Assembly: GCF_022288725.1 (NCBI RefSeq)
Contig: NZ_JAKNTA010000002.1
Coordinates: forward strand, 470,404 to 534,403
Origin: Kitasatospora sp. A2-31
GTDB taxonomy: Bacteria; Actinomycetota; Actinomycetes; Streptomycetales; Streptomycetaceae
Direction: 5' to 3'
DNA length: 64,000 bases
Each line of letters starts with the position of its first letter. Within the stretch, counting starts at the first letter, position 1. Shown here piece by piece: positions 1-64,000 of this stretch. The notes below the pieces were generated by a model, which searched no databases, was not told where the DNA came from, and saw only the letters and a program-made list of their open reading frames with translations. The translations under genes and the position numbers were made by a program.

Positions 1-705
1 GCGGGCCCACCACGAGTCGTCCGGGCTGGCGGTCGCCGGGGAGACCCTGGACGCGCTCGAGCAGGCCCTGACCGAGGAAAAGGGGGTTCCACTGCCGCGG
101 CAGAAGGCCGTGCTGAGGGTGACGAGGCAGCGGGACCGGACGACACGTCCGACCCTGACCAGGTTCGTTCCCAGGCGCGCCGTCGGCGCAGGGCCCGGGC
201 CGCGAAAGCCGAACTCGGCCGGTCCCGGGGCGGGCTGAGCAGCAAGATCCATGCCGCTGTCGACTCTGCGGGCCTGCCACTGGCGTTCGTGCTGACCCCG
301 GGCCAGGCGGCCGACTGCCGGCAGTTCCAGACCGTGCTCGACAAGATCCGGGTGCGCGGCCCGGTCGGCCGGCCCCGCACCCGCCCCGATGCGGTGACCG
401 CCGACAAGGCATACTCCTCGAAGGCCAACCGCGCCTACCTGCGCAGACGCGGGATCACCGCGGTGATCCCGGAGAAGGCGGACCAGGCGGCCAACCGGAA
501 ACGGAAGGGCTCCGCGGGCGGCCGGCCGGTCACCTTCGATCCCGACCGCTATAAGCGGCGCAACCACGTCGAACGGTGCTTCCAGAAGATCAAGACATGG
601 CGCGGCCTGGCCACTCGATACGACAAGAGCCCGGAGAGCTACACGGCAGGCCTACACCTCCGCGGATCGATCATGTGGTTGAAGTCCCTGACCTCAACCA
701 CATGA
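1..705 (+). CDS. IS5-family transposase (5' end outside window; two frames)
   Basis: DDE transposase that cuts and joins its element. From the window start, frame 2 reads RAHHESSGLAVAGE..., which fits the stretch just after the first catalytic Asp in IS5 transposases. From about position 85 the similarity continues in frame 1: ELGRSRGGLSSKIH, LAFVLTPGQAAD, then ADKAYSS with the second Asp, and NHVERCFQKIK with the catalytic Glu and the Lys of the C1 signature, ending at 705. The two frames are joined at a slippery heptamer (79-85), so the protein is probably made by -1 frameshifting and is not a pseudogene. The internal GTG at 289 is unlikely to be the true start. The first catalytic residue lies outside the window. 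Confidence 0.8.
   Translation, partial: AGPPRVVRAGGRRGDPGRARAGPDRGKGGSTAAAEGRAEGDEAAGPDDTSDPDQVRSQARRRRRARAAKAELGRSRGGLSSKIHAAVDSAGLPLAFVLTPGQAADCRQFQTVLDKIRVRGPVGRPRTRPDAVTADKAYSSKANRAYLRRRGITAVIPEKADQAANRKRKGSAGGRPVTFDPDRYKRRNHVERCFQKIKTWRGLATRYDKSPESYTAGLHLRGSIMWLKSLTSTT
79..85 (+). other. Candidate -1 ribosomal frameshift heptamer (A AAG GGG)
   Basis: In the upstream transposase frame the codons are GAA AAG GGG, giving the X-XXY-YYZ heptamer A AAG GGG followed by more G. Slipping back one base moves exactly into the downstream transposase frame. IS5-family members are known to fuse two frames this way; use here is inferred. Confidence 0.55.
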
Positions 706-707
706 TC
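669..707 (+). terminator. 14-bp hairpin at the transposase stop
   Basis: Arms 669-682 (GATCATGTGGTTGA) and 694-707 are perfect reverse complements with an 11-base loop, and the stop codon lies in the right arm. It may end transposase transcription or block read-through; there is no clear U-tract. Confidence 0.5.
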
Positions 708-727
708 CGAACCTTGAACAGCTCCTA

Positions 728-1228
728 GTCGGGGGTACCGGCGCGACGGATGCGGCGGCTGCCCGTCGGAAGGACGCCCTGCTCGTGGGGCTGGCCGCCC
801 CGGTGCTGCTCGCCGTCGTGATCGTCGTCGGGCAGGCAGCCGCGGCCGTCCCGGGCGTGGACCCGGGCCTGGGGATGGTCCTCGGCGGGCTGGCGGCCAT
901 CGCGGTGTCCGCCCCGGCTCTCCGGGCCCACGGGCGCCGGCAGGCCGAGCGCGGGCAGTACGACCGGCACCAGCGGCCCGCCGACCGGGTCCGGTCCCTG
1001 CTCGACGCCCTGGAGTCCGGGGCGACCGTCCCGCCGGGCTGGCGGGTGGCCGACGACGTCGTGGCCGCGGACGGGCTGACGCCCTGGGGCGCCGTGGCCG
1101 TCGGCGGCATCGAGGTGTTGGGGAAGGACCGGCTCACCGCCGCGTTCCACGGCCGCTCGGCGCTGCGGAGCCAGCCGCCCCGGCGCCGAGCGGGTTCCTC
1201 CGGCGCCTGCGCCAGTAGGCGGCGGTGA
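728..1228 (+). pseudogene. Membrane protein gene truncated at its 5' end by the IS
   Basis: Directly after the IS end and CTAG, one frame stays open to 1228. It encodes a charged stretch (ARRKD), two hydrophobic segments (around LAAPVLLAVVIVVG and GMVLGGLAAIAVSAPAL), then a soluble tail rich in Arg and Glu. No start codon with a ribosome site lies between the IS and the first membrane segment, so the native 5' end was probably lost to the insertion. An internal GTG near 785 could make a shortened product. The last ~95 bp overlap the convergent membrane gene. Family not recognised. Confidence 0.5.
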
Positions 1229-1805
1229 CGGCGGCCAGCAGCGGACCCCAGAGCAGCAACGGCGCGTAGCACACCACCAGGACGACGGTGCGCCAGTCGT
1301 GCGTGGCCAGGGGGATGCCTGCGTCGTCCAGCGGCTGCCCCGTGAGCGTGAGCCCGTTGGCCAGCATCACCGCGCTGTAGAGCGGTACGACCGTCAGTAT
1401 CGCGGCCCCGAGGCCGGCCGGTCCGACGGCGGCCACCAGCGGCACCCGGCGCCCCCGCAGGCCGGGGATCCACCGGGGGAACACCTCGCCCCACGGGGCG
1501 ACCAGGCCGACGGCGGCGAACGCCAGCACCTCGGAGACCACCGACAGCAGCACCACGTACAGCTCGATCGGCAGCCAGCCGAGGTTCCCGGACTCCTGCG
1601 CCCCGCCGCCGTCCAGCGGGGCGTGGAAGGTGCACGTCGCGATCCGCCAGATGCTGGACGGCAGGACGGTGAAGGGGACGGCGAAGGCGGCGGTCCGCGC
1701 CCACCGGGGCACCCCGGGCACGACGGCGTGGGCGGCGGTCCAGGCGGCGCGCAGCCGCCGGGGCGGGCGTGCGGGCGGTAGCGGCAGGTCGGCGGCGACG
1801 GTCAT
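1134..1805 (-). CDS. Conserved actinobacterial integral membrane protein
   Basis: A 223-residue protein with about five hydrophobic helices (for example FAVPFTVLPSSIWRIAT, ELYVVLLSVVSEVLAFAAVG, VLVVCYAPLLLWGPLLAAVTAAYW) and an Arg-rich cytoplasmic C-terminus. The ATG at 1805 is preferred over an upstream in-frame start because GGAGAGCC lies just before it and the upstream extension is low-complexity. It is convergent with the truncated gene at 728-1228. I recognise no catalytic motif; it resembles unannotated multi-pass proteins of Streptomyces. Confidence 0.75.
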   Translation of the reverse strand: MTVAADLPLPPARPPRRLRAAWTAAHAVVPGVPRWARTAAFAVPFTVLPSSIWRIATCTFHAPLDGGGAQESGNLGWLPIELYVVLLSVVSEVLAFAAVGLVAPWGEVFPRWIPGLRGRRVPLVAAVGPAGLGAAILTVVPLYSAVMLANGLTLTGQPLDDAGIPLATHDWRTVVLVVCYAPLLLWGPLLAAVTAAYWRRRRRNPLGAGAAGSAAPSGRGTRR

Positions 1806-2108
1806 GGTGGCTCTCCGGCGGTGATGGTGAGGGCCGGGCGGGTGTCGGCCCGGCCCGCCACCGAAGATCGCATTCGCAGACCCGTGCCCACCTCGTCCAG
1901 TGGACCGAACCACCTCCCCCGCGCGAGGGGCCTCACCCGGAGCCGGCCTCCCGCTCCTGGCGGATCCCCGTCCCCGTTCCCGACGAACCACCCGTGGTAC
2001 GTGCCGTGCGTCGAACGTGCGCCGCGCTCCCTGAGCGGGCTCGGCGCGGTCCGAGCCCTCGCGAGCCGTCTTGCCGCCCGGACCCTCGGCGGCCGGGGGC
2101 CGTCCGGG
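1806..2108. other. Intergenic region, no gene recognised
   Basis: About 300 bp between two minus-strand membrane genes. It must hold the promoter of the 1134-1805 gene. Open frames on both strands here are Arg/Pro-rich with no start-site support. Confidence 0.5.
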
Positions 2109-2516
2109 CTACCGGGGTCGACGGGCCGCTCTCCGGGTGACCGCCGCGCACACCGTGGTGGTCAGCGCCAGGCCGACCGGCAGCACCAGCGCCGCCGACC
2201 AGGCGCCCAGACCGTGCTCGGGGATGACGTAGGAGCCCCAGGGTGCTCGGGCCGCGTCCACGCGTTCCCCGGGGTGGCCGTCGTGGCGCAGCGATATCCG
2301 CGCCCCTGCGTCCGTGCGGGCCTCGCACTGGACGTAGCCGTTCTTCCCGGCTGCTCGTGTCTCGCAAGCCGTCACGACGACGCTCTGCGCGCCGCCGAGC
2401 GGGGCCACCCGGGCGAGGCCGAGAAGCAGCGCGACAGCCGTCGCTCCCGCGCACAGCAACGTCAGCAGCCCCCACATGAGCGTCGTCGACCGCCGCCTGT
2501 TCCCACCCCTGCGCAT
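2109..2516 (-). CDS. Small membrane protein with an extracytoplasmic loop
   Basis: A 135-residue protein with a basic N-terminus (MRRGGNRRR), one helix around LLTLLCAGATAVALLLG, a central soluble domain of about 60 residues containing two Cys (TACETR, VQCEAR), and a second helix around ALVLPVGLALTTTVCAAV. This suggests a periplasm-like loop held between two membrane anchors, with a possible disulfide. No Shine-Dalgarno sequence precedes the ATG, but TAGCTT lies exactly six bases upstream, so the mRNA is probably leaderless. No family recognised. Confidence 0.6.
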   Translation of the reverse strand: MRRGGNRRRSTTLMWGLLTLLCAGATAVALLLGLARVAPLGGAQSVVVTACETRAAGKNGYVQCEARTDAGARISLRHDGHPGERVDAARAPWGSYVIPEHGLGAWSAALVLPVGLALTTTVCAAVTRRAARRPR

Positions 2517-2783
2517 GATCCGAAGCTAGCGACCGGCCGAGGCGGCTTCAAGGGGAATGACGGGGGCGGCCGGCCGGACCGCCCACCGTCCGGCGCGCGT
2601 CGAATCGGCGCCGGAATGCATTTCTGGAACGGGAGATTCCTCCTCTCTGTACGGTCCATCGGTGTACGAAGTTGGCCGAGAACGCTCTCTCGTTGCACCT
2701 GTCATGAGCGCATAGATTTGGGGCCGCCCCGCGAAGCGTCGGGGTCCGGGTTTCATGTTTGACCACGTAGCAAGGGAGAGCAG

Positions 2784-3161
2784 ATGAGCCTGTCCATGCG
2801 CCGTTCCCTCGGTGTCGCCGCCGCTGCCGCGGCCGCGTTGGTCGCCACGAGTGCACCCGCCCTGGCCGCCACCACCAGGGCCGAGAGCGCGACGATCAAC
2901 CGCACGGACTGCAACCGGAACGACTACCTCGAAATCCACAACAATGGCGGCCGTGAGACGCTCTGCTTCGCGAACGCCGGCGAGGTGCCCGTCGCCATCT
3001 ACGGCGTGAACTGGGTGGAGTCGGGAAACAATGCGGTGACCTTCCAGTTCCAGCGGAATCTCAATGACCCCCGGCTGGAAACCGTGACGCTCAGCAAGTG
3101 GAGCCAGTGGAGCCCCGGCCAGGCGTCCATCCACAAGATCATCTGGATCAAGATCTACTGA
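2784..3161 (+). CDS. Secreted beta/gamma-crystallin-like small protein
   Basis: A 125-residue exported protein. Residues 1-29 form a Sec signal peptide (MRRSLGVAAAAAAALVATSAPALA, cleavage after ALA), followed by a domain of about 95 residues with two Cys (DCNRND and ETLCFAN) and a Trp/Tyr-rich C-terminal half (VTLSKWSQWSPGQASIHKI). Size and layout fit the Streptomyces beta/gamma-crystallin proteins related to yeast killer-toxin-like SKLP, which can act on fungal cell walls; antifungal activity here is only inferred. GGGAGAG lies seven bases before the ATG. A hairpin downstream (3275-3296) could end the transcript. Confidence 0.75.
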   Translation: MSLSMRRSLGVAAAAAAALVATSAPALAATTRAESATINRTDCNRNDYLEIHNNGGRETLCFANAGEVPVAIYGVNWVESGNNAVTFQFQRNLNDPRLETVTLSKWSQWSPGQASIHKIIWIKIY

Positions 3162-3274
3162 CGGTCCGAGCGGGAGCACCCACCCGGGCGGAGCGGGGCG
3201 GACGACTCCCCCCGCTCCGCCCTGCCGGCCGCGCCCCGCGGCGGGACCGGCGGAATCGGTCGAAGAACCCGTAT

Positions 3275-3296
3275 AGGTCCCTCGCCGACGGGACCT
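3275..3296 (+). terminator. Hairpin AGGTCCC/GGGACCT followed by TTT
   Basis: Seven-base arms with an eight-base loop and a short TTC tail, 110 bp after the crystallin-like gene stop. A plausible intrinsic terminator for that gene. Confidence 0.45.
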
Positions 3297-3414
3297 TTCG
3301 GTGAGCACGGGCCGGCACGGGGAGGACCTCGCCCCGTACGACACCGTCGGGTCCCGGCCGGAGGACCTGGGCGGAGGCGACGCCTGACGGCGGTCTCCGC
3401 CCCTCAGGTACGCC

Positions 3415-4806
3415 TCAGGCCTCCGCCGCGCGGCGGACGCTCCGGGCCACCAGGACGGCGGCGAGGGTGCAGGCCGCGGCGGGGAGGAGCATCGCCACGG
3501 CCGGCGAGCCGTCGTCGGCGCGGGCACCGGCCCCGAGGAAGGCGCCCGTCGCCGCGACGCCGAGGGTCGCGCCGACCTGGCGGACGGCGTTGAGCAGGCC
3601 GCCGGCCGCGCCGGCGGTGCCCTCGGGGGCGGTGTCCATCACGGCGGTGACCAGTGCCGGCAGGGCGAACGAGACGCCGAAGCCGGCGAGCAGCAGGCCC
3701 ACCGCCAGCAGCGCGTACGGGGTGCCGGCCGACACCGCCGCGGCGAACACCGCGCAGCCCGCGGCGAGCAGCGCCAGCCCGCCCAGGACCGGCCGCCACG
3801 GGCCGACCCGGGCGACGATGCGCCCGGTGAGCAGGGGGTTGAAGCCGGGCGGCAGGGTCATCGGCAGGAACGCCAGCCCCGCCACGGTCGGGGACAGCCC
3901 CAGCGTCTGCTGCAGGACCAGCGGCAGCACGAAGAGCACCCCGACCATCGCGAAGTTGACCGCGGCTCCGGCGAGCAGGAGCGTCGGCACCCCACGGGTG
4001 CGCAGCAGCGCCGGCTGCAGCACCGGGGCCGGGCTGCGCCGCTCGCGGGCGGCGAAGACGATCCCGGCGGCCCACGTTCCGGCGGCGGCGCAGCCCGCGT
4101 GCGTCCACGCGCCGGAGCCCGAGGCGATCAGCGCGTCGGTGAGGAGGGCGAGCGTCGCGCAGGCCGCCAGCTGGGTCCACCAGTCGATGCGCCGCGCGCC
4201 CCGCGGGCAGTGCACGGCCGGTCCGGCCACCAGCGCCAGCACCAGGGCCGCCAGCGGGACGTTCACCAGGAAGACTGCCCGCCAGCCGGAGAGGTCGACC
4301 AGGACCCCGCCGGCCATCGGCCCGAAGGCCATCGCGCAGCCGCTGACCGCGGCCCAGACCGCCATCGCGCGGGCCCGCTCCCGGGATGCCGGGTAGAGAC
4401 GGGCGATGACCGCGGTGCCGGCCGGGACGGAGAGCGCGGCGGCGGCGCCCAGGACGGCGCGCAGCAGCACCAGCGTCCGGAGATCGGGTGCGAACGCGGC
4501 GAGCAGCGAGCCGGCGCCGAACGCGGCGATACCGAACCGGAAGGCCCGGTGGGCACCGAACCGGTCGGCTACGGCGCCCGCCGAGAGCAGCAGTGCGCCG
4601 AAGGCGACGCTGTACCCGGTGACGGCCCACTGGAGGCCGGCCGTCGAGCTGCCGAGCGATCCGGCGAGGTCGGGTTCGGCCACGGAGAGCACGGTGGTGT
4701 CCAGCAGGACCATGAAGTAGCCGAGGGCGACGCCGAGCAGGCCGCGGGCGCGTCCCGGGGGCCGGGTCGGCGAGATCGGCGGGGTGGGGGCAAGGGCTGC
4801 GGTCAT
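3415..4806 (-). CDS. MFS drug exporter, DHA2 (14-TM) family
   Basis: A 463-residue proton-coupled antiporter of the EmrB/QacA type. The N-terminal helix reads LLGVALGYFMVLLDTTVLSVAEPDL with the family's D-x-T-V motif, followed by AVADRFGAHRAFRFG (motif A loop), a central pair of extra helices around the DALIASGSG region, and a C-terminal half beginning GVPTLLLAGAAVNFAMVG. Length matches DHA2 members. The start at 4806 has CGGAGATCC upstream. It is transcribed divergently from a LysR regulator across a ~150-bp region holding a LysR-type box, so it is probably under that regulator's control. The substrate cannot be read from sequence. Confidence 0.9.
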   Translation of the reverse strand: MTAALAPTPPISPTRPPGRARGLLGVALGYFMVLLDTTVLSVAEPDLAGSLGSSTAGLQWAVTGYSVAFGALLLSAGAVADRFGAHRAFRFGIAAFGAGSLLAAFAPDLRTLVLLRAVLGAAAALSVPAGTAVIARLYPASRERARAMAVWAAVSGCAMAFGPMAGGVLVDLSGWRAVFLVNVPLAALVLALVAGPAVHCPRGARRIDWWTQLAACATLALLTDALIASGSGAWTHAGCAAAGTWAAGIVFAARERRSPAPVLQPALLRTRGVPTLLLAGAAVNFAMVGVLFVLPLVLQQTLGLSPTVAGLAFLPMTLPPGFNPLLTGRIVARVGPWRPVLGGLALLAAGCAVFAAAVSAGTPYALLAVGLLLAGFGVSFALPALVTAVMDTAPEGTAGAAGGLLNAVRQVGATLGVAATGAFLGAGARADDGSPAVAMLLPAAACTLAAVLVARSVRRAAEA

Positions 4807-4902
4807 CGGGGATCTCCGGGAGCAGAGGAGGAGTGGACGGGGGCGACGGCCCACTCTGCTCGGGCGCCACCGCCCGCTCCACCGCCCGGGCCTCACGCAC
4901 CG

Positions 4903-4917
4903 TTCGGGGAATCCGAA
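4903..4917. promoter_or_regulatory. LysR-type box TTCGG-N5-CCGAA
   Basis: An inverted repeat that also satisfies the LysR T-N11-A rule, placed between the divergent MFS and LysR starts. Likely the regulator's recognition site. Confidence 0.5.
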
Positions 4918-4953
4918 TGCCCTTACGATGGGCCGGTCGAGGAGGAGGGGAAC

Positions 4954-5856
4954 GTGGAGCTTCGCCAGTTGCGCGTGTTCGAGGCGGTGGTGGCCCACCG
5001 CACGGTCACCGCCGCGGCCGCCGCCCTCGACCTCGCGCCGTCCTCGGTGTCGGAACAGATCCGCGTGCTGGAGCGGAGTCTGGGCGTCGCCCTCTTCGAC
5101 CGGGCACCGCGCGGGATGACCCTGACCCCGGCGGGGCAGCGGCTGCTGCCGTGGTCCCGGAGCCTGCTCGACCAGGCCGAACAGGCCCGCCGGGAGGTCT
5201 CCGCCGCCCGCTTCGTGCTGCGCCTCGGCGCGTTGGAGACCATCGCGGCCACCCACGTACCGGCCGTCCTGGCCCGCCTCGCCGAACGCCGGCCCGACCT
5301 GGACGTCGCCCTCCACACCGACGCCGCCCGCGACGGCCTGCTCGGCGGGGTCGCCGCCGGGGCGCTGGAGGCGGCACTGATCCTGGACACGGCGGGTCCG
5401 CTCGGCGAACTCGGCTTCCACCTGCCGCCCGCGCCGCTGGACCACCTCGACCTGGAGGACGTCCCGCTGGTCCTCGTCGCCGCCCCCGCGCACCCGCTCG
5501 TCGTCGCCACCGGCGAGCCCGGGACCGGCCCGCTGACCCGTGCCGACCTCCGCGGCCAGCGGCTCCTGGTGAACACCCCCGCCTGCTCCTTCTGGCTCGC
5601 CGGCGAGCGCCTGCTCGGCCACGCGGTGGAGCGCGTCCGCACCGGCGGGGTCGCCGTCACCCGTGCCTGTGCCGAGCAGGGGCTCGGGATCGCACTGCTC
5701 CCCGAGTTCGCCGTCCGGGCCGAGCTCGCGGCCGGCTCGTTGGTTCGACTCCCTCTGGTGGCGAAGGAGTTGCAGCTCCACCTGCGCCTGGTCTGGCGGT
5801 CGGACCGGGAGTCCGTCCCGGGCCTGCGCGAGGTCCTCTACGCCGCGGCGGTGTGA
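4954..5856 (+). CDS. LysR-family transcriptional regulator
   Basis: A 300-residue DNA-binding regulator. Residues 1-60 form the winged helix-turn-helix (ELRQLRVFEAVVAHRTVT..., SSVSEQIRVLERSLGVALF, MTLTPAGQRLL), and residues about 85-295 form the periplasmic-binding-protein-like effector domain. The GTG start at 4954 has GAGGAGGGG seven bases upstream. It is divergent from the DHA2 exporter, which fits local regulation of that exporter by its substrate. The stop codon sits inside a run of GTGACGGC repeats, so the extreme C-terminus may vary between strains. Confidence 0.9.
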   Translation: MELRQLRVFEAVVAHRTVTAAAAALDLAPSSVSEQIRVLERSLGVALFDRAPRGMTLTPAGQRLLPWSRSLLDQAEQARREVSAARFVLRLGALETIAATHVPAVLARLAERRPDLDVALHTDAARDGLLGGVAAGALEAALILDTAGPLGELGFHLPPAPLDHLDLEDVPLVLVAAPAHPLVVATGEPGTGPLTRADLRGQRLLVNTPACSFWLAGERLLGHAVERVRTGGVAVTRACAEQGLGIALLPEFAVRAELAAGSLVRLPLVAKELQLHLRLVWRSDRESVPGLREVLYAAAV

Positions 5857-5930
5857 CGGCGTGACGGCGTGACGGCGTGACGGCGCGGCGGTGTGACGGC
5901 GTGACGGCGCGGCGGTGTGACGGCGCGGCG
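5853..5930 (+). repeat. GTGACGGC tandem repeat
   Basis: About four consecutive GTGACGGC units starting at the LysR stop, then two larger units mixing GCGGCG and GTGACGGC. It separates convergent genes and may have expanded by slippage. No coding role seen. Confidence 0.8.
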
Positions 5931-5963
5931 TCGGGCGGCCGTCGCCGTGGATCGTGCGCTTCG

Positions 5964-6395
5964 TCAGAAAACCCGCCACAGCGCGCACGCGAACACCGCC
6001 GTCACCCACGTCCACAGCACCGAGAAGCCGACGTGGCCCAGGGTGCGCAGGGTGTCGCCGCGCCAGAGCCGGGGCGAGAACACGGTGAACTGGAAGAGCC
6101 AGCGGGCGCCCCAGAACACCGTCTGGCCGGCCAGCAGCGCGGTGCCGAGCGGGGTGCCCGCGAGGAGTTCGCGGCCCAGGAAGAGCGGCAGCAGGCCCAG
6201 CAGGACGCAGGTCAGCCCGATGAAGAACAGGTGCGCATAGGAGACCTGGCGGGTCATCAGGCTGGTCCCGGCCAGGTCGGAGGGCCAGTCGATCACCCGG
6301 GGCAGCAGCGCGTGGAACAGCCCGAGGCCCACCAGTGCGGCGCTGACCAGCCGTAGGTGGAGCTCCACGTCGAGGAGGTCCAGGGATCCGTTCAC
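5964..6395 (-). CDS. Four-helix membrane protein, last gene of the DoxX/DUF3419 operon
   Basis: A 143-residue protein with four hydrophobic segments (LRLVSAALVGLGLFHALLP, YAHLFFIGLTCVLLGLLPLFLG, a central LLAGQTVFWGARWLFQF, and VLWTWVTAVFACALW). The GTG start at 6395 overlaps the preceding stop as GTGA and has CCGGAGGG upstream, so it is translationally coupled to the methyltransferase-like gene. No catalytic motif is visible. Its position suggests a membrane role next to lipid- or small-molecule-modifying enzymes, which is an inference from context only. Confidence 0.75.
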   Translation of the reverse strand: MNGSLDLLDVELHLRLVSAALVGLGLFHALLPRVIDWPSDLAGTSLMTRQVSYAHLFFIGLTCVLLGLLPLFLGRELLAGTPLGTALLAGQTVFWGARWLFQFTVFSPRLWRGDTLRTLGHVGFSVLWTWVTAVFACALWRVF

Positions 6396-7252
6396 GCCCC
6401 GGCCCTCCGGAAGGCGAAGGCGGTGACCAGACCGGCGATCCGCCGCTCCGCCGCCGGCCGCAGGCCCGCCTCGGCGGCGTGCGCCAGCCAGGTGGCACGC
6501 GGCAGGAAGTGCCAGGCGCCCGGGCCGTAGACGGCGGTGTTGGCGGCGTCGCGCAGGTGCTCGACCAGGACGAGCGAACCGCCCGGCCGCAGCACCCGCG
6601 CCACTTCGGCGAACAGCGCGGTGCGATCCGCCGGTCTGCGCAGCTCGTGCGCGGCGAACACGGCGAGCACCGAGTCCTGCGAACCGGACGCCGCCGGCAG
6701 CGCCCCGGGGCGGCCGGGCAGGCTGCCGGGCGTCGGCGGGACCCGGCGGCGCGCGCGACGGATCGAGCCCGTGGTCGTCAGGGCCGGGTCGTAGAGGTCG
6801 GCGATCCGCTGCGGGGCGGCGGGGTGGCGCGAGGCGATCGGGCGGCTCGCCTCGTCGAGGCCGGTGGAGACCACGAGGTGGCGGCCGGGGCCGTCCGGGA
6901 GGAGCTCGTCGAGCCAGGCGTAGCCGTGGAGCTCGGAGCGGTCGTAGACGCACCACGTCGCGGCGGTGCCGGCGACGAGCAGCCCGCCGGCGGCGAGCAC
7001 GCCGGCCCGCGCGAGCAGGGCGGCCGGGGGCGGCAACCGTCGGGCCAGCGCCCAGCCGCCGGCGGCGGTGAGCACACCGGCGGCGTAGAGCGGCCAGTTG
7101 TAGCGGATCACCTCGGCCACGCCGGAGGGGCGATGGGCGAGGGCGAGCCCGGTGACCGGGGCTTCGGCCGGGGTGGCGGTCCCGGCCGGGGCGGCGGTTT
7201 CACCCGGCGTGGTCCCGGCCGGGGCGCCGGCCGGTCGGTGGGTGCTGCTCAT
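6392..7252 (-). CDS. Methyltransferase-like protein with N-terminal membrane anchor
   Basis: A 286-residue protein. Residues 1-40 are a low-complexity Ala/Pro/Thr tail; residues about 50-100 contain two hydrophobic segments (WPLYAAGVLTAAGGWALA and AGVLAAGGLLVAGTAA). The C-terminal ~180 residues resemble a class I SAM-dependent methyltransferase, with LAVFAAHELRRP (motif II-like) and VLRPGGSLVLVEHLRD (motif III). The usual glycine-rich motif I is replaced by HLVVSTGLDEAS, so SAM binding is uncertain. Start and stop overlap both neighbours by four bases. It could methylate the product of the DUF3419 enzyme in the same operon; this is inference. Confidence 0.7.
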   Translation of the reverse strand: MSSTHRPAGAPAGTTPGETAAPAGTATPAEAPVTGLALAHRPSGVAEVIRYNWPLYAAGVLTAAGGWALARRLPPPAALLARAGVLAAGGLLVAGTAATWCVYDRSELHGYAWLDELLPDGPGRHLVVSTGLDEASRPIASRHPAAPQRIADLYDPALTTTGSIRRARRRVPPTPGSLPGRPGALPAASGSQDSVLAVFAAHELRRPADRTALFAEVARVLRPGGSLVLVEHLRDAANTAVYGPGAWHFLPRATWLAHAAEAGLRPAAERRIAGLVTAFAFRRAGA

Positions 7253-8034
7253 CGGAGGCTCCCGTCGAGGGCGCGGCGGCTGCCCGCCAGCCAGCCGTAG
7301 TCGAGGTCGGCGACGTGGAACGCGTTGGCGAGCACCGGCCGGCTGCCGGCCAGCGGCCCGTGGTCGAAGAAGGTCAGCCGCGGCACCTCCACCGCGACCG
7401 GTACCGGCTCCCAGCGGGCACGCTCGGCCTTGACGACGATCATCGAGCGGGTCCGGGGCTCGTACTCGAAGGTGTAGGGCAGCGGGCCGGCGAACCGGCG
7501 CGCGGCCCGGGCATCGGCGAACGGACTGCCGGGCGGCAGCGGCGCCGGACCGTCGGCGAGTTCGGCCCGGACGTGGAGATCGGCCCGGCCGTCGACACTG
7601 ACCACCTTGAACTCCAGGGTCCGCCCGACGACCCGGCTGCCGATCCGGGCGAGCCGGTAGTGGTAGCGGGAGAAGAGGTTGCCGCCCGCCACCATCACCC
7701 GGCTGCCGGTGTCGCTGCGCAGTATGCGCAGGCCGCGCATGGTGCGGCCGCCGGGGGTGGGGAAGCGCGTAAAGACCCGGTAGCCGGTGAGGACGGTGTC
7801 CACACCGAACGCGGCCGGCAACCCGGTCGGGCGCAGGCTGCGGGTGTCCACCAGGGCGGCCGCGACGAAGCCGTGCTCGGTGCCCTCCGGATCGGTGTAG
7901 GTGTCCAGCCGGAGCGCCGGCGGGACGAGCGGCGCCAGCTGCTCGGGCGGCAGCGCGTAGGTGAGCACGAGCGAGTGCGCGAAGTGGGTGCGCATCGGGA
8001 AGGGGTGGCGTTGCAGCAGGTGTCGCACGGTCAT
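7249..8034 (-). CDS. DUF2071 (YqjF-like) protein
   Basis: A 261-residue protein matching DUF2071: the N-terminus MRTHFAHSLVLTYALPPEQLAPLVP is the family's opening, with the later segments RYHYRLARIGSRVVGRTLEF and FTRFPTPGGRTMRG. Members are predicted soluble proteins of unknown function related in fold to acetoacetate decarboxylase. The ATG at 8034 has CCGGAGATC before it and overlaps the stop of a 37-codon frame; its own stop overlaps the next gene by ATGA. This places it in a fully coupled operon. Confidence 0.8.
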   Translation of the reverse strand: MTVRHLLQRHPFPMRTHFAHSLVLTYALPPEQLAPLVPPALRLDTYTDPEGTEHGFVAAALVDTRSLRPTGLPAAFGVDTVLTGYRVFTRFPTPGGRTMRGLRILRSDTGSRVMVAGGNLFSRYHYRLARIGSRVVGRTLEFKVVSVDGRADLHVRAELADGPAPLPPGSPFADARAARRFAGPLPYTFEYEPRTRSMIVVKAERARWEPVPVAVEVPRLTFFDHGPLAGSRPVLANAFHVADLDYGWLAGSRRALDGSLR

Positions 8035-8144
8035 GATCTCCGGTTCGCGGTGCGGGAGACGGCGGGTGAGGCGAGGAGCCCGGCGTCGGGGATGGCGGGC
8101 GGCCCGTCGGGGACGACGGGGGAGCCGGCGCGGCCGGTGTTCAC
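8031..8144 (-). CDS. 37-residue peptide bridging two operon genes
   Basis: A GTG-initiated frame whose start overlaps the DUF3419 stop (GTGA) and whose TGA overlaps the DUF2071 ATG (ATGA). It exactly fills the only gap in the operon. The product is Pro/Ala-rich (begins MNTGRAGSPVVPDG) with no recognised domain. It may be a real small protein or only a translational relay that delivers ribosomes to DUF2071. Confidence 0.45.
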   Translation of the reverse strand: MNTGRAGSPVVPDGPPAIPDAGLLASPAVSRTANRRS

Positions 8145-9094
8145 AGGCGGACCACCCGGACCACGCCCCAGAGCAGCGAGCGGTCCTCCGCGGCGACGCC
8201 CGGGCCGGACGGCCCCGGCTCGCGGATGCTGCGCAGCACGGCGACCCCGCCGGGTCGCACGGCATGGCGGACGGCGGCGCGCAGCCGTCGTGCGAAGGCG
8301 GGGCCGGGCCCGTCCAGCACGTTGGAGAGGGTGACCGCGTCGTAGTGGCCGGCGGGGGACCGCTCCAGGTGCTCCACCACGTCCGCCAGGAGCAGCCGCA
8401 CGAACGGGACGGTTCCGGCGGTGTCGACCTCCGGCCCGGGGGAGGGCGGGTCGGTCCAGGGCTGCTCACGGCCGAGCAGCAGTCGCCACGCCCAGGGGTT
8501 GGGGGCGTTGGCATGCCGGGCGAACCCGCGGGCGAGCCGGGCCCGCAGCACGGCGTCGAAGCGGTGCGGAACGACGCAGCGGAACGCCGGCCGGAGTCCG
8601 ACGGCCAGCGCCCCGGCAGGTCGCAGCGCGGCGGTGAGCAGCAGCCGGAGGCCTGGTCCGTCGAGGGTGCGGCGCCAGTGCTCGCCCTGCGCGGCGAGGT
8701 CGTCGAGACGCAGGAAGCGTTCCAGCTCGGACGTGCGCCAGGCGGGCAGCAACGCGCCGGCGGTGGCGCGTCCGGCGGAGAGGAGCCGTTCGGCCGCCCC
8801 GGCGACGGCAGGGGCGCCGTAGTGGAGGCGGGCGCGGGCGTAGTCGAGCTGGGCGGGGTTGAGGTCGACGGCCGTCACCTGGTGGCCGGCGGCGGCCAGG
8901 GTGGCGGCGGTGTCCCCGGCCGAGGCGATGCAGAGCACCCGGGCACCGGCGCCGGGCGCGGGGAAGGCGGCCAGTTCGACCGCCGGGTCCTCGTACATCC
9001 GGCCGAACAGGATGCGCGGGCAGCGGGGTTGGACGGCCAGCAGTCGGCCCTCGGCCCACGGGGTGGCCGGCCGGGCGGTGGCGGTGGCGCTCAT
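8141..9094 (-). CDS. DUF3419 (BtaA-like) S-adenosylmethionine-dependent transferase
   Basis: A 317-residue protein resembling DUF3419/BtaA. RILFGRMYEDPAVEL and ARVLCIASAGDTAATLA (residues about 30-70) match the family's opening and its SAM-binding LxIASAGD motif, followed by TAVDLNPAQLDYARARL. The family includes BtaA, which moves the 3-amino-3-carboxypropyl group of SAM onto diacylglycerol in betaine-lipid synthesis. This protein is shorter than typical BtaA, so the acceptor could differ. It is fourth from last in the coupled operon and is followed by a methyltransferase-like gene, the order of steps expected for a betaine-lipid-like head group; this is a hypothesis. ATG at 9094 overlaps the DoxX-like stop. 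Confidence 0.75.
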   Translation of the reverse strand: MSATATARPATPWAEGRLLAVQPRCPRILFGRMYEDPAVELAAFPAPGAGARVLCIASAGDTAATLAAAGHQVTAVDLNPAQLDYARARLHYGAPAVAGAAERLLSAGRATAGALLPAWRTSELERFLRLDDLAAQGEHWRRTLDGPGLRLLLTAALRPAGALAVGLRPAFRCVVPHRFDAVLRARLARGFARHANAPNPWAWRLLLGREQPWTDPPSPGPEVDTAGTVPFVRLLLADVVEHLERSPAGHYDAVTLSNVLDGPGPAFARRLRAAVRHAVRPGGVAVLRSIREPGPSGPGVAAEDRSLLWGVVRVVRL

Positions 9095-9636
9095 ACGGCG
9101 GCCGCCCCGGTGCGGGCGGGTGCGGCGGCGCCGGCGGTGCCGTCGCTGCCTTCGGGCGCGGAGGCGCCGTCGGGTGCGGCGGCGCCGGCGGTGGCAGGGG
9201 CGCCGGCGGTGGCAGGGGTGCCGGCGGTGCGCCCGGCGGCGGCTGCGTGCCGGTCGGCCGGGGCGCTGCGTGCGGTGGCGACCGTCCAGACCAGGGCGAG
9301 GAAGACGAGGTCCTGGACGACCAGTCGGCCCGGCTCGGGGATCCGGTCGGCGCCGACGAGCAGCCCGCCGGTGTTGAAGACGAGCACCAGCGCGGTCTGC
9401 ACCAGTGCCGCGACCCGCGGCAGGTATCCGCTCAGCACCCAGGCTCCGACGCCCAGTTCCGCGAGCCCGATGCCGATCAGCAGCACGTGGGCGGCGGCGT
9501 CCGGAAGCAGGGGCAGGCTTTCGACGATGGCCCGCTGGTCGGCGCGGCCGGGGAAGATCTTGCACCAGAGGCCCTCGTACCCCCACATCAGCGCAACGGC
9601 GAAGGTGGCGCAGCGGCTCTGCCAGGGTGTCGGCAC
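9091..9636 (-). CDS. DoxX-like membrane protein
   Basis: A 181-residue protein with four helices in the DoxX layout (FAVALMWGYEGLWCKIFPG, AAHVLLIGIGLAELGVGAWVLSG, VAALVQTALVLVFNTGGLLVG, LVVQDLVFLALVWTVAT) and an Ala/Thr/Pro-rich C-terminal tail with GAPATA-like repeats. The GTG at 9636 is chosen because AAAGGACC lies upstream; an earlier in-frame ATG would add a disordered Arg-rich stretch. It is the first gene of the minus-strand operon running to 5964, downstream of a palindromic site at 9765-9778. Confidence 0.75.
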   Translation of the reverse strand: MPTPWQSRCATFAVALMWGYEGLWCKIFPGRADQRAIVESLPLLPDAAAHVLLIGIGLAELGVGAWVLSGYLPRVAALVQTALVLVFNTGGLLVGADRIPEPGRLVVQDLVFLALVWTVATARSAPADRHAAAAGRTAGTPATAGAPATAGAAAPDGASAPEGSDGTAGAAAPARTGAAAV

Positions 9637-9764
9637 GGCGGACGGTCCTTTCTGCCGCCGCCCGGACGGGACGTGCGCCGGGGCGCGGCGGAGCACGGCG
9701 GGGCAGGCCGGAGCCCGTGATCGGGGCCGGTCGTCTCCGCTCCCGCCCATCATGGCGCACAGCT

Positions 9765-9778
9765 TTGAACATGTTCAA
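9765..9778. promoter_or_regulatory. Perfect palindrome TTGAACATGTTCAA
   Basis: A 14-bp perfect palindrome, AT-rich for this genome, about 130 bp before the DoxX-like start. Size and symmetry fit a dimeric repressor site (TetR- or MarR-like). It could also serve the divergent trpF. The regulator is not next to it. Confidence 0.55.
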
Positions 9779-9898
9779 CTTTGCCCTCCCCGTGTCGTGA
9801 CACGGGCCGTGGAACCGCGGGTGCAGGGGCTTCGTACGCCTTCGCAGGGGCGGCGGTACTACGCTGGCGGCGCCGACTACTGGGGAGCGTCCGGGAAC

Positions 9899-10498
9899 GT
9901 GTTCGTGAAGATCTGCGGTCTGAGCACCGCTGCCGATGTCGCCGCAGCCGTCGCGGCCGGTGCCGACGCGCTCGGGTTCGTGCTCACCGAGAGCCCGCGC
10001 CGGGTGCAACCGGGGCTGGCGCGGGAACTGGTGGCAGCCGTGCCCGAGAACGTACTGACGGTGGCCGTGTTCCGGGAGGAGCCGGCCGAGTGCGTGAGGG
10101 CGGCGGTGCGTGCTGCGGGGGTGAAGGCCGTGCAGCTTCACGGGAACCATCCGGCGGCCGCGTTCGCCGAGCTGTCCGACCTGGGACTGCCGCTGATCCG
10201 CGCCACGTCGGCGGCGAAGGCGGCCGGGGCGGACTGCGGGGATCTCGGCGAGGACCTGCTGCTGCTCGACGCGCCGGTGCCGGGGGCGGGGGAGCCGTGG
10301 GACTGGGCCGAGCTGGGGGCGAAGCCGCCGGCCGGGAAGTGGCTGCTGGCGGGCGGGCTGAACCCGGCGAACGTCGGTGCGGCGATCGCGGCCGCAAGCC
10401 CGTGGGGCGTGGACGTCTCCAGCGGGGTCGAGAGCCGGCGCGGGGTCAAGGACCCGGCTCTGATCACGGCGTTCCTCCAGGCCGCCAAGTCCGCCTGA
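9899..10498 (+). CDS. trpF: Phosphoribosylanthranilate isomerase
   Basis: Catalyses the third committed step of tryptophan synthesis, N-(5'-phosphoribosyl)anthranilate to CdRP. A 199-residue (beta/alpha)8 barrel: catalytic Cys6 in VKICGL, VQLHG at about 79-83, catalytic Asp124 in LLLDAPVPG, and phosphate-binding loops LAGGLNPANV and GVDVSSGVE. The GTG at 9899 is preceded by GGGGAGCG. Streptomycetes normally use the bifunctional PriA for this step, so a separate TrpF away from other trp genes is notable. Neighbours do not indicate a pathway. Confidence 0.88.
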   Translation: MFVKICGLSTAADVAAAVAAGADALGFVLTESPRRVQPGLARELVAAVPENVLTVAVFREEPAECVRAAVRAAGVKAVQLHGNHPAAAFAELSDLGLPLIRATSAAKAAGADCGDLGEDLLLLDAPVPGAGEPWDWAELGAKPPAGKWLLAGGLNPANVGAAIAAASPWGVDVSSGVESRRGVKDPALITAFLQAAKSA

Positions 10499-10731
10499 GC
10501 GCACGGAGCGCAAGGGGCCCGCGGATGCGGACCAAGCGGGCCGCTGCCGTCCGGGCCCATCTCGGGCTGCCCGCAGTCACCTCGGCGGCCGTCGGCCGAC
10601 AGGCCCGGGCGGTCTCCGAGCCGACCCCGCGGTGGACCGGCGCTCCCAGGTGGGTGCCGCACCGCCAGGCCGTTGCGAAGTCAGAGCGAGGCCGGCCGGG
10701 CCGACCCGCACTACGGAGGGGCGGCGGTGGC

Positions 10732-11364
10732 TCAGTCGAACCGGATGTGCTTGGCCCCTGTCCAGGCCCGGCGAAGGCGCCCGCGCAGCGCGCCTTCGGT
10801 GTTCGGGGCGAGCGTCAACCCGGACGAGCCGGCGATGTGGTCGGCGACCTGGGGGATCGTGAGGTGATCGGTCCACAGGTGCTCGGCGAACTCGGCCTCG
10901 CGCAGGCGCTCCAGGCACACGTCGAGCTTCGACAGGGCGAAGCTCTCCCGGCGCAAGGGGGCGTCCTTCCCGGCGACGATCCGCACGGCCTGCCCGAAGC
11001 CACGCTCGCGCAGCCGTCGCAGCACCGTCCCGCGCTCGGCCAGCAGCGCGAAGTGCCGAACGTCGTGGCCGCGCTCCCGCAGTCGACCGACGGTCTCGCG
11101 GAAGTACGCCGGTTCCACCACCGTCATCGGCGCGATCACCACGCCGTCGTGCCCGGCGAGGGTGCGGTCCAGCACCTCGAAGACGCCCTGCCGCCACGCG
11201 GGAAGGTCCTGGAAGTCCCCGCGCAGCGGTGCGGGCGTCATCCGGTGCAGACCGAAACCCACGTGCTCGGGGTCGCAGATCACACTGCCGGCAAGGCGCC
11301 GCTGGATCTCGTGCGCGGTCTGGGTCTTCCCGCCGCCGAAGGGGCCGTTGATCCACAAGAGCAT
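10732..11364 (-). CDS. tmrB: TmrB-like ATP-binding protein (tunicamycin resistance family)
   Basis: A 210-residue P-loop protein closely following Bacillus TmrB: LLWINGPFGGGKTQTAHEI with the Walker A at residues 7-14, CDPEHVGFGLHRM, VVIAPMTVVEPAYF, a central LRERGFGQ segment, TDHLTIPQVADHIA, and LRRAWTGAKHIRFD at the end. TmrB binds tunicamycin and ATP at the membrane and gives resistance. No Shine-Dalgarno is present, but TAGATT lies six bases before the ATG, so it is probably leaderless. No tunicamycin biosynthesis genes are visible, so self-protection is not implied. Substrate is inferred from the family. Confidence 0.8.
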   Translation of the reverse strand: MLLWINGPFGGGKTQTAHEIQRRLAGSVICDPEHVGFGLHRMTPAPLRGDFQDLPAWRQGVFEVLDRTLAGHDGVVIAPMTVVEPAYFRETVGRLRERGHDVRHFALLAERGTVLRRLRERGFGQAVRIVAGKDAPLRRESFALSKLDVCLERLREAEFAEHLWTDHLTIPQVADHIAGSSGLTLAPNTEGALRGRLRRAWTGAKHIRFD

Positions 11365-11510
11365 GCACGGAATCTACTGCGGCGGTGCGGCGAACGAAAT
11401 GGAGTGACCGGCTTCTCCGCGAATGCGCCACGCCCGGCCGGTTTGTCCCCGGTCGGGCGCGGTTCGGGCGAGTTCCGGTCGGTTCCGCGGCGTGCCCCGG
11501 TCCCGCGGCC

Positions 11511-11550
11511 GACCGGCCGACCGGCCGACCGGCCGACCGGCCGACCGGCC
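11511..11550 (+). repeat. GACCGGCC x5 tandem repeat
   Basis: Five exact copies of an 8-mer immediately after the lipoprotein stop and upstream of the tmrB-like gene. The unit is partly self-complementary, so the transcript could fold tightly and slow the polymerase. Confidence 0.85.
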
Positions 11551-11558
11551 GGCCGACG

Positions 11559-12224
11559 TCAGGCGTCAGGGTTCGTGCCCTGCTGTACCTTCTTGATCCG
11601 GTCCGCCTCCAGTGCGATGAACTGCTGCAGCGTCTTGTGGTCGCGCTCGTCCTCGTCCAGCTCGATCAGGGCCACGACCGTGCCGATCCGCATCGCCATG
11701 GCCGAGGCGACCGCCCCGGTCGGGGCGTCACTGGACTCGGTGGGCCGCTCGAAGCCCTGCGACTGCTCTGCGGCCGCCTTCAGGGTGATCCGGCGCGCGT
11801 TCCGGTCGTCCTTCTCCAGCGACGTCACCATCGCCTCGAAGACGGGGCCCGCGTGCTCCGGGGTGTCGAAGGTCAGCAGGGTGAACCGGATGTCGTTGTC
11901 GGGGTTGGAGGCCAGCTCGTACCGGACGGTGCCGCCCAGCTGGATGCCGGAACAGCTGATGGACAGCTTCTTCCGGCAGTCGCTGGAGACCTCGCCCTGC
12001 ACGATGACCTTCGGCGGCTTCGCACCGGGGGCGAGCCGCCACCCCGAGGGGAGCGAGGCCGGGCTCGGCAACGCGTCCATCACCTGGTCCGGCTGGGACA
12101 GCACCACCGTGGCCCGGAACGCGGCCCCGCCGTCGCCCGAGCCGCACGCAGCCGTTCCGAAGGCGAGCGCGCCGGCGGCCCCCACCAGCGCGAGATTCCG
12201 CCCGTGTCGCATCAACCCGTCCAT
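11559..12224 (-). CDS. Putative secreted lipoprotein
   Basis: A 221-residue exported protein. Residues 1-26 are a signal sequence (HGRNLALVGAAGALAFGTAAC) ending in a Cys in a weak lipobox (TAAC, where LxxC is usual). The mature part is soluble, with two further Cys (SDCRKK and ISCSG) that could pair, and a charged C-terminus (DEDERDHKT). The ATG at 12224 follows GGGGGACC; a second in-frame ATG four codons later is possible. Family not recognised. Confidence 0.65.
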   Translation of the reverse strand: MDGLMRHGRNLALVGAAGALAFGTAACGSGDGGAAFRATVVLSQPDQVMDALPSPASLPSGWRLAPGAKPPKVIVQGEVSSDCRKKLSISCSGIQLGGTVRYELASNPDNDIRFTLLTFDTPEHAGPVFEAMVTSLEKDDRNARRITLKAAAEQSQGFERPTESSDAPTGAVASAMAMRIGTVVALIELDEDERDHKTLQQFIALEADRIKKVQQGTNPDA

Positions 12225-12465
12225 CGTGGTCCCCCGTTTCGCTCTTCACCGCGAAGATCATCAGCGGATATCAAATCACATGATCATTGGTCCTTCTGGC
12301 TGGCCGTCAGCGGGCCGGGAGGTGGTCCCGATGGGGTCCGGAGCGGGTCGGCTGCACGCTCGGGGGCAGGTGGGGGAGCCGTTCCGGCGCCGCACGCCGC
12401 CGGCCCCCTGCGTGCGGCGGTACCGTCCGACACCGCCGGCCCGGACGAGGAACCGACGAGGCCGG

Positions 12466-13482
12466 TCATCGCGTCACCGCCGACGCCGGGCCGAAGGTGC
12501 CGGCAAGGCTGGTCAGGACGGAGCCGGACCAGTCGCTCTCCCCGAAGACGTCGACCGGCATGGCGAGCACGCCGTACTCGCGCTGGAGCGTCTGCGCCGG
12601 AATGTCGACCGGGAAGAAGTAGTTGCCCGGACAGGTCCGGCTCGCCTCAGGGATCGCCGCGAGCAACTCGTCCGGCAACCGTTCGAACAGCCGCCCGGCC
12701 CGCGCGGCCAGTTCGTCGGCGACCTGCCCAGGCAGGTCGCGGTGTTCGGCCAGCAGGCGGTCGGCGAGCCTCAGCTGTGCCGGTGACGGCGGATCCGCCC
12801 GGAACGCTTCGGCCAGCTCGGCCTCCGCCGGTCCCAGCAGGACCACGCCGAACGTGCGGGGCCACAGCCACCCCTTGGTGACCGAATGCAGCAGGACCGC
12901 ACGACCGGTGTCCAGCAACCGGCGGGTACCGGCATCGAAGGGCGCTCCCAGGTCGTAGACGCTGTCGACCAGCAGGCGGCGGTGCGGCGATTCCTGCAGC
13001 CACGAAACCACCGCGTCGCACTCGGCATCGGAGAGGTACCGGCCGAGCGGCTTGCTGGGGTTGGCGAGCAGCAGGTATTCGGGCCGGTCGTCCGCAGGCG
13101 ACCTCGGGAGGACCGGCGCCGGCAGCGTCGGGTAGGACGCCGGTGCCAGGCCCGCAGCACGAGCCAGCTCGAAGTAGACCGGGTACACGTCGCTCGGCAG
13201 CCACAGCCGCGCCTGCACGGCGTGCAGCCGGCGGAACACCAGACCGAGCCCGTGCCGGACCCCTCGGCAGACCATGGCGCGGCCGGCCCGGTCCTCCGGC
13301 AGCTCGAAGCGGTGCAGCCAGGCACGGGCGAGATCGCACCGGTGCACCGTGCTCGTGTCGGTCGGTGGTTCCGGTCGCATCGGAGCAAGCGCCCGGTACA
13401 CGTTGGTCTCGGCGGCGTCCAGGAGCGACGGGGAGGCACCGAGTTGCCGCTGCCGGAATTCCTGGAACTCGTCGAACCTCAT
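12466..13482 (-). CDS. PLP-dependent aminotransferase (class I/II fold)
   Basis: A 338-residue fold-type I PLP enzyme, slightly short for the family. Visible motifs are N141-P-S-K-P-L-G (the NPxxPxG turn), D173 and Y176 in LLVDSVYD (pyridine-N and O3' contacts), and the Schiff-base Lys203 in LHSVTKGWLWPR. The expected Gly-rich phosphate loop is weak (CRGVRHGLGL), and the substrate-carboxylate Arg region is atypical, so it may act on a non-standard substrate. The ATG overlaps the stop of the upstream radical SAM gene (ATGA), so the pair is co-translated and probably works in one pathway. Confidence 0.75.
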   Translation of the reverse strand: MRFDEFQEFRQRQLGASPSLLDAAETNVYRALAPMRPEPPTDTSTVHRCDLARAWLHRFELPEDRAGRAMVCRGVRHGLGLVFRRLHAVQARLWLPSDVYPVYFELARAAGLAPASYPTLPAPVLPRSPADDRPEYLLLANPSKPLGRYLSDAECDAVVSWLQESPHRRLLVDSVYDLGAPFDAGTRRLLDTGRAVLLHSVTKGWLWPRTFGVVLLGPAEAELAEAFRADPPSPAQLRLADRLLAEHRDLPGQVADELAARAGRLFERLPDELLAAIPEASRTCPGNYFFPVDIPAQTLQREYGVLAMPVDVFGESDWSGSVLTSLAGTFGPASAVTR

Positions 13483-14819
13483 GCCGCCGCCCCTTCCGGA
13501 ACGATCTCGCTGGCCCGGTCCTCCAGGGAGGCGTAGCAGCGCCCGTCGGCCAGGACGTTCCAGCTGCGTGCGATCCCGCTGGTGCGTTCCCAGAGCAGGC
13601 TGGGCTCGGTGTAGGCGGCGATCCGCATCGGCCGGCCGTCCCAGCTCCCGCGGTAGACCGGAGCGCCCCAGGGGAGGCGGCTCGCCAGCTCGAAGCCGTT
13701 CCGCTCGGCGAAGCCGGTCACGACGGACAGCGAAACCTGGTGCTCGCGGCTCCAGAGATTGGCGGCCCGGTCGAAGTAGAGCGACTCGGTGCTGGTGGAG
13801 ACGTAGAGCTCCTTGAAGCACACCTCCTCGACACCGAGAGCCGCGGCCCAGGAGAGGTAGTCCGCGACGCCGGCCGCGTCGGCCACGCCGCCGTGCTGGA
13901 GCACGCAGATCAGCCGCATCCGCAGGCCCGGCCAGCGGTCACGCTCCGCGCGCCAGGTGTCGACCACGGAGCTCACCGGCGTGCGCAGCATCATCAGCCG
14001 CTCGCTGACGGTGTCGTCCTGGTGGTGGCGGGAGACCGCCAATACGCTCAGGCCTGCGGCGCCCAGGGCTGCGAGTCGGCCGGCCCGGTCGGCGTGCTCG
14101 CCCTTCGCCAGGGTGTGCGCGTTGGTGATCAGGAGGACCTTCGGGAAGGCCTCCGAGCAGGCGGACACCAGCCGCAGCTGCTGTTCGAAGGGTATGAGCG
14201 TGGGCTCGCCGCCCCCGGTGATCACCGCACGCTCGGCACCCGCCGCACGGGCGCGCTCCAGCCAGTGGCTGACCGCGTCCCACGGGACTCGCGCCGGCGC
14301 CTGGTCGCTGGAGATGGAAGCCGACGAGAAGCAGAACGAACACCGGGCCTGGCAGGCGGAGGCGACCGGCAGCACCGAGAGCGAGCGCGGTCGCAGGTCG
14401 GCGTAGCGCTGCAGCGTCGACCCGTGCAGGTTCAGGGAGGCCGCCATCGCATCCTCGACGGTTGTCGGGCGCAGAACGAACTCCTCGCCCGCCCGGTCGA
14501 GCTCGTGGACCGCTGACAACCGGATGCGGGCCTCGTGCCATTCCATGCCGAGGCCGGTCGACGCGTTGGGCACCAGCTCGTCGGGGTCCACCGTGGTCTC
14601 CAGCACCAGCAGCCGGTCCCCCGGAATGGCGAGACGGTCGAGCAACCGTCGCGCCTTGCCGATGCCGATCCCCAGCTCCGCACGGGTCAGGAGGTGGAAC
14701 CGGTCGGGATGGGTACTCTCCGGAATTCCCGCCTTGCCGTAAGCGAATGCGTACTTGTCGAAGCCCCTGGCGAAATTCGACAGCACGATGACGTGGAAAC
14801 GCTGGTCGCTGTGGTTCAT
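13479..14819 (-). CDS. Radical SAM enzyme
   Basis: A 446-residue radical SAM protein. Residues 1-145 form an unrecognised N-terminal domain (IVLSNFARGFDKYAFAYGKAG, GMEWHEARIRL). The 4Fe-4S motif is C156-x3-C160-x2-C163 (ACQARCSFC), followed by the SAM-contacting TGGGEPT at 201-207 and a barrel to about residue 330; the C-terminal ~100 residues include DGRCYASLED, whose Cys might ligate a second cluster. The start is uncertain: the ATG at 14819 has only GACGGG before it. It is coupled to the PLP enzyme downstream, which suggests a dedicated small-molecule or peptide modification. Function unknown. Confidence 0.78.
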   Translation of the reverse strand: MNHSDQRFHVIVLSNFARGFDKYAFAYGKAGIPESTHPDRFHLLTRAELGIGIGKARRLLDRLAIPGDRLLVLETTVDPDELVPNASTGLGMEWHEARIRLSAVHELDRAGEEFVLRPTTVEDAMAASLNLHGSTLQRYADLRPRSLSVLPVASACQARCSFCFSSASISSDQAPARVPWDAVSHWLERARAAGAERAVITGGGEPTLIPFEQQLRLVSACSEAFPKVLLITNAHTLAKGEHADRAGRLAALGAAGLSVLAVSRHHQDDTVSERLMMLRTPVSSVVDTWRAERDRWPGLRMRLICVLQHGGVADAAGVADYLSWAAALGVEEVCFKELYVSTSTESLYFDRAANLWSREHQVSLSVVTGFAERNGFELASRLPWGAPVYRGSWDGRPMRIAAYTEPSLLWERTSGIARSWNVLADGRCYASLEDRASEIVPEGAAA

Positions 14820-15092
14820 CCCGTCATCATGCACGAGCGTGCCCCGGACGACGGGGCCGAGTGCAGGCGGAACGCGCTCTCCCGGCCCGATCCGATCCGC
14901 CGTCAACCACACCGGCCGCCGGGCGTCACGGACCGGTGCGCGGCGCGTCAGCGCCCTCGCTCGCTCCTGCCCCGCCGATCCGGCCGGAACGCCGCCCTGC
15001 GCAGGACGCCGCCGTCCGGCCCCGCTCCAACACCCCGGGCGCGGGTGCGTGCACTCGTGCCGTCGGGCAGTGAGTCTGGGTGGGTGAGCATC

Positions 15093-15620
15093 ATGAGCGA
15101 GGATCCGGTGAGTCCTGATCAGGTCTATGCGGCCCTGGTGGCGCTGAGGAGGGAGCCGGTCCTCGATCCGGAGCTCTGGCCGGACGGGCCCCAGCAGGAC
15201 GACCTGCGGCGCCTGCTCGGCGTACTGCTGGCGGTGGTGGAGCTGGAGATCGCCGCCAGCACCCGGCCGGGAAGCGACCGGGACCCGGACGTCGCCGAGG
15301 TGCTGCTCGGATGGAACGACCAGGTGGGGGTGGCCCCCGGGTTGTTCGCCAACGTGATGGCCGGCCGGCTGCAGCGCACCGCCCTGCAGCTCATGGGCAT
15401 CGACGAGGGCGGCGAGGACGGTCAGACCTCGCCGGGCCGCCTGGCGTCGTCCATGGCCGTGGTCGCCGCGGCGGACACCCTGGACGCAGACCTCCACCTC
15501 CGGTCCGGTGACGTCGAACGGGTCCGAGAGGCCCTGGGCCGGGCGGAGGTGTCCGTCATCGAGATCCAGCAGGCCATGCACGACCTGCGCGTGGCCATCG
15601 GCGACGCGCAGGAGGAGTGA
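15093..15620 (+). CDS. Hypothetical helical protein
   Basis: A 175-residue acidic, mostly helical soluble protein with no signal or membrane segment (SPDQVYAALVALRREP, LRRLLGVLLAVVELEIA, VAAADTLDADLHLRSGDVERVREALGRAE). The start could be the ATG at 15093 or the in-frame GTG three codons upstream; neither has a strong ribosome site. A small frame follows within six bases. Family not recognised. Confidence 0.6.
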   Translation: MSEDPVSPDQVYAALVALRREPVLDPELWPDGPQQDDLRRLLGVLLAVVELEIAASTRPGSDRDPDVAEVLLGWNDQVGVAPGLFANVMAGRLQRTALQLMGIDEGGEDGQTSPGRLASSMAVVAAADTLDADLHLRSGDVERVREALGRAEVSVIEIQQAMHDLRVAIGDAQEE

Positions 15621-15625
15621 TCGCG

Positions 15626-15784
15626 GTGTCCGGCGTTGAACCCCGGACGAACGGGGGCCGAAAGCCGCATCGAGCTTCCCCCCGCACGACGAGCTCGACG
15701 CTGCGCCCTCCCGATGACAGCGGCTTCCTCGTCCCTGAGTACGACCTGCCGCGGTTTCGACCGGACCGGGCCTGTGCCGGCTGA
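15626..15784 (+). CDS. Possible 52-residue small protein downstream of 15093-15620
   Basis: A GTG frame starting six bases after the previous stop, with AGGAG eight bases upstream lying over that gene's end. The product is Arg/Pro-rich at first, then ends GFLVPEYDLPRFRPDRACAG. Placement and ribosome site are good, but there is no homology I can name. Confidence 0.35.
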   Translation: MSGVEPRTNGGRKPHRASPRTTSSTLRPPDDSGFLVPEYDLPRFRPDRACAG

Positions 15785-16003
15785 ACCGGCACCATCCACA
15801 CCCGGTGTCCGCGCGGTTGAAGCGCCTCGGACTGCGACACCGCGACCGGTTCCGTCGCCGAGTCCCCCGGAGGGCTTCGGCGGGCGCCCATCGGCTCCCC
15901 GGTGGACGCACGTCCACGGGCAAGCTGCTGCTGCGCATCACCGGCTGACCGCGGATACCGTCACGACACGGGACCGAGTGAAGTCCGATGGGAGTCCGAC
16001 GCC

Positions 16004-16489
16004 ATGCCGAACGAGGAAGTCGACGGCGATCCGCTGCGTCGCAGGCTGACCACCATGGTCGAGCGGTTGCGGCAGGAGCTCGACGGGGTCGCCGAGATCG
16101 AGGAACGGGACGACGGGTGGTTCTGGGACGTCTCGGTCCGTCCTGAGAGCGCGGGCCCGCTCGGCTTCTCCTGGCTGGTCCCGGGCGACTCCGCGGACAT
16201 CGTGTTCGCGGTCGAAGCCGGGGGCGTGAGCTGGGAACTCGGCCGGTCCGTAGAGCAAGTGGACCTCATGGCGGCAATGGTCGACGCGCTTCTGGCGGGC
16301 CGCGCCACGGCGGTCTTCGGCCGCGGGAGGTGTGAGGTGACGGTGACCCTGGCCGACGGCACCGAGCAGGTGCAGAGCAACCGTGATCTCCCCACCGGCT
16401 GCCTGCCCCTGCCCGGGTGGTCGCGGCGGGGGCGACGTATCGACTACGAGCCCTACGGGCCGTCAGTCCACCGGCGTCCTGGCCGATGA
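16004..16489 (+). CDS. Hypothetical acidic protein
   Basis: A 161-residue soluble protein (LTTMVERLRQELDGVAEIEERDDGWFWDVSV..., FSWLVPGDSADIVFAVEAGGVSWELGRS). GGGAG lies nine bases before the ATG. The composition, acidic with many Trp and beta-rich, resembles small immunity or SUKH-like proteins, but no family motif is clear. It stands alone on the plus strand between other short hypotheticals. Confidence 0.6.
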   Translation: MPNEEVDGDPLRRRLTTMVERLRQELDGVAEIEERDDGWFWDVSVRPESAGPLGFSWLVPGDSADIVFAVEAGGVSWELGRSVEQVDLMAAMVDALLAGRATAVFGRGRCEVTVTLADGTEQVQSNRDLPTGCLPLPGWSRRGRRIDYEPYGPSVHRRPGR

Positions 16490-16711
16490 CTGACCGGCCC
16501 CCGTTCGTCTCCGGCCCCTTCGGTGATGGCCGACATCACCCCCACCGTCGCCTCCGAGGTTCCGATCCCGCGCTGCCGCGTCCTCCCAGCCCATCGACGA
16601 CCACGCGGACCGGGTGGTGGAGCCGCGCCTGGCCGGGCACTCCGTTCGGCTGTCATGGGCGGGTGGCAGGCTGCTACCGGACAGGTTCGCGGCAAGGCGG
16701 AGGGTGCCTAC

Positions 16712-17026
16712 GTGGCGACGGCGAGTGAGATCTGGCGGCTGCTGCAGCAGGACGAGCTGGTCGGGGAGATCGTGATCGAGGGTGGCGACTTCCCGTGGTT
16801 GTCGGGTCGCTTCGTGGCGACCCCGGCGTTCGCCGCTTGGAAGGCCTTGTTCGATCGGGAGCTCGCGCTCCTCGAGGAAGAGGACTGGGACCAGTGGGAG
16901 CGGGTCGTCGATGAGATCAACAGCAAGCTGATCCTGGCCGCGCCGGTGGGTCCCGTTGCCGAATTCCTGCTTCACGTCGACGGCGGCCAGGCCTGGTTTC
17001 GCTGGAGTGACGAGCCTTTCGAGTAA
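16712..17026 (+). CDS. Small acidic hypothetical protein
   Basis: A 104-residue protein, ASEIWRLLQQDELVGEIVIEGGDFPWLSGRFVAT..., with a strongly acidic middle (ELALLEEEDWDQWERVVDEINSK) and a C-terminal beta segment ending FRWSDEPFE. The GTG at 16712 has GGAGGG upstream. The pattern fits small uncharacterised Streptomyces proteins that predict substrate-mimic or immunity folds; no function assigned. Confidence 0.65.
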   Translation: MATASEIWRLLQQDELVGEIVIEGGDFPWLSGRFVATPAFAAWKALFDRELALLEEEDWDQWERVVDEINSKLILAAPVGPVAEFLLHVDGGQAWFRWSDEPFE

Positions 17027-17271
17027 CCCCTCACCAGCCGGGAAGGGCTTGATCGTCTCGGTGAGGGCCATGAGGCCTCGATCGTCGAGACGTCCGCCGG
17101 CGGCAACTGCCGGGTGAGCGCTACGGTGACAAGGTTGCCCAGCAGCGCTTCCTCGTGGTCGGGTGGTCCGATGCCGGCTCGATGCGCGGTCGCCTGACTA
17201 GCAAGCAGCAGTCCGGGGGGCGTCGGTCGGCGGCCTCCGTTCCCGACCGGCTGCAGCGTTGTCACCGATGG

Positions 17272-17348
17272 TGGCGGCGAGGGCAGGATTCGAACCTGCG
17301 TCCACCCGGAAGTCAGAGCCGGGCGCTCCTCCGCAGAGCTTCCTCGCC
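17272..17348 (-). tRNA. Non-canonical tRNA with nine-base anticodon loop, CCA encoded
   Basis: Reading the minus strand from 17348: acceptor GGCGAGG pairs with CCTCGCC, then discriminator G and an encoded CCA. D stem is GCTC/GAGC with loop TGCGGAG; T arm is GCAGG-TTCGAAT-CCTGC. The anticodon stem CCCGG/CCGGG closes a nine-base loop, CTCTGACTT (17310-17318), instead of seven. Forcing a seven-base loop leaves a C-T mismatch and no U33. Bases 14 and 21 are also not A. The anticodon therefore cannot be assigned safely. It may be a specialised or undetermined-type tRNA, or a decaying gene with an intact body. Confidence 0.7.
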
Positions 17349-17423
17349 GCCACCGTGATCATCGCGAGGCCCGCCGCCGGCGGTCAACCGATTATGGGGC
17401 GACCGCGGCCGGCGACCCCGCGG

Positions 17424-18797
17424 TCAGGCCCACTCCTCGGTGGCGGCCCGCTTGGCCTTGCCCGAGAAGAGCCCGGCCGACCGCAACGCGCTCGCCATCA
17501 GCGGATCGCCGACGGCGACACCGTGCACCAGTTCCGGTGTCCGCCGGAAGGCGACGGCCCGGACCTCCGGCCTGGCGGTGGTCCAAGCCCCGGCCACCGG
17601 ATCCACCTTGTGGCGGGCGCAGACCTGCTCGACCAGGGAACGCGGGCACTGCTCGTCGCCCCGCAGCACCTCCCAGGGCAGGGGCAGCTCCGCCCAGACG
17701 TAGGTGTCCGGATGCAGCCCGCCGTGCGTCCTGCGATGCCAGTTGGCGACGTCGGCCGCCATCAGGCGGGGCACCTTGCCGGGGCAGAACCGGTCCAGGA
17801 TGTGCTCCTCGCCCAATTCGGCCACCAGCGCGAACCAGTGGGCCCGCGCGGTGTTCCACGCCTGCGCAGCCTGGTTCCACGTCGACGAGTCGTTGCCGCG
17901 GCGCACGATCATCGTGCTGCGTTCCAACGGCTGCCGGTTCCAGGCATCCTCCAGCAGGCCGGCGACTTCTCGCAGCACGCCGTTCCAGCGGACCAGCAAC
18001 CGGGCGAGGTCCTGGTCTGACACGTGGGCCAGCACGTCGGCCCTCGGGTGTACGTGAGCGACCGCGTACCAACCGGTCAGCTCCGGCCGGCTCTGCAGCC
18101 TGCGGAACAGCGCCTCGGCGACCTCGTCGTAGACCTGGCGCTGTCGCCCGTCGGTGAAGACGCTCCGCATGTAGCCGCGCGCGGTGACGTACGCGATGAA
18201 GGCCGCCGTGTCAACGTCTGCGGCGAACAGCTCGTACGGCATGTCGTGGGCGAGCGCGCCCTTGCCGGTCATGACGATCTCGCGCCGGCGCTGTTCGTGG
18301 ACCAGCCGCGCCAGCTTGGCCTCCATGCGCCGCAGCAGCCTGAAGCGTTTGTTGTACTGGCGCTTGGAGATCTCGCCGAAGCCTGCCTCCGCACGCCCTG
18401 CCCGGTCGAGACGGTTCATGCCGAAGTCGTTCTGCCCGTACGCGCGGCCGATCTCCTCGCCTGCGCGCCGGATGACCTCCTCGATCCGGGCCGGATCGTC
18501 CCCGGCGCTGTCCGGGAGCTCCGGTACGCCCTCGAACAGCTCCGCGGCCCGGCCGAGTTGGCGCTGCGCACCGACCGGGCGCGCGAACTCCTCCCGCATG
18601 GACGTGTAGCCGTGCCAGAGGTTGCGCAGTGAGTGCTCGGCGGCCTTGGCGAGGGCGCCCCGGGTCTGCGGGTCGAGTTCGATGCCGGCGGCGGCGTACA
18701 CGTCCTGGAGGAGCCGGGCCACGTCTTCCGGGCGCTTGCGAAGGCTGAGTGTGGCGTGCAGTTCGCGGAGCAGCTGTTCGACAGCGGTGGACGGCAT
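17424..18797 (-). CDS. Hypothetical protein, 457 residues
   Basis: A soluble, mainly helical protein with no signal peptide or membrane segment. The N-terminal region (LLRELHATLSLRKRPEDVARLLQDVYAAAG) is followed by long helices rich in Arg (KRQYNKRFRLLRRMEAKLARLVHEQRRREIV starts near residue 155) and a more globular C-terminal part with Trp and His (NWHRRTHGGLHPDTYVWAEL). Many charged helices suggest nucleic-acid or protein binding, but no motif supports this. The ATG at 18797 is preferred; a GTG three codons upstream is possible. Its 3' end lies 75 bp before the odd tRNA, on the same strand. Confidence 0.65.
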   Translation of the reverse strand: MPSTAVEQLLRELHATLSLRKRPEDVARLLQDVYAAAGIELDPQTRGALAKAAEHSLRNLWHGYTSMREEFARPVGAQRQLGRAAELFEGVPELPDSAGDDPARIEEVIRRAGEEIGRAYGQNDFGMNRLDRAGRAEAGFGEISKRQYNKRFRLLRRMEAKLARLVHEQRRREIVMTGKGALAHDMPYELFAADVDTAAFIAYVTARGYMRSVFTDGRQRQVYDEVAEALFRRLQSRPELTGWYAVAHVHPRADVLAHVSDQDLARLLVRWNGVLREVAGLLEDAWNRQPLERSTMIVRRGNDSSTWNQAAQAWNTARAHWFALVAELGEEHILDRFCPGKVPRLMAADVANWHRRTHGGLHPDTYVWAELPLPWEVLRGDEQCPRSLVEQVCARHKVDPVAGAWTTARPEVRAVAFRRTPELVHGVAVGDPLMASALRSAGLFSGKAKRAATEEWA

Positions 18798-19094
18798 GGC
18801 GCCCACCCTGTCATCGGCCCGCCCGCGGCTCCACCGGTTATCCGGCGACACATCCGTGGCAGCAGGGGGAATCAGGGTAGACCGAAAGGCGGTCCCCCGC
18901 GTCGCTCGCTCCGATGACGGCGAGGCGGTGCCCGAGGCTCAGCAGGCTGTGCCTCGTCGCCGCGTCGGCTCAGCGCTCTTCTGACTGCCCGCCAAGGTCT
19001 GCAGCCCCTGGCGGGGTGCGGACGAGTGCCGTCGGATCCGCTCGAACGCCGACCGGTCCCGGTATAGCGATGACCTCGACTGAGGAAGCTCGTT

Positions 19095-19466
19095 GTGCCA
19101 CACATGAAGCACACTGACCGGTTCCTCACCGGGGCGACCGCCGCGGTCGTGGCCCTGAGCGTGGCCTCCGTCTCCCCGGCGCACGCGGCCGATGGCTACG
19201 ACCGTTGCCCGGTCGGGTACTACTGCATGTTCTCGGGTCTCGACGGAACCGGCTCCATGATCAAGCTGACGGGGAACACTCCCGATCTCAAGCCGCTCAG
19301 CATGGACGACCAGGCCGAGTCGGACTGGAACCGGACGTCCTCCACCATCCACCTGAACGCCCACCTCGCGACGTTCACCGCCGCACCGTCGCCCTGCCCG
19401 TCAGGGCATCGGCCGTGCCGGACACGGCGTTCCGGAGCCGGAGGACCGCCGCCTCTAGGAGTCTGA
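19095..19466 (+). CDS. Secreted peptidase-inhibitor I36-like protein, C-terminus altered by MITE
   Basis: A 123-residue exported protein. Residues 1-33 are a signal peptide (TDRFLTGATAAVVALSVASVSPAHAA), followed by CPVGYYCMFSGLDGTGSM, typical of the Streptomyces I36 (SMI-like metalloprotease inhibitor) fold with its first two Cys. After DWNRTSSTIHL the sequence becomes Pro/Arg-rich and its stop codon lies inside the left arm of the 19455 element, so the natural end was probably lost. GAGGAAG lies eight bases before the GTG start. The product may be non-functional. Confidence 0.6.
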   Translation: MPHMKHTDRFLTGATAAVVALSVASVSPAHAADGYDRCPVGYYCMFSGLDGTGSMIKLTGNTPDLKPLSMDDQAESDWNRTSSTIHLNAHLATFTAAPSPCPSGHRPCRTRRSGAGGPPPLGV

Positions 19467-19575
19467 TGAAGATCTTGAAAACGTGCCTGACTTGCACCAG
19501 TTCGACCTGATTGACATTTACTGGCAATCTGGGGCGAACCGGGCGCCCAAGCCAAGATCTTCAGGAGACTCCTAG
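19455..19575. mobile_element. MITE-like element with 23-bp inverted ends and CTAG duplication
   Basis: Left arm 19455-19477 (CTAGGAGTCTGATGAAGATC then TTG) and right arm 19553-19575 are inverted copies differing at two adjacent positions; each outermost CTAG may be the target duplication. The interior is AT-richer than its surroundings and codes for nothing. Size, ends and CTAG target fit a non-autonomous element mobilised by an IS5-group transposase. It supplies the stop codon of the I36-like gene. Confidence 0.75.
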
Positions 19576-19881
19576 GCGAATTCGAGGGGCGGTCTTCCGG
19601 GTTTCCTCAGGGTGCGGGGAGCGTAACCCGGGCCGCTGACACTGATACTGCTGGCAAGTTCCCGGTGGTCGTGGCTCCGCCACTCACTGACGCCCTGGAT
19701 CGGCCCCGGCGTGGCCCGGCGCGGTGCGGCCTGCGGGATCGTCCGCTGTCGGGGGAGCAGCCGCGAGGTACCCGGACCGGACGTGGCGCCGTGCGGTGCG
19801 CGCGACGGGTGACCACCTGCCCATGTCGTCTCCGGGTGGCCCCGGCACACCGGTGAGACCGCCAGGTGATATCTGTGTGCC
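19576..19881. other. Intergenic, possible decayed sequence
   Basis: About 300 bp after the MITE with no convincing start or ribosome site. A minus frame ending at the CTAG (…GYAPRTLRKPGRPPLEFA) looks weakly coding but I recognise no family. It may hold the promoter of the 19882 lipoprotein. Confidence 0.35.
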
Positions 19882-20052
19882 GTGCACCTGACGATCACCC
19901 TGTTCTCCCGGCGCGTCCTGCCCGCCCTCGTCTCCGCCGTGTTGTTGGCCGGCTGCAGCGGCTCGGTGAGCGAGGACGCAGCGACCGTGCCGGACCCGGC
20001 CGGCGGCCCGGCGCGGCCCGTCGGGACAGCCGGGGGCACAATCGGGGTGTGA
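19882..20052 (+). CDS. Small lipoprotein (56 residues)
   Basis: A GTG-initiated frame encoding a signal sequence (ITLFSRRVLPALVSAVLLAG) with a textbook lipobox LAGC, then a short Pro/Gly/Ala-rich mature peptide of about 33 residues. Its TGA overlaps the GTG of the next gene (GTGA), so the two are translationally coupled. It is too short for standard gene calling but has a clear export and lipidation signal. Function unknown; it may anchor or accompany the downstream protein. Confidence 0.6.
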   Translation: MHLTITLFSRRVLPALVSAVLLAGCSGSVSEDAATVPDPAGGPARPVGTAGGTIGV

Positions 20053-20915
20053 GCGAGGAATTCGTCGACCTGGGGTCCGTCACGACGCCGTCTGGAGTGC
20101 TCGTCCTGGGCATGGCGTCGTGGATCGACCACTGGCCGGAGCTGGGGCTGCCTCTGTCGGAGCGTGCGAGGGCCGCTGTGGCGTCCGGTGGAGGCCACTT
20201 GTGGGAGCAGGAGTGCGAGGCGGTCGCCGTCGCGGCGGCCGGCGACCGGCCTCTGCGGGTCCGGGCGAGGACGGCTCCCTCCTGGTACACCGACGAGCCG
20301 ACGATCTCGCTGCTCGAGGTCGAACTCGCTCTGCCGTGGACGGGGGAGGGCAACGCTCCGATCCCCCTCGGGGATCTTCCGGTCGACCGGGGTGGCATGG
20401 TCCTGGGGGACGGCTCGGGGCTCGACGCCTGGACCGGTATCGACGGTGAACCCGCGGACGGCCTTGCGGATGTCACCTACTGGGGGCTTCACGCGGACGA
20501 CGCGCACGCACGCTTCGGCGGGCAGCGGATCACCATGCACGGTGCGCAGGGCGGGCCCTGGGGCCGGCTCGACCTGCCGGTGGTCCAGGCGGAGGCGCTT
20601 GCCGCCGAGATCGAGGCCTGGCGGGGCGGCCTCCGCGGTGAAGGCATGGCCGTCTCGGTCGACAAGCACACCGACCGGTACGCCTTCCAGCGAGCCGGGT
20701 GGCACCATCCCCTGATGGTCGGAGCGATCGAGGTCGGCGGATGCCGGGTGCTCGGCATCGACTGGGAGCCGGCCGATCATTCGATGAGCCACCACGGCGA
20801 ACGGGCGCTCGGCCAGGTCTACCCGGTGACGCTCGAAGCCGACGGGTCGGGCGGGACGGTGCTGCGGTGGACGATCCGGCCCGAAGACGCCGACGAGGAG
20901 GACGGCTACCGCTGA
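20049..20915 (+). CDS. Hypothetical soluble protein coupled to a small lipoprotein
   Basis: A 288-residue protein with no signal or membrane segment, rich in Trp and Gly (GMASWIDHWPELGLPLSERARAAV, APSWYTDEPTISLLEVEL, AFQRAGWHHPLMVGAIEVGG). The GTG at 20049 overlaps the stop of the lipoprotein frame. An earlier ATG near 19866 would create a long Arg-rich extension and is rejected. Family not recognised. Confidence 0.65.
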   Translation: MSEEFVDLGSVTTPSGVLVLGMASWIDHWPELGLPLSERARAAVASGGGHLWEQECEAVAVAAAGDRPLRVRARTAPSWYTDEPTISLLEVELALPWTGEGNAPIPLGDLPVDRGGMVLGDGSGLDAWTGIDGEPADGLADVTYWGLHADDAHARFGGQRITMHGAQGGPWGRLDLPVVQAEALAAEIEAWRGGLRGEGMAVSVDKHTDRYAFQRAGWHHPLMVGAIEVGGCRVLGIDWEPADHSMSHHGERALGQVYPVTLEADGSGGTVLRWTIRPEDADEEDGYR

Positions 20916-21420
20916 GCCCGGACGGCCCGAGATGCGGCCTGCCATGTCCCGAACGGACCTGCAGGCCCCGTGCGCTGGGGGCTGCAGTGGTGCCCTGCTG
21001 GGTTCGATCCGGGCCGCGGTCGCGTTGCGGGACGGGCCGTTGGGCTGCAGACGGCGGACCTGGTCGCGGTCATCGTTGCCGATGGGCTCGCGCACGGTCG
21101 CCACCTCCTGGTGTGCAGGTGTACTACACGTCGAATTCTCTAGGGGGAATTACTGATCCAAGGTCATACACCACGAACTACCGATGTAGCTTCCGGTATC
21201 GGCCTGATAGCGGAAGTCATGTCACGGAAGTTCTGGTCGTTTGCCTTCGATTGCCGAATTGTAGAAGGTCGTGTCCAGCTCCTTCCTGGGGGTAAGCAGG
21301 CTGAATGATCTTGGAACCCTGAGAGGCACTCGTTCTGGGTGCCTCGGGAGCCCTGGCTTACTGTCAGACTGGTCGCGGAGCGGCGCCGCCCATCACTCAG
21401 ACGCGAGGGAAGGGTGCTCA
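20916..21420. other. Gene-poor, AT-richer segment
   Basis: No supported gene. From about 21120 to 21300 the sequence is clearly AT-richer than its surroundings, includes CTAG inside GAATTCTCTAGGGG, and ends with the hairpin at 21323-21345. It may be foreign DNA or an untranslated leader for the small gene at 21421. Confidence 0.5.
21323..21345 (+). terminator. Hairpin GAGGCAC/GTGCCTC
   Basis: Seven-base arms around a nine-base loop inside the AT-richer segment, about 75 bp before the small membrane gene. It could be a terminator or a leader structure. Confidence 0.35.
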
Positions 21421-21633
21421 GTGGGAGAGGTTGAACGGCGGCGGCCTGGTGTGCCGTCAGGGGGAGGTTGGACGCCGGCGGATGTGATCGAGTTGACGCG
21501 CTCGGCGCTGGCGGCTGGGGTGATGGTCGTGATCCTCGTGCGGCATCCGCAGCTCGATGCGGCTGCGATGACGTTGCTCGGCACGGGGTTTGCGGCGATC
21601 GCGGTTCCGGTGCGGCGTAGTGGTCGACGGTAG
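21421..21633 (+). CDS. Small membrane protein (70 residues)
   Basis: A GTG frame with GGGAAGG about seven bases upstream. The product has a charged N-terminus, WTPADVIELTRSALAAGVMVVILV as one amphipathic-to-membrane helix, a second weak hydrophobic segment (MTLLGTGFAAIAVPV) and a basic end (RRSGRR). A single- or double-pass small protein of unknown role. Confidence 0.5.
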   Translation: MGEVERRRPGVPSGGGWTPADVIELTRSALAAGVMVVILVRHPQLDAAAMTLLGTGFAAIAVPVRRSGRR

Positions 21634-21880
21634 GAGCGAAACACGATCCCACATCGGGCCGCTGCGGCAGTTCGCCCTGGCGAACTCGAATCACTCGAAC
21701 CACACGGTTCAGAGCCGCGCGCTGCACGTCCAGGGCGATGGCGCAACGCCACGGCCCGCCGCTCCGACGAACCCGCTGCCCAGCGCTGCGAGCGCGCCCG
21801 GAGCCGTAGCGCGAATGTCGTCCGTTGGAGAAGCCCGCCGCTCCACGACTCGTGCCTGACGCGGAGGGAGGTTCGTGTGG

Positions 21881-22061
21881 TCAGAGCGCCGGTGACTTCG
21901 GCAACGCGTCGAACATGTCGCGGAGTTCGGTGGCATCGATTTCCATCTGCAGGTGACACACACGTGGTCGTCATCGTGGGAGTCAGATGTACGTGGAACG
22001 CGAAGCCGTCTTGGACGGGTTCGGTCGGGAGTTTTGGGCAGGCCCCGGTACGCCTGGTCAC
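21881..22061 (-). pseudogene. Frameshifted small gene
   Basis: The minus strand has a coding-like start at GTG 22061 (…EPVQDGFAFHVHLTPTMTTTCV) and, in another frame, a coding-like end (CHLQMEIDATELRDMFDALP then KSPAL) stopping at 21881. The two join at a GTGTGTGT run, where a slip would shift the frame. Together they would give a protein of about 60 residues. The family is not recognised, so the joining is inference. Confidence 0.35.
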
Positions 22062-22118
22062 TTCCGGCCGCGGGCTCCGGCGGGCCGCCCGGTGTGACGG
22101 GCGGCTCGCCGGTTCGCC

Positions 22119-22598
22119 TCAGCCTGCTGCGCGGCGCACGAGGTCGGCGATGCGGGTCTCGTCGGCGGCGGTCAGTTCGGTCAGGGCGTAGGAGGTCGGC
22201 CAGAGGGTGCCCTCGTCGAGGTGGGCCTGGTCGCTGAAACCGAGTGTGGCGTAGCGGGACTTGAACTTCCGGGCGTCCTGGAAGAAGCAGACGACCTTGC
22301 CGTCGCGGGCATAGGCGGGCATGCCGTACCAGAGCTTCGCGTCGAGGTCGGGCGCGGCGGACTGCACGATCGCGTGGATCCGTTCGGCCAGGGCCCGGTC
22401 CGCGGGCTCCATCTCGGCGATCTTCTCCAGGACGGCGGCCGCGTCGGCGGCGGCCTTCTCGGCGCGCGATCCGCGCCGTGACGACGTCTTCAGTTCCTGA
22501 GCGCGCTGCTTCATCGCAGCGCGCTCCTCCTCCGTGAAGCCGTCGTGCGTCGCGTCGCCGGCGGTGGCGCTCTCGGAGGTCGTCCGGGTGCTGCGCAT
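22119..22598 (-). CDS. DUF1801 (YdhG/iron-chaperone-like) protein
   Basis: A 159-residue soluble protein. After a charged N-terminal helix region (EEERAAMKQRAQELKTS), the DUF1801 domain spans about residues 60-155: ALAERIHAIVQSAAPDLDAKLWYGMPAYARDGKVVCFFQDARKF begins near residue 78, then ATLGFSDQAHLDEGTLWPTSYAL. Some family members resemble frataxin-like iron chaperones; the function is unproven. ATG 22598 is chosen because AGGAG lies seven bases upstream and itself overlaps an earlier in-frame ATG. Confidence 0.75.
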   Translation of the reverse strand: MRSTRTTSESATAGDATHDGFTEEERAAMKQRAQELKTSSRRGSRAEKAAADAAAVLEKIAEMEPADRALAERIHAIVQSAAPDLDAKLWYGMPAYARDGKVVCFFQDARKFKSRYATLGFSDQAHLDEGTLWPTSYALTELTAADETRIADLVRRAAG

Positions 22599-22684
22599 GG
22601 TGGTGCTCCTCATCTGCGTCGGGGCGGTCGGTGGTTCGGGTGCCCGGGTCCGGCCGGAGGGGCCGGAAGCGGCGGTAGGTACGC

Positions 22685-22794
22685 TCAGGCGATCCGGCGG
22701 CCGGCGCGCGTCAGGTCGCGGCCGGCCAGTTCGTCGGCCTCGCGCCAGGCCTGGATGCGGCGGGGCTCGCTGTGGGGGGTGACGTGGCCGTCAT
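22685..22794 (-). pseudogene. Small gene with frameshift in a C6 run
   Basis: An ATG at 22794 has AGGAG five bases upstream and begins MTATSP. One added base in the CCCCCC run that follows would continue it into EPRRIQAWREADELAGRDLT and RAGRRIA, ending at 22685. The downstream part is strongly coding-like (Arg/Glu-rich helix). The defect may be a real frameshift, a phase-variable tract or a sequencing error. Confidence 0.4.
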
Positions 22795-23540
22795 GCTGGC
22801 TCCTGGGGAGGTCGGGCGGTGTCGGTCGGGGTCGTGCGGTGTCGGGCCGGGCGGGGCGGCCGATGTGCTCCGGGCGCCCGTCCCCTTCGCCGTGGTCACA
22901 GCCTCTCCCATCCGGGCACGGCGCACATCCGTATCCACCGAGGGATGCCCCACGGAATGGAACACCGAATCGACCACGCAACGCTGTCCGCGGACTCACG
23001 CAGCCCGCTGCCCCCCACTGCCGGCCACCACCCACCACCCCCGACCCACCGCGCTCGTACGGCGCCGCCCCCACCGCGGATGATACGGCGCCCCCACCGC
23101 GGATGATGATGAGGCGCCCACTTGTGACATCGACCCGCGAGGCCGAGGTGCTCACGCTGGTCGGCGACCGTCTCGGCAGTACGTCGATCCGGAGTGCTCC
23201 TCGGCGTGGGTGAACACGCCCGTTCCTGGCTGCTGGTCGTGGACGCGCTCGCCGGCCGGATGGGCGGAGTGCTCGACGGCGTCGCGCGATTCCCGGCCGC
23301 GTGGGAGCGTGCGGAGCGAGGCGGGCGTCAACGCCCGTTCTCTCTCTCGGCCCGGCCGCCGCGGCGGCCGCCATGGTCCACGGGCTGCGCGGTGGCGAGG
23401 ACGCCGGGAAGACCTGGTGCGCCGTCACCGACCTGGCGGGAAGCCGGGGGCCGGACTTCAGCCCTGACCGACCGCGAGGCCGAGGTCGGTCAGCGCGCCC
23501 GGCCGGCGGCGGCGTGGTCGCCCCCGGTGGCCTCGCGGCC
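22795..23540. other. Gene-poor region with degraded coding traces
   Basis: No intact gene. A plus-strand trace near 23120-23170 reads TSTREAEVLTLVGDRLGS, like the first helix of a LuxR-type HTH (LTxREAEVLxLVGxxL), and is then lost. A CGCCCCCACCGCGGATGAT unit is directly repeated at about 23067-23105. Likely remnants of decayed genes. Confidence 0.4.
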
Positions 23541-23960
23541 TTAGCACCAGTCCGGAGGCGCCGACCCGCGCGGAACGAGCCGGAGCGGCCGGAGCGGGCC
23601 GAGCGGCCGGAGCGGCCGGGGCGGCGCCTGGGTCGACGTGGCCAGTTCGAAGACGGTGGCAGTGCCGGTGACGTCCAGCAGGCGGGAGACTTGGCGGCTG
23701 GGCGCGGCGAGGCGGAAGACGATGCCGGCCTCGGCGGCGCCCCGGCGTGCGCGCAGGAGTTCGTTGAGGCCGGCGGCGGAGCAGAAGTCCAGCTCGGCAC
23801 AGTCGATCACGAGCGTGTGGGGCGGGGGCGTTGCGGTGAGCGCGCCCTGCAGGGCGCGGGCGAGGGCGGGTGCGGTGTCCACGTCGGCGTAGCCGGCCAG
23901 GGCCAGGACGAGCGTGCCCGGCAGTGCCGGGCGGTGGTTGGTGCTCAGACCCGATTCCAT
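23541..23960 (-). CDS. STAS-domain anti-sigma-factor antagonist-like protein
   Basis: A 139-residue protein with one STAS domain at about residues 15-105: LVLALAGYADVDTAPALARAL, then LVIDCAELDFCSAAGLNELL containing the Ser that is phosphorylated in SpoIIAA-type proteins, then FRLAAPSRQVSRLLDVTGT. The C-terminal tail is a PLRPL-type low-complexity stretch. Such proteins bind anti-sigma kinases to free a sigma factor; no kinase or sigma gene is adjacent. ATG 23960 follows GGAAAGG at a longer than ideal distance. Confidence 0.8.
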   Translation of the reverse strand: MESGLSTNHRPALPGTLVLALAGYADVDTAPALARALQGALTATPPPHTLVIDCAELDFCSAAGLNELLRARRGAAEAGIVFRLAAPSRQVSRLLDVTGTATVFELATSTQAPPRPLRPLGPLRPLRLVPRGSAPPDWC

Positions 23961-24224
23961 GACCGCAGCGCCTTTCCGCAGAGCGATGTCCCCCCTCCAC
24001 GGTTGCCGTTCGCCCACCGGATCGCAGCCCTGGAAACGAAGGGTCACGGTCCCGGAGGGCCCGGGAACGAAGCCGACGGGCCCGGTCCGTGGCTTCCGAG
24101 AAGATCGCCCGTGCACCGCTCACCGGTGCGGACGGCCCCGGCCCGCGCCGGCGCCACGGCGACGTGCGGTGTTCGTTCCGGATCCGGGCGCGTACCGTCG
24201 TGGGAGGGAGAAAGGCGGCCGACC

Positions 24225-25196
24225 GTGGTGGAGACGGAGATGGCGGACTCGCAGACCCTGCTGTTCGACAGCGCGAGGCTGGACGAGACCGAGGAGTTCC
24301 TTTCGATGGCGTACACGCCGATGCACATCGGCGGGCCCGTCGAGGACGCGCGGGTGCGCATCAGCCGGCGCGCGGCCGGCCCGGTCACCCTGGACCGCCT
24401 CGACTTCGGCTACACCATGGCCTACGACGCCCGCGACCTGGGCAGGGTGTGCCTGGTCAGCATGCACGACGGAACCCTCGCAGACCTCACCTCCGGCAGC
24501 GAGGAGGTCTTCGGGCCCGGCGAGACGTTCCTCCTCGCCCCGCCGGACCGGCCCTACCGGGGGGAGGTGCGCGCCGCCCGCTACACCATCGCCCTGTTCG
24601 ACACCGCTCTGCTCGATGCCGTCGCTCCCACCGCGCCCGGCGAGCAGCCGATCCGTCTGACCGGCTCCCGCCCGGTCACGGCGGCCGCGAACCGGCAGCT
24701 CGCCTCCGCCGTCGCCTACGTCCGCGACCACGTGCTCGACGACCCGGCCGCCTGCGAGAACGACCTGGTGGTGTCCACCGCGGCCCGGCACCTGGCCGCG
24801 GTCGCCCTCGCCGCCCTGCCCCACAGCGCCCGGGACACCGGCCGGCCCAGCGACACCTCCGACGCCACGCCCGACACCGTCCGTCGTGCGGTCGCCTTCA
24901 TCGAATCCCATGCGGACCAGGACATCACGCTCGCGCGCATCGCCGCGGCCGCATGCGTCACGCCCCGCGCCCTGCAGTACGCCTTCCGCCGTCACCTCGG
25001 CACCACCCCGCTCGGCCACCTGCGCCGGGTGCGCCTGGACGCTGCGCACCGTGACCTGCTCGCCGGCGACCCCGGGTCCACGACGGTGACGGAGATCGCG
25101 ATGCGCTGGGGGTTCGCCCATCCCGGGCACTTCGCCGCCCGCTACCGCGAGGTCTACAGGACGTCGCCGAGCACCGCACTGAACCGGCGGGTCTGA
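24225..25196 (+). CDS. AraC-family transcriptional regulator
   Basis: A 323-residue regulator. Residues about 20-190 resemble the AraC-binding-like N-terminal domain (FGYTMAYDARDLGRVCLVSMH, EEVFGPGETFLLAPPDRPY). Residues about 220-320 hold the double HTH: FIESHADQDITLARIAAAACVTPRALQ begins the first, VTEIAMRWGFAHPGHFAARY is the conserved second. The GTG at 24225 has AAAGG nine bases upstream; an ATG five codons later (24240) also has GGAG at good distance. It stands alone, with no obvious target next to it. Confidence 0.85.
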   Translation: MVETEMADSQTLLFDSARLDETEEFLSMAYTPMHIGGPVEDARVRISRRAAGPVTLDRLDFGYTMAYDARDLGRVCLVSMHDGTLADLTSGSEEVFGPGETFLLAPPDRPYRGEVRAARYTIALFDTALLDAVAPTAPGEQPIRLTGSRPVTAAANRQLASAVAYVRDHVLDDPAACENDLVVSTAARHLAAVALAALPHSARDTGRPSDTSDATPDTVRRAVAFIESHADQDITLARIAAAACVTPRALQYAFRRHLGTTPLGHLRRVRLDAAHRDLLAGDPGSTTVTEIAMRWGFAHPGHFAARYREVYRTSPSTALNRRV

Positions 25197-25232
25197 CGCG
25201 GCCGCGGCCGGCCGCCCGGCGCCACCCGACGA

Positions 25233-25306
25233 CGGCGCCACCCCGCTACCGCGCCACCCCGCTACCGCGCCACCCCGCTACGGCGCCACCCCGCTACGGC
25301 GCCACC
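25233..25306 (+). repeat. 16-bp tandem repeat, about 4.6 copies
   Basis: Unit CCGCGCCACCCCGCTA with a C/G alternation at the second position. It lies between the convergent AraC gene and the 25325 gene. No coding role. Confidence 0.9.
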
Positions 25307-25324
25307 ACCAAGGCTGCGGGGGCC

Positions 25325-25585
25325 TCATGCCCGCTTCAGGGCGGCCTCGCACACCGGACACCGCCGGTCCGCCAGCTCCGGCGGGTACCAGGGCTCCCCG
25401 GGCGCCGACGGCTGATGGTGGGAGTGCGCCATCGCGGCCGTGTCGAGGCCGCAGAGCGTCCGGGCCTGCGGATCCTCCGGCAGGTCGGGGTCCTGCCCGG
25501 CCGCATGAACCAGCATGACCGGTTCGTCGGCCCCCTGGTCGTCCCAGGTCCGGTCCAGCTCGAAGAGGACGACGATTCCTGCCAC
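25325..25585 (-). CDS. Small zinc-ribbon-like hypothetical protein
   Basis: An 86-residue protein beginning AGIVVLFELDRTWDDQGADE, then a C-terminal half with LCGLD, His-rich AMAHSHH and RRCPVCEAALKRA. The spaced Cys residues suggest a zinc or metal site. The GTG at 25585 lacks a well-placed Shine-Dalgarno, and a longer upstream frame looks non-coding, so the start is tentative. Similar short proteins occur widely in Streptomyces without known function. Confidence 0.6.
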   Translation of the reverse strand: MAGIVVLFELDRTWDDQGADEPVMLVHAAGQDPDLPEDPQARTLCGLDTAAMAHSHHQPSAPGEPWYPPELADRRCPVCEAALKRA

Positions 25586-25744
25586 CCCTCGACCATGCGG
25601 CACCGCCGCCCGTGCGTCGCCCGGCACGGGCCGGCCGGATGAATTCCCCCGGGCCGACCGCGCCCACCGGCTCCCCGTACGGTTCCGGTCGGTCCCCTCG
25701 CGGTGCCGGCCTCGGAGCTGTCCGCGCACCCGGACCGGTCCGTG

Positions 25745-25820
25745 TCTCTCCCGGGGACCTGCCCCTCCCGGGACCTGCCCCTCCGGGGAACCGCCCCTCC
25801 CGGGGACCTGCCCCTTCCGA
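25745..25820 (+). repeat. CCTGCCCCTCCCGGGGA-type imperfect tandem repeat
   Basis: Four to five imperfect copies of a 17-19 bp GC-rich unit just before the htpG 3' end. Each unit holds CTCCCGGG, which can pair with itself, so the run may act as a terminator-like barrier between convergent units. Confidence 0.7.
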
Positions 25821-25867
25821 GAGGACGGGTGCGGCCCGGCGCGTGACGGGCCGCACCCTCGGCGGTG

Positions 25868-27784
<1,917 letters not shown>

Positions 27785-27936
27785 TTCTGGGGACCCCTTT
27801 CGGGAACGATGACGATGGTTGACGGACGCAGCACGGGTCCGGGCGGACCCGTGCGCGCAGGGAAATGGTAGGCGGCCGGACGGATCCTCTGCTGAGGTCG
27901 CGTCAGTCCCAGGACCGCCGAGCGGGAGTGCCGGGC

Positions 27937-28833
27937 TCACTCGCCGCGGAGCTCCTCGATGACCGGGGCGAACGCCTCCATGGCGGGCTCCACGACGGTG
28001 ATGTACGTGAAGCCGTACCGCTCCCGCTGCGCGCGCAGCTGGTCGGCCATCTGCCGTACCGTGCCGATGAGGAAGGTCGGCAGTTCGAGGGCCTCGTCCT
28101 CGGTGAGGTCCGGGACGGTGAGGTACGGGATGCTGCCGAGGGTCGGCCACAGGGCGGCCCGGCGGTCGTCGGTGGCGACGACGGAGTAGATCAGGAGGTT
28201 CAGCTCGGCCGGCTCGGCGCGGTCGGCGGCGAAGCGCCGGTACGCGGCGACGCGTTCGTCCAACTGCGCGGCGGTGAGCATGACCGGCCGGCCGTCGGTG
28301 TCCGCGCGGCCCCCGGTGAACGCGGCGATCTCGGCATGCCGGGCGGACAGCTTCAGGACGCGGTCCCCGTTGCCGCCGACCAGGAGCGGCGGTCGGGGCC
28401 GCTGCAGCGGCTGCGGTGCGTAGTCGCCCGAGCCGTACAGCTTGTCCAACTCCTCGATCGTGCGCCGAAGGTGGTCCACCCGCTCGCCGGGCGTGCCGAA
28501 GGGCAGGCCCGCCGCATCGTGCTCCGCCTTCATGTAGCCGGTGCCGAGCCCCAGTTCGAGGCGGCCGCCGGTGAGCTGGTCCGTGGTGGCGACCTCCCGG
28601 GCGAGCAGCGCCGGGTTCCAGAAGCCGGAGTCGAGCACGAACGTACCGAGCCGGGGCCGCTCGGTGGCCTCGGCTGCGGCGACCAGGGAGGGGAACGGCG
28701 CGGGCCGGCCCAGGTGGTCGGAGACCGTGATCACGTCGTAGCCGAGCGACTCCGCCCTGCGGCACTTGTCGCGCCACTGGTCTCTCGCCGCAGGGGTGAG
28801 CAGAGTGACGCCGAAGCGGAACGAGCGGGCCAT
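27937..28833 (-). CDS. LLM-class F420-dependent oxidoreductase
   Basis: A 298-residue luciferase-like (beta/alpha)8 barrel protein: FRFGVTLLTPAARDQWRDKC at the start, VITVSDHLGRPAPFPSLVAAAEATERPRLGTFV begins near residue 33, LLAREVATTDQLTGGRLELGLGTGY at about 75-100, and PPLLVGGNGDRVLKL. The GRLELGLGTGY motif is typical of F420-using actinobacterial members. The substrate is unknown. AAGGAG lies five bases before the ATG. It ends about 150 bp from htpG, on the same strand, and may precede it in one transcript. Confidence 0.88.
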   Translation of the reverse strand: MARSFRFGVTLLTPAARDQWRDKCRRAESLGYDVITVSDHLGRPAPFPSLVAAAEATERPRLGTFVLDSGFWNPALLAREVATTDQLTGGRLELGLGTGYMKAEHDAAGLPFGTPGERVDHLRRTIEELDKLYGSGDYAPQPLQRPRPPLLVGGNGDRVLKLSARHAEIAAFTGGRADTDGRPVMLTAAQLDERVAAYRRFAADRAEPAELNLLIYSVVATDDRRAALWPTLGSIPYLTVPDLTEDEALELPTFLIGTVRQMADQLRAQRERYGFTYITVVEPAMEAFAPVIEELRGE

Positions 28834-29023
28834 GACGGCTCCTTGTGCGTAGATGAAGGTGAACTGGCTGCGCCCGCGCCCGATCGGCAAGCACCGCCCG
28901 TCAGTCCATCACCTGCGCATGATCGCCGCCACAGGGTTCGTTCGAGGCGAACGCGGCGCCGGTTCGCCGATGCCGCGGGCTCCACGGCACACCGGCTCCT
29001 GCCCCGCCGCGCCGTGGAGCCCG

Positions 29024-29059
29024 GTGCGGAGCGCGCCGTGCGGAGCGCGCCGTGCGGAG
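29024..29059 (+). repeat. GTGCGGAGCGCGCC direct repeat
   Basis: Two exact 14-bp copies and a partial third, in the gap between the LLM gene start and the DUF1772 gene end. Confidence 0.8.
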
Positions 29060-29096
29060 AGGATTCGGAGTGCGGTGCGGAGTGCGGTTCGGGGCG

Positions 29097-29543
29097 TCAG
29101 GCCGGTGCGGCGACCAGCAGGGCGAACGCGGTGACGATGACGGCCACCCGCAGGTAGTGGAGCCTGTCCCAGCGGCCCAGTTGCTGCCGCCAGTCCGCGG
29201 GGGCGGTGTCGCGGGTCCACCGGGCCGCGCGGGAGTTGATCGGGACGAGCAGGGCGATCGACATCACCACGCTCAGGACCAGCAGGCCGGCGGCCGTGAC
29301 GACGAGCCCGGTCCCTGCCTCGCCCCATGCGGTCACCGCCCAGGTGACGCCGAGCAGAACCGAGCCGATGTACCAGAAGGGCATCACCCGACCGAGGATG
29401 CGGGCCCCGTCGCTGCGGGCGGCGAGCCCGCCGTTGTCCGGCAGCTGGTCGAGGATCGGGTTGACGAAGACCGCCACCGCGAGCTCCACGCCGACCATCA
29501 GACCGACCAGCACCACGGTGACGACGGACAGTGCGTTCTGCAT
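29097..29543 (-). CDS. DUF1772 (anthrone-oxygenase-like) membrane protein
   Basis: A 148-residue four-helix membrane protein: VVTVVLVGLMVGVELAVAVFVNPIL, FWYIGSVLLGVTWAVTAW, VVTAAGLLVLSVVMSIALLVPIN, and LRVAVIVTAFALLVA. FVNPIL and the NSRAARW loop are typical of DUF1772, a family that includes anthrone oxygenases but is mostly uncharacterised. GGGAGGG lies just before the ATG. Two CTAGC-type inverted repeats lie upstream, so a dimeric regulator, not encoded next to it, probably controls it. Confidence 0.8.
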   Translation of the reverse strand: MQNALSVVTVVLVGLMVGVELAVAVFVNPILDQLPDNGGLAARSDGARILGRVMPFWYIGSVLLGVTWAVTAWGEAGTGLVVTAAGLLVLSVVMSIALLVPINSRAARWTRDTAPADWRQQLGRWDRLHYLRVAVIVTAFALLVAAPA

Positions 29544-29565
29544 GTTCCCTCCCTAGTCCGACCAC

Positions 29566-29586
29566 GGACCTAGCGTCGCTAGGTCC
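29566..29586. promoter_or_regulatory. Operator 1: inverted repeat GGACCTAGCG, 1-base spacer
   Basis: Ten-base arms, perfect, around a single T, 23 bp upstream of the DUF1772 start. Shares the core CTAGC-N3-GCTAG with operator 2. Confidence 0.6.
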
Positions 29587-29619
29587 TGAGTCAATGCTAG
29601 GCAGTTCGATGCTCGAATG

Positions 29620-29634
29620 TCTAGCAGTGCTAGA
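29620..29634. promoter_or_regulatory. Operator 2: TCTAGCA-G-TGCTAGA
   Basis: Seven-base perfect arms with one-base spacer, centred about 51 bp from operator 1. The shared core suggests binding by the same regulator, perhaps by two dimers on one side of the promoter. Confidence 0.55.
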
Positions 29635-29758
29635 TTCCAGCGAGCCGTGGTCACGGTCACCGGGTCGCTGATCAGCCCCCGGTCGCTGCTCAGCCCCGGG
29701 AGGGAGGGGGACGGGCGGGTGCCGGTCCTCTCCACCGCTGACCTCCGCCCGGCTGCCG

Positions 29759-31594
29759 TCAGACGCCGCCGGGCCCGGGCCCTGCCCCCCGCTCCCAGGA
29801 CCGGTAGGCCTCCACCGCCGTCGGCAGCGTGGGGAAGATCCGGTCGCGGCCGACGGACTCGGTCAGGCCGTACGCGTCGAGGTCGTCCAGCAGGTCCTGT
29901 TTGACCCGGGCCAGCGCGAAGACGATCCCGCGGTCGGCCAGCTCGCGCCGCACGGCGTCCACCGAGTCCAGCGCGGTGATGTCCACCTCGACGTTGGCCT
30001 CGGTGTTGAGCACGAACCACCGCACCGGAGCGGACTGCTCCGCCACGACGGCCAGCGCCCGGCGCCGGAAGTCCTCGGCGTTGGCGAAGAACAGCGGCGA
30101 GTCGTACCGGTAGACCACGAGCCCCGGGACGGTCCGCGCGCGCGGGTAGTCGTCGACGTCGTGCATCCCGGCGAGGCCCGGCACCACGCCCAGCACGGCG
30201 TCGTGCGGCCGGGCCACCCGGCTGAGCAGCTCGGCCACCGAGAGGCCGACCGCCACCAGCACGCCGTACAGGATGTCCAGCACCAGCACGCCGGCCAGGC
30301 AGCCGACGGCGAGCAGCAGTTCGCGGCGGCGGAAGTGCGCCAGCCGGCGGAACCCGGCGACGTCGATCATCCGGATCGCCGCGTACACCACGAGGGCGCC
30401 CAGCACGGCGTCCGGGGTGTCACGCAGCAGCGGGCCCAGGAAGAGCAGCACGGCGACCACCACCAGGCCGGCCGACAGCCCGTAGACCTGGCTCCGGCCG
30501 CCCGCCGACTGGGCCAGCGCCGTCCGGCTCGCGCTGCTGCTGACCGGGAAGCCCTGGAAGAACCCGGCGCCGAGGTTCACCGCGCCCAGGGCCAGCAGCT
30601 CCTGGTTGGCGTCCAGCCGCGCCTCGCCGCCTGCCGGCCCGTTGCCTGCGCGCCCGCCGCCCGTCGGTCCGGTGCCCGTGGCTCCGCCGCCCGTCTGTCC
30701 GGTGCCCGTGGGATCGGCGTCCGTGGGATCGGAGGCCCTGGGCTCGAAGGCGCGCGCGGTGAGGATGAAGTCGGTGTAGCCCACCAGCAGGATGCCCAGG
30801 GCCGGCAGGGCCAGCCCGCGCAGATCGGCGAGGCTCGGCGCCTCCGCCCGGGGCAGCCCGGCCGGGATCTCGCCGATCACGGCGAGGCCGTGCTCGCCGA
30901 GCGAGAACGCCGCCGAGACCGCCGTGCCGAGAACGACGGCCAGTAGCGGGCCGGGCAGCCGCGGGGCGAAGCGGGCCACCAGGAGGAGCAGCAGCAGGGT
31001 GGCGGCACTGAAGCCGAGCGTGGGCAGGTCGACCTCGGAGAGCTTCGACAGGAACGACGCCAGCTGCGGGAAGAACCCTTCGCCCTGCACGTCGACGCCG
31101 GTGAGCTTGGACAGCTGGTCCGCCATCATGATCAGCGCCACGCCGGCCAGGTAGCCGATCAGCACCGGCTGGGAGAGCAGGTCGGCGACGAAACCCAGCC
31201 GGGCCAGCCAGGCCAGTACGCAGAGCAGGCCGACCACCACGGCGAGCGCGGCCGCCAGCTCGGCGTAGCGGGTGGGGTCGCCGTGGGCCATCGGTGCGAC
31301 CACGGTGGCGGTCATCAGCGCGGTCGTCGACTCGGGCCCCACCGACAGCAGGCGGGAGGAGCCGACCAGCGCGTAGAGCACGATCGCGGGCAGGATCGCC
31401 CAGAGCCCGGCGACCGGCGGCAGCCCGGCCACACTGGCGTACGCCATGACCTGCGGCACGAGGTAGGCCGCGACGGTGACCCCGGCCACGAGGTCGCCCC
31501 GCAGCCAGGCGCTCCGATAGTGCCGGAGCCGTGAGAGTCCCGGCAGGGCCGGCACCGCGTGGCGCCACCCCTGCCCGGGGTCATCGGCAGCCAT
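29759..31594 (-). CDS. SulP-family anion transporter with STAS domain
   Basis: A 611-residue transporter. Residues 1-440 form the SulP membrane domain: LRGDLVAGVTVAAYLVPQVMAYA, SVGPESTTALMTATVVAPMA, and VSSSASRTALAQSAGGRSQV are family signatures. A Gly/Thr/Pro-rich repeat (DPTGTGQTGGG…) at about 285-320 interrupts one loop and looks like an expanded insert. Residues about 490-600 form the cytoplasmic STAS domain (FVLNTEANVEVDITALDSVD). Likely substrates are sulfate, bicarbonate or dicarboxylates; sequence alone does not decide. GAGGAGG lies before the ATG. Confidence 0.9.
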   Translation of the reverse strand: MAADDPGQGWRHAVPALPGLSRLRHYRSAWLRGDLVAGVTVAAYLVPQVMAYASVAGLPPVAGLWAILPAIVLYALVGSSRLLSVGPESTTALMTATVVAPMAHGDPTRYAELAAALAVVVGLLCVLAWLARLGFVADLLSQPVLIGYLAGVALIMMADQLSKLTGVDVQGEGFFPQLASFLSKLSEVDLPTLGFSAATLLLLLLVARFAPRLPGPLLAVVLGTAVSAAFSLGEHGLAVIGEIPAGLPRAEAPSLADLRGLALPALGILLVGYTDFILTARAFEPRASDPTDADPTGTGQTGGGATGTGPTGGGRAGNGPAGGEARLDANQELLALGAVNLGAGFFQGFPVSSSASRTALAQSAGGRSQVYGLSAGLVVVAVLLFLGPLLRDTPDAVLGALVVYAAIRMIDVAGFRRLAHFRRRELLLAVGCLAGVLVLDILYGVLVAVGLSVAELLSRVARPHDAVLGVVPGLAGMHDVDDYPRARTVPGLVVYRYDSPLFFANAEDFRRRALAVVAEQSAPVRWFVLNTEANVEVDITALDSVDAVRRELADRGIVFALARVKQDLLDDLDAYGLTESVGRDRIFPTLPTAVEAYRSWERGAGPGPGGV

Positions 31595-31819
31595 CAGGCC
31601 TCCTCTCCGTCGCCCGCCCGGTCCGGTCGCCGGAGACCGCCCGGGACGCGAAGCCGCGTGGCGTGGGGCCCGAGGCGCGAGCCGCGAGCCGGGACCCGGC
31701 GGGCCGGCCGGGCCCGGTGCAGATCGTGCGACGCGGTGTGGTGCGGCCCGTCGGACCGGTCCAAAGGGCCATCATCGGGGAAGGGGACGTGGGGATGGGG
31801 GAGGAGGAAGGAGTCGCAG

Positions 31820-33277
31820 ATGGTGTCGTCGGGGTACTCCCGCGCTCGGGTGCTGGCATGGACGGCCCTCGCCGCGGTCGCGGGTTCGTTCACGGTGCTG
31901 GCCGCCGCCTCGGGCGCGAGGGCGCTCCTGGTCGTGCTGGTCGGGGTGGCCGGGCTGGCCGGTGCGGCATCCGGGTTCTGGCTCGCGGTGTCACGCCGTG
32001 GGCCGCTCCGCGCGCTCGGTGTGCTGCTGGTCGTGTGCGCTCCGGCCGCCGTGCTGGCGGTCTGCACCGTGGTGGGGCTCTGGACGGAGGCGCTGGCCGC
32101 CCTGGCGCTCTGGACCGCCGGGGGCGCGTGCGCGCGCTGGGCGGTGCGTCAGGTCCGGCCGCCGCGTCCGGTGCGCGCCGTCCGGAGCCGGCCTCCGGCC
32201 CGGCCGGTCCTGATCATGAACCCGCGTTCGGGTGGCGGCAAGGTCGGCCGCTTCCGCCTCGCCGAGCGGGCGGAGGCGCTCGGTGCCCGGGTGGTCCTGC
32301 TGGACACCGCCGGGGGCGCCCGGCAGGACGTCAGCGAACTCGCCCGTCAGGCGGTGGCGGAGGGGGCCGACCTGCTCGGCGTGGCCGGCGGCGACGGCAC
32401 CCAGGCGCTGGTGGCAGAGGTGGCGGCCGAGCACGGGCTGCCGTTCCTGGTCCTTCCCGCGGGCACCCGCAACCACTTCGCCATGGACCTCGGCCTCGAC
32501 CGCGTCGACCCCTCCCGCACGCTGGCCGCGCTCACCGACGGTGAGGAACTCCGGGTCGACCTGGGCCGGGTGAGCGGCCGCCCCTTCGTCAACACCGTCT
32601 CCTTCGGGGTGTACGCGCAGGTCGTGCAGAGCCCCGAGTACCGCGACGCCAAGGCCGGCACCGCGCTCGAGGCGATGCCCGACCTGTTGCTCGGCTACTC
32701 CGGGGCCCGGCTGGACGTCCGGGCCGACGACGCCAGGCTGGCGGCCCCGCAGGCGGTCCTCGTCAGCAACAACCCGTACGCGGGGCCCCAGCCGCTCGGT
32801 GGTGCCCGCCGGCCCCGGCTGGACCTCGGCACCCTCGGTGTGGTCGGCATCCGGGTGGAGAACGCCGCGCAGGCGGCCGAGCTGGCGCTGCGCGGCACCA
32901 GGGCGGCCGGGCTCGACGTCCTCACGGCCCGCCGGGTGACCGTCCGGGCGGACCGGCCGACCATTCCGGTGGCCGTCGACGGCGAGGCACTGTCGCTGCC
33001 CGCCCCGGTCGACTGCGAGGTCCGGCCCGGCGCGCTGCGGGTGCTGGTCCCGCGGGACCGGCCGGGCGTGCCGGTCGCAGTGGAGCGCCCCGACTGGCGC
33101 TGGATCGTGGCGCTGGCCCTCGGCCGTCCGCTGCCGACCGCCCTGACACCCTCGACCGCCCCCAGCGCGCCGACCGCCCCGAGCGCGCCGACACCCTCGA
33201 CTTCTCGGACACCTCCGGCGGACGGGTCGCCCCCGGCCGGCGGGACGTCTCCGTCCGACCCGACGCCGAACGGCTGA
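31820..33277 (+). CDS. Diacylglycerol-kinase-like lipid kinase with membrane N-terminus
   Basis: A 485-residue protein. Residues 1-105 hold three to four helices (VLAWTALAAVAGSFTVLAAASG, LGVLLVVCAPAAVLAVCTVVG). The DAGK catalytic domain follows: VLIMNPRSGGGKVGRF at about 132, then LLGVAGGDGTQALVAEVA with the GGDGT nucleotide motif, and LVLPAGTRNHFAMDLGL. The C-terminus is a low-complexity Pro/Thr/Ser tail. Family members phosphorylate diacylglycerol, sphingoid bases or related lipids. The ATG at 31820 has AAGGAG seven bases upstream. It is divergent from the SulP gene. Confidence 0.85.
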   Translation: MVSSGYSRARVLAWTALAAVAGSFTVLAAASGARALLVVLVGVAGLAGAASGFWLAVSRRGPLRALGVLLVVCAPAAVLAVCTVVGLWTEALAALALWTAGGACARWAVRQVRPPRPVRAVRSRPPARPVLIMNPRSGGGKVGRFRLAERAEALGARVVLLDTAGGARQDVSELARQAVAEGADLLGVAGGDGTQALVAEVAAEHGLPFLVLPAGTRNHFAMDLGLDRVDPSRTLAALTDGEELRVDLGRVSGRPFVNTVSFGVYAQVVQSPEYRDAKAGTALEAMPDLLLGYSGARLDVRADDARLAAPQAVLVSNNPYAGPQPLGGARRPRLDLGTLGVVGIRVENAAQAAELALRGTRAAGLDVLTARRVTVRADRPTIPVAVDGEALSLPAPVDCEVRPGALRVLVPRDRPGVPVAVERPDWRWIVALALGRPLPTALTPSTAPSAPTAPSAPTPSTSRTPPADGSPPAGGTSPSDPTPNG

Positions 33278-33415
33278 CCGGACGGAGCCGCCTCCACGGC
33301 CTGAGGTGCCTTCACGGCGTAGGCCGCCGTGGGGGAGACGTCGACGAACGGGCCGCGGCGTTGCCACCGGAGGACGGGCCGTGCGGCCCCGATGCCGTTC
33401 AGCAGGCTTGTGACG

Positions 33416-34837
33416 TCACGTCCCCTCCGTCTCCGCGGCCGGTAGACGACCCGCACGGATCGCCGTCAGCAGGGCGGCGTGGTCACGCTCGTTCTGATCG
33501 GCGTAGGACTCCGCGAACCGGACCAGCGCCCGGTCGAAGGTGTCGCCCTTGCCGAGGTAGGCGGCGATGGCGATCCGGTCCCCGGAGCGCGCGTGGGCCC
33601 GGGCGAGCGTGGCGCCGCACAGCTCGCCGAACGCCCGCATCCCGCGCGGCACCATGTCCTCCGCCACCGCGATGCCCTTCCAGTCCCGCAGCTGGCGCAC
33701 GTAGAAGTCCCGGGTCCGGCCGTCGATGCCCTCGACCCGCTCCCAGCCGAGGAAGATGTCGCTGGTCGCCTGCATCAGCCGCTGGCCCGACACCACCCGC
33801 TCGCCCTGGTTCCGGTACTGGCTCGCGCCGACGTGCGGGGCGAGCACGGACTCGTCGGCCTCCTTCGCCTGGAGGAACAGCGGATCGTCGTCGTCCCGGC
33901 CGAGCAGCAGGAAGATCCAGCAGCGGGTGCCGACGCTGCCGACGCCGACCACCTTGCGGGCCACGTCCACCAACCGGTAGCCGGAGAGCAGGTGGCGGCG
34001 GTCCGAGGAGAGGGTGCGGCCGTAGCGCTCGACCAGCCCCTCGAAGAGCGACATCAGCGCGGACTGCTCCAGCGTCGGCAGGAAGTCGCCGAGCGGGACC
34101 AGCAGCGGCGGATCCGCGGCGATCCGCACCTGACCGCCCACCACCTCGGTGAGCTTCCCGAAGGCCTGCAGGCTGTCCCGGGTACGGGCCTTCGCCATCG
34201 CCTGGTCGAGGCCGCGCAGTCCGTGCCGGGAGACCCGGCCCTCCGCCAGCTCCCGCAGCCGGTCGGCGTCCATCCGGGTGTACCAGACGTCGAGGTTGGG
34301 CATGTCCGCGAACCGGCGCATCGCCTCCCGGTAGGAGCGGACCGTCGCCGCCACGATGGCCGCGCGGTCCGAGTCCTCGAACCTGTTCGCCCGCGCCGCG
34401 ATCACCAGGCTGGACGCCAAGCGCTTCACGTCCCACTCCCAGGGGCCGGGCAGGGTCTCGTCGAAGTCGTTGATGTCGAAGACCAGCTGGCGCTCCGGTG
34501 ACGCCAGGAGCCGGAAGTTCAGCATGTGGGCGTCGCCGCAGAGCTGCGCCCGGATCCCGGAGTCGGGGCTGTCCGCGAGGTCGGACGCCATGATCGCCGC
34601 TGCGCCCCGGTAGAAGCGGAACGGGGACTCGGACATCCGCCCGTAGCGGATCGGGATCAGCTCCTGCACCCGTCGGGCCGACTGGGCCTCCAGGATCGCC
34701 AGCGGATCCGGGCGCTGCGGGCCGGGCCGGTACTCGGCGTGGGCGGAGCGGGGCGCCGTCCGGCGCGCCGCCCGGCCGGCCGCCGCGCGCTCCGCGGGGG
34801 TGGCGTGCTTCATCGGCCGGGGCTGGTTCTGGCCCAT
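33416..34837 (-). CDS. DUF2252 family protein
   Basis: A 473-residue soluble protein. DUF2252 hallmarks: PIRYGRMSESPFRFYRGAA, LCGDAHMLNF, LVFDINDFDETLPGPWEWDVKRLA, VGTRCWIFLLLGRDDDDPLFLQAKEA, and the C-terminal RDWKGIAVAEDM. The pattern (GDxHxxNF, then a DFD-like motif) recalls the kinase-like fold of aminoglycoside phosphotransferases, so a phosphotransferase activity is possible but unproven. CCAGGAGG lies upstream of the ATG. Confidence 0.88.
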   Translation of the reverse strand: MGQNQPRPMKHATPAERAAAGRAARRTAPRSAHAEYRPGPQRPDPLAILEAQSARRVQELIPIRYGRMSESPFRFYRGAAAIMASDLADSPDSGIRAQLCGDAHMLNFRLLASPERQLVFDINDFDETLPGPWEWDVKRLASSLVIAARANRFEDSDRAAIVAATVRSYREAMRRFADMPNLDVWYTRMDADRLRELAEGRVSRHGLRGLDQAMAKARTRDSLQAFGKLTEVVGGQVRIAADPPLLVPLGDFLPTLEQSALMSLFEGLVERYGRTLSSDRRHLLSGYRLVDVARKVVGVGSVGTRCWIFLLLGRDDDDPLFLQAKEADESVLAPHVGASQYRNQGERVVSGQRLMQATSDIFLGWERVEGIDGRTRDFYVRQLRDWKGIAVAEDMVPRGMRAFGELCGATLARAHARSGDRIAIAAYLGKGDTFDRALVRFAESYADQNERDHAALLTAIRAGRLPAAETEGT

Positions 34838-35099
34838 CGACGACCTCCTGGTCACTGCTAGCCGACCGGGCCGACGGAGCCCGACGGGCGGGAAGCCCGG
34901 CGGCGAGGTCGGCCACCATCCTCCGATCATCGCCGCGGACGGGCGATCCGGCCTGCCGGGCCCGCCGGGGCGCGGGGGCAGCCGCGGCGCCGGGCACCCC
35001 GGCCCCGCGGCGCCGGGCGCCCCGGGCCCGGGACGTCGCGGGCCCGCCGACCGTGGCACCGGCCGCTCGACCCCTGACCCGGCCGGGTAGGCTCGTCGG

Positions 35100-35144
35100 G
35101 TGAACTCCTACTGGCACGTCGTCCTGCCACCGCTCGGCGCCTGA
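35100..35144 (+). CDS. Possible leaderless leader peptide MNSYWHVVLPPLGA
   Basis: A 14-codon GTG frame with TAGGCT exactly six bases upstream, as in leaderless Streptomyces promoters. It is followed by two small GC-rich hairpins (GCGGG/CCCGC and GGCTCG/CGAGCC) and then, 170 bp later, the DMT exporter. The layout fits translation-dependent control of the exporter, for example by a ribosome-stalling drug. This is inferred; no homologue is known to me. Confidence 0.4.
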   Translation: MNSYWHVVLPPLGA

Positions 35145-35315
35145 GCGGGCGCACCCGCCGACGGCTCGACCCGCGAGCCCGGCCATAGCCGACCTCATGG
35201 AGGCGGCGGCCGCGCGCGACCCCGGACGCCCCTCTGCGGCGGCCCCGGGCCGGTGCCGTGCGCCCGTTGCGAAACCGGATCCCACCAACGGTCTCGACGA
35301 CGGAAGTTCACACTC

Positions 35316-36326
35316 GTGTCCCAGCACATCTCTGCCCAGGCAGCCGCCTGCTCCGATGCCCCCACCGGCCCGAGCACCCCCTCGGGCCCCCGCCCCGCCC
35401 CCGGCGGGACGTCTCCCACCCGGCCGGGCGCCCGTCCCGCCCTCGGCGGACCGGCGGTGGTCGCCGCCGCCGTGCTCTGGGGCACCACCGGGACGGTCGG
35501 CTCGCTGGCCCCGTCCGGCGCCCCGCCGGCCGCTGTCGGCGCGGCCGGACTGGCCCTCGGCGGCCTGCTGCTCCTCCTCTCCGCACCCGGGGCCCGCACG
35601 CTGCCGAAGCGGGGCACCGGCAGCGAACGCCGGCTCCTCCTGCTGGGGGTCCTGGCGGTGGCCGGCTACCCGGTGACGTTCTACCCGGCCGTCGCCCGTA
35701 CCGGGGTCGCCGTGGCCACCGTGATCGCGCTCGGCAGTGCCCCCGTCCTGACCGGCCTGCTGGCCTGGGCCACCGGCCAGGCCCGGCCGACCGTCCGCTG
35801 GGCCTGCGCCACCGGCGCGGCCGTCGCCGGCTGCGCCGCGCTGGTCCTGGGGCCCCTGGCAGGAGGCGGCGGAACGCCCGTGGACTGCGGAGGCGTCGTC
35901 CTGGCGGCCCTGGCCGGCCTCTCCTACGCGGTGTACTCGCTGGTCGGCGGCCGGCTGATCGCCCGAGGACACCCCTCGGGCGCGGTGATGGGCGTGCTGT
36001 TCGGCGGCGCGGCGCTGCTGGTCCTGCCCGTGGTGCTGGGCGGCGACACGGGCTGGCTCCTCTCGCCGCGCGGCGCCGCGGTGGCCGGGTACCTGGCCGC
36101 GGTGACGACCTTTCTCGCCTACCGCCTCTTCGGGCACGGGCTGCGGCACACCACCGCCCAGACCGCCACCACGCTGACCCTGGCCGAACCGGCCGTCGCA
36201 GCCGTTCTCGGCGTCGCCGTGCTGGGCGAGCGGCTACCGGCGGCGTCCTGGTGCGGCCTGGCCGTGCTCGGCGCCGGGCTCGCCGCCCTCGCCCTCCCCA
36301 CCGGGGCGGGCCGCCGTCGGCGCTGA
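35316..36326 (+). CDS. EamA/DMT-family transporter
   Basis: A 336-residue protein with a disordered N-terminal ~45 residues and ten helices in two EamA repeats. The first spans about 50-180 (VVAAAVLWGTTGTVGSLAP opens it), the second about 195-330 (GVVLAALAGLSYAVYSLVGG opens it; LAEPAVAAVLGVAVLGERL is the conserved late motif). Family members export metabolites or amino acids. The GTG at 35316 has GGAAG nine bases upstream. It lies downstream of a candidate leader peptide. Confidence 0.85.
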   Translation: MSQHISAQAAACSDAPTGPSTPSGPRPAPGGTSPTRPGARPALGGPAVVAAAVLWGTTGTVGSLAPSGAPPAAVGAAGLALGGLLLLLSAPGARTLPKRGTGSERRLLLLGVLAVAGYPVTFYPAVARTGVAVATVIALGSAPVLTGLLAWATGQARPTVRWACATGAAVAGCAALVLGPLAGGGGTPVDCGGVVLAALAGLSYAVYSLVGGRLIARGHPSGAVMGVLFGGAALLVLPVVLGGDTGWLLSPRGAAVAGYLAAVTTFLAYRLFGHGLRHTTAQTATTLTLAEPAVAAVLGVAVLGERLPAASWCGLAVLGAGLAALALPTGAGRRRR

Positions 36327-36433
36327 CGGGCCGGACCACCTGTCCCGTCCTGGCCCGCCGTGGGCCAGGACGGCCGGGTGAAGCCCGAAGCCCCGGCGAA
36401 CCGGTCGCCCCCGCCGGGGAGGGGGAATTCGGG

Positions 36434-36462
36434 TGACGGTCGAACGCGGGTGCTGATAGCTT
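36434..36462 (+). promoter_or_regulatory. Leaderless promoter: TGACGG - 17 bp - TAGCTT
   Basis: -35 at 36434-36439 and -10 at 36457-36462, followed by six bases and the GTG of the 36469 gene. Transcription would start at or next to the start codon. Confidence 0.6.
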
Positions 36463-36468
36463 CCGGGC

Positions 36469-37200
36469 GTGGCCAAGCTGAACCAGATCATCGCCGTCGA
36501 AAAGGGCGTCAAGTCGAAGTCGTTCCAGGAGCTGACGCAGGCTCACCAGGACCTGCAGAAGCCCGCGCTGCTCGCCGGCATCTCCCGGACGTACCAGCCC
36601 AAGGACGAGGAGGGCGAGCAGCTGCCGCCCGAGTCCACCCGGGTGCAGGTGAAGGCCGAGGACGTGCTGCGCTCCACCGCCGCGACGCTGACCCGGCTGT
36701 TCGACGTGACCGCGACCAAGGACTGGGCCAACACCGAGGCCCGGGCCGACGTGGTGGTCGACGGGCGGACGCTGGTGGCGGGTGCGCCGGTCACCTACCT
36801 GCTGTTCCTGGAGAAGCAGCTGACCGACCTGCGGACCTTCGTCCGGAAGCTGCCGGTGCTGGACGCCGCCGAGGCGTGGAACCACGACGCCTCCACCGAC
36901 TCGTGGAAGACCGAGGCGGTGCGCACCATCCGTACCAAGAAGGTCCCGCGCAACCACGTGAAGGCCGAGGCGACGGAGAAGCACCCGGCGCAGGTCGAGG
37001 TGTACTACGAGGACGTCGCGATCGGGTACTGGACGACGGTGAAGTTCTCCGGCGCCCTCCCGGCCCGGCGGGTGAACGAGCTCCTGGAGCGGGTCGAGAA
37101 GCTCCAGCAGGCCGTCCAGTTCGCCCGCGAGGAGGCCAACGGCGCGGAGGTCACGGACCGCCGGGTCGGCGACGCGGTGTTCGGCTACCTGTTCGGGTAG
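36469..37200 (+). CDS. Conserved protein of unknown function upstream of permuted tRNAs
   Basis: A 243-residue soluble protein with no signal or membrane segment, beginning AKLNQIIAVEKGVKSKSFQE and continuing QKPALLAGISRTYQPKDEEG. I believe near relatives are annotated DUF7873 in actinobacteria; none has a known activity to my knowledge. The middle has LRSTAATLTRLFDVTATKDW; the end is helical (ARRVNELLERVEKLQQAVQF). The GTG is six bases after TAGCTT, so the mRNA is probably leaderless. It is followed without a terminator by RNA that folds as two permuted tRNAs and then a strong hairpin, suggesting one transcription unit. It could bind, process or be controlled by that RNA. Confidence 0.8.
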   Translation: MAKLNQIIAVEKGVKSKSFQELTQAHQDLQKPALLAGISRTYQPKDEEGEQLPPESTRVQVKAEDVLRSTAATLTRLFDVTATKDWANTEARADVVVDGRTLVAGAPVTYLLFLEKQLTDLRTFVRKLPVLDAAEAWNHDASTDSWKTEAVRTIRTKKVPRNHVKAEATEKHPAQVEVYYEDVAIGYWTTVKFSGALPARRVNELLERVEKLQQAVQFAREEANGAEVTDRRVGDAVFGYLFG

Positions 37201-37206
37201 CCCCAT

Positions 37207-37246
37207 GATCGCCCCCGGGTGAGACCGGGGGTGGCGCGAAGAGCGC
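37207..37246 (+). ncRNA. Two leader hairpins before the permuted tRNAs
   Basis: CCCCCGG/CCGGGGG around GTGAGA (with outer GCC/GGC pairing possible), then GCGC/GCGC around GAAGA. They start within ten bases of the protein stop. They may fix the 5' boundary of the tRNA-like RNA. Confidence 0.45.
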
Positions 37247-37274
37247 AAGCTGACACTGAGGTTGAAGCTGACAT

Positions 37275-37356
37275 CGGGGAACAGGTGGAGGTTCGAGTCC
37301 TCCCCCCGGCACCACACGCCGGGGTGGCCCAACACGGAGAGGCAGCCCCGTGAAAC
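37275..37356 (+). tRNA. Circularly permuted tRNA 1 (candidate GAA anticodon)
   Basis: Order on the DNA: anticodon-stem 3' strand GGGG (37276-37279), variable bases, T stem GGAGG with loop TTCGAGT and CCTCC (37287-37303), 3' acceptor CCCCGGC (37304-37310), A, encoded CCA, three bases, then 5' acceptor GCCGGGG (37318-37324), D arm with GG in its loop (37327-37343), anticodon-stem 5' strand GCCCC (37345-37349) and GTGAAAC. The acceptor pairs perfectly over seven bases across the junction. U33, GAA at 37352-37354 and A37 fit a phenylalanine-type loop. A 5-bp CTGAG/CTCAG helix outside the anticodon stem could position processing. A permuted reading satisfies all four stems; a normal order does not. 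Confidence 0.7.
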
Positions 37357-37422
37357 TCAGACTCTCGCTCAAGTCTCAGCATTCGCCGCCGAGCGCCGGA
37401 TCGACCGGTCTGGGGCCGAGAA

Positions 37423-37500
37423 CGTCGAGATGTGGGTTCGATTCCCGCCTGCGCCTCTCCACGGCGCGGTAGCTTGAACGGCAAAGCGCGACGTCGTGAG
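37423..37500 (+). tRNA. Circularly permuted tRNA 2 (candidate GTG anticodon)
   Basis: Anticodon-stem 3' strand CGTCG (37423-37427), AGAT, T arm GTGGG-TTCGATT-CCCGC (37432-37448), 3' acceptor CTGCGCC (37449-37455), TCTCCAC, then 5' acceptor GGCGCGG (37463-37469), T-A, D arm GCTT-GAACGGCA-AAGC (37472-37487), G, anticodon-stem 5' strand CGACG (37489-37493), loop TCGTGAG. Acceptor pairs over seven bases with one G-U; anticodon stem pairs perfectly across the permutation. Position 33 would be C, not U, so the GTG anticodon is tentative. CCA is not directly encoded after the discriminator. Same permuted order as tRNA 1. Confidence 0.7.
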
Positions 37501-37510
37501 ATTGACCCCC

Positions 37511-37548
37511 GGCCTTAAACGTGCCGGTGCAGAGCAATTGGGTGGCAC
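37511..37548 (+). ncRNA. Alternative hairpins after permuted tRNA 2
   Basis: CCGGC (from 37510) can pair with GCCGG (37523-37527), or GTGCC (37521-37525) with GGCAC (37544-37548); the two stems share bases and exclude each other. A switch or processing site is possible. Confidence 0.35.
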
Positions 37549-37552
37549 ACCA

Positions 37553-37586
37553 GGGGCCCGGGAGCTGGATACCGCTCCCGGGCCCC
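37553..37586 (+). terminator. 13-bp perfect hairpin terminator
   Basis: Arms GGGGCCCGGGAGC and GCTCCCGGGCCCC around TGGATACC. It lies after the permuted tRNAs and before the convergent RDD gene, and is the first strong stop after the 36469 gene. Confidence 0.8.
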
Positions 37587-37652
37587 GTCACGTCCACGCC
37601 GGCCCGCGTGCGACCGGCATCCGTCCGGAGCCGGCTCCGTCGGTGAGCGGTG

Positions 37653-38375
37653 TCAGGACTCCTTGACGACGATCGTCTTGGCGGCCTTGTCGTGCAGGGC
37701 CTGCTGGAGGGGCTTGTCCCACAGCGGCCACAGGACGTTCAGCAGGGCGAACAGCGAGCCGATGCAGTAGACCGCGCCGGGCAGGCTGTACACGGCGGCG
37801 CGGGCCAGGTAGCCGCTCTCGGCCGCCTTGCCGCCGTGCCCGAGGTCGACGGCCCGCAGGCGCAGCGCCTTCTTGCCGAGCGTCTGGCCGCTCTGGGTGA
37901 TCAGCATCACGGCCTCGTAGCCGAAGGCGAGCAGCGCCGTCGCGACCGACAGCAGGAAGGAGTTCTTGACGGCGAGGAAGAGCACGACGTTCGGGATCAG
38001 CAGCACGGCCACGTCGATCAGTCGGGCCAGCAGCCGCTCGCCGATCGGCGCGAGCTGACGGCTGCCGGGTATCGGCGCCCCGCCGTAGGAGCCGGTCGGC
38101 GGCAGCCAGTGCGGCCAGCCGCCCTGCGGCTGGCCGAACGGAGGCTGGCCGTACGCAGGCTGGTCGAACGGCGGGGGAGTGCCGTAGCCGCCCTGCGGCT
38201 GCTGCCCGTACGGCGCCTGCTGGCCGTAGGGTGCCTGGCCGTACGGGGCCTGCTGCCCGTAGGGGCTCTGACGGGGGCTCTGGCCGTACGGGGGCTGCTG
38301 GCCCTGGCCGCCGGACCGGTCGTAGGGGTTCTGGCCGCTCGGGTAGCCGTATCCCGAAGGATCGTTCGTGCTCAT
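37653..38375 (-). CDS. RDD-family membrane protein with PYGQ repeats
   Basis: A 240-residue protein. Residues 1-100 are disordered Gly/Pro/Tyr/Gln-rich repeats (PYGQQAPYGQAPYGQQAPYG). Residues about 105-235 form an RDD domain with helices LLARLIDVAVLLIPNVVLFLAV and LLSVATALLAFGYEAVMLI; the Arg-Asp pair is in LARLIDV, followed by SGQTLGKKALRLRAVDL. The family is membrane-embedded with no agreed role, often with a disordered actinobacterial N-terminus. The nearest ribosome-site candidate (GGAAG) is farther than usual from the ATG. Confidence 0.85.
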   Translation of the reverse strand: MSTNDPSGYGYPSGQNPYDRSGGQGQQPPYGQSPRQSPYGQQAPYGQAPYGQQAPYGQQPQGGYGTPPPFDQPAYGQPPFGQPQGGWPHWLPPTGSYGGAPIPGSRQLAPIGERLLARLIDVAVLLIPNVVLFLAVKNSFLLSVATALLAFGYEAVMLITQSGQTLGKKALRLRAVDLGHGGKAAESGYLARAAVYSLPGAVYCIGSLFALLNVLWPLWDKPLQQALHDKAAKTIVVKES

Positions 38376-38624
38376 GGTGTGTGCTGCTTCCGTGTTGCGG
38401 ACGAGGTGTTGCCGCCCGTTCTACCGGGTGGCACTCCCGGAGGTCGACGCGGGGGCGGATCCCGGGTCGACGGGCGGCGGGCCGACGGCGCGTCGGGCGC
38501 CGCCCGGGTCGGCCTCCGGGGGCGGTGTCCGCCCGGCCGCGGCGGCGCCGCACCCCGACCGCACGGGCTGACGGATCACCACCAGGGCTCGGTCGGGCCG
38601 ACCTTGCGCCGGTGGAAGCGTACA

Positions 38625-38640
38625 TCTACAGAACTGTAGA
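38625..38640. promoter_or_regulatory. Inverted repeat TCTACAG-AA-CTGTAGA
   Basis: Perfect seven-base arms, AT-rich for the region, about 170 bp before the aldo/keto reductase. CTACAG/CTGTAG half-sites resemble those bound by BlaI/CopY-type repressors. No such regulator is adjacent. Confidence 0.5.
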
Positions 38641-38808
38641 GATAAAGCCTTGGCAAAGGGCGGCCCGGCCGGTGCCGGGTGTACGGGCCGGCGGCCCCGA
38701 GCGGGGAGGGGGCGAGTGCCTGCGCCGGAGGTCCGGGCGGCTGGATAGGGTGCGAAGCGTCGGGGGCTGCGCGTGCACCCGACCCCGCACCGTCGAAGGG
38801 ACCACTCC

Positions 38809-39804
38809 ATGCCGGCCGCACCTGCCACCGGATCCACCGCCCGGCCGCCGCTCACCCGGTTCGGCCTCGGCACGGCCGCGGTCGGTCGGCCCGGCTACAT
38901 CACGCTCGGCCGCGAGCTCGACCTGCCGGCCGAGCGCACCGTCGAGGCGCTGCGTCGGCGCACCCACGACCTGCTCGACGCGGCCTACGCCGCCGGGGTC
39001 CGCTACTTCGACACCGCGCGGTCCTACGGCCGGGCCGAGGAGTTCCTCGGCGACTGGCTCGCCGCCCGGCCCGAAGCCGCCGTCGAGGTGACCGTCGGCA
39101 GCAAGTGGGGCTACACCTACACCGCCGGCTGGCGGGCCTCCGGCGTGCCGGTGCACGAGGTCAAGGAGCACACGGTGGAGGTGTTCGACCGCCAGATCAA
39201 GGAGACCCGAGCGCTGCTCGGCACGCACCTGGACGTCTACCTGGTGCACTCCGTCACCCCGGACAGCCCCGCGCTGACCGACCCGGCCCTGCACGAGCGG
39301 CTGGCCGGCCTGGCCGCCGAGGGCGTCCGGGTCGGGCTCTCGACCAGCGGTCCGGCGCAGGCCGACACCGTCCGCGCGGCACTGGAGGTCTCGGTGGGCG
39401 GGCGGCCGCTGTTCGCCGCGGTGCAGTCCACCTGGAACCTGCTGGAGCCGTCCGCCGGGCCGGCCCTCGCGGCGGCGGCCGAGGCGGGCTGGCTGGTGGT
39501 GGTCAAGGAGGGCATGGCCAACGGCCGCCTCGCCGACCGCAACGCGACCGGTCCCGGGACCGCCGCACTGCGCGCACTCGCCCGCCGGACCGGCGCGGGC
39601 TGCGACGCGCTCGCGCTGGCGGCGGTGGCCGCGCAGCCGTGGGCGGACCTCGTGCTCTCCGGCGCGGCCACCGCCGGGCAGCTCGCCTCCAACCTCGCCG
39701 CCGCCGAGCTGGACCTCACGCCGGACGACCTCGCCGAACTGTCCGTGCTCACCGAGTCCGCCGAGGCCTACTGGCACACCCGCGCTGCCCTCCCCTGGGC
39801 CTGA
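38809..39804 (+). CDS. Aldo/keto reductase
   Basis: A 331-residue NADPH-dependent (beta/alpha)8 reductase. The catalytic tetrad is visible: Asp in VRYFDTARSYG, the Tyr three residues on, Lys in VTVGSKWGY and His in DVYLVHSVTPD. NADP-binding segments VVVKEGMANGRL and LSGAATAGQLASNLAA are near the C-terminus. The ATG at 38809 follows GAAGGG; an upstream ATG would add an unsupported extension. It is preceded by a palindromic operator candidate. The substrate is unknown. Confidence 0.9.
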   Translation: MPAAPATGSTARPPLTRFGLGTAAVGRPGYITLGRELDLPAERTVEALRRRTHDLLDAAYAAGVRYFDTARSYGRAEEFLGDWLAARPEAAVEVTVGSKWGYTYTAGWRASGVPVHEVKEHTVEVFDRQIKETRALLGTHLDVYLVHSVTPDSPALTDPALHERLAGLAAEGVRVGLSTSGPAQADTVRAALEVSVGGRPLFAAVQSTWNLLEPSAGPALAAAAEAGWLVVVKEGMANGRLADRNATGPGTAALRALARRTGAGCDALALAAVAAQPWADLVLSGAATAGQLASNLAAAELDLTPDDLAELSVLTESAEAYWHTRAALPWA

Positions 39805-39922
39805 CGGGCGGTAGGGCCGCTCTCCCGGATCACGTCTCCCGGAGACTGTCGGACCGGCGCACGGACCCCCGGCGTTCCGCGGGGCTCGCGTGCGGTGCGC
39901 GCAGTCGCGCGCCCGCCCGGCG

Positions 39923-40261
39923 TCAGCCCAGCTCGGCCTTCAGCCAGTGCCGGACCTCGGGGGTCACCGGGTCGGTGATGTCGGTGAAGTCGTCGTGCTT
40001 GGTGAGGAACTTGGCGACGTACGGGCAGATCGGGACGGCGCGCCGGCCGGCGGCACGCACGTCGGTCAGGGCCTCCCGGACCAGCACGGAGGCGAGGCCC
40101 CGGCCGGCGTACTCCTCGTCGACCACGGTGTGGAAGAACACCCGCTGTGTGCCGTGGTCGCGGTACTCGGTGAACCCGGCGAGCCTCCCTTCGACGAGGA
40201 TCTCGTACCGGTGGCGTTCGTCGGCGGGCTGGACGACGGGGACGGCGGACGGCTGGGTCAT
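39923..40261 (-). CDS. Short GNAT-type N-acetyltransferase
   Basis: A 112-residue protein of the compact YjdJ-like GNAT class: YEILVEGRLAGFTEYRDHG, FFHTVVDEEYAGRGLASVLVREAL with the acetyl-CoA loop (YAGRGLAS), and AVPICPYVAKFLTKHDDF. The conserved Cys in PICPYV is typical. AAAGG lies six bases before the ATG. Substrate unknown; the family acts on small amines or protein N-termini. Confidence 0.85.
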   Translation of the reverse strand: MTQPSAVPVVQPADERHRYEILVEGRLAGFTEYRDHGTQRVFFHTVVDEEYAGRGLASVLVREALTDVRAAGRRAVPICPYVAKFLTKHDDFTDITDPVTPEVRHWLKAELG

Positions 40262-40442
40262 GGCGGACCTTTCGGAGGTCTCGGCGCGCGGGGTTCGCGC
40301 GGGGGGGCGGCGTGCTCGCGCCCATCATGCCCGAGCCCCGGCCGTAAACGATCACCGGTCCGTGACGCCTCGGGGGCCGCAGGCGGGCGAGTGGCTTTCG
40401 GGGGCCGGCGATGCCGCCGCCGCCACCTGAGGAGAAGTACTC

Positions 40443-41069
40443 ATGACAACCGTCGTGACGGCGGGGCAGGATGCGGCCATGGAGATGATCAATGGGGCGG
40501 GAATCCGGGTCGGCGTGCCGGCGGCGGTGGTGGCGCTGGTCGTGCTGGTGGCCGGGTGCGGGACGCAACGGGCGGGGGAGGCCGCCGGCGCGGGCGCGGG
40601 CGGCGGACCGACGCGTACCGCGACCGCGGGGCCGGCTGCGCCGCTCGACCCGCCGTGCCCGGGCGAGGTCCCCACGCCGGCGTCGACGCTGACCTCCACC
40701 GGCTCCGCGCCGAACCCGGCACTCGGTGACCACTATGCGGAGAACAACGGATTCAAGGTCCCGCTCCCGCTGCACGGCCAGCGCCGCTGCGAGGGGCTCG
40801 CGGCCGAGGCGCGCATCAAGAGCGCGCTCGAACCGCTGCGCCAGCGCCGCGACTTCACCCCCGAGAGCAGCCGCAACGCGCTCACCGCCCTCGGCTATGC
40901 CGCCGCAAGGGTACAGGTGCACGAGAACGGGCCCACCGGGATCTCCTTCCTCGTCGACGCCTCGCCGCTCTGCCTGGAGGGCAGGATGGACGCGGCTGCC
41001 ACCAGGACGGAATCCTTCGGCGGCTACCCCGACCACACCGGCTGTGACGTCCCGTCGGGCGGTCACTGA
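40443..41069 (+). CDS. Putative lipoprotein
   Basis: A 208-residue exported protein. A hydrophobic segment (VGVPAAVVALVVLVAGC) ends in a good lipobox VAGC at about residue 39. The mature region has an Ala/Gly/Thr-rich linker, then a domain with four Cys (PPCPGEV, RRCEGL, PLCLEG, GCDVPS) that could form two disulfides. GAGGAGAAG precedes the ATG at 40443; an internal ATG at 40479 would give a more normal signal-peptide length. Function unknown. Confidence 0.65.
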   Translation: MTTVVTAGQDAAMEMINGAGIRVGVPAAVVALVVLVAGCGTQRAGEAAGAGAGGGPTRTATAGPAAPLDPPCPGEVPTPASTLTSTGSAPNPALGDHYAENNGFKVPLPLHGQRRCEGLAAEARIKSALEPLRQRRDFTPESSRNALTALGYAAARVQVHENGPTGISFLVDASPLCLEGRMDAAATRTESFGGYPDHTGCDVPSGGH

Positions 41070-41224
41070 CACCGCGTGACCCCGAGGCGGTGGAGGGGAT
41101 CCGTGACGGGCGCCACGGCCCGTCACCCACGGGGGCGGGCCGGGGCCCCCGTCCCGCCGCATCCCGCCTTCCCCCGCCCGGCAGGGGGCAGGCTCGCCCC
41201 AGCCCTCCGGGACGCCGGGGGGTG

Positions 41225-41680
41225 CTACTCCTGCTCGGGGGTGAAGGGGCCCTCGTCGACGAAGCGGCGCAGCTGACGCGCGAAGGCCTCGGCCTCCTCA
41301 GGCGGCCAGGAGGCCAGCGAGGCGTCGATGCCGGCGGCCAGCCGCTGCCGGGTAGCCGACACGACGGCGCGGCCCTCCTCGGTGAGCGCGAGCAGGGTCG
41401 CCCGACCGTCGGCGGGGTCGGGCTGGCGCTGGAGCAGGGCGGCCCGCTCCAGCCGGTCGGCGCGGCGGGTCACGGTGGTGCGGTCCAGGCCGATCTCGCG
41501 GCCGAGGTCGGCGGCGCTGCACGCCCCGGTCCGGGCCAGGCCGCTGAGGACGGGGTAGGTGAGCTCGTCGACCGCCTCCCCGAGCCCGGCGGTCAGCCGG
41601 GCGTAGAGGTGCGCGCGAGTACTGCGGCGCAGCAGCAGGCCCAGTGCTTCGGCGATGTCGTGTCCGGTCGAGTTCTCCAC
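41225..41680 (-). CDS. MarR-family transcriptional regulator
   Basis: A 151-residue winged-helix regulator: LLLRRSTRAHLYARLTAG (dimer helix), SAADLGREIGLDRTTVTRRADRLERAALLQR (recognition helix and start of wing), then DPADGRATLLALTEEGR, the conserved wing/D-x-R motif. The GTG at 41680 has TAATCT exactly six bases upstream and GGAGGG directly before it, so it is probably leaderless. An inverted repeat at 41693-41709 abuts the -10 and would allow autorepression. Confidence 0.88.
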   Translation of the reverse strand: MENSTGHDIAEALGLLLRRSTRAHLYARLTAGLGEAVDELTYPVLSGLARTGACSAADLGREIGLDRTTVTRRADRLERAALLQRQPDPADGRATLLALTEEGRAVVSATRQRLAAGIDASLASWPPEEAEAFARQLRRFVDEGPFTPEQE

Positions 41681-41692
41681 CCCTCCAGATTA

Positions 41693-41709
41693 GCGTGCGC
41701 AACGCACGC
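41693..41709. promoter_or_regulatory. MarR operator candidate GCGTGCG-CAA-CGCACGC
   Basis: Perfect seven-base inverted repeat next to the -10 of the MarR gene. MarR proteins commonly bind such sites to repress their own promoter. Confidence 0.6.
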
Positions 41710-41792
41710 TTCTCCTCTGTAGTCCCGTCGCCGGCGGCGCGATGGAGCTGCCGCCGTCGGTGCGCCTCCCCGCGTCGACGTGCGCCCCGACG

Positions 41793-41828
41793 CGCACGGC
41801 CGCTCCCGGGGGTGGGAGCGGCCGTGCG
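41793..41828 (-). terminator. 15-bp perfect hairpin terminator
   Basis: Arms CGCACGGCCGCTCCC and GGGAGCGGCCGTGCG around GGGGGT, 20 bp after the stop of the minus-strand gene at 41848. Confidence 0.8.
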
Positions 41829-41847
41829 GTGGAGCGGTGGGTACGGC

Positions 41848-42942
41848 TCAGGCGGCCAGCTGCTCCTTCGCGGCGAACCGGGCGGCGATGGCCCGGATGC
41901 GGCAGTAGAACGCCGCCGGCTCGTCGGTGTAGCGCCAGGGCAGCGCGTCGACGTAGCCGTCGACCAGCTTGAACTGGGCCAGCGCCTCGGCCGGCCGGTC
42001 GGTCATGGTGTAGCACCAGGCGAGCAGGTGACGGATCTCCGCGGCCCGGGGGTGGTCGGCCGGGGCCGCGTCGACGGCGCGGCGGGCCGCGTCCACGGCC
42101 GACCGCGCGTACGGGGTGGACCAGTACTCGCTCTCGTTGTCGTCGGGCTCGTGCTCGAAGAGTGCGATCAGCCGCATGCCGGCGAGCAGGCTTCCCGCCG
42201 GGGCGCCGGTGGCGGCGCGGTCGGCGAAGGCGTTGGCCTCCTCCTCGGAGCCGTGCCACTTGGCGGACTTGTACTGCACGGCGGCGTAGTGCGCCGGGTA
42301 GAGGTGCGGGTCGCGGGCGGTGAGCCCGGCCCAGACCCGGTCGAACTCCGCCGGCGGGTAGTTGAGGCCGAGGGCGATCCAGAGCTCGGTGGTCCACGGC
42401 AGCGGGTCCTGCGGGGCGAGCTCCTGCGCCTCGTGTGCGGCGGCGCGGGCCTCGGTGAGCATGCGGTGGAAGCCGTCGGCCTGCTCGTCGCTGGTGTGCT
42501 CGGCGTACGCGGCGCCGCGCAGGCGCCAGGCCAGCTTCACCAGCGCTTCGGCGTGGACGAGCGCGGCGTCCGGGTCGCCCGGGCGTTCGGCCCGCCAGGT
42601 CCGGAGCCAGTCGTCCTCCTCGGCGGCGACGTCGGCCAGTTCACCGACGATGCGGTAGCGCCGGTCCGGGTCGCGGCCGGCCTCGGCGAGCCCCTCGGCG
42701 CAGGCCTGCCAGTCGCCGCCGGTGGCGGTGGCGCGCAGGGCGTCGAGCTCGGGGGAGGGGCAGGCCCGGTCGGTGTTCTGCTGCTCCTCGGGCAGCATGC
42801 CGTGCTCGGTGACGACGAGCTCGTGCCAGGCGTCGAGTTCGGCCTGCTTCCTGGCCGTGTAGCGGTTGAGGGCCCAGGTGAGCAGCTTGAGCGCGCCGAC
42901 GACGACGGCGCTGACGAGGATGGCGATGACGGGGGCTGACAT
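41848..42942 (-). CDS. Membrane-anchored helical-repeat-like protein
   Basis: A 364-residue protein with one N-terminal helix (VIAILVSAVVVGALKLLTWAL) and a long soluble helical region. Repeating pairs of helices such as ALVHAEALVKLAWRLRGAAYAE, EARAAAHEAQELAPQDPLPW and EIRHLLAWCYTMTDRPAEAL have TPR-like features. AAGG lies eight bases before the ATG. It lies 54 bp downstream of the M48 protease gene on the same strand and is probably co-transcribed; it could be a substrate adaptor or scaffold, which is inference. Confidence 0.7.
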   Translation of the reverse strand: MSAPVIAILVSAVVVGALKLLTWALNRYTARKQAELDAWHELVVTEHGMLPEEQQNTDRACPSPELDALRATATGGDWQACAEGLAEAGRDPDRRYRIVGELADVAAEEDDWLRTWRAERPGDPDAALVHAEALVKLAWRLRGAAYAEHTSDEQADGFHRMLTEARAAAHEAQELAPQDPLPWTTELWIALGLNYPPAEFDRVWAGLTARDPHLYPAHYAAVQYKSAKWHGSEEEANAFADRAATGAPAGSLLAGMRLIALFEHEPDDNESEYWSTPYARSAVDAARRAVDAAPADHPRAAEIRHLLAWCYTMTDRPAEALAQFKLVDGYVDALPWRYTDEPAAFYCRIRAIAARFAAKEQLAA

Positions 42943-42996
42943 GGGGGAACCTTGTGGATCTCGGAGGGGGCCGGGTCAGGGGGTGGTGACGGCGGC

Positions 42997-44673
42997 TCAG
43001 GGGCTGGTGACGGTGGCCGGGGTGGCGGGGAGACCGGCCTCGGCGAGCAGGGCGCGGACGGCGGCGGTGTCCGGGGCGTCGGCGCAGGCGGCGTCGAGGG
43101 AGGTGGTGAGACGGTCGCCCAGGCCGTCGGGCAGCCGCAGGTGGGCCGGACCGGACCAGGACAGCTCCCAGCGGGTCAGGCCGGCGTCCACGAGGGCGAG
43201 TACGGCGAGCCGGGAGAGGGCGCCGCGCAGGATGGGGCGGGCCAGTTCGCGGGCGGCCCGGCCGGTCGCGGCGCGGGCCTCGTCGCTGAGGGGCAGCCGC
43301 TCGACGAGCTCCCGGGTGCGGCCGGTGTCGATCGCGTCCAGCGCCCCACCGATGGTCGGCGGCAGTCCGAGGGCGGTCAGGGCCTCGCGCAGCGGACGGG
43401 TGGACTCGCGGCAGTCGGCGAGCAGCGAGCGGTGCACCAGGTCCGGCCAGTCGACGCGCTCCTTGCGCGCCGCCTCGGGGACGAGGCTGACGACCTCCAG
43501 CGCCGCGAGGACCTGCTCGGCGTCGCGCAGCAGGCCGAGGGCGGGGGCGGTGCTGCCGGCGCCGCGGCCGTCGTCGGGCAGCGCTTCGACGGCGGCGACC
43601 CGGCGCTCGATCGGCGGGTGCGAGTCGTACGGGTCGGGCTCGGTCTCGGGCAGTTCGAGGGCCAGGGCGTCGAGCTCCTTGCGGCGCTCCGGGTCGGCCA
43701 GCAGGTGGGCGAGGCCGCCGTACAGCTGCCCGGGCGGCGGCAGGAGGCCGGCCTCCCAGCCGAGGGTGGCGTAGTTGCCGAGGTAGAAGTCCTGCGCGGC
43801 GTCGAGCGCGGGGATGCGGCGCAGCGCGGATGCGGTGGCGTCGCGGCCGGCCAGCCGGGCGGCGACCAGGTCGGCGGCGTACTCCTGGCGGCGGCCGACC
43901 GCCTCGGAGACGCGGAGGTAGAGCTTGCCGTACTGGGTGAAGACCTTGGCGAGCACCCGGTCGACACCGCCGGTGGCCTCCTCGGAGGAGGGCTTGCGGC
44001 CCTTGGCGAGCCGCTTCTCGGCCTTGGCCTGGAGCTTGGCGGCCTCCTTGGCCTTGTGGGCGTCGGCGCGCTGGTGCAGGCCGCCGACGGTGCGCAGGAG
44101 AGCGGAACGGCCGGCCAGGGTGATGCCGGCCAGGCGGACGTCCTGGTTGCTGTAGTGCCCGAACTCGTGGGCCAGGACGGACTCCAGCTCGGCCTCGGTG
44201 AGTCCGATCAGCAGCGGGACGCCGATGACCAGGTGCCGCTTGCCGGGCAGCAGACCGAGGAGCCGGGTCTCCTCCCGCACGCCGGCGTTGACCTCGGGGA
44301 TCAGCCGGATCTCGGACGGGCCGCGGACGCCGGTGCGCTCGGAGATGCGGTCGACGACCTCCCACAGTGCGGGCTGCTCCTGGCGGGTGACCGGCAGTCC
44401 GGGCAGCTCGCCGTCCTCCTGCCGGTGGCGGGTCAGGAAGACGACCCGGACCACGGGGTAGGCGATGACGGCGCTGACGGCCCAGACCTTCACCAGCGCC
44501 GGGCGCAGCTCGCCGGAGGCCAGGTAGAGGCTGATGTCGACGGCGATCAGTGCGGCGACGATGCCGAGGGCGAGCAGGTAGAAGCCGGCGAGCATGGCGA
44601 CGGCCGTCAGAGCCCTGACGGATGTGCTCAGACCGGACGAGGGCCTGCCGACGGCAGGCTGGGACGCGCCCAT
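42997..44673 (-). CDS. M48-family membrane metalloprotease
   Basis: A 558-residue protein. Two N-terminal helices (LTAVAMLAGFYLLALGIVAALIAV, VWAVSAVIAYPVVRVVFL) are followed by the zinc site H169-E-F-G-H173 in LESVLAHEFGHYSNQDVRLAG and a third ligand in the EYAADLVAAR segment. The C-terminal ~200 residues are an accessory helical region not found in HtpX. AAGGA lies six bases before the ATG. Family members act in membrane-protein quality control. The gene is followed by the helical-repeat-like protein. Confidence 0.88.
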   Translation of the reverse strand: MGASQPAVGRPSSGLSTSVRALTAVAMLAGFYLLALGIVAALIAVDISLYLASGELRPALVKVWAVSAVIAYPVVRVVFLTRHRQEDGELPGLPVTRQEQPALWEVVDRISERTGVRGPSEIRLIPEVNAGVREETRLLGLLPGKRHLVIGVPLLIGLTEAELESVLAHEFGHYSNQDVRLAGITLAGRSALLRTVGGLHQRADAHKAKEAAKLQAKAEKRLAKGRKPSSEEATGGVDRVLAKVFTQYGKLYLRVSEAVGRRQEYAADLVAARLAGRDATASALRRIPALDAAQDFYLGNYATLGWEAGLLPPPGQLYGGLAHLLADPERRKELDALALELPETEPDPYDSHPPIERRVAAVEALPDDGRGAGSTAPALGLLRDAEQVLAALEVVSLVPEAARKERVDWPDLVHRSLLADCRESTRPLREALTALGLPPTIGGALDAIDTGRTRELVERLPLSDEARAATGRAARELARPILRGALSRLAVLALVDAGLTRWELSWSGPAHLRLPDGLGDRLTTSLDAACADAPDTAAVRALLAEAGLPATPATVTSP

Positions 44674-44897
44674 GCGGTTCCTTCATCGTGGGAGCGCCAC
44701 GGGGGAGGCGGCGCCGGGGAGCGGAGGTGTGACTGAACGTGTGTTCGGCGTGAGCATGGTAGCTGCCGGGGGTGACGTTCCCCCACCCGTTTCCCGTCCG
44801 CGACCTGCGGCTTTCGACCCGGATGTCCGTCGTGGCCGGAGAGCGTCCGGCCGCGACGGAGGTGCACCGCCGCCGCCCCGGTGTCAGATGCCGGGCG

Positions 44898-45170
44898 TCA
44901 GCGCTGCGGGCCCGGCGCAGTAGTGGCCGGCGGGGCCGTGGCCGTCTCGGTGGGGTTGCCCGGCTCGGGCTTCGGCGGCGCCGGGTCGGGAACGAAGGCC
45001 ATCGGCAGGGGCAGCCTGGGGGCGCCGCGCAGAGCCTGGTTCATGGCGTCCCGCCAGATCGGCCTGGGGCCGTCGGCACCGAACACCTCGTCGTGGTGCG
45101 GGGTCGGTGCCTGCCGGTGGGGTGCCGGCGGGTTCGCGGGCGTCCGGTCGGGACCTCGAGCCGCAGACCG
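44898..45170 (-). pseudogene. C-terminal fragment of a class A penicillin-binding protein
   Basis: The frame ending at 44898 encodes DEVFGADGPRPIWRDAMNQA then LRGAPRLPLPMAFVPD and a Pro/Thr-rich tail. This matches the very end of bifunctional PBPs, where G-x-x-P-x-x-I-W-x-x-A-M follows the transpeptidase domain. The frame is closed by a stop at about 45171 upstream and no transpeptidase or glycosyltransferase motifs precede it. It is therefore a remnant, not a gene. Confidence 0.6.
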
Positions 45171-45210
45171 TCAGTGTTCTTACGGTTGCCTTACGTGACC
45201 CGCTCAACTA

Positions 45211-45228
45211 ACCGGATTCCTATCCGGT
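45211..45228. promoter_or_regulatory. Operator A: ACCGGAT-TCCT-ATCCGGT
   Basis: Perfect seven-base inverted repeat about 70 bp before the SDR start. Half-site CGGAT is shared with operator B. Confidence 0.55.
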
Positions 45229-45250
45229 AGTGCTAGCGTGTCCCCCGAGG

Positions 45251-45264
45251 CGGATAGATATCCG
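45251..45264. promoter_or_regulatory. Operator B: CGGATA-GA-TATCCG
   Basis: Perfect six-base inverted repeat about 30 bp before the SDR start. Paired with operator A, it suggests cooperative TetR-type binding. Confidence 0.55.
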
Positions 45265-45295
45265 ATTCGTGGGCACGGTCGTGGGAGGTCGAGCT

Positions 45296-46177
45296 GTGGA
45301 GCAGCGGGCAGTGGTGACGGCGGGAACCGGCGGCATCGGATTGGAGACCGCACTGGGGCTGGCGGCGCGCGGGTTCGCCGTGACGGTGGTGGGCCGCGAC
45401 GCCGGGCGGGGCGCCGGCGCGGTCGAGCGGATCGCGGCGGTCTCGACGGGGGGCCAACCCCGTTTCGTGGCGGCCGACCTGGCGTCGCTCGGCGAGGTTC
45501 GGGCGCTCGCCGTCCGCCTGGCGGCGGAGGGGCCGCTGAAGGTCCTGGTCAACAACGTCGGCGCGATGTTCGCGGAGCGGCAGCGGACCGTGGACGGGAT
45601 CGAGGCGACGTTCGCCGTCAACCACCTGTCGCCGTACCTGCTGACCGAGCTGCTGCTGGACCGGCTCCGGGCCGGCGGGCCGAGCCGGATCGTGAACGTC
45701 AGCTCGGCGGCCAGCGCCCTCGCCAAGCGCACGTTCGCGGCCGTCGAACCGCCCGGCGGCTACTACGGCTTCCACTGGTACGGCCGGGCCAAGCTCGCCA
45801 ACCTCGCCTACACCCTCGACCTGGCCGAGCGGCTCCGCGGCAGCGGCGTCGGTGTCTTCGCGGCCGACCCGGGCGGCGCCGCGACCGACATGACCAACGG
45901 CACCATGACCTCGCCCAGGATCGTCTCCCCACCGCTGCGTCTGCTCTGGCCGCTGGTGCGCCGGCGGTTCGAGCGCTCCACCGCCGGTCCCGCGTCCGAG
46001 GCCGCACGGTCGTCCATCGCTGCCGCCACCGACCCCGCGCTCCACGGGCAGACCGGACTGCTCATCGGCCCGGGAGCCCAGCCCGTCCCGGCCTTCCGCG
46101 GCGCCACCGACCCCAAGGTCGTCTCCGACGTCCTCCGACTCAGCCGGCAGCTCGCCGACCGATGGGCCAGCGTGTGA
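45296..46177 (+). CDS. Short-chain dehydrogenase/reductase
   Basis: A 293-residue NAD(P)-dependent oxidoreductase of the retinol-dehydrogenase-like SDR group. The cofactor motif is VVTAGTGGIGLETALGLAARG near residue 6, with Ala in place of the first Gly of TGxxxGIG. LKVLVNNVGAMF is the NNAG-like motif, the catalytic Ser is in IVNVSSAAS and the Tyr/Lys in YGRAKLAN. GGGAGG lies before the GTG. Two matching operators precede it, and a TetR gene is convergent downstream, so that TetR is a likely regulator. Substrate unknown. Confidence 0.88.
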   Translation: MEQRAVVTAGTGGIGLETALGLAARGFAVTVVGRDAGRGAGAVERIAAVSTGGQPRFVAADLASLGEVRALAVRLAAEGPLKVLVNNVGAMFAERQRTVDGIEATFAVNHLSPYLLTELLLDRLRAGGPSRIVNVSSAASALAKRTFAAVEPPGGYYGFHWYGRAKLANLAYTLDLAERLRGSGVGVFAADPGGAATDMTNGTMTSPRIVSPPLRLLWPLVRRRFERSTAGPASEAARSSIAAATDPALHGQTGLLIGPGAQPVPAFRGATDPKVVSDVLRLSRQLADRWASV

Positions 46178-46302
46178 CGAGGCCGCCGACGTCATGACGA
46201 GGCATCAGGGCGGCGCAGCCTCGTCCGCGCCCGCCGCCCTGCGCCTCGGTGGCCGGCGGGCAGCCCGGCGGCCACCGGAGGCGCTCGACCGGCCGGTCGC
46301 CG

Positions 46303-46881
46303 TCAGCGCGGCGGGCGCAGCCCCTCCAGCAGGATGTCGAGGTAGAGCTCCCGGCGGGCTTCGTCGCTGTCGCCGGAGCGCAGCGCGTGCTCGATGCCGC
46401 AGAGCAGCCGGCGCACGTCGCCGGGCCCGAGGTCGGGCCGGACGGCGCCGGTCAGGAGGGCGCGGTCGAGCAGCTGTGCCACGGCCCGGTCCAGCTCGGC
46501 CTTCAGAGCGGCCGTCTCCGGTTCGGTGTCACTGGCGGACTCCAGCACGGAGGCGAAGCCGGTGTCCTCCAGCGCTCGGGCGAGGGTGAACCGCAACAGG
46601 CGGTTCAGGCCGGCCAGGGCGTCCTCGTCGTCGGCCGCGGCCCGGGCCTCGGCCACCAGCTCCCGGAACCGCTCGGCCGACAGCGCCTCCATCAGCGCGA
46701 GGCGGTTGGGGAAGTGCCGGTACACGGTTCCCACCCCCACCCCGGCGAGCCGGGCGATGGCGTTCAGCTGGAGGGAGTCGTCGCCGGCGGCCAGCTGCTC
46801 GCGGGCGACCTGCAGCACCCGGGCGCGGTTGCGTGCGGCATCCGCCCTCAGCACTGGCCCGGGCCCGGCGTTCGACGTCAT
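46303..46881 (-). CDS. TetR-family transcriptional regulator
   Basis: A 192-residue repressor. The N-terminal HTH reads RNRARVLQVAREQLAAG, then LNAIARLAGVGVGTVYRHFPNRLALMEAL starts near residue 38, the standard TetR pattern. The C-terminal ligand domain is helical. No Shine-Dalgarno is present, but TATGCT lies six bases before the ATG, suggesting a leaderless mRNA. It is convergent with the SDR gene, whose paired CGGAT operators are a likely target. Confidence 0.9.
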   Translation of the reverse strand: MTSNAGPGPVLRADAARNRARVLQVAREQLAAGDDSLQLNAIARLAGVGVGTVYRHFPNRLALMEALSAERFRELVAEARAAADDEDALAGLNRLLRFTLARALEDTGFASVLESASDTEPETAALKAELDRAVAQLLDRALLTGAVRPDLGPGDVRRLLCGIEHALRSGDSDEARRELYLDILLEGLRPPR

Positions 46882-47316
46882 CGTCCCAGCATAATCGGCC
46901 CCCGCCGCCGTCCGGCGGCGACCGCCGGCCCCCGAGCGGCCGTCCGCTCCTCGTTGGCGGGGCGGTGAGGTCGGCCGGCGGCCGGCGGTACTCCTTCGGT
47001 GCCGGTGAGCCCGGGAGCGAGGCGGCCCACCGTCTCGAACCCGCTCCGGGACCCTTCGAGTTCGTGCGACGGCCCCGGGTGAGGTTCTGCTCGACCGTCA
47101 TCTGCTCGAACAGGACCTCCGGCCCGGACCCGGCCCCCGGCTCGATGCCCAGGTCGACGACGAGGAGCCCGGCCTCCCGCGGCGCGGCGAACGGCTCGGG
47201 CTCCCCGTACTCCGCCCGGCAGCCGATCTTCCGGACGCTCCGCTCGGCGAGGCCGTGTCGGGCAGCCGCGGCCGTCGGCTGCCCGACGTCGGCGGCGGTG
47301 GCCGACCGGTCTCAGG
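46882..47316. other. Intergenic; possible short minus-strand frame
   Basis: No supported gene. A minus-strand frame with coding-like composition (AGLLVVDLGIEPGAGSG then PEVLFEQMTVEQNLTRG) runs from about 47300 to 47050 but lacks a start with a ribosome site and degenerates downstream. It may be a decayed gene once following the ABC exporter. Confidence 0.35.
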
Positions 47317-49278
47317 TCAACCGTCGTCCCCGGAACGCTGCACCGGGACGGACCGGCCCCGGTCGTGCTGCAGTGCGCGGAGGTCGGCGAACATCCCCGG
47401 CGCTGCGGCCAGCTCGTCGAAGCCGCCCTCCTGGATCACCCGGCCGTGGTCGAGCACCACGATGCGGTGCGCGACCCGGGTGTTCTCCAGGTTGTGGGTG
47501 ACCAGCACGGTGGCGCAGTTCCTGGCGATATCGGCGAGCCCGGTGAAGATCCGGTGCTCGGCGCGCGGGTCCATCGCGCTGGTCGGCTCGTCGAGGACCA
47601 GCAGGGTCCCGCTGCGGGCCCGGTGGAAGGCGGCGGCGGTGACCACCCGCTGCCACTGGCCCTCGCTGATCTCGGCGCCGCCCCAGAACTCCTTGGCCAG
47701 CAGGGTGCCCAGGCCGTCGTCCAGTTCGGCGATCACCTCGTCGGCGCCGGTGGCGGCCGCGGCCGCCAGCACCGCCTCGTCACCGTCCTCGCTCGGCTGC
47801 CCCAGGGTGATGTTCTGGCGTACGGTCAGCGGCCAGTGCGAGAAGTCCTGCTGCACCAGCGCCGTCTGCCGCCACAGCAGGTCGGGGTCCATCGCCCGGG
47901 TGGAGACGCCGTCCCAGGTCACCTCCCCGCCGTCGGGCAGGGTCAGGCCGCACAGCAGCTTCATCAGCGTGGACTTCGCCGCTCCGTTGACCCCGACCAC
48001 CGCGACGATCTCGCCCCGGCGGACGCGGAAGTCCACCCCGCGCAGGGCGATCCGGTCCGAGTTCGGGTAGGTGAAGGTGACGCCCTTCGCCTCGATCACC
48101 GACGTGGCCGGCGGCGGCGCGGCGTCGCCCCGGTCGAGCCGCTGCGCGCGGGCCATCCCGGTGAACTTCTGCCAGTCCCCGACGTACAGACCGGTGCGGT
48201 GGACGGCCGCCGAGTAGTTCGCGGCCGAGTGCAGATCGGCGGCGGCCGAGCGCAGCGCGATGACCGCCGTACCCGCCGAGGCGAGGGTGACGTGGCCGTC
48301 GGCCAGGAGCCAGGCCAGGCCGCCCCAGACCAGGAACGCCCCGGCGCCGGACGCGACCGCCCCGTAGAGACCGAGCACCGCGCCCCGCTGCGCGGCCGTG
48401 TCGGTGGCGTCGGTGACCTTGGCGGCAGCCCGCCGGTAGATCCGCAGCAGGAACGGCGCGAGGGTGTTGGAGCGGATCTCGGCCGCCGAGCGGCGGTCGC
48501 ACAGGTGCCAGCGCAGGACGTTCGCCGCACGGCTCGCACCGAAGGTCGCCATCATCGCCCGGTAGAAGGCGTTGGCCGCCGCGGTGCGCGCGAGGGCCTG
48601 CGGGATCACCGCGACCACGAGCAGCGGCAGCAGCACGGGGTGGATCGTGCCGATCACGAGGCCCGCCGCCGCCAGGTTGGCGGTGTAGCCGATGACGTCA
48701 CGGCTCTGCGAGAGCAGGTCCCGGGTGGCACCGGCGCCCCGGTCGCCCGCGTCCCAGGCGGCCTGGAACCTCGGGTTGTCGTAGGCGACGAGCTCGGCGC
48801 GGGTGGCGGCGTCGATCAGCTCCAGCTCGGCGGCCCGCGCGATCTTCGGGCCGATCCGCTCGGCGGCCCACTCGCTCGCGATGCGCAGCAGGGCGGCCGT
48901 CCCGGCCATGGCGGCGAGGAACGCCACGGACGGGACGGAGCGGCTCAGGCGGTCGGCCACGGAGCCGGTGCCGGCCACCAGCTGGGTGATCATCCCGGTG
49001 GTGGCCAGCAGGCCGAACGCCTGGGCCACGGCCGACGCCACCGCACAGCCGAGGAGCACGACCAGGGCGCGCCGGTCGGCCTGCCGGCCGAGGCGCAGCG
49101 CCAGGGCGAGGAGCCTGGGGAGGGCGCGGGCGGTGGCCCGCAGGGTGGTCTTGCTGCCGTCGATGATCTCGGCGTCGCTGCCCGGGGGCTGCCACTCCAT
49201 CATCGCGGACTCGTCCGTGCCGTCGGCTGTCGCGGCTGTCGCGGCGCCGGCGGAGGTGTGGGCGGCGGTGGGGTTCAA
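47317..49278 (-). CDS. ABC exporter, fused membrane and ATPase domains, atypical motifs
   Basis: A 653-residue half-transporter. Six helices span about residues 65-345 and the ATPase about 393-640. The Walker A reads GVNGAAKST (429-437), with Ala where the last Gly is normal. The signature is ISEGQWQR instead of LSGGQ; LLVLDEPTSAMDP is the Walker B and LVTHNLE the H-loop. This variant is common in Streptomyces peptide-export clusters. A TTG start at 49278 is preferred because GGGGAGG lies seven bases upstream and it overlaps the stop of a 26-codon frame as TTGA; later ATGs lack ribosome sites. The coupled peptide may be its cargo. Confidence 0.82.
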   Translation of the reverse strand: MNPTAAHTSAGAATAATADGTDESAMMEWQPPGSDAEIIDGSKTTLRATARALPRLLALALRLGRQADRRALVVLLGCAVASAVAQAFGLLATTGMITQLVAGTGSVADRLSRSVPSVAFLAAMAGTAALLRIASEWAAERIGPKIARAAELELIDAATRAELVAYDNPRFQAAWDAGDRGAGATRDLLSQSRDVIGYTANLAAAGLVIGTIHPVLLPLLVVAVIPQALARTAAANAFYRAMMATFGASRAANVLRWHLCDRRSAAEIRSNTLAPFLLRIYRRAAAKVTDATDTAAQRGAVLGLYGAVASGAGAFLVWGGLAWLLADGHVTLASAGTAVIALRSAAADLHSAANYSAAVHRTGLYVGDWQKFTGMARAQRLDRGDAAPPPATSVIEAKGVTFTYPNSDRIALRGVDFRVRRGEIVAVVGVNGAAKSTLMKLLCGLTLPDGGEVTWDGVSTRAMDPDLLWRQTALVQQDFSHWPLTVRQNITLGQPSEDGDEAVLAAAAATGADEVIAELDDGLGTLLAKEFWGGAEISEGQWQRVVTAAAFHRARSGTLLVLDEPTSAMDPRAEHRIFTGLADIARNCATVLVTHNLENTRVAHRIVVLDHGRVIQEGGFDELAAAPGMFADLRALQHDRGRSVPVQRSGDDG

Positions 49279-49355
49279 GCGGCTGCCTCCCCGGCGTGAT
49301 TCAGTGAACTCGACCGCTCTGTAGGGGAGTTGAGGGAGCTCCAGGGATCTTCCAT
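49275..49355 (-). CDS. 26-residue peptide coupled to the ABC exporter
   Basis: An ATG frame starting MEDPWSSLNSPTERSSSL and ending in NHAGEAAA. Its stop overlaps the exporter's TTG start (TTGA). AGGAT lies about eight bases before the ATG. It is Ser/Thr-rich without Cys. It may be a secreted or modified peptide precursor or simply a translational coupler. No modification enzyme is next to it. Confidence 0.45.
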   Translation of the reverse strand: MEDPWSSLNSPTERSSSLNHAGEAAA

Positions 49356-49684
49356 GGCGCTGCATCCTGCCCCTGTTCGATCGGGGCGTTCAACCCGGGC
49401 GGTTCCGGGCGAGCCTCGGCCGAAGGGTGGGATTTCGTTCCCGGCCGCCGCCCGCCGCTTCCCGGCCGCCGCCCGCCGCTTCCCGGCCCGTGCACGGACG
49501 GCCCCGCCGTGCGCCTGTTGCAGGGTGGCGGCGGCTGTCGCGGGTGAGCCGCTCGCAGGCACCCCTCCGGGGCCGGGCGGCGACCGTCCCCGCCCCTGGG
49601 CGGGGATTCCCTCATCAGGAGGACCGGCCGGCGCGGCGGCTGGCGAATGCCCCGGTCGGGCCCCCGGGGTACGGTCCCCGCAGC
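49356..49684. other. Intergenic with 21-bp direct repeat
   Basis: About 330 bp upstream of the peptide/exporter unit. Two exact copies and a partial third of a 21-bp unit starting TTCCCGG (49438-49488) are the main feature. The exporter promoter must lie here; none is obvious. Confidence 0.5.
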
Positions 49685-50716
49685 TCAGCTCCGCTCGCCC
49701 CCGTGCTCGCCGGCCTCCGAGTCCCGCAGCCGCTCGACCGCGTGCAGGGCGGCCTCCCGTGCCCGGGCCGCCTCGCTGTCGGCCGTGCGGCTCTCCGCCC
49801 GGGCGGCCCGGACCTGCTCCTGTGCCTCGGCGAGACCCGCGCGTGCCCGCGCGTGACGTTCCTGCGCGTCGGCGAGCGCTGCCTGCGCGCGGTCGGCCTC
49901 GTCCTGGGCCCGGGCGGCGTCGTCCTGCGCCCGGTCGGCCTCGTCCTGGGCCCGTTGCCGGATCGATTCCGCGGCGCCCAGCGCGCGCCCGGCCGCGTCG
50001 CGGCGGTCGGCCGCCTCGCGTGTCGCCAGCTCCGTGTCCGCCACGTCCTGGCGGGCCCGTTCCAGCGCGCGCTCGCGCGCCCGTTCCAGCCCCGCGCGCT
50101 CGCGCGCCCGGGAGTGCTCGCGCCGCCGCGCCCCCGACTGCTTCGCCGTACCGGCCGGTGCGGCCGTCCTCCTCCTGCCCGTGGTCCGCCCGGCGGGGGC
50201 CTCCACGCCCGCGCCCTCCGGCGCGCCGGGCACAGCCCCGGGCCAGAGCACCGGCTCCAGGGGAGCGGTCAGCCGACCCCGGGCCAGCGCCTGCGCGGCG
50301 TCCGGGTCCGCGAGCGCGGCGCCCAGCGTCCGCTCCAGGTCGGTGACGGCGTCGGCCCCCAGCGGGTGCCCGGCTTCTGCCGCGTCCTCCCGGGCCTGTG
50401 CGGCCAGTGCCCGTACGACCTGCCGGCGCTGGTCGGTGAGGGCACGGAGCCGATCGCCGGCGAGGTGTTCCTGAGCGTCCCGCAACGCCTGCCCCAGCGC
50501 CAGTAGCTGCTCGACCAGGCCGCGGTGGTGGTGGGCGAGGAGGTTGGCGGCCCACGCCGCCAGGGTCGGCCGGCGCAGCGCCCGGATCTCTCCGGCGAGC
50601 TGGGGGTCGGTCTTCCTGAGCCGGTCCGCGTGGTCGTTGCGGGCGGCCGTGAAGTCGCCGGGGGCGAGGGTGTAGAGCTCGTCGGCGATCCGGTCGAGGT
50701 CGGGAGTGCTGGCCAT
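49685..50716 (-). CDS. Hypothetical coiled-coil protein
   Basis: A 343-residue soluble protein. The N-terminal ~160 residues are a conserved-looking helical domain (LDRIADELYTLAPGDFTAAR, LRRPTLAAWAANLLAHHHRG). Residues about 200-330 form a long, highly charged coiled coil of Ala/Glu/Arg/Gln with heptad character and a DEADRAQD-like repeat. GGAAG precedes the ATG. The domain pair recurs in actinobacteria as uncharacterised proteins. Filament or scaffold roles are possible, not shown. Confidence 0.75.
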   Translation of the reverse strand: MASTPDLDRIADELYTLAPGDFTAARNDHADRLRKTDPQLAGEIRALRRPTLAAWAANLLAHHHRGLVEQLLALGQALRDAQEHLAGDRLRALTDQRRQVVRALAAQAREDAAEAGHPLGADAVTDLERTLGAALADPDAAQALARGRLTAPLEPVLWPGAVPGAPEGAGVEAPAGRTTGRRRTAAPAGTAKQSGARRREHSRARERAGLERARERALERARQDVADTELATREAADRRDAAGRALGAAESIRQRAQDEADRAQDDAARAQDEADRAQAALADAQERHARARAGLAEAQEQVRAARAESRTADSEAARAREAALHAVERLRDSEAGEHGGERS

Positions 50717-51221
50717 CGTCTCGCTTCCGCGTCGGGCACGGCGCCGGACGGCCGCGGCGGGGCGGTGGCCCGGCGGCCCGCACCGCCAGCCTCCCCGCCC
50801 ACGGGCCGCCCCGCACGCGCTGCTGGGCCGACCGACGCCGCGGTCGATGCCGTCGAGGACGGCCGACCGACGCCCGGCCCGCGGGACGCCGACCGGGCGT
50901 CGGTCGGCCCGAGCGAGCCCCGCAGGGCCCGAAGGCGGCCCGCCACTGCCTCCTGTCCCTCCCGGTGGCCCGCTCGGCGCGCCGCTCGGTGATCTCCCGG
51001 CGTACCGCGCCGATCAGGTACGCGTGGTTCCGCTCGGATCGCCGGAACGGCCGAGACGGCCCGGGGTGCTGGAGGAGGGCTTCGCGCGCCCCGCTCCGCC
51101 GCTCGGACTACCACAAGTTCGTCACAAGAGCGTCGTGCACCTCCCTTTGGCGAACACGTCCCTGGAAGCATCGTTGCCGGGCGTCGGGGAGGTGCCCGGG
51201 GACGTGATCGAGGGGGTTGCG
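50717..51221. other. Intergenic with strong inverted repeat
   Basis: About 500 bp between divergent genes. The main feature is a perfect 17-bp inverted repeat (50861-50877 and 50893-50909). No supported small gene was found on either strand. Confidence 0.5.
50861..50909. repeat. 17-bp perfect inverted repeat
   Basis: Arms GGCCGACCGACGCCCGG and CCGGGCGTCGGTCGGCC separated by 15 bp. It could be a bidirectional terminator, a regulator site or a recombination remnant. Confidence 0.75.
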
Positions 51222-51920
51222 ATGAACGCGCCGATCAAGGACGCGAGGCCGCCCGGCGGATTCCGCCGGATCGCCGGACCGGTCGCCCGCGTGCTGATCC
51301 AAGCCGTGTTCCTGCTGGCCGGACTGGCCACCACCGTGCTCGGTTTCACCTGGTTCGTCGAGGGCTACGACGTGGTCGGTGCCTACCGCCACGCCCCGGT
51401 GTGCGGCACGGCGGCGGCCACGCCCGGCACGGACTGCCTCCTGCACGAGACCGGCAAGGTGACGGCGCGGTTCGTCCACCGCGGCGAGGAGGACAGCTAC
51501 GAGCTGACCGTGGCACGTGAGACGGCCCCGGAGCGCGACCACTCGGTCGGCAAGGCCTTCTACGACGCCGCGCAGGTCGGTGTGGACGTGGATCTGTCGG
51601 TCTTCCGGGGGCGGGTGGTCGAACTCTCCTACCGGGGCCACCGCGCCGAGGACATGATCACTCCGTGGCTGACCGCCTTCAAGGTGGCCCTGCTGGCGGG
51701 CCTGGGCTCGGCCCTCACCGCCCAGGGCGCGGCCTGGTGGCGTTCCGGGCTGCAGGCGCTTCCCTTCGGCATCGCCGTCTTCGTCGTCTTCTCCGCGTTC
51801 TTCGTCGCCCTCCTCCTCATGTCGGCGCAGTGGCCGCTCGCCGTCACCCTGGGCGTCCCGGCCCTCGGCTGGCTCGTCCTGACCGCCGGGAGCGCGGCGG
51901 GCGCGATGGGCGAGGACTGA
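51222..51920 (+). CDS. Membrane protein with extracytoplasmic domain
   Basis: A 232-residue protein. An N-terminal helix (VLIQAVFLLAGLATTVLGFTW), an extracytoplasmic domain of about 100 residues with two Cys (APVCGTAA and TDCLLHE) likely paired, then three C-terminal helices (LTAFKVALLAGLGSALTAQG, LPFGIAVFVVFSAFFVALLLM, AVTLGVPALGWLVLTAG). The ATG follows GAGGGGG. Architecture resembles other orphan actinobacterial membrane proteins, including the 2109 gene here. Function unknown. Confidence 0.7.
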   Translation: MNAPIKDARPPGGFRRIAGPVARVLIQAVFLLAGLATTVLGFTWFVEGYDVVGAYRHAPVCGTAAATPGTDCLLHETGKVTARFVHRGEEDSYELTVARETAPERDHSVGKAFYDAAQVGVDVDLSVFRGRVVELSYRGHRAEDMITPWLTAFKVALLAGLGSALTAQGAAWWRSGLQALPFGIAVFVVFSAFFVALLLMSAQWPLAVTLGVPALGWLVLTAGSAAGAMGED

Positions 51921-52172
51921 CGCACGGGGCCCGGACCGCGCCGGGGGCGCCGCCGACCGGACCGCCCGCGTGGTTTCCGCGGGCGGTCCCGGTGTTCCGG
52001 CGGCCGGGTCGGGGGGCCTGTTCGACCCGCAGCGGACCCGCCCGGTCCCGGAGCCTGCCGGCCCGCCGCTGACCGCCGCGCGTACTCCCGCACCTGGCAG
52101 GACGCGGTCGCGGTGCCGCGCGAACCCCGAACCGGCCGGCCCCGGGCTCGTCCCGCCCGCAGCGGTCCTGCC

Positions 52173-52700
52173 CTACGCCGTGGCCGCCTCCGCGGCCGGC
52201 GCCGAGCGGGCGCCCGGGACCGCCCGGAGGTGGTCGGCGGCCTCGGCCGCGGTGCAGGAGGACGCGAAGGTGAACGCGCGGGGGGAGGGGCCGTGCGCCC
52301 GCAGGTCCGCCAGACGGTCCATGGCCTCGTCCAGGCTCGGACGGTGGCCGGCGGGGATCCACCAGAGGACCATGTGGGCCTCGACGTGCCGGGCGAACCA
52401 TTCGCGGCGCCGCCGCAGCGCCTCCAGGTGGCCGCTGCGGTAGGCGAAGTCCCACAGGGCCTCCTGGGTCTCCCAGACCGACATGTTGACGATGACGTCC
52501 TCGCCCGCCGGACGCAGGCCGGTGGCGTCGCCGGCCCCGTCCTCCACGAGGCGCCAGACGAAGCCCGGGGCGGCGTCCGCTGCGGCGTTGACCGGGGCGA
52601 GCAGCTCGACGAACGACGCGATGCGGGGGTCGTCCATGGGGTGGAGGAGCGTGGCGACGTTGAGTTGGGCGAGGTGGAAGGCGTGCGGGGACGAGGTCAT
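52173..52700 (-). CDS. DUF3291 monooxygenase-like protein
   Basis: A 175-residue soluble protein of the dimeric alpha-beta barrel type: FHLAQLNVATLLHPMDDPRI, ELLAPVNAAADAAPGFVWRL, then VNMSVWETQEALWDFAYRSGH and VLWWIPAGHRPSLDEAMDRL. DUF3291 proteins resemble antibiotic-biosynthesis monooxygenase folds but are uncharacterised. GGGATG provides a possible ribosome site before the ATG. It follows, on the same strand, the HTH regulator at 52748, with an AT-rich gap between them that could hold a regulated promoter. Confidence 0.8.
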   Translation of the reverse strand: MTSSPHAFHLAQLNVATLLHPMDDPRIASFVELLAPVNAAADAAPGFVWRLVEDGAGDATGLRPAGEDVIVNMSVWETQEALWDFAYRSGHLEALRRRREWFARHVEAHMVLWWIPAGHRPSLDEAMDRLADLRAHGPSPRAFTFASSCTAAEAADHLRAVPGARSAPAAEAATA

Positions 52701-52747
52701 GGCGTCATCCCAGCACGGCCCGTGTTCTATGTCAATCAATATGGTTT

Positions 52748-53464
52748 TTAGAAGCTCCCCGGAGAAGCCTCGACGATCACGCAGCACTCTCCCGGCCGGG
52801 CGTCCATACGGGCGCGGACCGGGCCGTCCGTGCCGAGCAACCCCTCCAGCAGGGCGAGGTTCATGCCGCACACGAGCGGCGGGAAGCGCTCGGCGACGAC
52901 GTGGAACGGGCAGTTGCGCATCCGGACGACGTGCGCGGCCGCCCGGCGCGCCCCCTCTGCCGTCGCCCCGGGGTCTTCGGCGTCCTCGGCGCCTTCGACG
53001 GCCTCCAGGTACGGTTCGTAGCCGCGGGCGGCCAGCAGCTCCATCGCCCCGTCGAGGTCGGCGCAGGGTGCTGCGGACCCGCGCAGCGCCTCGCCCCGGC
53101 GCCGCGCGGCCGTGCACAGCCCGACGTCCAGTCCGGCCTGCTCGGCGGCCTCGGCGAGCAGCTCGGCGGCGGTGCGGTAGTCGCGGGCGGGCAGGGACAC
53201 CGACCGCTCGGCCCGTGACCGCGCGTACACCTTGGCGGGGCGGCCCGCCCCCGGGCCCGAACGACCCGTCAGCCGGCGGCTGGCGACGTCCAGCAGCCCG
53301 GCCTCGGCCAGCCTGTCCAGATGGTGCGCGGCAAGCGTGCGGGCCACACCCGTCGCCTCGGCGGCCTCGTTGCGGCTGACCTCGCGGGCCTGCGCCGCCA
53401 CGTACTCGTACAGGCGGCGCCGCACCGGATCCTGCAGCACCGCGATCGCGTCGATGTCCTCCAT
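52748..53464 (-). CDS. SufR-like helix-turn-helix regulator
   Basis: A 238-residue regulator. Residues 1-70 form a winged HTH (VLQDPVRRRLYEYVAAQARE, EATGVART and HHLDRLAEAGLL). The C-terminal half holds Cys-rich segments MRNCPFHVV, LVCGMNLALLEGLLG and PGECCVIVEAS, spaced as in SufR-type iron-sulfur sensors. It therefore may sense Fe-S or redox state. TAGAAT lies six bases before the ATG, so it is likely leaderless. The adjacent DUF3291 gene is a possible target. Confidence 0.8.
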   Translation of the reverse strand: MEDIDAIAVLQDPVRRRLYEYVAAQAREVSRNEAAEATGVARTLAAHHLDRLAEAGLLDVASRRLTGRSGPGAGRPAKVYARSRAERSVSLPARDYRTAAELLAEAAEQAGLDVGLCTAARRRGEALRGSAAPCADLDGAMELLAARGYEPYLEAVEGAEDAEDPGATAEGARRAAAHVVRMRNCPFHVVAERFPPLVCGMNLALLEGLLGTDGPVRARMDARPGECCVIVEASPGSF

Positions 53465-53621
53465 CGGGCCATTCTAGGAACAACGCAGGTTGGAGATAGA
53501 AGCCGGCTCCGGTCGCCGTGCGCGCTCCGGCCCCGGTCGGCGCGAGGTTCGGATTTCCGAACCCCCGGGCCGGGGGCCTGCACGATCGAATCCCGCTCCG
53601 CCCGTGTCCAGGATGAAGGAC

Positions 53622-54440
53622 ATGGCTGAAACGACGACGACCACGACAACCGGATGGACCACGACCACCCCGGCCGCGGGGGCCGTGCCGGCGCGGGCCG
53701 CCGGCCTGCACCGCGACCACGGCCGCGGCGCCAACGCCGTCCACGCGCTGCGCGGGGTGTCGGTGGCGTTCGCGGCCGGCACCTTCACCGCGGTGATGGG
53801 GCCCTCCGGCTCCGGCAAGACGACCCTGCTGCACTGCCTCGCCGGCCTGGACCGCCCCACCCGCGGCAGCGTCCACTGGGGCGACACCGAGATCTCGCGA
53901 CTGCCCGAACGCCGACTGGCGCCGCTGCGCCGCCGGCGCATCGGCTTCGTCTTCCAGAGCTTCAACCTGATGCCGGGGATGACCGTCGCGCAGAACGTCG
54001 AGCTGCCGCTCCGGCTGGCCGGCTCCCGCCCGGAGCGTGGTGCGGTCCGTACGGCGCTCGCCGCGGTCGGACTCGCCGGGCGTGAACGGCGCCGCCCGGC
54101 GGAGCTCTCCGGCGGCCAGCAGCAGCGGGTCGCGATCGCCCGTGCGCTGGTCGCCCGGCCGGACGTCCTGTTCGCGGACGAGCCCACCGGCGCCCTGGAC
54201 CGAGCCACGGGGCACGAGGTGCTCGCCCTCCTGCGCACCGGGGTCGACCGCGACGGGCAGACCTGCGTCATGGTCACCCACGACCCCGTCGCGGCGGGGT
54301 ACGCGGACCGCGTCCTGCTGCTGGCGGACGGGCTGCTGGTGGAGGAGCTGGAGCGGCCGACGGCGGCGCTGGTCGCGGAGCGGCTCGGCCGGCTGGGCCC
54401 GACCGGCGGACCGTGCCCGGCGAGCCGGCCGGAGGTGTGA
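53622..54440 (+). CDS. ABC transporter ATPase (MacB/LolD type)
   Basis: A 272-residue ATPase. After a Thr-rich N-terminus, Walker A is MGPSGSGKTTLLHCLAGLD, Q-loop FVFQSFNLMPGMTV, signature ELSGGQQQRVAIARAL, Walker B VLFADEPTGALD and H-loop VMVTHDP. GADRAT-type D-loop and the short length place it with MacB/LolD/FtsE-like exporters, which pair with an FtsX-type permease. The ATG at 53622 is chosen over one three codons earlier for spacing to AGGA. Its stop overlaps the permease start (GTGA). Confidence 0.92.
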   Translation: MAETTTTTTTGWTTTTPAAGAVPARAAGLHRDHGRGANAVHALRGVSVAFAAGTFTAVMGPSGSGKTTLLHCLAGLDRPTRGSVHWGDTEISRLPERRLAPLRRRRIGFVFQSFNLMPGMTVAQNVELPLRLAGSRPERGAVRTALAAVGLAGRERRRPAELSGGQQQRVAIARALVARPDVLFADEPTGALDRATGHEVLALLRTGVDRDGQTCVMVTHDPVAAGYADRVLLLADGLLVEELERPTAALVAERLGRLGPTGGPCPASRPEV

Positions 54441-55864
54441 GCACCGTGCTGACGATCCCCGCCGTCGCCCTCGGCCAGCTGCGCCGCCGCCCCGCGGCGT
54501 TCGCCGGGCTCGCGGCCGCGCAGCTGCTCGCCCTCGCCACCGTCACCCTGTTCGGATCGCTCCTCGCCGCCGATCTCACCGCCCCGGCGGGGACGCCCCG
54601 GGCCGCCACCGGTCCGGGTGTGACGATCATCGCGGTCGGATTCGGCGAGATCGCCGTCCTGGTCGCCTTCTTCGTGGTGGTCAACGCGCTGGGCTTCGCC
54701 CTGCGCCAGCAGCACCGCGAGTTGGCACTGCTGCGCGCCGCCGCCGCCACGCCCCGGCAGATCCGGCGGCTGGTGCGCGGCGAGGTACTGGCGACCACCC
54801 TGCTGGTCGCCCCGCCCGGCTGGGCGCTCGGGCACCTGGCCGCCGAGCGCTTCCTCACCGCACTGCAGCGGCGCGACATGGCCGCGCCCGCCCTCACGGT
54901 GCCCGGCTCGCCGCTGCCCGCGCTCGCCGCCCTCGCGGCGGCCCTGCTGGTCGGCCTGGCCGCGTCCGCCGTCGGAGCCCGGCGGATCACCCGGCCCGCC
55001 CCGGCCGCCGCCCTCACCGTGAGCTCCGCCGAGCCGGGCCGGACGGGCGTGGCACGCCTGTTCGCCGGCGTGGCCGTCCTGGCCGGGGGCGGCCTGCTGC
55101 TACGACTCGCCGCGACCCGACCCGCCGCCCAGCTGGACAAGGCCGGGCAGGCGGCGCTGCTCGGCACACTGGTGCTGCTGGTCGCCCTCGCGCTGCTCGG
55201 CCCGCTCGCGGCCCGGCTCCTCGTCGCCGGACTCGGCGCGCCGCTCCGGACGGCCGCGCCGCGCACCGGCTGGTTGGCCGACGCCAACCTGCGCGGCCAC
55301 GCCCACCGGCTGGCCGCTGCGGTGGTGCCGGTGGCGCTGCTGACCGGGCTGTCCGGCACCATGACGATCATGACGACGACCGCCGAACGCGCCGCCGAGC
55401 GCGCCACCGCACACGCCGCGGAGCTCGCCAACGGTCCCGCGGCCTCCAGCGTGACGTCCGCCAGCGACGTCTGGCTGCGCCAGGCCGAACTGGCCATGCT
55501 GGTGTGCTTCGCCGCCGTCGCCACGGTCAACACCCTGGTGGCCCTGACCGTCGACCGGCGCCGCGAGTTCGCGCTGCTGCGGCTGGCCGGGGCGACCCGG
55601 CGCCGGCTGCTGGCCGTGCTCGGCGTCGAGGCGGTGCTGACCGCGGTGGTCGGGGTGCTGCTGGGTGCGGGCGTCGCCGCCGCGGCCTCGGCCGCCTTCA
55701 GCGCGGCGGTCATCGGCACCGCCGTGCCGGCGATTCCGGCGGCAGCCTGCGGCTGGATCGCCGCCGGGGCGCTCGTGCTCACCCTGCCCGGGATCCTCCT
55801 CCCCGCCCTCTGGGCGACCACCGGCCCCGCGGCGTCCCTGGTGGCAGGGGGCGGGCGTGACTGA
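54437..55864 (+). CDS. FtsX/MacB-type ABC transporter permease
   Basis: A 475-residue permease with two FtsX domains separated by a short loop, in an eight-helix layout. The first includes VAFFVVVNALGFALRQQHRELALLRAAAATPRQIRRLV, starting near residue 75; the second VALTVDRRREFALLRLAGATRRRLLAVLGVE near residue 370, the mirror-image conserved motif. It lacks the large extracytoplasmic domain of MacB, which fits the actinobacterial peptide- or bacitracin-type exporters. The GTG overlaps the ATPase stop; CCGGAGG serves as ribosome site. Confidence 0.9.
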   Translation: MSTVLTIPAVALGQLRRRPAAFAGLAAAQLLALATVTLFGSLLAADLTAPAGTPRAATGPGVTIIAVGFGEIAVLVAFFVVVNALGFALRQQHRELALLRAAAATPRQIRRLVRGEVLATTLLVAPPGWALGHLAAERFLTALQRRDMAAPALTVPGSPLPALAALAAALLVGLAASAVGARRITRPAPAAALTVSSAEPGRTGVARLFAGVAVLAGGGLLLRLAATRPAAQLDKAGQAALLGTLVLLVALALLGPLAARLLVAGLGAPLRTAAPRTGWLADANLRGHAHRLAAAVVPVALLTGLSGTMTIMTTTAERAAERATAHAAELANGPAASSVTSASDVWLRQAELAMLVCFAAVATVNTLVALTVDRRREFALLRLAGATRRRLLAVLGVEAVLTAVVGVLLGAGVAAAASAAFSAAVIGTAVPAIPAAACGWIAAGALVLTLPGILLPALWATTGPAASLVAGGGRD

Positions 55865-57191
55865 CCGGCACCTGCCGGCGGGCGTCGACCCCGCGGCGCC
55901 GACGCCCGCGCGGCCGTACTTCTCCGTCCGCGGCGGCGAGCTGCTGTTCGCCGTCGCGGGCCTCCCGCTGGCCCTGGCCGGCGGCCTCTACGCCCTCGCG
56001 GTCCTGTACGCCGGCACGCTGCTCTCCCTCACCGTCCTCGGACTGCCGTTCCTCGCCGCGGGCCTCACGGCCGCGCGCGGTCTCGGCGGGCTGCACCGAC
56101 GGCTGACGACCCGACTGCTCGGAGTCGTCGTCGAGCCGCCCCGCCCGCGGCACCGGCCGCCCGGCGTACCCGCCCGCCTGCGTGCGGCCCTGGGCGACAC
56201 GGTGGCCTGGCGCTCCCTGCTCTACCTGCTGCTGCGCCTGCCGCTCGCCATGCTGGGCTTCGCCGCCGCCCTCCTGCTGCCGCTCGGCTGCTGCTGGCTG
56301 CTCGGCTTCCCGCTCTGGGCCCGGTTGCTGGAGCCGGGCCGGTCCGCCGACCGGCTGGACGTCGTCGCCGTCCTGCTGGGTGCCGCGCTGGCCGCCGCCG
56401 TCCCCGGCGCGATCCGCGCGGCGAGCGCGGCCGAGCGCAGCCTGGCCCGCGGGCTGCTCGGCCCGGCCCGCACCGAGCAACGGGTCACCCAGCTGGAACG
56501 CGCCCGCGCCACACTCTCCGCCGCCAACACCGACCGGCTCCGCCGCCTGGAACGGGACCTCCACGACGGCACGCAGGCCCGGCTGGTGGCCCTCGCCATC
56601 ACGCTCTCCCTGGCCGACGACGCCCTCGACCCCCCGGCCGCGGCCACCCTCGACGCCGACCGGCTGCGCACCCTGCTCGACCGCGCCCGCGCCCAGACCG
56701 ACGAGACCATCGGCGAACTGCGCCGCCTCACCAGGGGCATCCACCCGGTCGCGCTCGACGGCGGCCTCGCCCAGGCGCTGCCCGGCCTCGCCGAGACCGC
56801 CCCGGTACCGGTCGCCGTCCGCCTCGACCTGCGCGAACGGCCGGACCCGGTGGTCGAGGAGGCCGTCTACTTCTGCGCCGCCGAGCTGCTCACCAACGTC
56901 GCCAAGCACAGCGGGGCCCGCGCCGCCGAGCTGACGGTGACCGCCGCGTCGGGGCGGCTGCGGCTCACGGTCCGCGACGACGGACGCGGCGGCGCCGCCA
57001 CGGGCGCCGCACCGGGCGCCGCCGACGCCGCCCGCGGCCCGCACGGCGGAGCCGCCCGCGCCGGAGGGGACGGCGGAACCGGCCTCGCCGGCCTGCGCGA
57101 ACGGCTGACCGCCGTCGACGGCTCCCTGCACATCGCAAGCCCGCCGGGCGGGCCCACCGTGATCACCGCCGAACTGCCGCTCTCGCTCTGA
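55857..57191 (+). CDS. NarL-type sensor histidine kinase
   Basis: A 444-residue membrane sensor. Four helices lie at about residues 28-180 with no large external domain, as in intramembrane-sensing kinases. The HisKA_3 domain has LRRLERDLHDGTQARLVALA with the phosphorylated His236, and the HATPase domain includes EAVYFCAAELLTNVAKHSGA and LTVRDDGRGG, with an inserted Gly/Ala-rich loop before GGTGLAGLRERL. It overlaps the permease by eight bases, so the ABC pair and kinase form an operon, a pattern typical of antimicrobial-peptide sensing. Its partner regulator is convergent downstream. Confidence 0.9.
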   Translation: MTDRHLPAGVDPAAPTPARPYFSVRGGELLFAVAGLPLALAGGLYALAVLYAGTLLSLTVLGLPFLAAGLTAARGLGGLHRRLTTRLLGVVVEPPRPRHRPPGVPARLRAALGDTVAWRSLLYLLLRLPLAMLGFAAALLLPLGCCWLLGFPLWARLLEPGRSADRLDVVAVLLGAALAAAVPGAIRAASAAERSLARGLLGPARTEQRVTQLERARATLSAANTDRLRRLERDLHDGTQARLVALAITLSLADDALDPPAAATLDADRLRTLLDRARAQTDETIGELRRLTRGIHPVALDGGLAQALPGLAETAPVPVAVRLDLRERPDPVVEEAVYFCAAELLTNVAKHSGARAAELTVTAASGRLRLTVRDDGRGGAATGAAPGAADAARGPHGGAARAGGDGGTGLAGLRERLTAVDGSLHIASPPGGPTVITAELPLSL

Positions 57192-57198
57192 GACCGCC

Positions 57199-57864
57199 TC
57201 AGCTCCGGGTCTCGGCCAGGTAGGCGAGCACCGCCTTCACCCGGCGGTTGTCCCCGCCGTCCGCCGCCAGGTCGAACTTGGTGAAGACGGCGGCGACGTG
57301 CTTCTCCACCGCCCGTTCCGACACCACCAGGCGGCCGGCGATGGCCCGGTTGGAGTGCCCCTGCGCCATCAGCTCCAGCACCTCGCGCTCCCGCGGGGTG
57401 AGCGCGTCCACCCGGCTGCGCCGGCCACCGCCCATCAACCCGGTGACCACCTCCGGATCCAGCGCGGTCCCGCCCGCCGCCACCCGGCGCAGCGCCTCCA
57501 CGAACTCCGAGGTGCGGGCCACCCGTTCCTTCAGCAGGTACCCGACGCCCGCCGCGCCGCCGGCCAGCAGCCGAGTCGCCCAGACGGTCTCGACGTACTG
57601 GGAGAACACCAGGATGCCGACCTGCGGCGCGGTGGAGCGCAGCTCGACGGCGGCGCGGATGCCCTCGTCCGTGTGGGTGGGCGGCATCCGGATGTCGACC
57701 ACGGCCACGTCGGGTCGTGTCTCGCCGACCGCGGCCAGCAGCTCGGGGGCCGTGCCGCAGGTCGCCACGACGGTGCAGCCGCGGGCGGTGAGCAGCTCGA
57801 CCAGGCCGTCCCGGAGGATCACGGAGTCCTCGGCCAGGACGACGCGCAGAGGAGAATCGATCAT
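57199..57864 (-). CDS. NarL/LuxR-type response regulator
   Basis: A 221-residue regulator. The receiver domain spans 1-125, with the acidic pair in VVLAEDSVILRDGL, phospho-acceptor Asp57 in VAVVDIRMPPTHTDEG, and conserved Lys in YLLKERV. The C-terminal LuxR HTH is LTPREREVLELMAQGHSNRA, then IAGRLVVSERAVEKHVAAVF. It ends eight bases from the kinase stop in convergent orientation, unusual for such pairs, which are normally in one operon. No Shine-Dalgarno is visible; AATAAT lies six bases upstream, suggesting its own leaderless promoter. Confidence 0.9.
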   Translation of the reverse strand: MIDSPLRVVLAEDSVILRDGLVELLTARGCTVVATCGTAPELLAAVGETRPDVAVVDIRMPPTHTDEGIRAAVELRSTAPQVGILVFSQYVETVWATRLLAGGAAGVGYLLKERVARTSEFVEALRRVAAGGTALDPEVVTGLMGGGRRSRVDALTPREREVLELMAQGHSNRAIAGRLVVSERAVEKHVAAVFTKFDLAADGGDNRRVKAVLAYLAETRS

Positions 57865-58020
57865 GCACTCATTATTCGGGGGAGGGATCCCGTGTACCGC
57901 GGAGGCCGCCGCGCCGTCCACCGCGGAGGCTCGGAGCCCTGCCGCCTCGCCTCCGATGCGCCGGTGAGTCCGCTCCGTCCGGTCTGGTGAGCGGCCGGGG
58001 GCCGCCGGTGCTGCGGGGCG

Positions 58021-59646
58021 TCACCGGAGCGGCAGGGTCAGCTCGGACGGGTCCGCCGGGGTGGAGGTGAAGGTCACGGTGCTGCCGAGGGGGGTGGTGG
58101 TGCCGTAGAGGGCGTCGCGGGTGCCGAGGACCAGGGCGAGGTGGTGCCCGGCCGGGACGTCGTAGGCGGTGGCGAAGAGGGTGACGTCGAGTGGGAACGG
58201 CACACCCGGGGTGCGGCCGGTCCAGCTCTGCGGGCCGTGGGAGATCAGCCGGCCGACGCCGAGGGCGTCCACGTCGTACAGGTAGGCGACCGCGGTGCCG
58301 TTGGGGCCGGAGGCGGTGACCGAGGTGTGCAGCCGGGCGGCGCCCCGAACCGAGAGGCCCTGGAGGTACGGCTGGGACTGCCAGACGCCGGCGGCCGGGC
58401 GGGCGAGCAGTGGGACGAGAACGGTCGGCGGCTGGTGCAGGGCCTGGTCGACCGCGCCGGACAGCAGGGTGACCCCGCCGTTCGCCCCGGACGGCAGGCC
58501 ACCGAGCACGGTCCTGCGCCATTCGCCGGCGGCCGGGCCACCGAGGGCGTCGGCGCCGACGGTCACGTGGTCGGTGCGGGTGGCGACGGACTGCCAGTCC
58601 GGGTGGCTCTCGTGGCGGCCGGTGGGCCGGACCTCCAGGTCGACCGGCCGGCGCCGGTCCGCCGGGGCTGCCCTGAGGTGCTGGTCGAGCCAGGAACGGG
58701 CGCTGTCCCAGGCCGCGTTCGGGAGGCCGAGCAGACCGGTGAACTCCTGGCTCGCGTGGTCGCCCGGGCGCAGCTCCAGACGCTTGGGCACGGTCAGCCG
58801 CTCGTAGAAGTCGGTGATCTGGCCGGGGTTGAAGAAGCCGTCGCCCCAGGCGTTGGCCAGCAGGACGGCGGTGCCGTTGGCGTTGATCCGGTCCAGGTAG
58901 CGCGCCGGGGAACGGGTGTCGGCCCAGCGGATGATCCGGGGCAGGTCGCGGTTGGCGAAGAGGTCGTCCAGCACCTGGGCGAACTCGGGACTCCTGCGGC
59001 CGGTCGGGGCCTGGATCCCGGCGAGGACGGCGGCCGCCTGCAGGTGCCGGGTCTGCCCGCTGTACAGCGAGTCGGTCAGGTCGGCCCAGCCGCTCAGCGA
59101 GGCGACGGCCTTGATCCGGGGATCGAAGGCGGCACCGAGCAGGGTGAGTCCGCCGCCGAGGGAGAGGCCGACCATGCCGACGCGCTGCGGGTCGGCGGGC
59201 GTCCGGGCGAGGGCCCAGTCGATCACGGCGGAGATGTCGGCCACGTCCTCGGGCCCGGCCACGTCGACCTCGCCGCCGGAGGCCCAGAAGCCGCGCACGG
59301 TGTAGGTGACGACGACGTACCCGTCCTCGGCGAGTGCGCGGCCCTGGGCGATGTACTCCAGGTCGTTCTGCCCCCAGCTGGCGGGCTGCACCACCAGCGG
59401 GTAGCGCCCCTGCGGGTCGGCGCCCGGGGTGCCGGGGGACGGGGTGAAGACGTCGGCCTTCAGGACGACGCCGTCCTTCGCCGGGATGTCCGCCAACCGG
59501 AACCCCGCGACGCCGTGCGCGGACAGCGCCGGTCCCGCCGGCGCGGCGGCCGCCGGCTGCGCAGCGGCCCCCGCGCCGAGGGCGACCACCGCGGCGAGCA
59601 CCATGCTCGCCGCCCGCTGTGCGCTGCTCCGCCTGGATCGTTCCAT
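58021..59646 (-). CDS. Secreted X-Pro dipeptidyl-peptidase/CocE-type hydrolase
   Basis: A 541-residue exported alpha/beta hydrolase. Residues 1-36 are a signal peptide (AASMVLAAVVALGAGAAAQP then AAAAP). The S15 domain includes the nucleophile Ser in VGMVGLSLGGGLTLLGAAFDPR and a later acid/His segment in RPGDHASQEF. The C-terminal ~190 residues form the jelly-roll domain found in PepX and CocE. GGGGAGC lies before the ATG at 59646; an upstream ATG is less likely. Family members cleave X-Pro dipeptides or esters outside the cell. Confidence 0.85.
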   Translation of the reverse strand: MERSRRSSAQRAASMVLAAVVALGAGAAAQPAAAAPAGPALSAHGVAGFRLADIPAKDGVVLKADVFTPSPGTPGADPQGRYPLVVQPASWGQNDLEYIAQGRALAEDGYVVVTYTVRGFWASGGEVDVAGPEDVADISAVIDWALARTPADPQRVGMVGLSLGGGLTLLGAAFDPRIKAVASLSGWADLTDSLYSGQTRHLQAAAVLAGIQAPTGRRSPEFAQVLDDLFANRDLPRIIRWADTRSPARYLDRINANGTAVLLANAWGDGFFNPGQITDFYERLTVPKRLELRPGDHASQEFTGLLGLPNAAWDSARSWLDQHLRAAPADRRRPVDLEVRPTGRHESHPDWQSVATRTDHVTVGADALGGPAAGEWRRTVLGGLPSGANGGVTLLSGAVDQALHQPPTVLVPLLARPAAGVWQSQPYLQGLSVRGAARLHTSVTASGPNGTAVAYLYDVDALGVGRLISHGPQSWTGRTPGVPFPLDVTLFATAYDVPAGHHLALVLGTRDALYGTTTPLGSTVTFTSTPADPSELTLPLR

Positions 59647-59827
59647 CGTTGCTCCCCTGCGTTCGGACGGCACGGCGTCCGGACGACGTGACTCCCTGAT
59701 CGCTTGCTGCGGGATCGTAGCGATCTGACGAGTCTTCAGGGGAGGTGTCGACCAGCCGAATTACTGGCCGGTAATGGGTGTGGAGGGTGCGCGTCCCCGG
59801 TGGTCGGCCTGGCCGGAGAGCGGCCGC

Positions 59828-60154
59828 TCACGTCTCGATGTGCTGGGAGCGTGCGTGGCTGCAGGGCACCAGGGGGTGCAGTGATCCTTCACCGGTGTCG
59901 GGGACGCGGATGGGCGTCGTGCAGGGGCCGCCGTCGCCCCTGTAGTCGTGGCACCCGCAGGGCGGATACGGCGGGAAGGGCAGCTTCGCGGTGCACGGGT
60001 TCCCGAACCAGCCCTCCTCGGGGACCGGTTCCACCTTGGACCGCGCCAGGATGGCCGCCGCTTCCTTCCGCGCGGTGATGATGAGGTACGCGGCCTCCTC
60101 CCAAGCCTGCGCCTGTTCGGCGTTGAGGACGTTCTGGTGGGGGATATCCGGCAT
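59828..60154 (-). CDS. Cys-rich small protein (DUF6422-like)
   Basis: A 108-residue soluble protein. The first half is a helix-rich segment (VLNAEQAQAWEEAAYLIITA, RKEAAAILARSKVEP); the second half has clustered Cys in GNPCTAKL, PPYPPCGCHDY and GGPCTTPI plus His, a likely metal site. I think it belongs to the family annotated DUF6422 in Streptomyces, but this is from memory. GAGGAG precedes the ATG at 60154. Confidence 0.7.
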   Translation of the reverse strand: MPDIPHQNVLNAEQAQAWEEAAYLIITARKEAAAILARSKVEPVPEEGWFGNPCTAKLPFPPYPPCGCHDYRGDGGPCTTPIRVPDTGEGSLHPLVPCSHARSQHIET

Positions 60155-60241
60155 TTCATCACTCCTCGGTCTCGGGTGGCAGGTCAGTCCTATCGGAGAC
60201 CCGACTGCCGTGGCCGGTGCGACGCGCACGTCACGTCGACG

Positions 60242-61984
60242 TCACGCACTTGCCGCGAGAGTCAGCGCGCGTGCGCCCTGCCCTCGAACGTCGGGCTGCG
60301 GGACCGCGAGTCGCCCGGCACCGGACCGTCGAGCGCCGTGCCCGGCGTCGAGTTCCAGGTGGGAGCCGGTGAAGTCGGCCCGCAGGCGGCGGTCGTGGGT
60401 GACGATGACGACCGCGCCCGGGTAGTCGGTCAGTGCCGCCTGGAGGTGTTCGACCAGGGCGGGTGAGAGGTGGTTGGTGGGCTCGTCCAGCAGCAGCAGG
60501 TCGACCGGTCCGCTGACCAGGCGGGCCAGTTCGATTCGCCGCTGCTGGCCGTAGGACAGGGCGCCGACCGTGAGCCGCAGGTCCGACGGGTGGAAGAGAC
60601 CCAGTGCGAGGAGGGCGTCGGCGTGGTCGTCCGGGGCTCCGCCGCGACCGTGGGCGAAGGCCTGGAGCACCGTCAGGTCCGGGGCCCACGCGGTGGTGTC
60701 CTGCCGCAGGTGGCCGATCCGGCCACGGGTGCGGACCGTGCCCTCGTCGGGCTGCAGTTCGCCGGCGACGACCCGCAGGAGGGTGGTCTTGCCCGCGCCG
60801 TTGGGCCCGGTGACGAGCAGCCGCTCGCCGGCTGCGATGTGCAGGGAGGGGAGGTGGAGGCGGTCCGCGACGCGGATGTCCGTGAGTTCCGCCGCGGGCT
60901 GTGCCGCGTGCGCGGGCCGGGCGGGCGGTGCGGCGTCGGCGGAGGCCTTGCCGCCGAGGCCCGGGGTGAAGACCAGGGGTTCGGGCGGCGGCGCCACCGG
61001 GCGGGCGGTGAGCCGTTCGACGCGTTCCTTGGCGTTGCGGACGCGGCTCATCGCGCCGTGGCCGCGTCCCCGGCTGCGGAAGCCGCCGTGGCCGAACACG
61101 GACAGCGGCAGCTTGCGCGGGATCCCGTCGAGACGGGCGACGTTGGTGGCGGCCAGCCTGGTGTTGCGGGCCAGTTCGGCGCGCCACTCCTCGTACGCCC
61201 GCACGCGGTACCGGTGTTCGGCGGCCTTGGTGGCGAGGTAACCGCCGTAGCCGTCCCCGTGGCGGGTGACCTTGCCCTCGGCGACCTCCAGGATGGTCGT
61301 GGTGACGCGCTCGAGGAACACCCGGTCGTGGGTGACCGCGAGCACGGTGCCCCGGTGCGCGCGGAGGTGGTCCTCCAGCCAGGCCAGTGCCTGGTCGTCG
61401 AGGTCGTTGGTCGGCTCGTCCAGGAGCAGCAGTTCGGGTTGGGAGGCGAGGGTGGCGGCCAGCGCCAGCCGCGACCGCTCGCCACCGGAGAGCGTGCCCA
61501 GGGCCCGGGCCCGGTCCAGGGCGGGAAGGCCGAGACCGTGCAGAGCGATGTCCACCCGGGCGTCCGCCTCGTAGCCGGCACGGGACTCGTAACGGGCGAC
61601 CAGTTCGGCGTACGCGTTCAGGGCGGGGCCGAGCGCCTCCGGTGCGAGGCCGCCCAGTGCGGCCTCGGCCCGGCGCATGCGCGCCTCCAGGTCGCGCAGG
61701 TCGGCGAGCGCGAGGTCGATCGCGTTCCGGACGGTGGCGTGCGGCGGCAGGGCCAGGGACTGGGCGAGGTGGCCGACGCCGCCGGGCGCGACCACGGTGA
61801 CCTCGCCGTGGTCGGGCCGGTCGGCGCCGGCGACGATCCGCAGGAGGGTGGACTTGCCCGCGCCGTTGTCACCGATGATCCCGGCCTTCTCGCCGGGTTT
61901 GACGGTGAAGGACACGGCGTCCAGGACGGTGCGGTCCTCGTAGCGGCGGGTGACGTTCTGCAGGGACAGTTGCGAGCGGAGCAT
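60242..61984 (-). CDS. ABC-F family ATPase (ribosome-protection type)
   Basis: A 580-residue soluble protein with two ATPase domains and no membrane segment. Domain 1: Walker A IIGDNGAGKSTLLR at 36-49, signature TLSGGERSRLALAATL, Walker B LLLLDEPTNDLDD. An inter-domain linker of about 70 residues follows. Domain 2: GPNGAGKTTLLR, signature ALSYGQQRRIELARL (Tyr in place of the first Gly), LLLLDEPTNHLSP. The arrangement fits actinobacterial ABC-F resistance proteins (Msr/OleB/Vga-like), which dislodge antibiotics from the ribosome. AGGGGGA precedes the ATG. Two inverted-repeat operators lie upstream; no regulator gene is adjacent. The exact drug is unknown. Confidence 0.9.
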   Translation of the reverse strand: MLRSQLSLQNVTRRYEDRTVLDAVSFTVKPGEKAGIIGDNGAGKSTLLRIVAGADRPDHGEVTVVAPGGVGHLAQSLALPPHATVRNAIDLALADLRDLEARMRRAEAALGGLAPEALGPALNAYAELVARYESRAGYEADARVDIALHGLGLPALDRARALGTLSGGERSRLALAATLASQPELLLLDEPTNDLDDQALAWLEDHLRAHRGTVLAVTHDRVFLERVTTTILEVAEGKVTRHGDGYGGYLATKAAEHRYRVRAYEEWRAELARNTRLAATNVARLDGIPRKLPLSVFGHGGFRSRGRGHGAMSRVRNAKERVERLTARPVAPPPEPLVFTPGLGGKASADAAPPARPAHAAQPAAELTDIRVADRLHLPSLHIAAGERLLVTGPNGAGKTTLLRVVAGELQPDEGTVRTRGRIGHLRQDTTAWAPDLTVLQAFAHGRGGAPDDHADALLALGLFHPSDLRLTVGALSYGQQRRIELARLVSGPVDLLLLDEPTNHLSPALVEHLQAALTDYPGAVVIVTHDRRLRADFTGSHLELDAGHGARRSGAGRLAVPQPDVRGQGARALTLAASA

Positions 61985-62166
61985 GGACGGGTCCCCCTGT
62001 TCTCGGCGCGGCTGCCGGTGGGATCGGGTGGTGAGGGCCTGTGGATTCGGCGCGTCGACTGCTGATCGGGAGCGCGCCGGTCGCCCGGGCTGCACGACTG
62101 TCTGGCTGGCGGGAACGGCCGGGGTGCGTATGAGCGGGACTCCTTGAGCGGACCGGTGAGAGCGGC

Positions 62167-62181
62167 GAGACGAACCGTCTC
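62167..62181. promoter_or_regulatory. Operator GAGACG-AAC-CGTCTC
   Basis: Perfect six-base inverted repeat about 180 bp before the ABC-F start. Shares the half-site AGACG with the next site. Confidence 0.55.
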
Positions 62182-62224
62182 GTCTTGTGTTGCTCAACTC
62201 TGCATCATGCGCCGGCTCGCGTCA

Positions 62225-62242
62225 AGACGAACCGTTCCGTCT
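62225..62242. promoter_or_regulatory. Operator AGACG-AACCGTTC-CGTCT
   Basis: Same half-site with a wider spacer, 60 bp from the first site. The pair is typical of TetR-controlled resistance genes. Confidence 0.5.
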
Positions 62243-62517
62243 CGTCGCGCCGATGCGCAGCGAGGACCGGCGTCCGACCGGACCGGGCGGGACGCCCGCC
62301 ACGGGCCCGCCTGCTGATGCCCCGAGCGGCCCCCGGCCGGTAGGTCTCGGGCCCGGGTTCGCGGACCGTGGTGGCCGGTGGTGCGCCGGCGTGCGGGAGC
62401 ACGGCGAGCCCCGGCCCTGCGCGGTGGCCGACGGTGTCGGTGGTCGGCGTTATAAAGGACGCGGATCGGCGGGGTCGGGGCTGCGACGGGGCGTCGCGCC
62501 GGGTTTGGGAGGTTGCC

Positions 62518-63072
62518 GTGCTGTTCGGGTCGCGGACCGGATTCGGTCTGGAGTTCCACGTCGAACGCGACCCGGGGCTGCTCTGCGTCGATGTCTTCGT
62601 CGGCGGGCTCCACGTGAACCCGTGGGACGACGCCTTCTACCCGCCGCTGTTGGTCAAGAAGCTCAAGGACGAGCTCGGCCGCTTCCGCATCCCGACCGGT
62701 CCACCGGTGGGGTACACCTCGCCGTCCGAGTCCTTCCACGTCGCCGAGCGCTGGATGGACGGCGACGCCTCCGCCACCGGGCCCGAATCCGGGGCCGGGG
62801 CGGAGCTCGCGCGGTGCGAGTTCCTGGAGTGGGGGGAGTGCACCGACGGGGTGACGGCGTTCGCGTTCCCCGACGGGGACCGGGTGCACCTCGCCTGCCG
62901 GTCACGTGACGGCGGCGAGGCAGCCCGGGGCGCCGATGCCCGGCACGAGCCGACGGTGGTGTCGGTGGGCCGGACGGTGCTCGTCGACACCCTGGAGCGC
63001 TCCCTCATCGTCGCCGAACACGAGTGGTCCGTCCGACTCGCCGCCATCACCGGCCGCAACGGGAATCGATGA
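62518..63072 (+). CDS. Hypothetical protein, 184 residues
   Basis: A soluble protein beginning LFGSRTGFGLEFHVERDPGL and continuing FVGGLHVNPWDDAFYPPLLVKK. It is Trp-, Phe- and acid-rich with no export signal. The style resembles immunity or suppressor-like proteins of polymorphic toxin loci, but no toxin is adjacent. The GTG at 62518 has GGGAGG seven bases upstream, and TATAAA lies about 70 bp before it. Confidence 0.65.
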   Translation: MLFGSRTGFGLEFHVERDPGLLCVDVFVGGLHVNPWDDAFYPPLLVKKLKDELGRFRIPTGPPVGYTSPSESFHVAERWMDGDASATGPESGAGAELARCEFLEWGECTDGVTAFAFPDGDRVHLACRSRDGGEAARGADARHEPTVVSVGRTVLVDTLERSLIVAEHEWSVRLAAITGRNGNR

Positions 63073-63151
63073 CGGCGGGGGCCTTTCCGCCGTGCCTGCT
63101 CCCCCGGAGGGCCCGCGCCTCGTGGGGCGGCCGAGCCGCTACCCTGCGGGG

Positions 63152-63904
63152 ATGCCGTACGAGCTCAACGCCGTCATCGGGGGCTTCGCCCTGCTCAGGA
63201 GCCTGACTGCCGGGATTCGGGAGGCGACCGTCGCCCCGCTCCGGCAACGCATGGGCCTGGTGCCCGTCACCGGCGTGCTCCTCGAGGAACGGTTCGGTTC
63301 GGCTCGGGCCGTCGAGCAGACCCTGGGCCACTGGTCCCGGGGCGGGACGATCGCCCACGTGGAGGCGGACTTCCACGGAGGGGACGGGCTCCAGGCCGCC
63401 GCCGTGTGGCGAACCGGCACGAAGGTGTGGGGTGCGGCCCGTACCCGGGACTTCACCGGGCCGCGGAAGGACTGGCCGATCAACGCCGCGCTCGCCCTGC
63501 TCGATGTCGTTCCGAGGAGTGCCGACGAGGCGGACCACCCCGACCTGTTCCTGGAGGTGGGGCTCGGCTGGGAGCAGGACACGGCAGGCTGGCAGTCGGC
63601 CGGTCGGACCGCCGGCTGGGCGGCGACCTACGACGAGTGGCACGAGGAGCACCTGGCGGAGCAGGAGAGGATGGCGCGTGCCGCCGCGGAGTCGGAGAGG
63701 AACAGGAGGCTCCCCGACGTCCCCGTGGCCCTGGACGGCAAGGCGATCATGGGCCTGCTCGGCCTTCCTCCGGGGCCCCTGATCGGTGCGGCCACTCGCC
63801 ACCTGCAGGATCTTCATCTCGAAGGCGGCCCGCTGTCGCCGGAAGAGGCCGTGTCCCGGCTGCGGGCCTGGGCCGCGGAGCAGGACGCGGGGCGCCGCGG
63901 CTGA
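63152..63904 (+). CDS. Hypothetical protein with nucleotidyltransferase-like C-terminus
   Basis: A 250-residue soluble protein. The N-terminal ~160 residues are unrecognised (PYELNAVIGGFALLRSLTAG, then VWGAARTRDFTGPRKDW). Near the C-terminus, MGLLGLPPGPLIGAATRHLQ then DLHLEGGPLSPEEAVSRL recalls the last helix pair of PcnA-type CCA-adding or poly(A) polymerases (GxxPGPxxGxxLxxL). Catalytic motifs are absent, so activity is not claimed. TACCCT lies six bases before the ATG, suggesting a leaderless mRNA. Confidence 0.65.
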   Translation: MPYELNAVIGGFALLRSLTAGIREATVAPLRQRMGLVPVTGVLLEERFGSARAVEQTLGHWSRGGTIAHVEADFHGGDGLQAAAVWRTGTKVWGAARTRDFTGPRKDWPINAALALLDVVPRSADEADHPDLFLEVGLGWEQDTAGWQSAGRTAGWAATYDEWHEEHLAEQERMARAAAESERNRRLPDVPVALDGKAIMGLLGLPPGPLIGAATRHLQDLHLEGGPLSPEEAVSRLRAWAAEQDAGRRG

Positions 63905-64000
63905 ACGGTCCGGGCTCGCCCTCGGCCGAGGGCCTCGCACGATGGCCGGGGTTGTCACCGCCTGACCGTGACCGGGTCACCGCGACAGGTCGCCGTCCCG

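Follow-up and report, generated by a model that had tools for sequence, protein, structure and literature searches.

A Kitasatospora locus with two circularly permuted tRNA-like modules, probably one Y-RNA-like noncoding RNA with DUF7873 as its predicted partner

What are two tRNA-like cloverleaves, each with its 3' half placed before its 5' half, doing side by side in a bacterial chromosome? The pair lies in a stretch of 64,000 nucleotides from Kitasatospora sp. A2-31 (the window), where an earlier note had read two circularly permuted tRNA genes at 37275..37500. The region concerned, 37200-37590, is the gap between a gene of the DUF7873 family and an RDD-family gene on the minus strand (37653-38375). 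We ask here whether the folds are real, what accompanies them, and whether they are tRNA genes at all.

The two permuted folds were confirmed by direct reading. In each module the order is anticodon 3' strand, variable loop, T arm, 3' acceptor strand, a loop of 7 nt, 5' acceptor strand, D arm and anticodon 5' strand. Module 1 has its T arm, GGAGG-TTCGAGT-CCTCC, at 37287-37303, followed by the 3' acceptor strand CCCCGGC (37304-37310), the loop ACCACAC (37311-37317), the 5' acceptor strand GCCGGGG (37318-37324) and the D arm (37327-37343), while its anticodon stem joins CGGGG (37275-37279) to CCCCG (37346-37350). In module 2 the corresponding parts are the T arm GTGGG-TTCGATT-CCCGC (37432-37448), CTGCGCC (37449-37455), TCTCCAC (37456-37462), GGCGCGG (37463-37469) and the D arm (37472-37487), with the anticodon stem formed by CGTCG (37423-37427) and CGACG (37489-37493). 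The acceptor pairings GCCGGGG/CCCCGGC and GGCGCGG/CTGCGCC, as well as the second anticodon stem CGACG/CGTCG, are thus present as they had been described. In the genomic order neither module is reported by ARAGORN, or by Rfam at the gathering threshold. When the halves are swapped into tRNA order and introns are allowed, ARAGORN calls both as tRNAs, module 1 only if an intron is placed in its anticodon loop. Both permuted modules appear, as two lollipops, in the minimum-energy fold of the window RNA; shuffled copies of 37230-37545 fold with energies as good as that of the stretch itself (z -0.01). The features of the locus are collected in Table 1.

Table 1. Features of the DUF7873 locus, in positions of the window
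Feature	Position	Strand	Evidence and remarks
DUF7873 gene (PF25283), 243 aa	36469..37200	+	Pfam E 3.7e-120; predicted protein partner of the RNA
Small hairpin preceding the hexamer repeats, perhaps belonging to the 5' part of the RNA	37234..37246	+	Sequence; centroid fold
Hexamer-repeat strand AAGCTG-ACACTG-AGGTTG-AAGCTG-A	37247..37271	+	6-nt periodicity across 111 loci
Permuted tRNA-like module 1	37275..37352	+	Model R1, 69.8 bits, E 5.7e-18
ACCA immediately 3' of the module 1 3' acceptor strand	37311..37314	+	NCCA here in 29/57 non-redundant loci
Second hexamer-type strand AAACTC-AGACTC-TCGCTC-AAGTCTC-AG	37353..37379	+	Conserved in relatives; partial pairing with 37247-37271
Stem below module 2, 5' side	37408..37415	+	Fold; swapped-partner duplex test z -18.7
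Permuted tRNA-like module 2	37420..37496	+	Model R2, 64.6 bits, E 3.5e-16; Rfam YrlA 26.6 bits, below gathering cut-off
Stem below module 2, 3' side, then conserved CTTAAACG block	37506..37521	+	Conservation in relatives; duplex test
GC-rich hairpin closing the conserved region; candidate terminator or end of the RNA	37553..37586	+	Sequence and alignment; without T run

Neither a sigma-70 promoter nor a T-run terminator was found at the RNA locus, and the terminator scan did not report the closing hairpin. Elsewhere in the window, ARAGORN gives a four-base anticodon (ctga) to a minus-strand tRNA gene at 17272-17348, whose loop has 8-9 nt by eye; this could be a frameshift-type or a decayed tRNA.

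Among 41 genomes (that of the window and 40 relatives), DUF7873 is found in 29, and the RNA region has matches in the same 29. A thirtieth DNA match (G016, locus L030) was rejected as spurious, being 35 bp long and unaccompanied by DUF7873. In all 29 loci (own genome and 28 relatives) gene and RNA share a strand, the RNA match starting 31-107 nt after the end of the gene match, and one genome (G026) holds two copies of the RNA, each beside its own DUF7873 gene. A thinner draw over the phylum gave DUF7873 in 6 of 296 genomes, all belonging to the family of the window; in one control genome, Deinobacterium chartae, DUF7873 and TROVE matches are both present. The family also occurs in phages (73 of 50,697 phage records by tblastn), and the linkage persists in those whose DUF7873 is 30-59% identical to that of the window. 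Two modules are found in phages of Arthrobacter, Gordonia, Rhodococcus, Klebsiella and Pseudanabaena. Indeed, each of the first six phage loci, those of the Klebsiella and Pseudanabaena phages included, has two modules by the detector or the models described below. Among four further phage loci (Rhizobium, Vibrio, Microcoleus and Pseudanabaena PA-SR01), one has two modules, those of the Rhizobium and Vibrio phages have one each, and that of the Microcoleus phage has none; after DUF7873 the latter carries a fold that by eye is tRNA-like and in normal order (L211, 3790-3870). In Gordonia phage Phendrix (L032, 1572-2100) Rfam matches a tmRNA at 89 bits among tRNA genes, where no feature is annotated. 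As judged from sequence comparison, DUF7873 is the constant partner of the permuted pair, a partner that had gone unmentioned in the earlier note.

A permuted-arm detector, which requires paired T, acceptor and D arms and leaves the anticodon stem unselected, was run on the 900 nt downstream of 179 DUF7873 genes, from 80 actinobacterial genome loci, 89 IMG/VR loci and 10 phage-record loci; 3 of 182 loci, with less than 450 nt downstream, were left out. The gene ends of most loci were fixed at 3726 and may be off by up to 12 nt. At least one module was detected in 170 of the 179 downstream stretches and at least two in 123; among the controls, 4 of 177 upstream stretches held a module, as did 3 of 179 reverse complements. 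When covariance models were added for 56 weak loci, two or more modules were found within 1 kb of DUF7873 at 142 of 179 loci, one at 31 and none at 6; 19 of the 142 rest on covariance-model matches, some of them weak and possibly including tRNA neighbours. One of the six loci without a module within 1 kb (L198) does have both, some 1.2 kb past the DUF7873 gene and on the strand opposite to it. Two collection scans were limited to their best 80 loci, and the actinobacterial rows are for that reason close relatives. Furthermore, seven viral contigs were entered twice and nine pairs of viral loci show no difference over 400 nt, so that the 179 loci are not independent. A set of 57 loci, from which near-copies had been removed (36 IMG/VR, 15 actinobacterial and 6 phage-record loci), was therefore used where stated.

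The covariance models R1 and R2 were built from viral and phage rows only, with no bacterial genome record, and they find modules 1 and 2 of the window at the E values of Table 1; the best other match in the 64 kb (E 2.7e-4) overlaps an ordinary tRNA gene. At E <= 0.001, R1 matches 39 and R2 matches 41 of the 41 genomes, and a lone match is therefore not specific for the DUF7873-linked RNA; R1 matches of at least 57 bits all fall, among these 41 genomes, in genomes with DUF7873. Four further R2 matches in the own genome were set aside, and the two that were checked (L240, L243) are tandem ordinary tRNA genes, as is the match of a relative (L247).

Compensatory changes in relatives, which the earlier note had named as a check, are present in both modules. 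In the alignment of module 1 (A4, 28 of the viral and phage rows that gave the models) 91.3% of the pairs are formed, against 68.4% after shuffling, with a covariation score of 0.562 against 0.155; in that of module 2 (A5, 23 rows) the values are 89.0% against 61.4%, and 0.718 against 0.203. None of 500 shuffles reached the covariation score of either alignment, and sliding the partner by one column brought pairing below 50%. Rows were dropped by hand, mostly divergent ones (28 of 38 candidates were used for A4 and 23 of 26 for A5), and the high pairing of the T, acceptor and D arms is partly by construction, because a module was detected only if these arms paired. Covariation is seen in the acceptor, T and anticodon stems and, for module 2, in the D stem as well; in module 1 the three pairs of the D stem are invariant and thus uninformative. 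For the anticodon stem, over the 57 loci, pairing is 0.59 in module 1 and 0.61 in module 2, against 0.43 and 0.42 with swapped partners. At tRNA geometry the z values are 5.2 and 7.5, each the best of 45 offset combinations tried.

The conserved structure extends beyond the cloverleaves. A 6-nt repeat with the consensus RVYTSA flanks module 1: over 111 loci, the lag-6 identity reaches 0.415 on the upstream side and 0.382 on the downstream side, while a shuffle of the same composition, for which the upstream region only was used, gives 0.271. Of 195 motif spacings listed, 111 are of 6 nt. In 56 loci the flanking strands prefer their own partner over a swapped one (z -7.1 for the strands of module 1, -18.7 for those of module 2), in test windows that may contain a few anticodon-stem bases. 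Each module therefore appears, on this comparative evidence, to cap an extended stem. Cross pairing of the strand before module 1 with that after module 2 gave z -0.95 (56 loci). The strand after module 1 with that before module 2 gave z -4.7 over all loci and -1.5 over the viral ones, and a link between the two stems by this route is possible. At the other end of the modules, the acceptor loop measures 4 to 67 nt among 122 loci (the upper limit of the detector being 69), and NCCA follows the 3' acceptor strand in 29 of 57 module 1 and 20 of 57 module 2 loci, far above chance. One module only is found in 15 of the best 80 actinobacterial loci. In Streptomyces bicolor (L100, 3835-3930) module 1 is, by eye, without T arm and acceptor; a small hairpin is left and the core is kept. 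Across the loci compared, module 1 is the variable part of the RNA.

The protein of the window matches the Pfam DUF7873 profile with 400.6 bits (cut-off 27), and the family counts at least 7273 proteins at E <= 0.001 among 7999 candidates scored. One viral reading frame of the family (L190, 3001-3726) has an internal stop codon. The structure model (pLDDT 93.6, pTM 0.67) shows long helices and a long beta hairpin at 151-190, and comparison of the model with the PDB gave no convincing structural match. A conserved part of the hairpin (151-178) is basic, with a charge of +4 in the window protein and a mean of +3 (range 0 to 5) in 72 aligned sequences. RNA binding by DUF7873 is a guess, drawn from the linkage.

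Taken together, comparison among loci shows tandem permuted cloverleaves, anticodon stems continued into longer stems, the RVYTSA repeat, and the linkage of gene and RNA. The modules are probably parts of a tRNA-mimicking noncoding RNA rather than tRNA genes. We favour with some confidence the reading that both belong to one noncoding RNA of Y-RNA-like character, in which DUF7873 is predicted to take the place of Ro. A single transcript would carry the RNA, made together with the DUF7873 mRNA or following it. DUF7873 would bind the stem and repeat core, perhaps with several subunits on successive hexamers, and the exposed tRNA mimics would dock an enzyme that handles tRNA, such as RNase P, PNPase, the CCA-adding enzyme, or modification or repair enzymes; the docked enzyme would then be tethered to DUF7873, or kept occupied. 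In phages, where the unit often stands among tRNA genes, it might serve the protection or management of the phage tRNA pool. Against this reading stand a folding energy like that of shuffles, the 6 of 179 loci without a module, and the net charge of the whole window protein, which is -1; moreover, a purely closed form of the mimic does not explain the enrichment of NCCA.

Permuted tRNA-like modules are already known in bacteria, as Y RNAs: in PMC13355120, the tRNA-like domain of a bacterial Y RNA (PDB 6CU1) is given as a circularly permuted match to tRNA. The locus could then be an ordinary Y RNA pair that binds Ro/Rsr or another general partner, with DUF7873 as a mere neighbour in the operon. 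A permuted module carried on a stem, as in YrlA, agrees with this, and so do the sub-threshold matches to Rfam YrlA (RF02553), of 26.6 bits (module 2) and 20.2 bits against a gathering cut-off of 69. YrlA-type Y RNA is known in phages as well. Four regions of Kitasatospora relatives (L244, L245, L246 and L248) hold a separate, YrlA-like Y RNA pair with modules about 270 nt apart (L244 1610-2002, L245 1721-2116, L246 2041-2397). The Y RNAs of L244-L246 also fail the RF02553 cut-off, at 29.8 to 38.8 bits, and the threshold test therefore discriminates poorly, which again leaves room for an ordinary Y RNA. Downstream of the pair in L244 lies the gene of a protein that matches TROVE (E 1.4e-15) and, just below cut-off, VWA, and the TROVE assignment among the four regions is that of this one protein. 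A third copy of GGTTACTTC occurs in all four, in L244 and L245 between the modules and without a tRNA-like module. The own genome has no match to Ro/Rsr (TROVE), DUF7873 was not detected in the four loci, and GGTTACTTC, the core motif of the Ro-type Y RNAs, is absent from the 900 nt that follow each of 182 DUF7873 genes. Thus the Ro-type Y RNAs of the genus form a separate locus with a different core, and DUF7873 keeps its RNA across bacteria and phages with widely differing hosts, which argues against a mere operon neighbour; an ordinary Y RNA pair is accordingly unlikely. As far as the sequences tell, the DUF7873-linked RNA may work like a Y RNA without being filed as one.

Phage and host copies of the RNA might, alternatively, soak up defence or toxin nucleases that attack tRNA, DUF7873 stabilising the bait. 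The fetched sequence, a few kb around each gene, includes tRNA genes at 44 of 80 viral against 18 of 80 actinobacterial loci, which speaks for a decoy. The usual target of such nucleases is the anticodon loop, of which the modules have no free copy, and the unit is kept in bacterial chromosomes too; we hold this explanation to be doubtful.

The enrichment of NCCA bears on another proposal, a tRNA-like RNA in two pieces, whose acceptor loops would be cut and whose modules would each be charged at a CCA end. In two-piece tmRNA the acceptor halves likewise stand in permuted order, joined by a loop. As NCCA is common after the 3' acceptor strand, such a cleaved form has to be considered; NCCA is absent from 28 of 57 module 1 and 37 of 57 module 2 loops, and the spread in loop length, 4 to 67 nt, also speaks against the proposal. 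We give it little credence.

The claim that the locus encodes two tRNA genes giving mature tRNAs found no support. For such genes the ends would be joined at the anticodon loop and the acceptor loop cut by RNase P and tRNase. The covarying stems, the acceptance of the reordered sequences by ARAGORN and the NCCA counts would all suit them, and the genome encodes RtcB in two regions, so that ligation of the ends is possible; of these regions, the one just before the window (G000:C112:467167-468460) has its match split into two adjoining pieces that differ in frame. Letters adjoining the anticodon stem of module 2 show weak preferences (T at position 35 and A at position 37, 34 of 57 loci each), and no single letter at positions 32-37 exceeds 34 of 57 loci. 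If fixed stem offsets are assumed for every locus, a T stands at the U33 position of module 1 in 13 of 57 loci and at that of module 2 in 22 of 57. With neither anticodon nor U33 fixed, with module ends that run on into covarying stems and repeats (a splicing helix could resemble an extended stem), with module 1 of L100 stripped of T arm and acceptor while the rest is retained, and with no match in the genome to the archaeal-type splicing endonuclease PF01974, true permuted tRNA genes are very improbable. PMC10085705 describes the permuted tRNA genes of algae and some archaea as giving mature tRNAs by splicing.

For the preferred Y-RNA-like reading, we consider it an even chance that the locus represents an undescribed, Ro-independent class of ribonucleoprotein, in which a DUF7873 multimer would read the hexamer ladder and show one or two permuted mimics that capture tRNA-handling enzymes; large phages would carry it in their tRNA arrays and actinobacteria as a chromosomal gene. 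Its novelty is provisional: no description of DUF7873 with a permuted pair was found in the literature searched, outside which Chen 2014, Wang 2018 and Sim 2020 lie, and the open-licence PMC literature holds no mention of DUF7873 and nothing that joins Streptomyces, tRNA-like and Y RNA. The work offers a family of thousands of proteins without known role a function that can be tested and a candidate partner RNA, and it suggests that bacterial mimicry of tRNA by permuted folds does not depend on Ro. In several large phages it also accounts for a stretch without annotation that adjoins the tRNA array or lies inside it. Experiments could start from the 6-nt ladder or from those lineages in which module 1 has been lost, and if DUF7873 binds the RNA as predicted, there would be a new kind of RNA-protein particle to study.

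Among known systems, the RNA resembles two-piece tmRNA in its permuted acceptor halves linked by a loop, and differs from it in that the modules have a D arm, a T arm and an anticodon stem and stand in tandem. With the permuted tRNA genes of algae and some archaea it shares the 3' half preceding the 5' half, all arms being present; those genes yield mature tRNAs, whereas the modules of the window have no fixed anticodon. The Ro-type Y RNA loci of Kitasatospora relatives likewise have two tandem permuted modules, in L244 beside a TROVE gene, and are set apart by their spacing of about 270 nt, their GGTTACTTC core and, in L244, their position upstream of the TROVE gene. Like YrlA, the RNA described here bears a tRNA-like module in permuted order, whose acceptor end is closed and which sits on an extended stem (z -7.1 and -18.7); unlike YrlA, it usually has two modules in tandem, a core of hexamer repeats, and DUF7873 instead of Ro.
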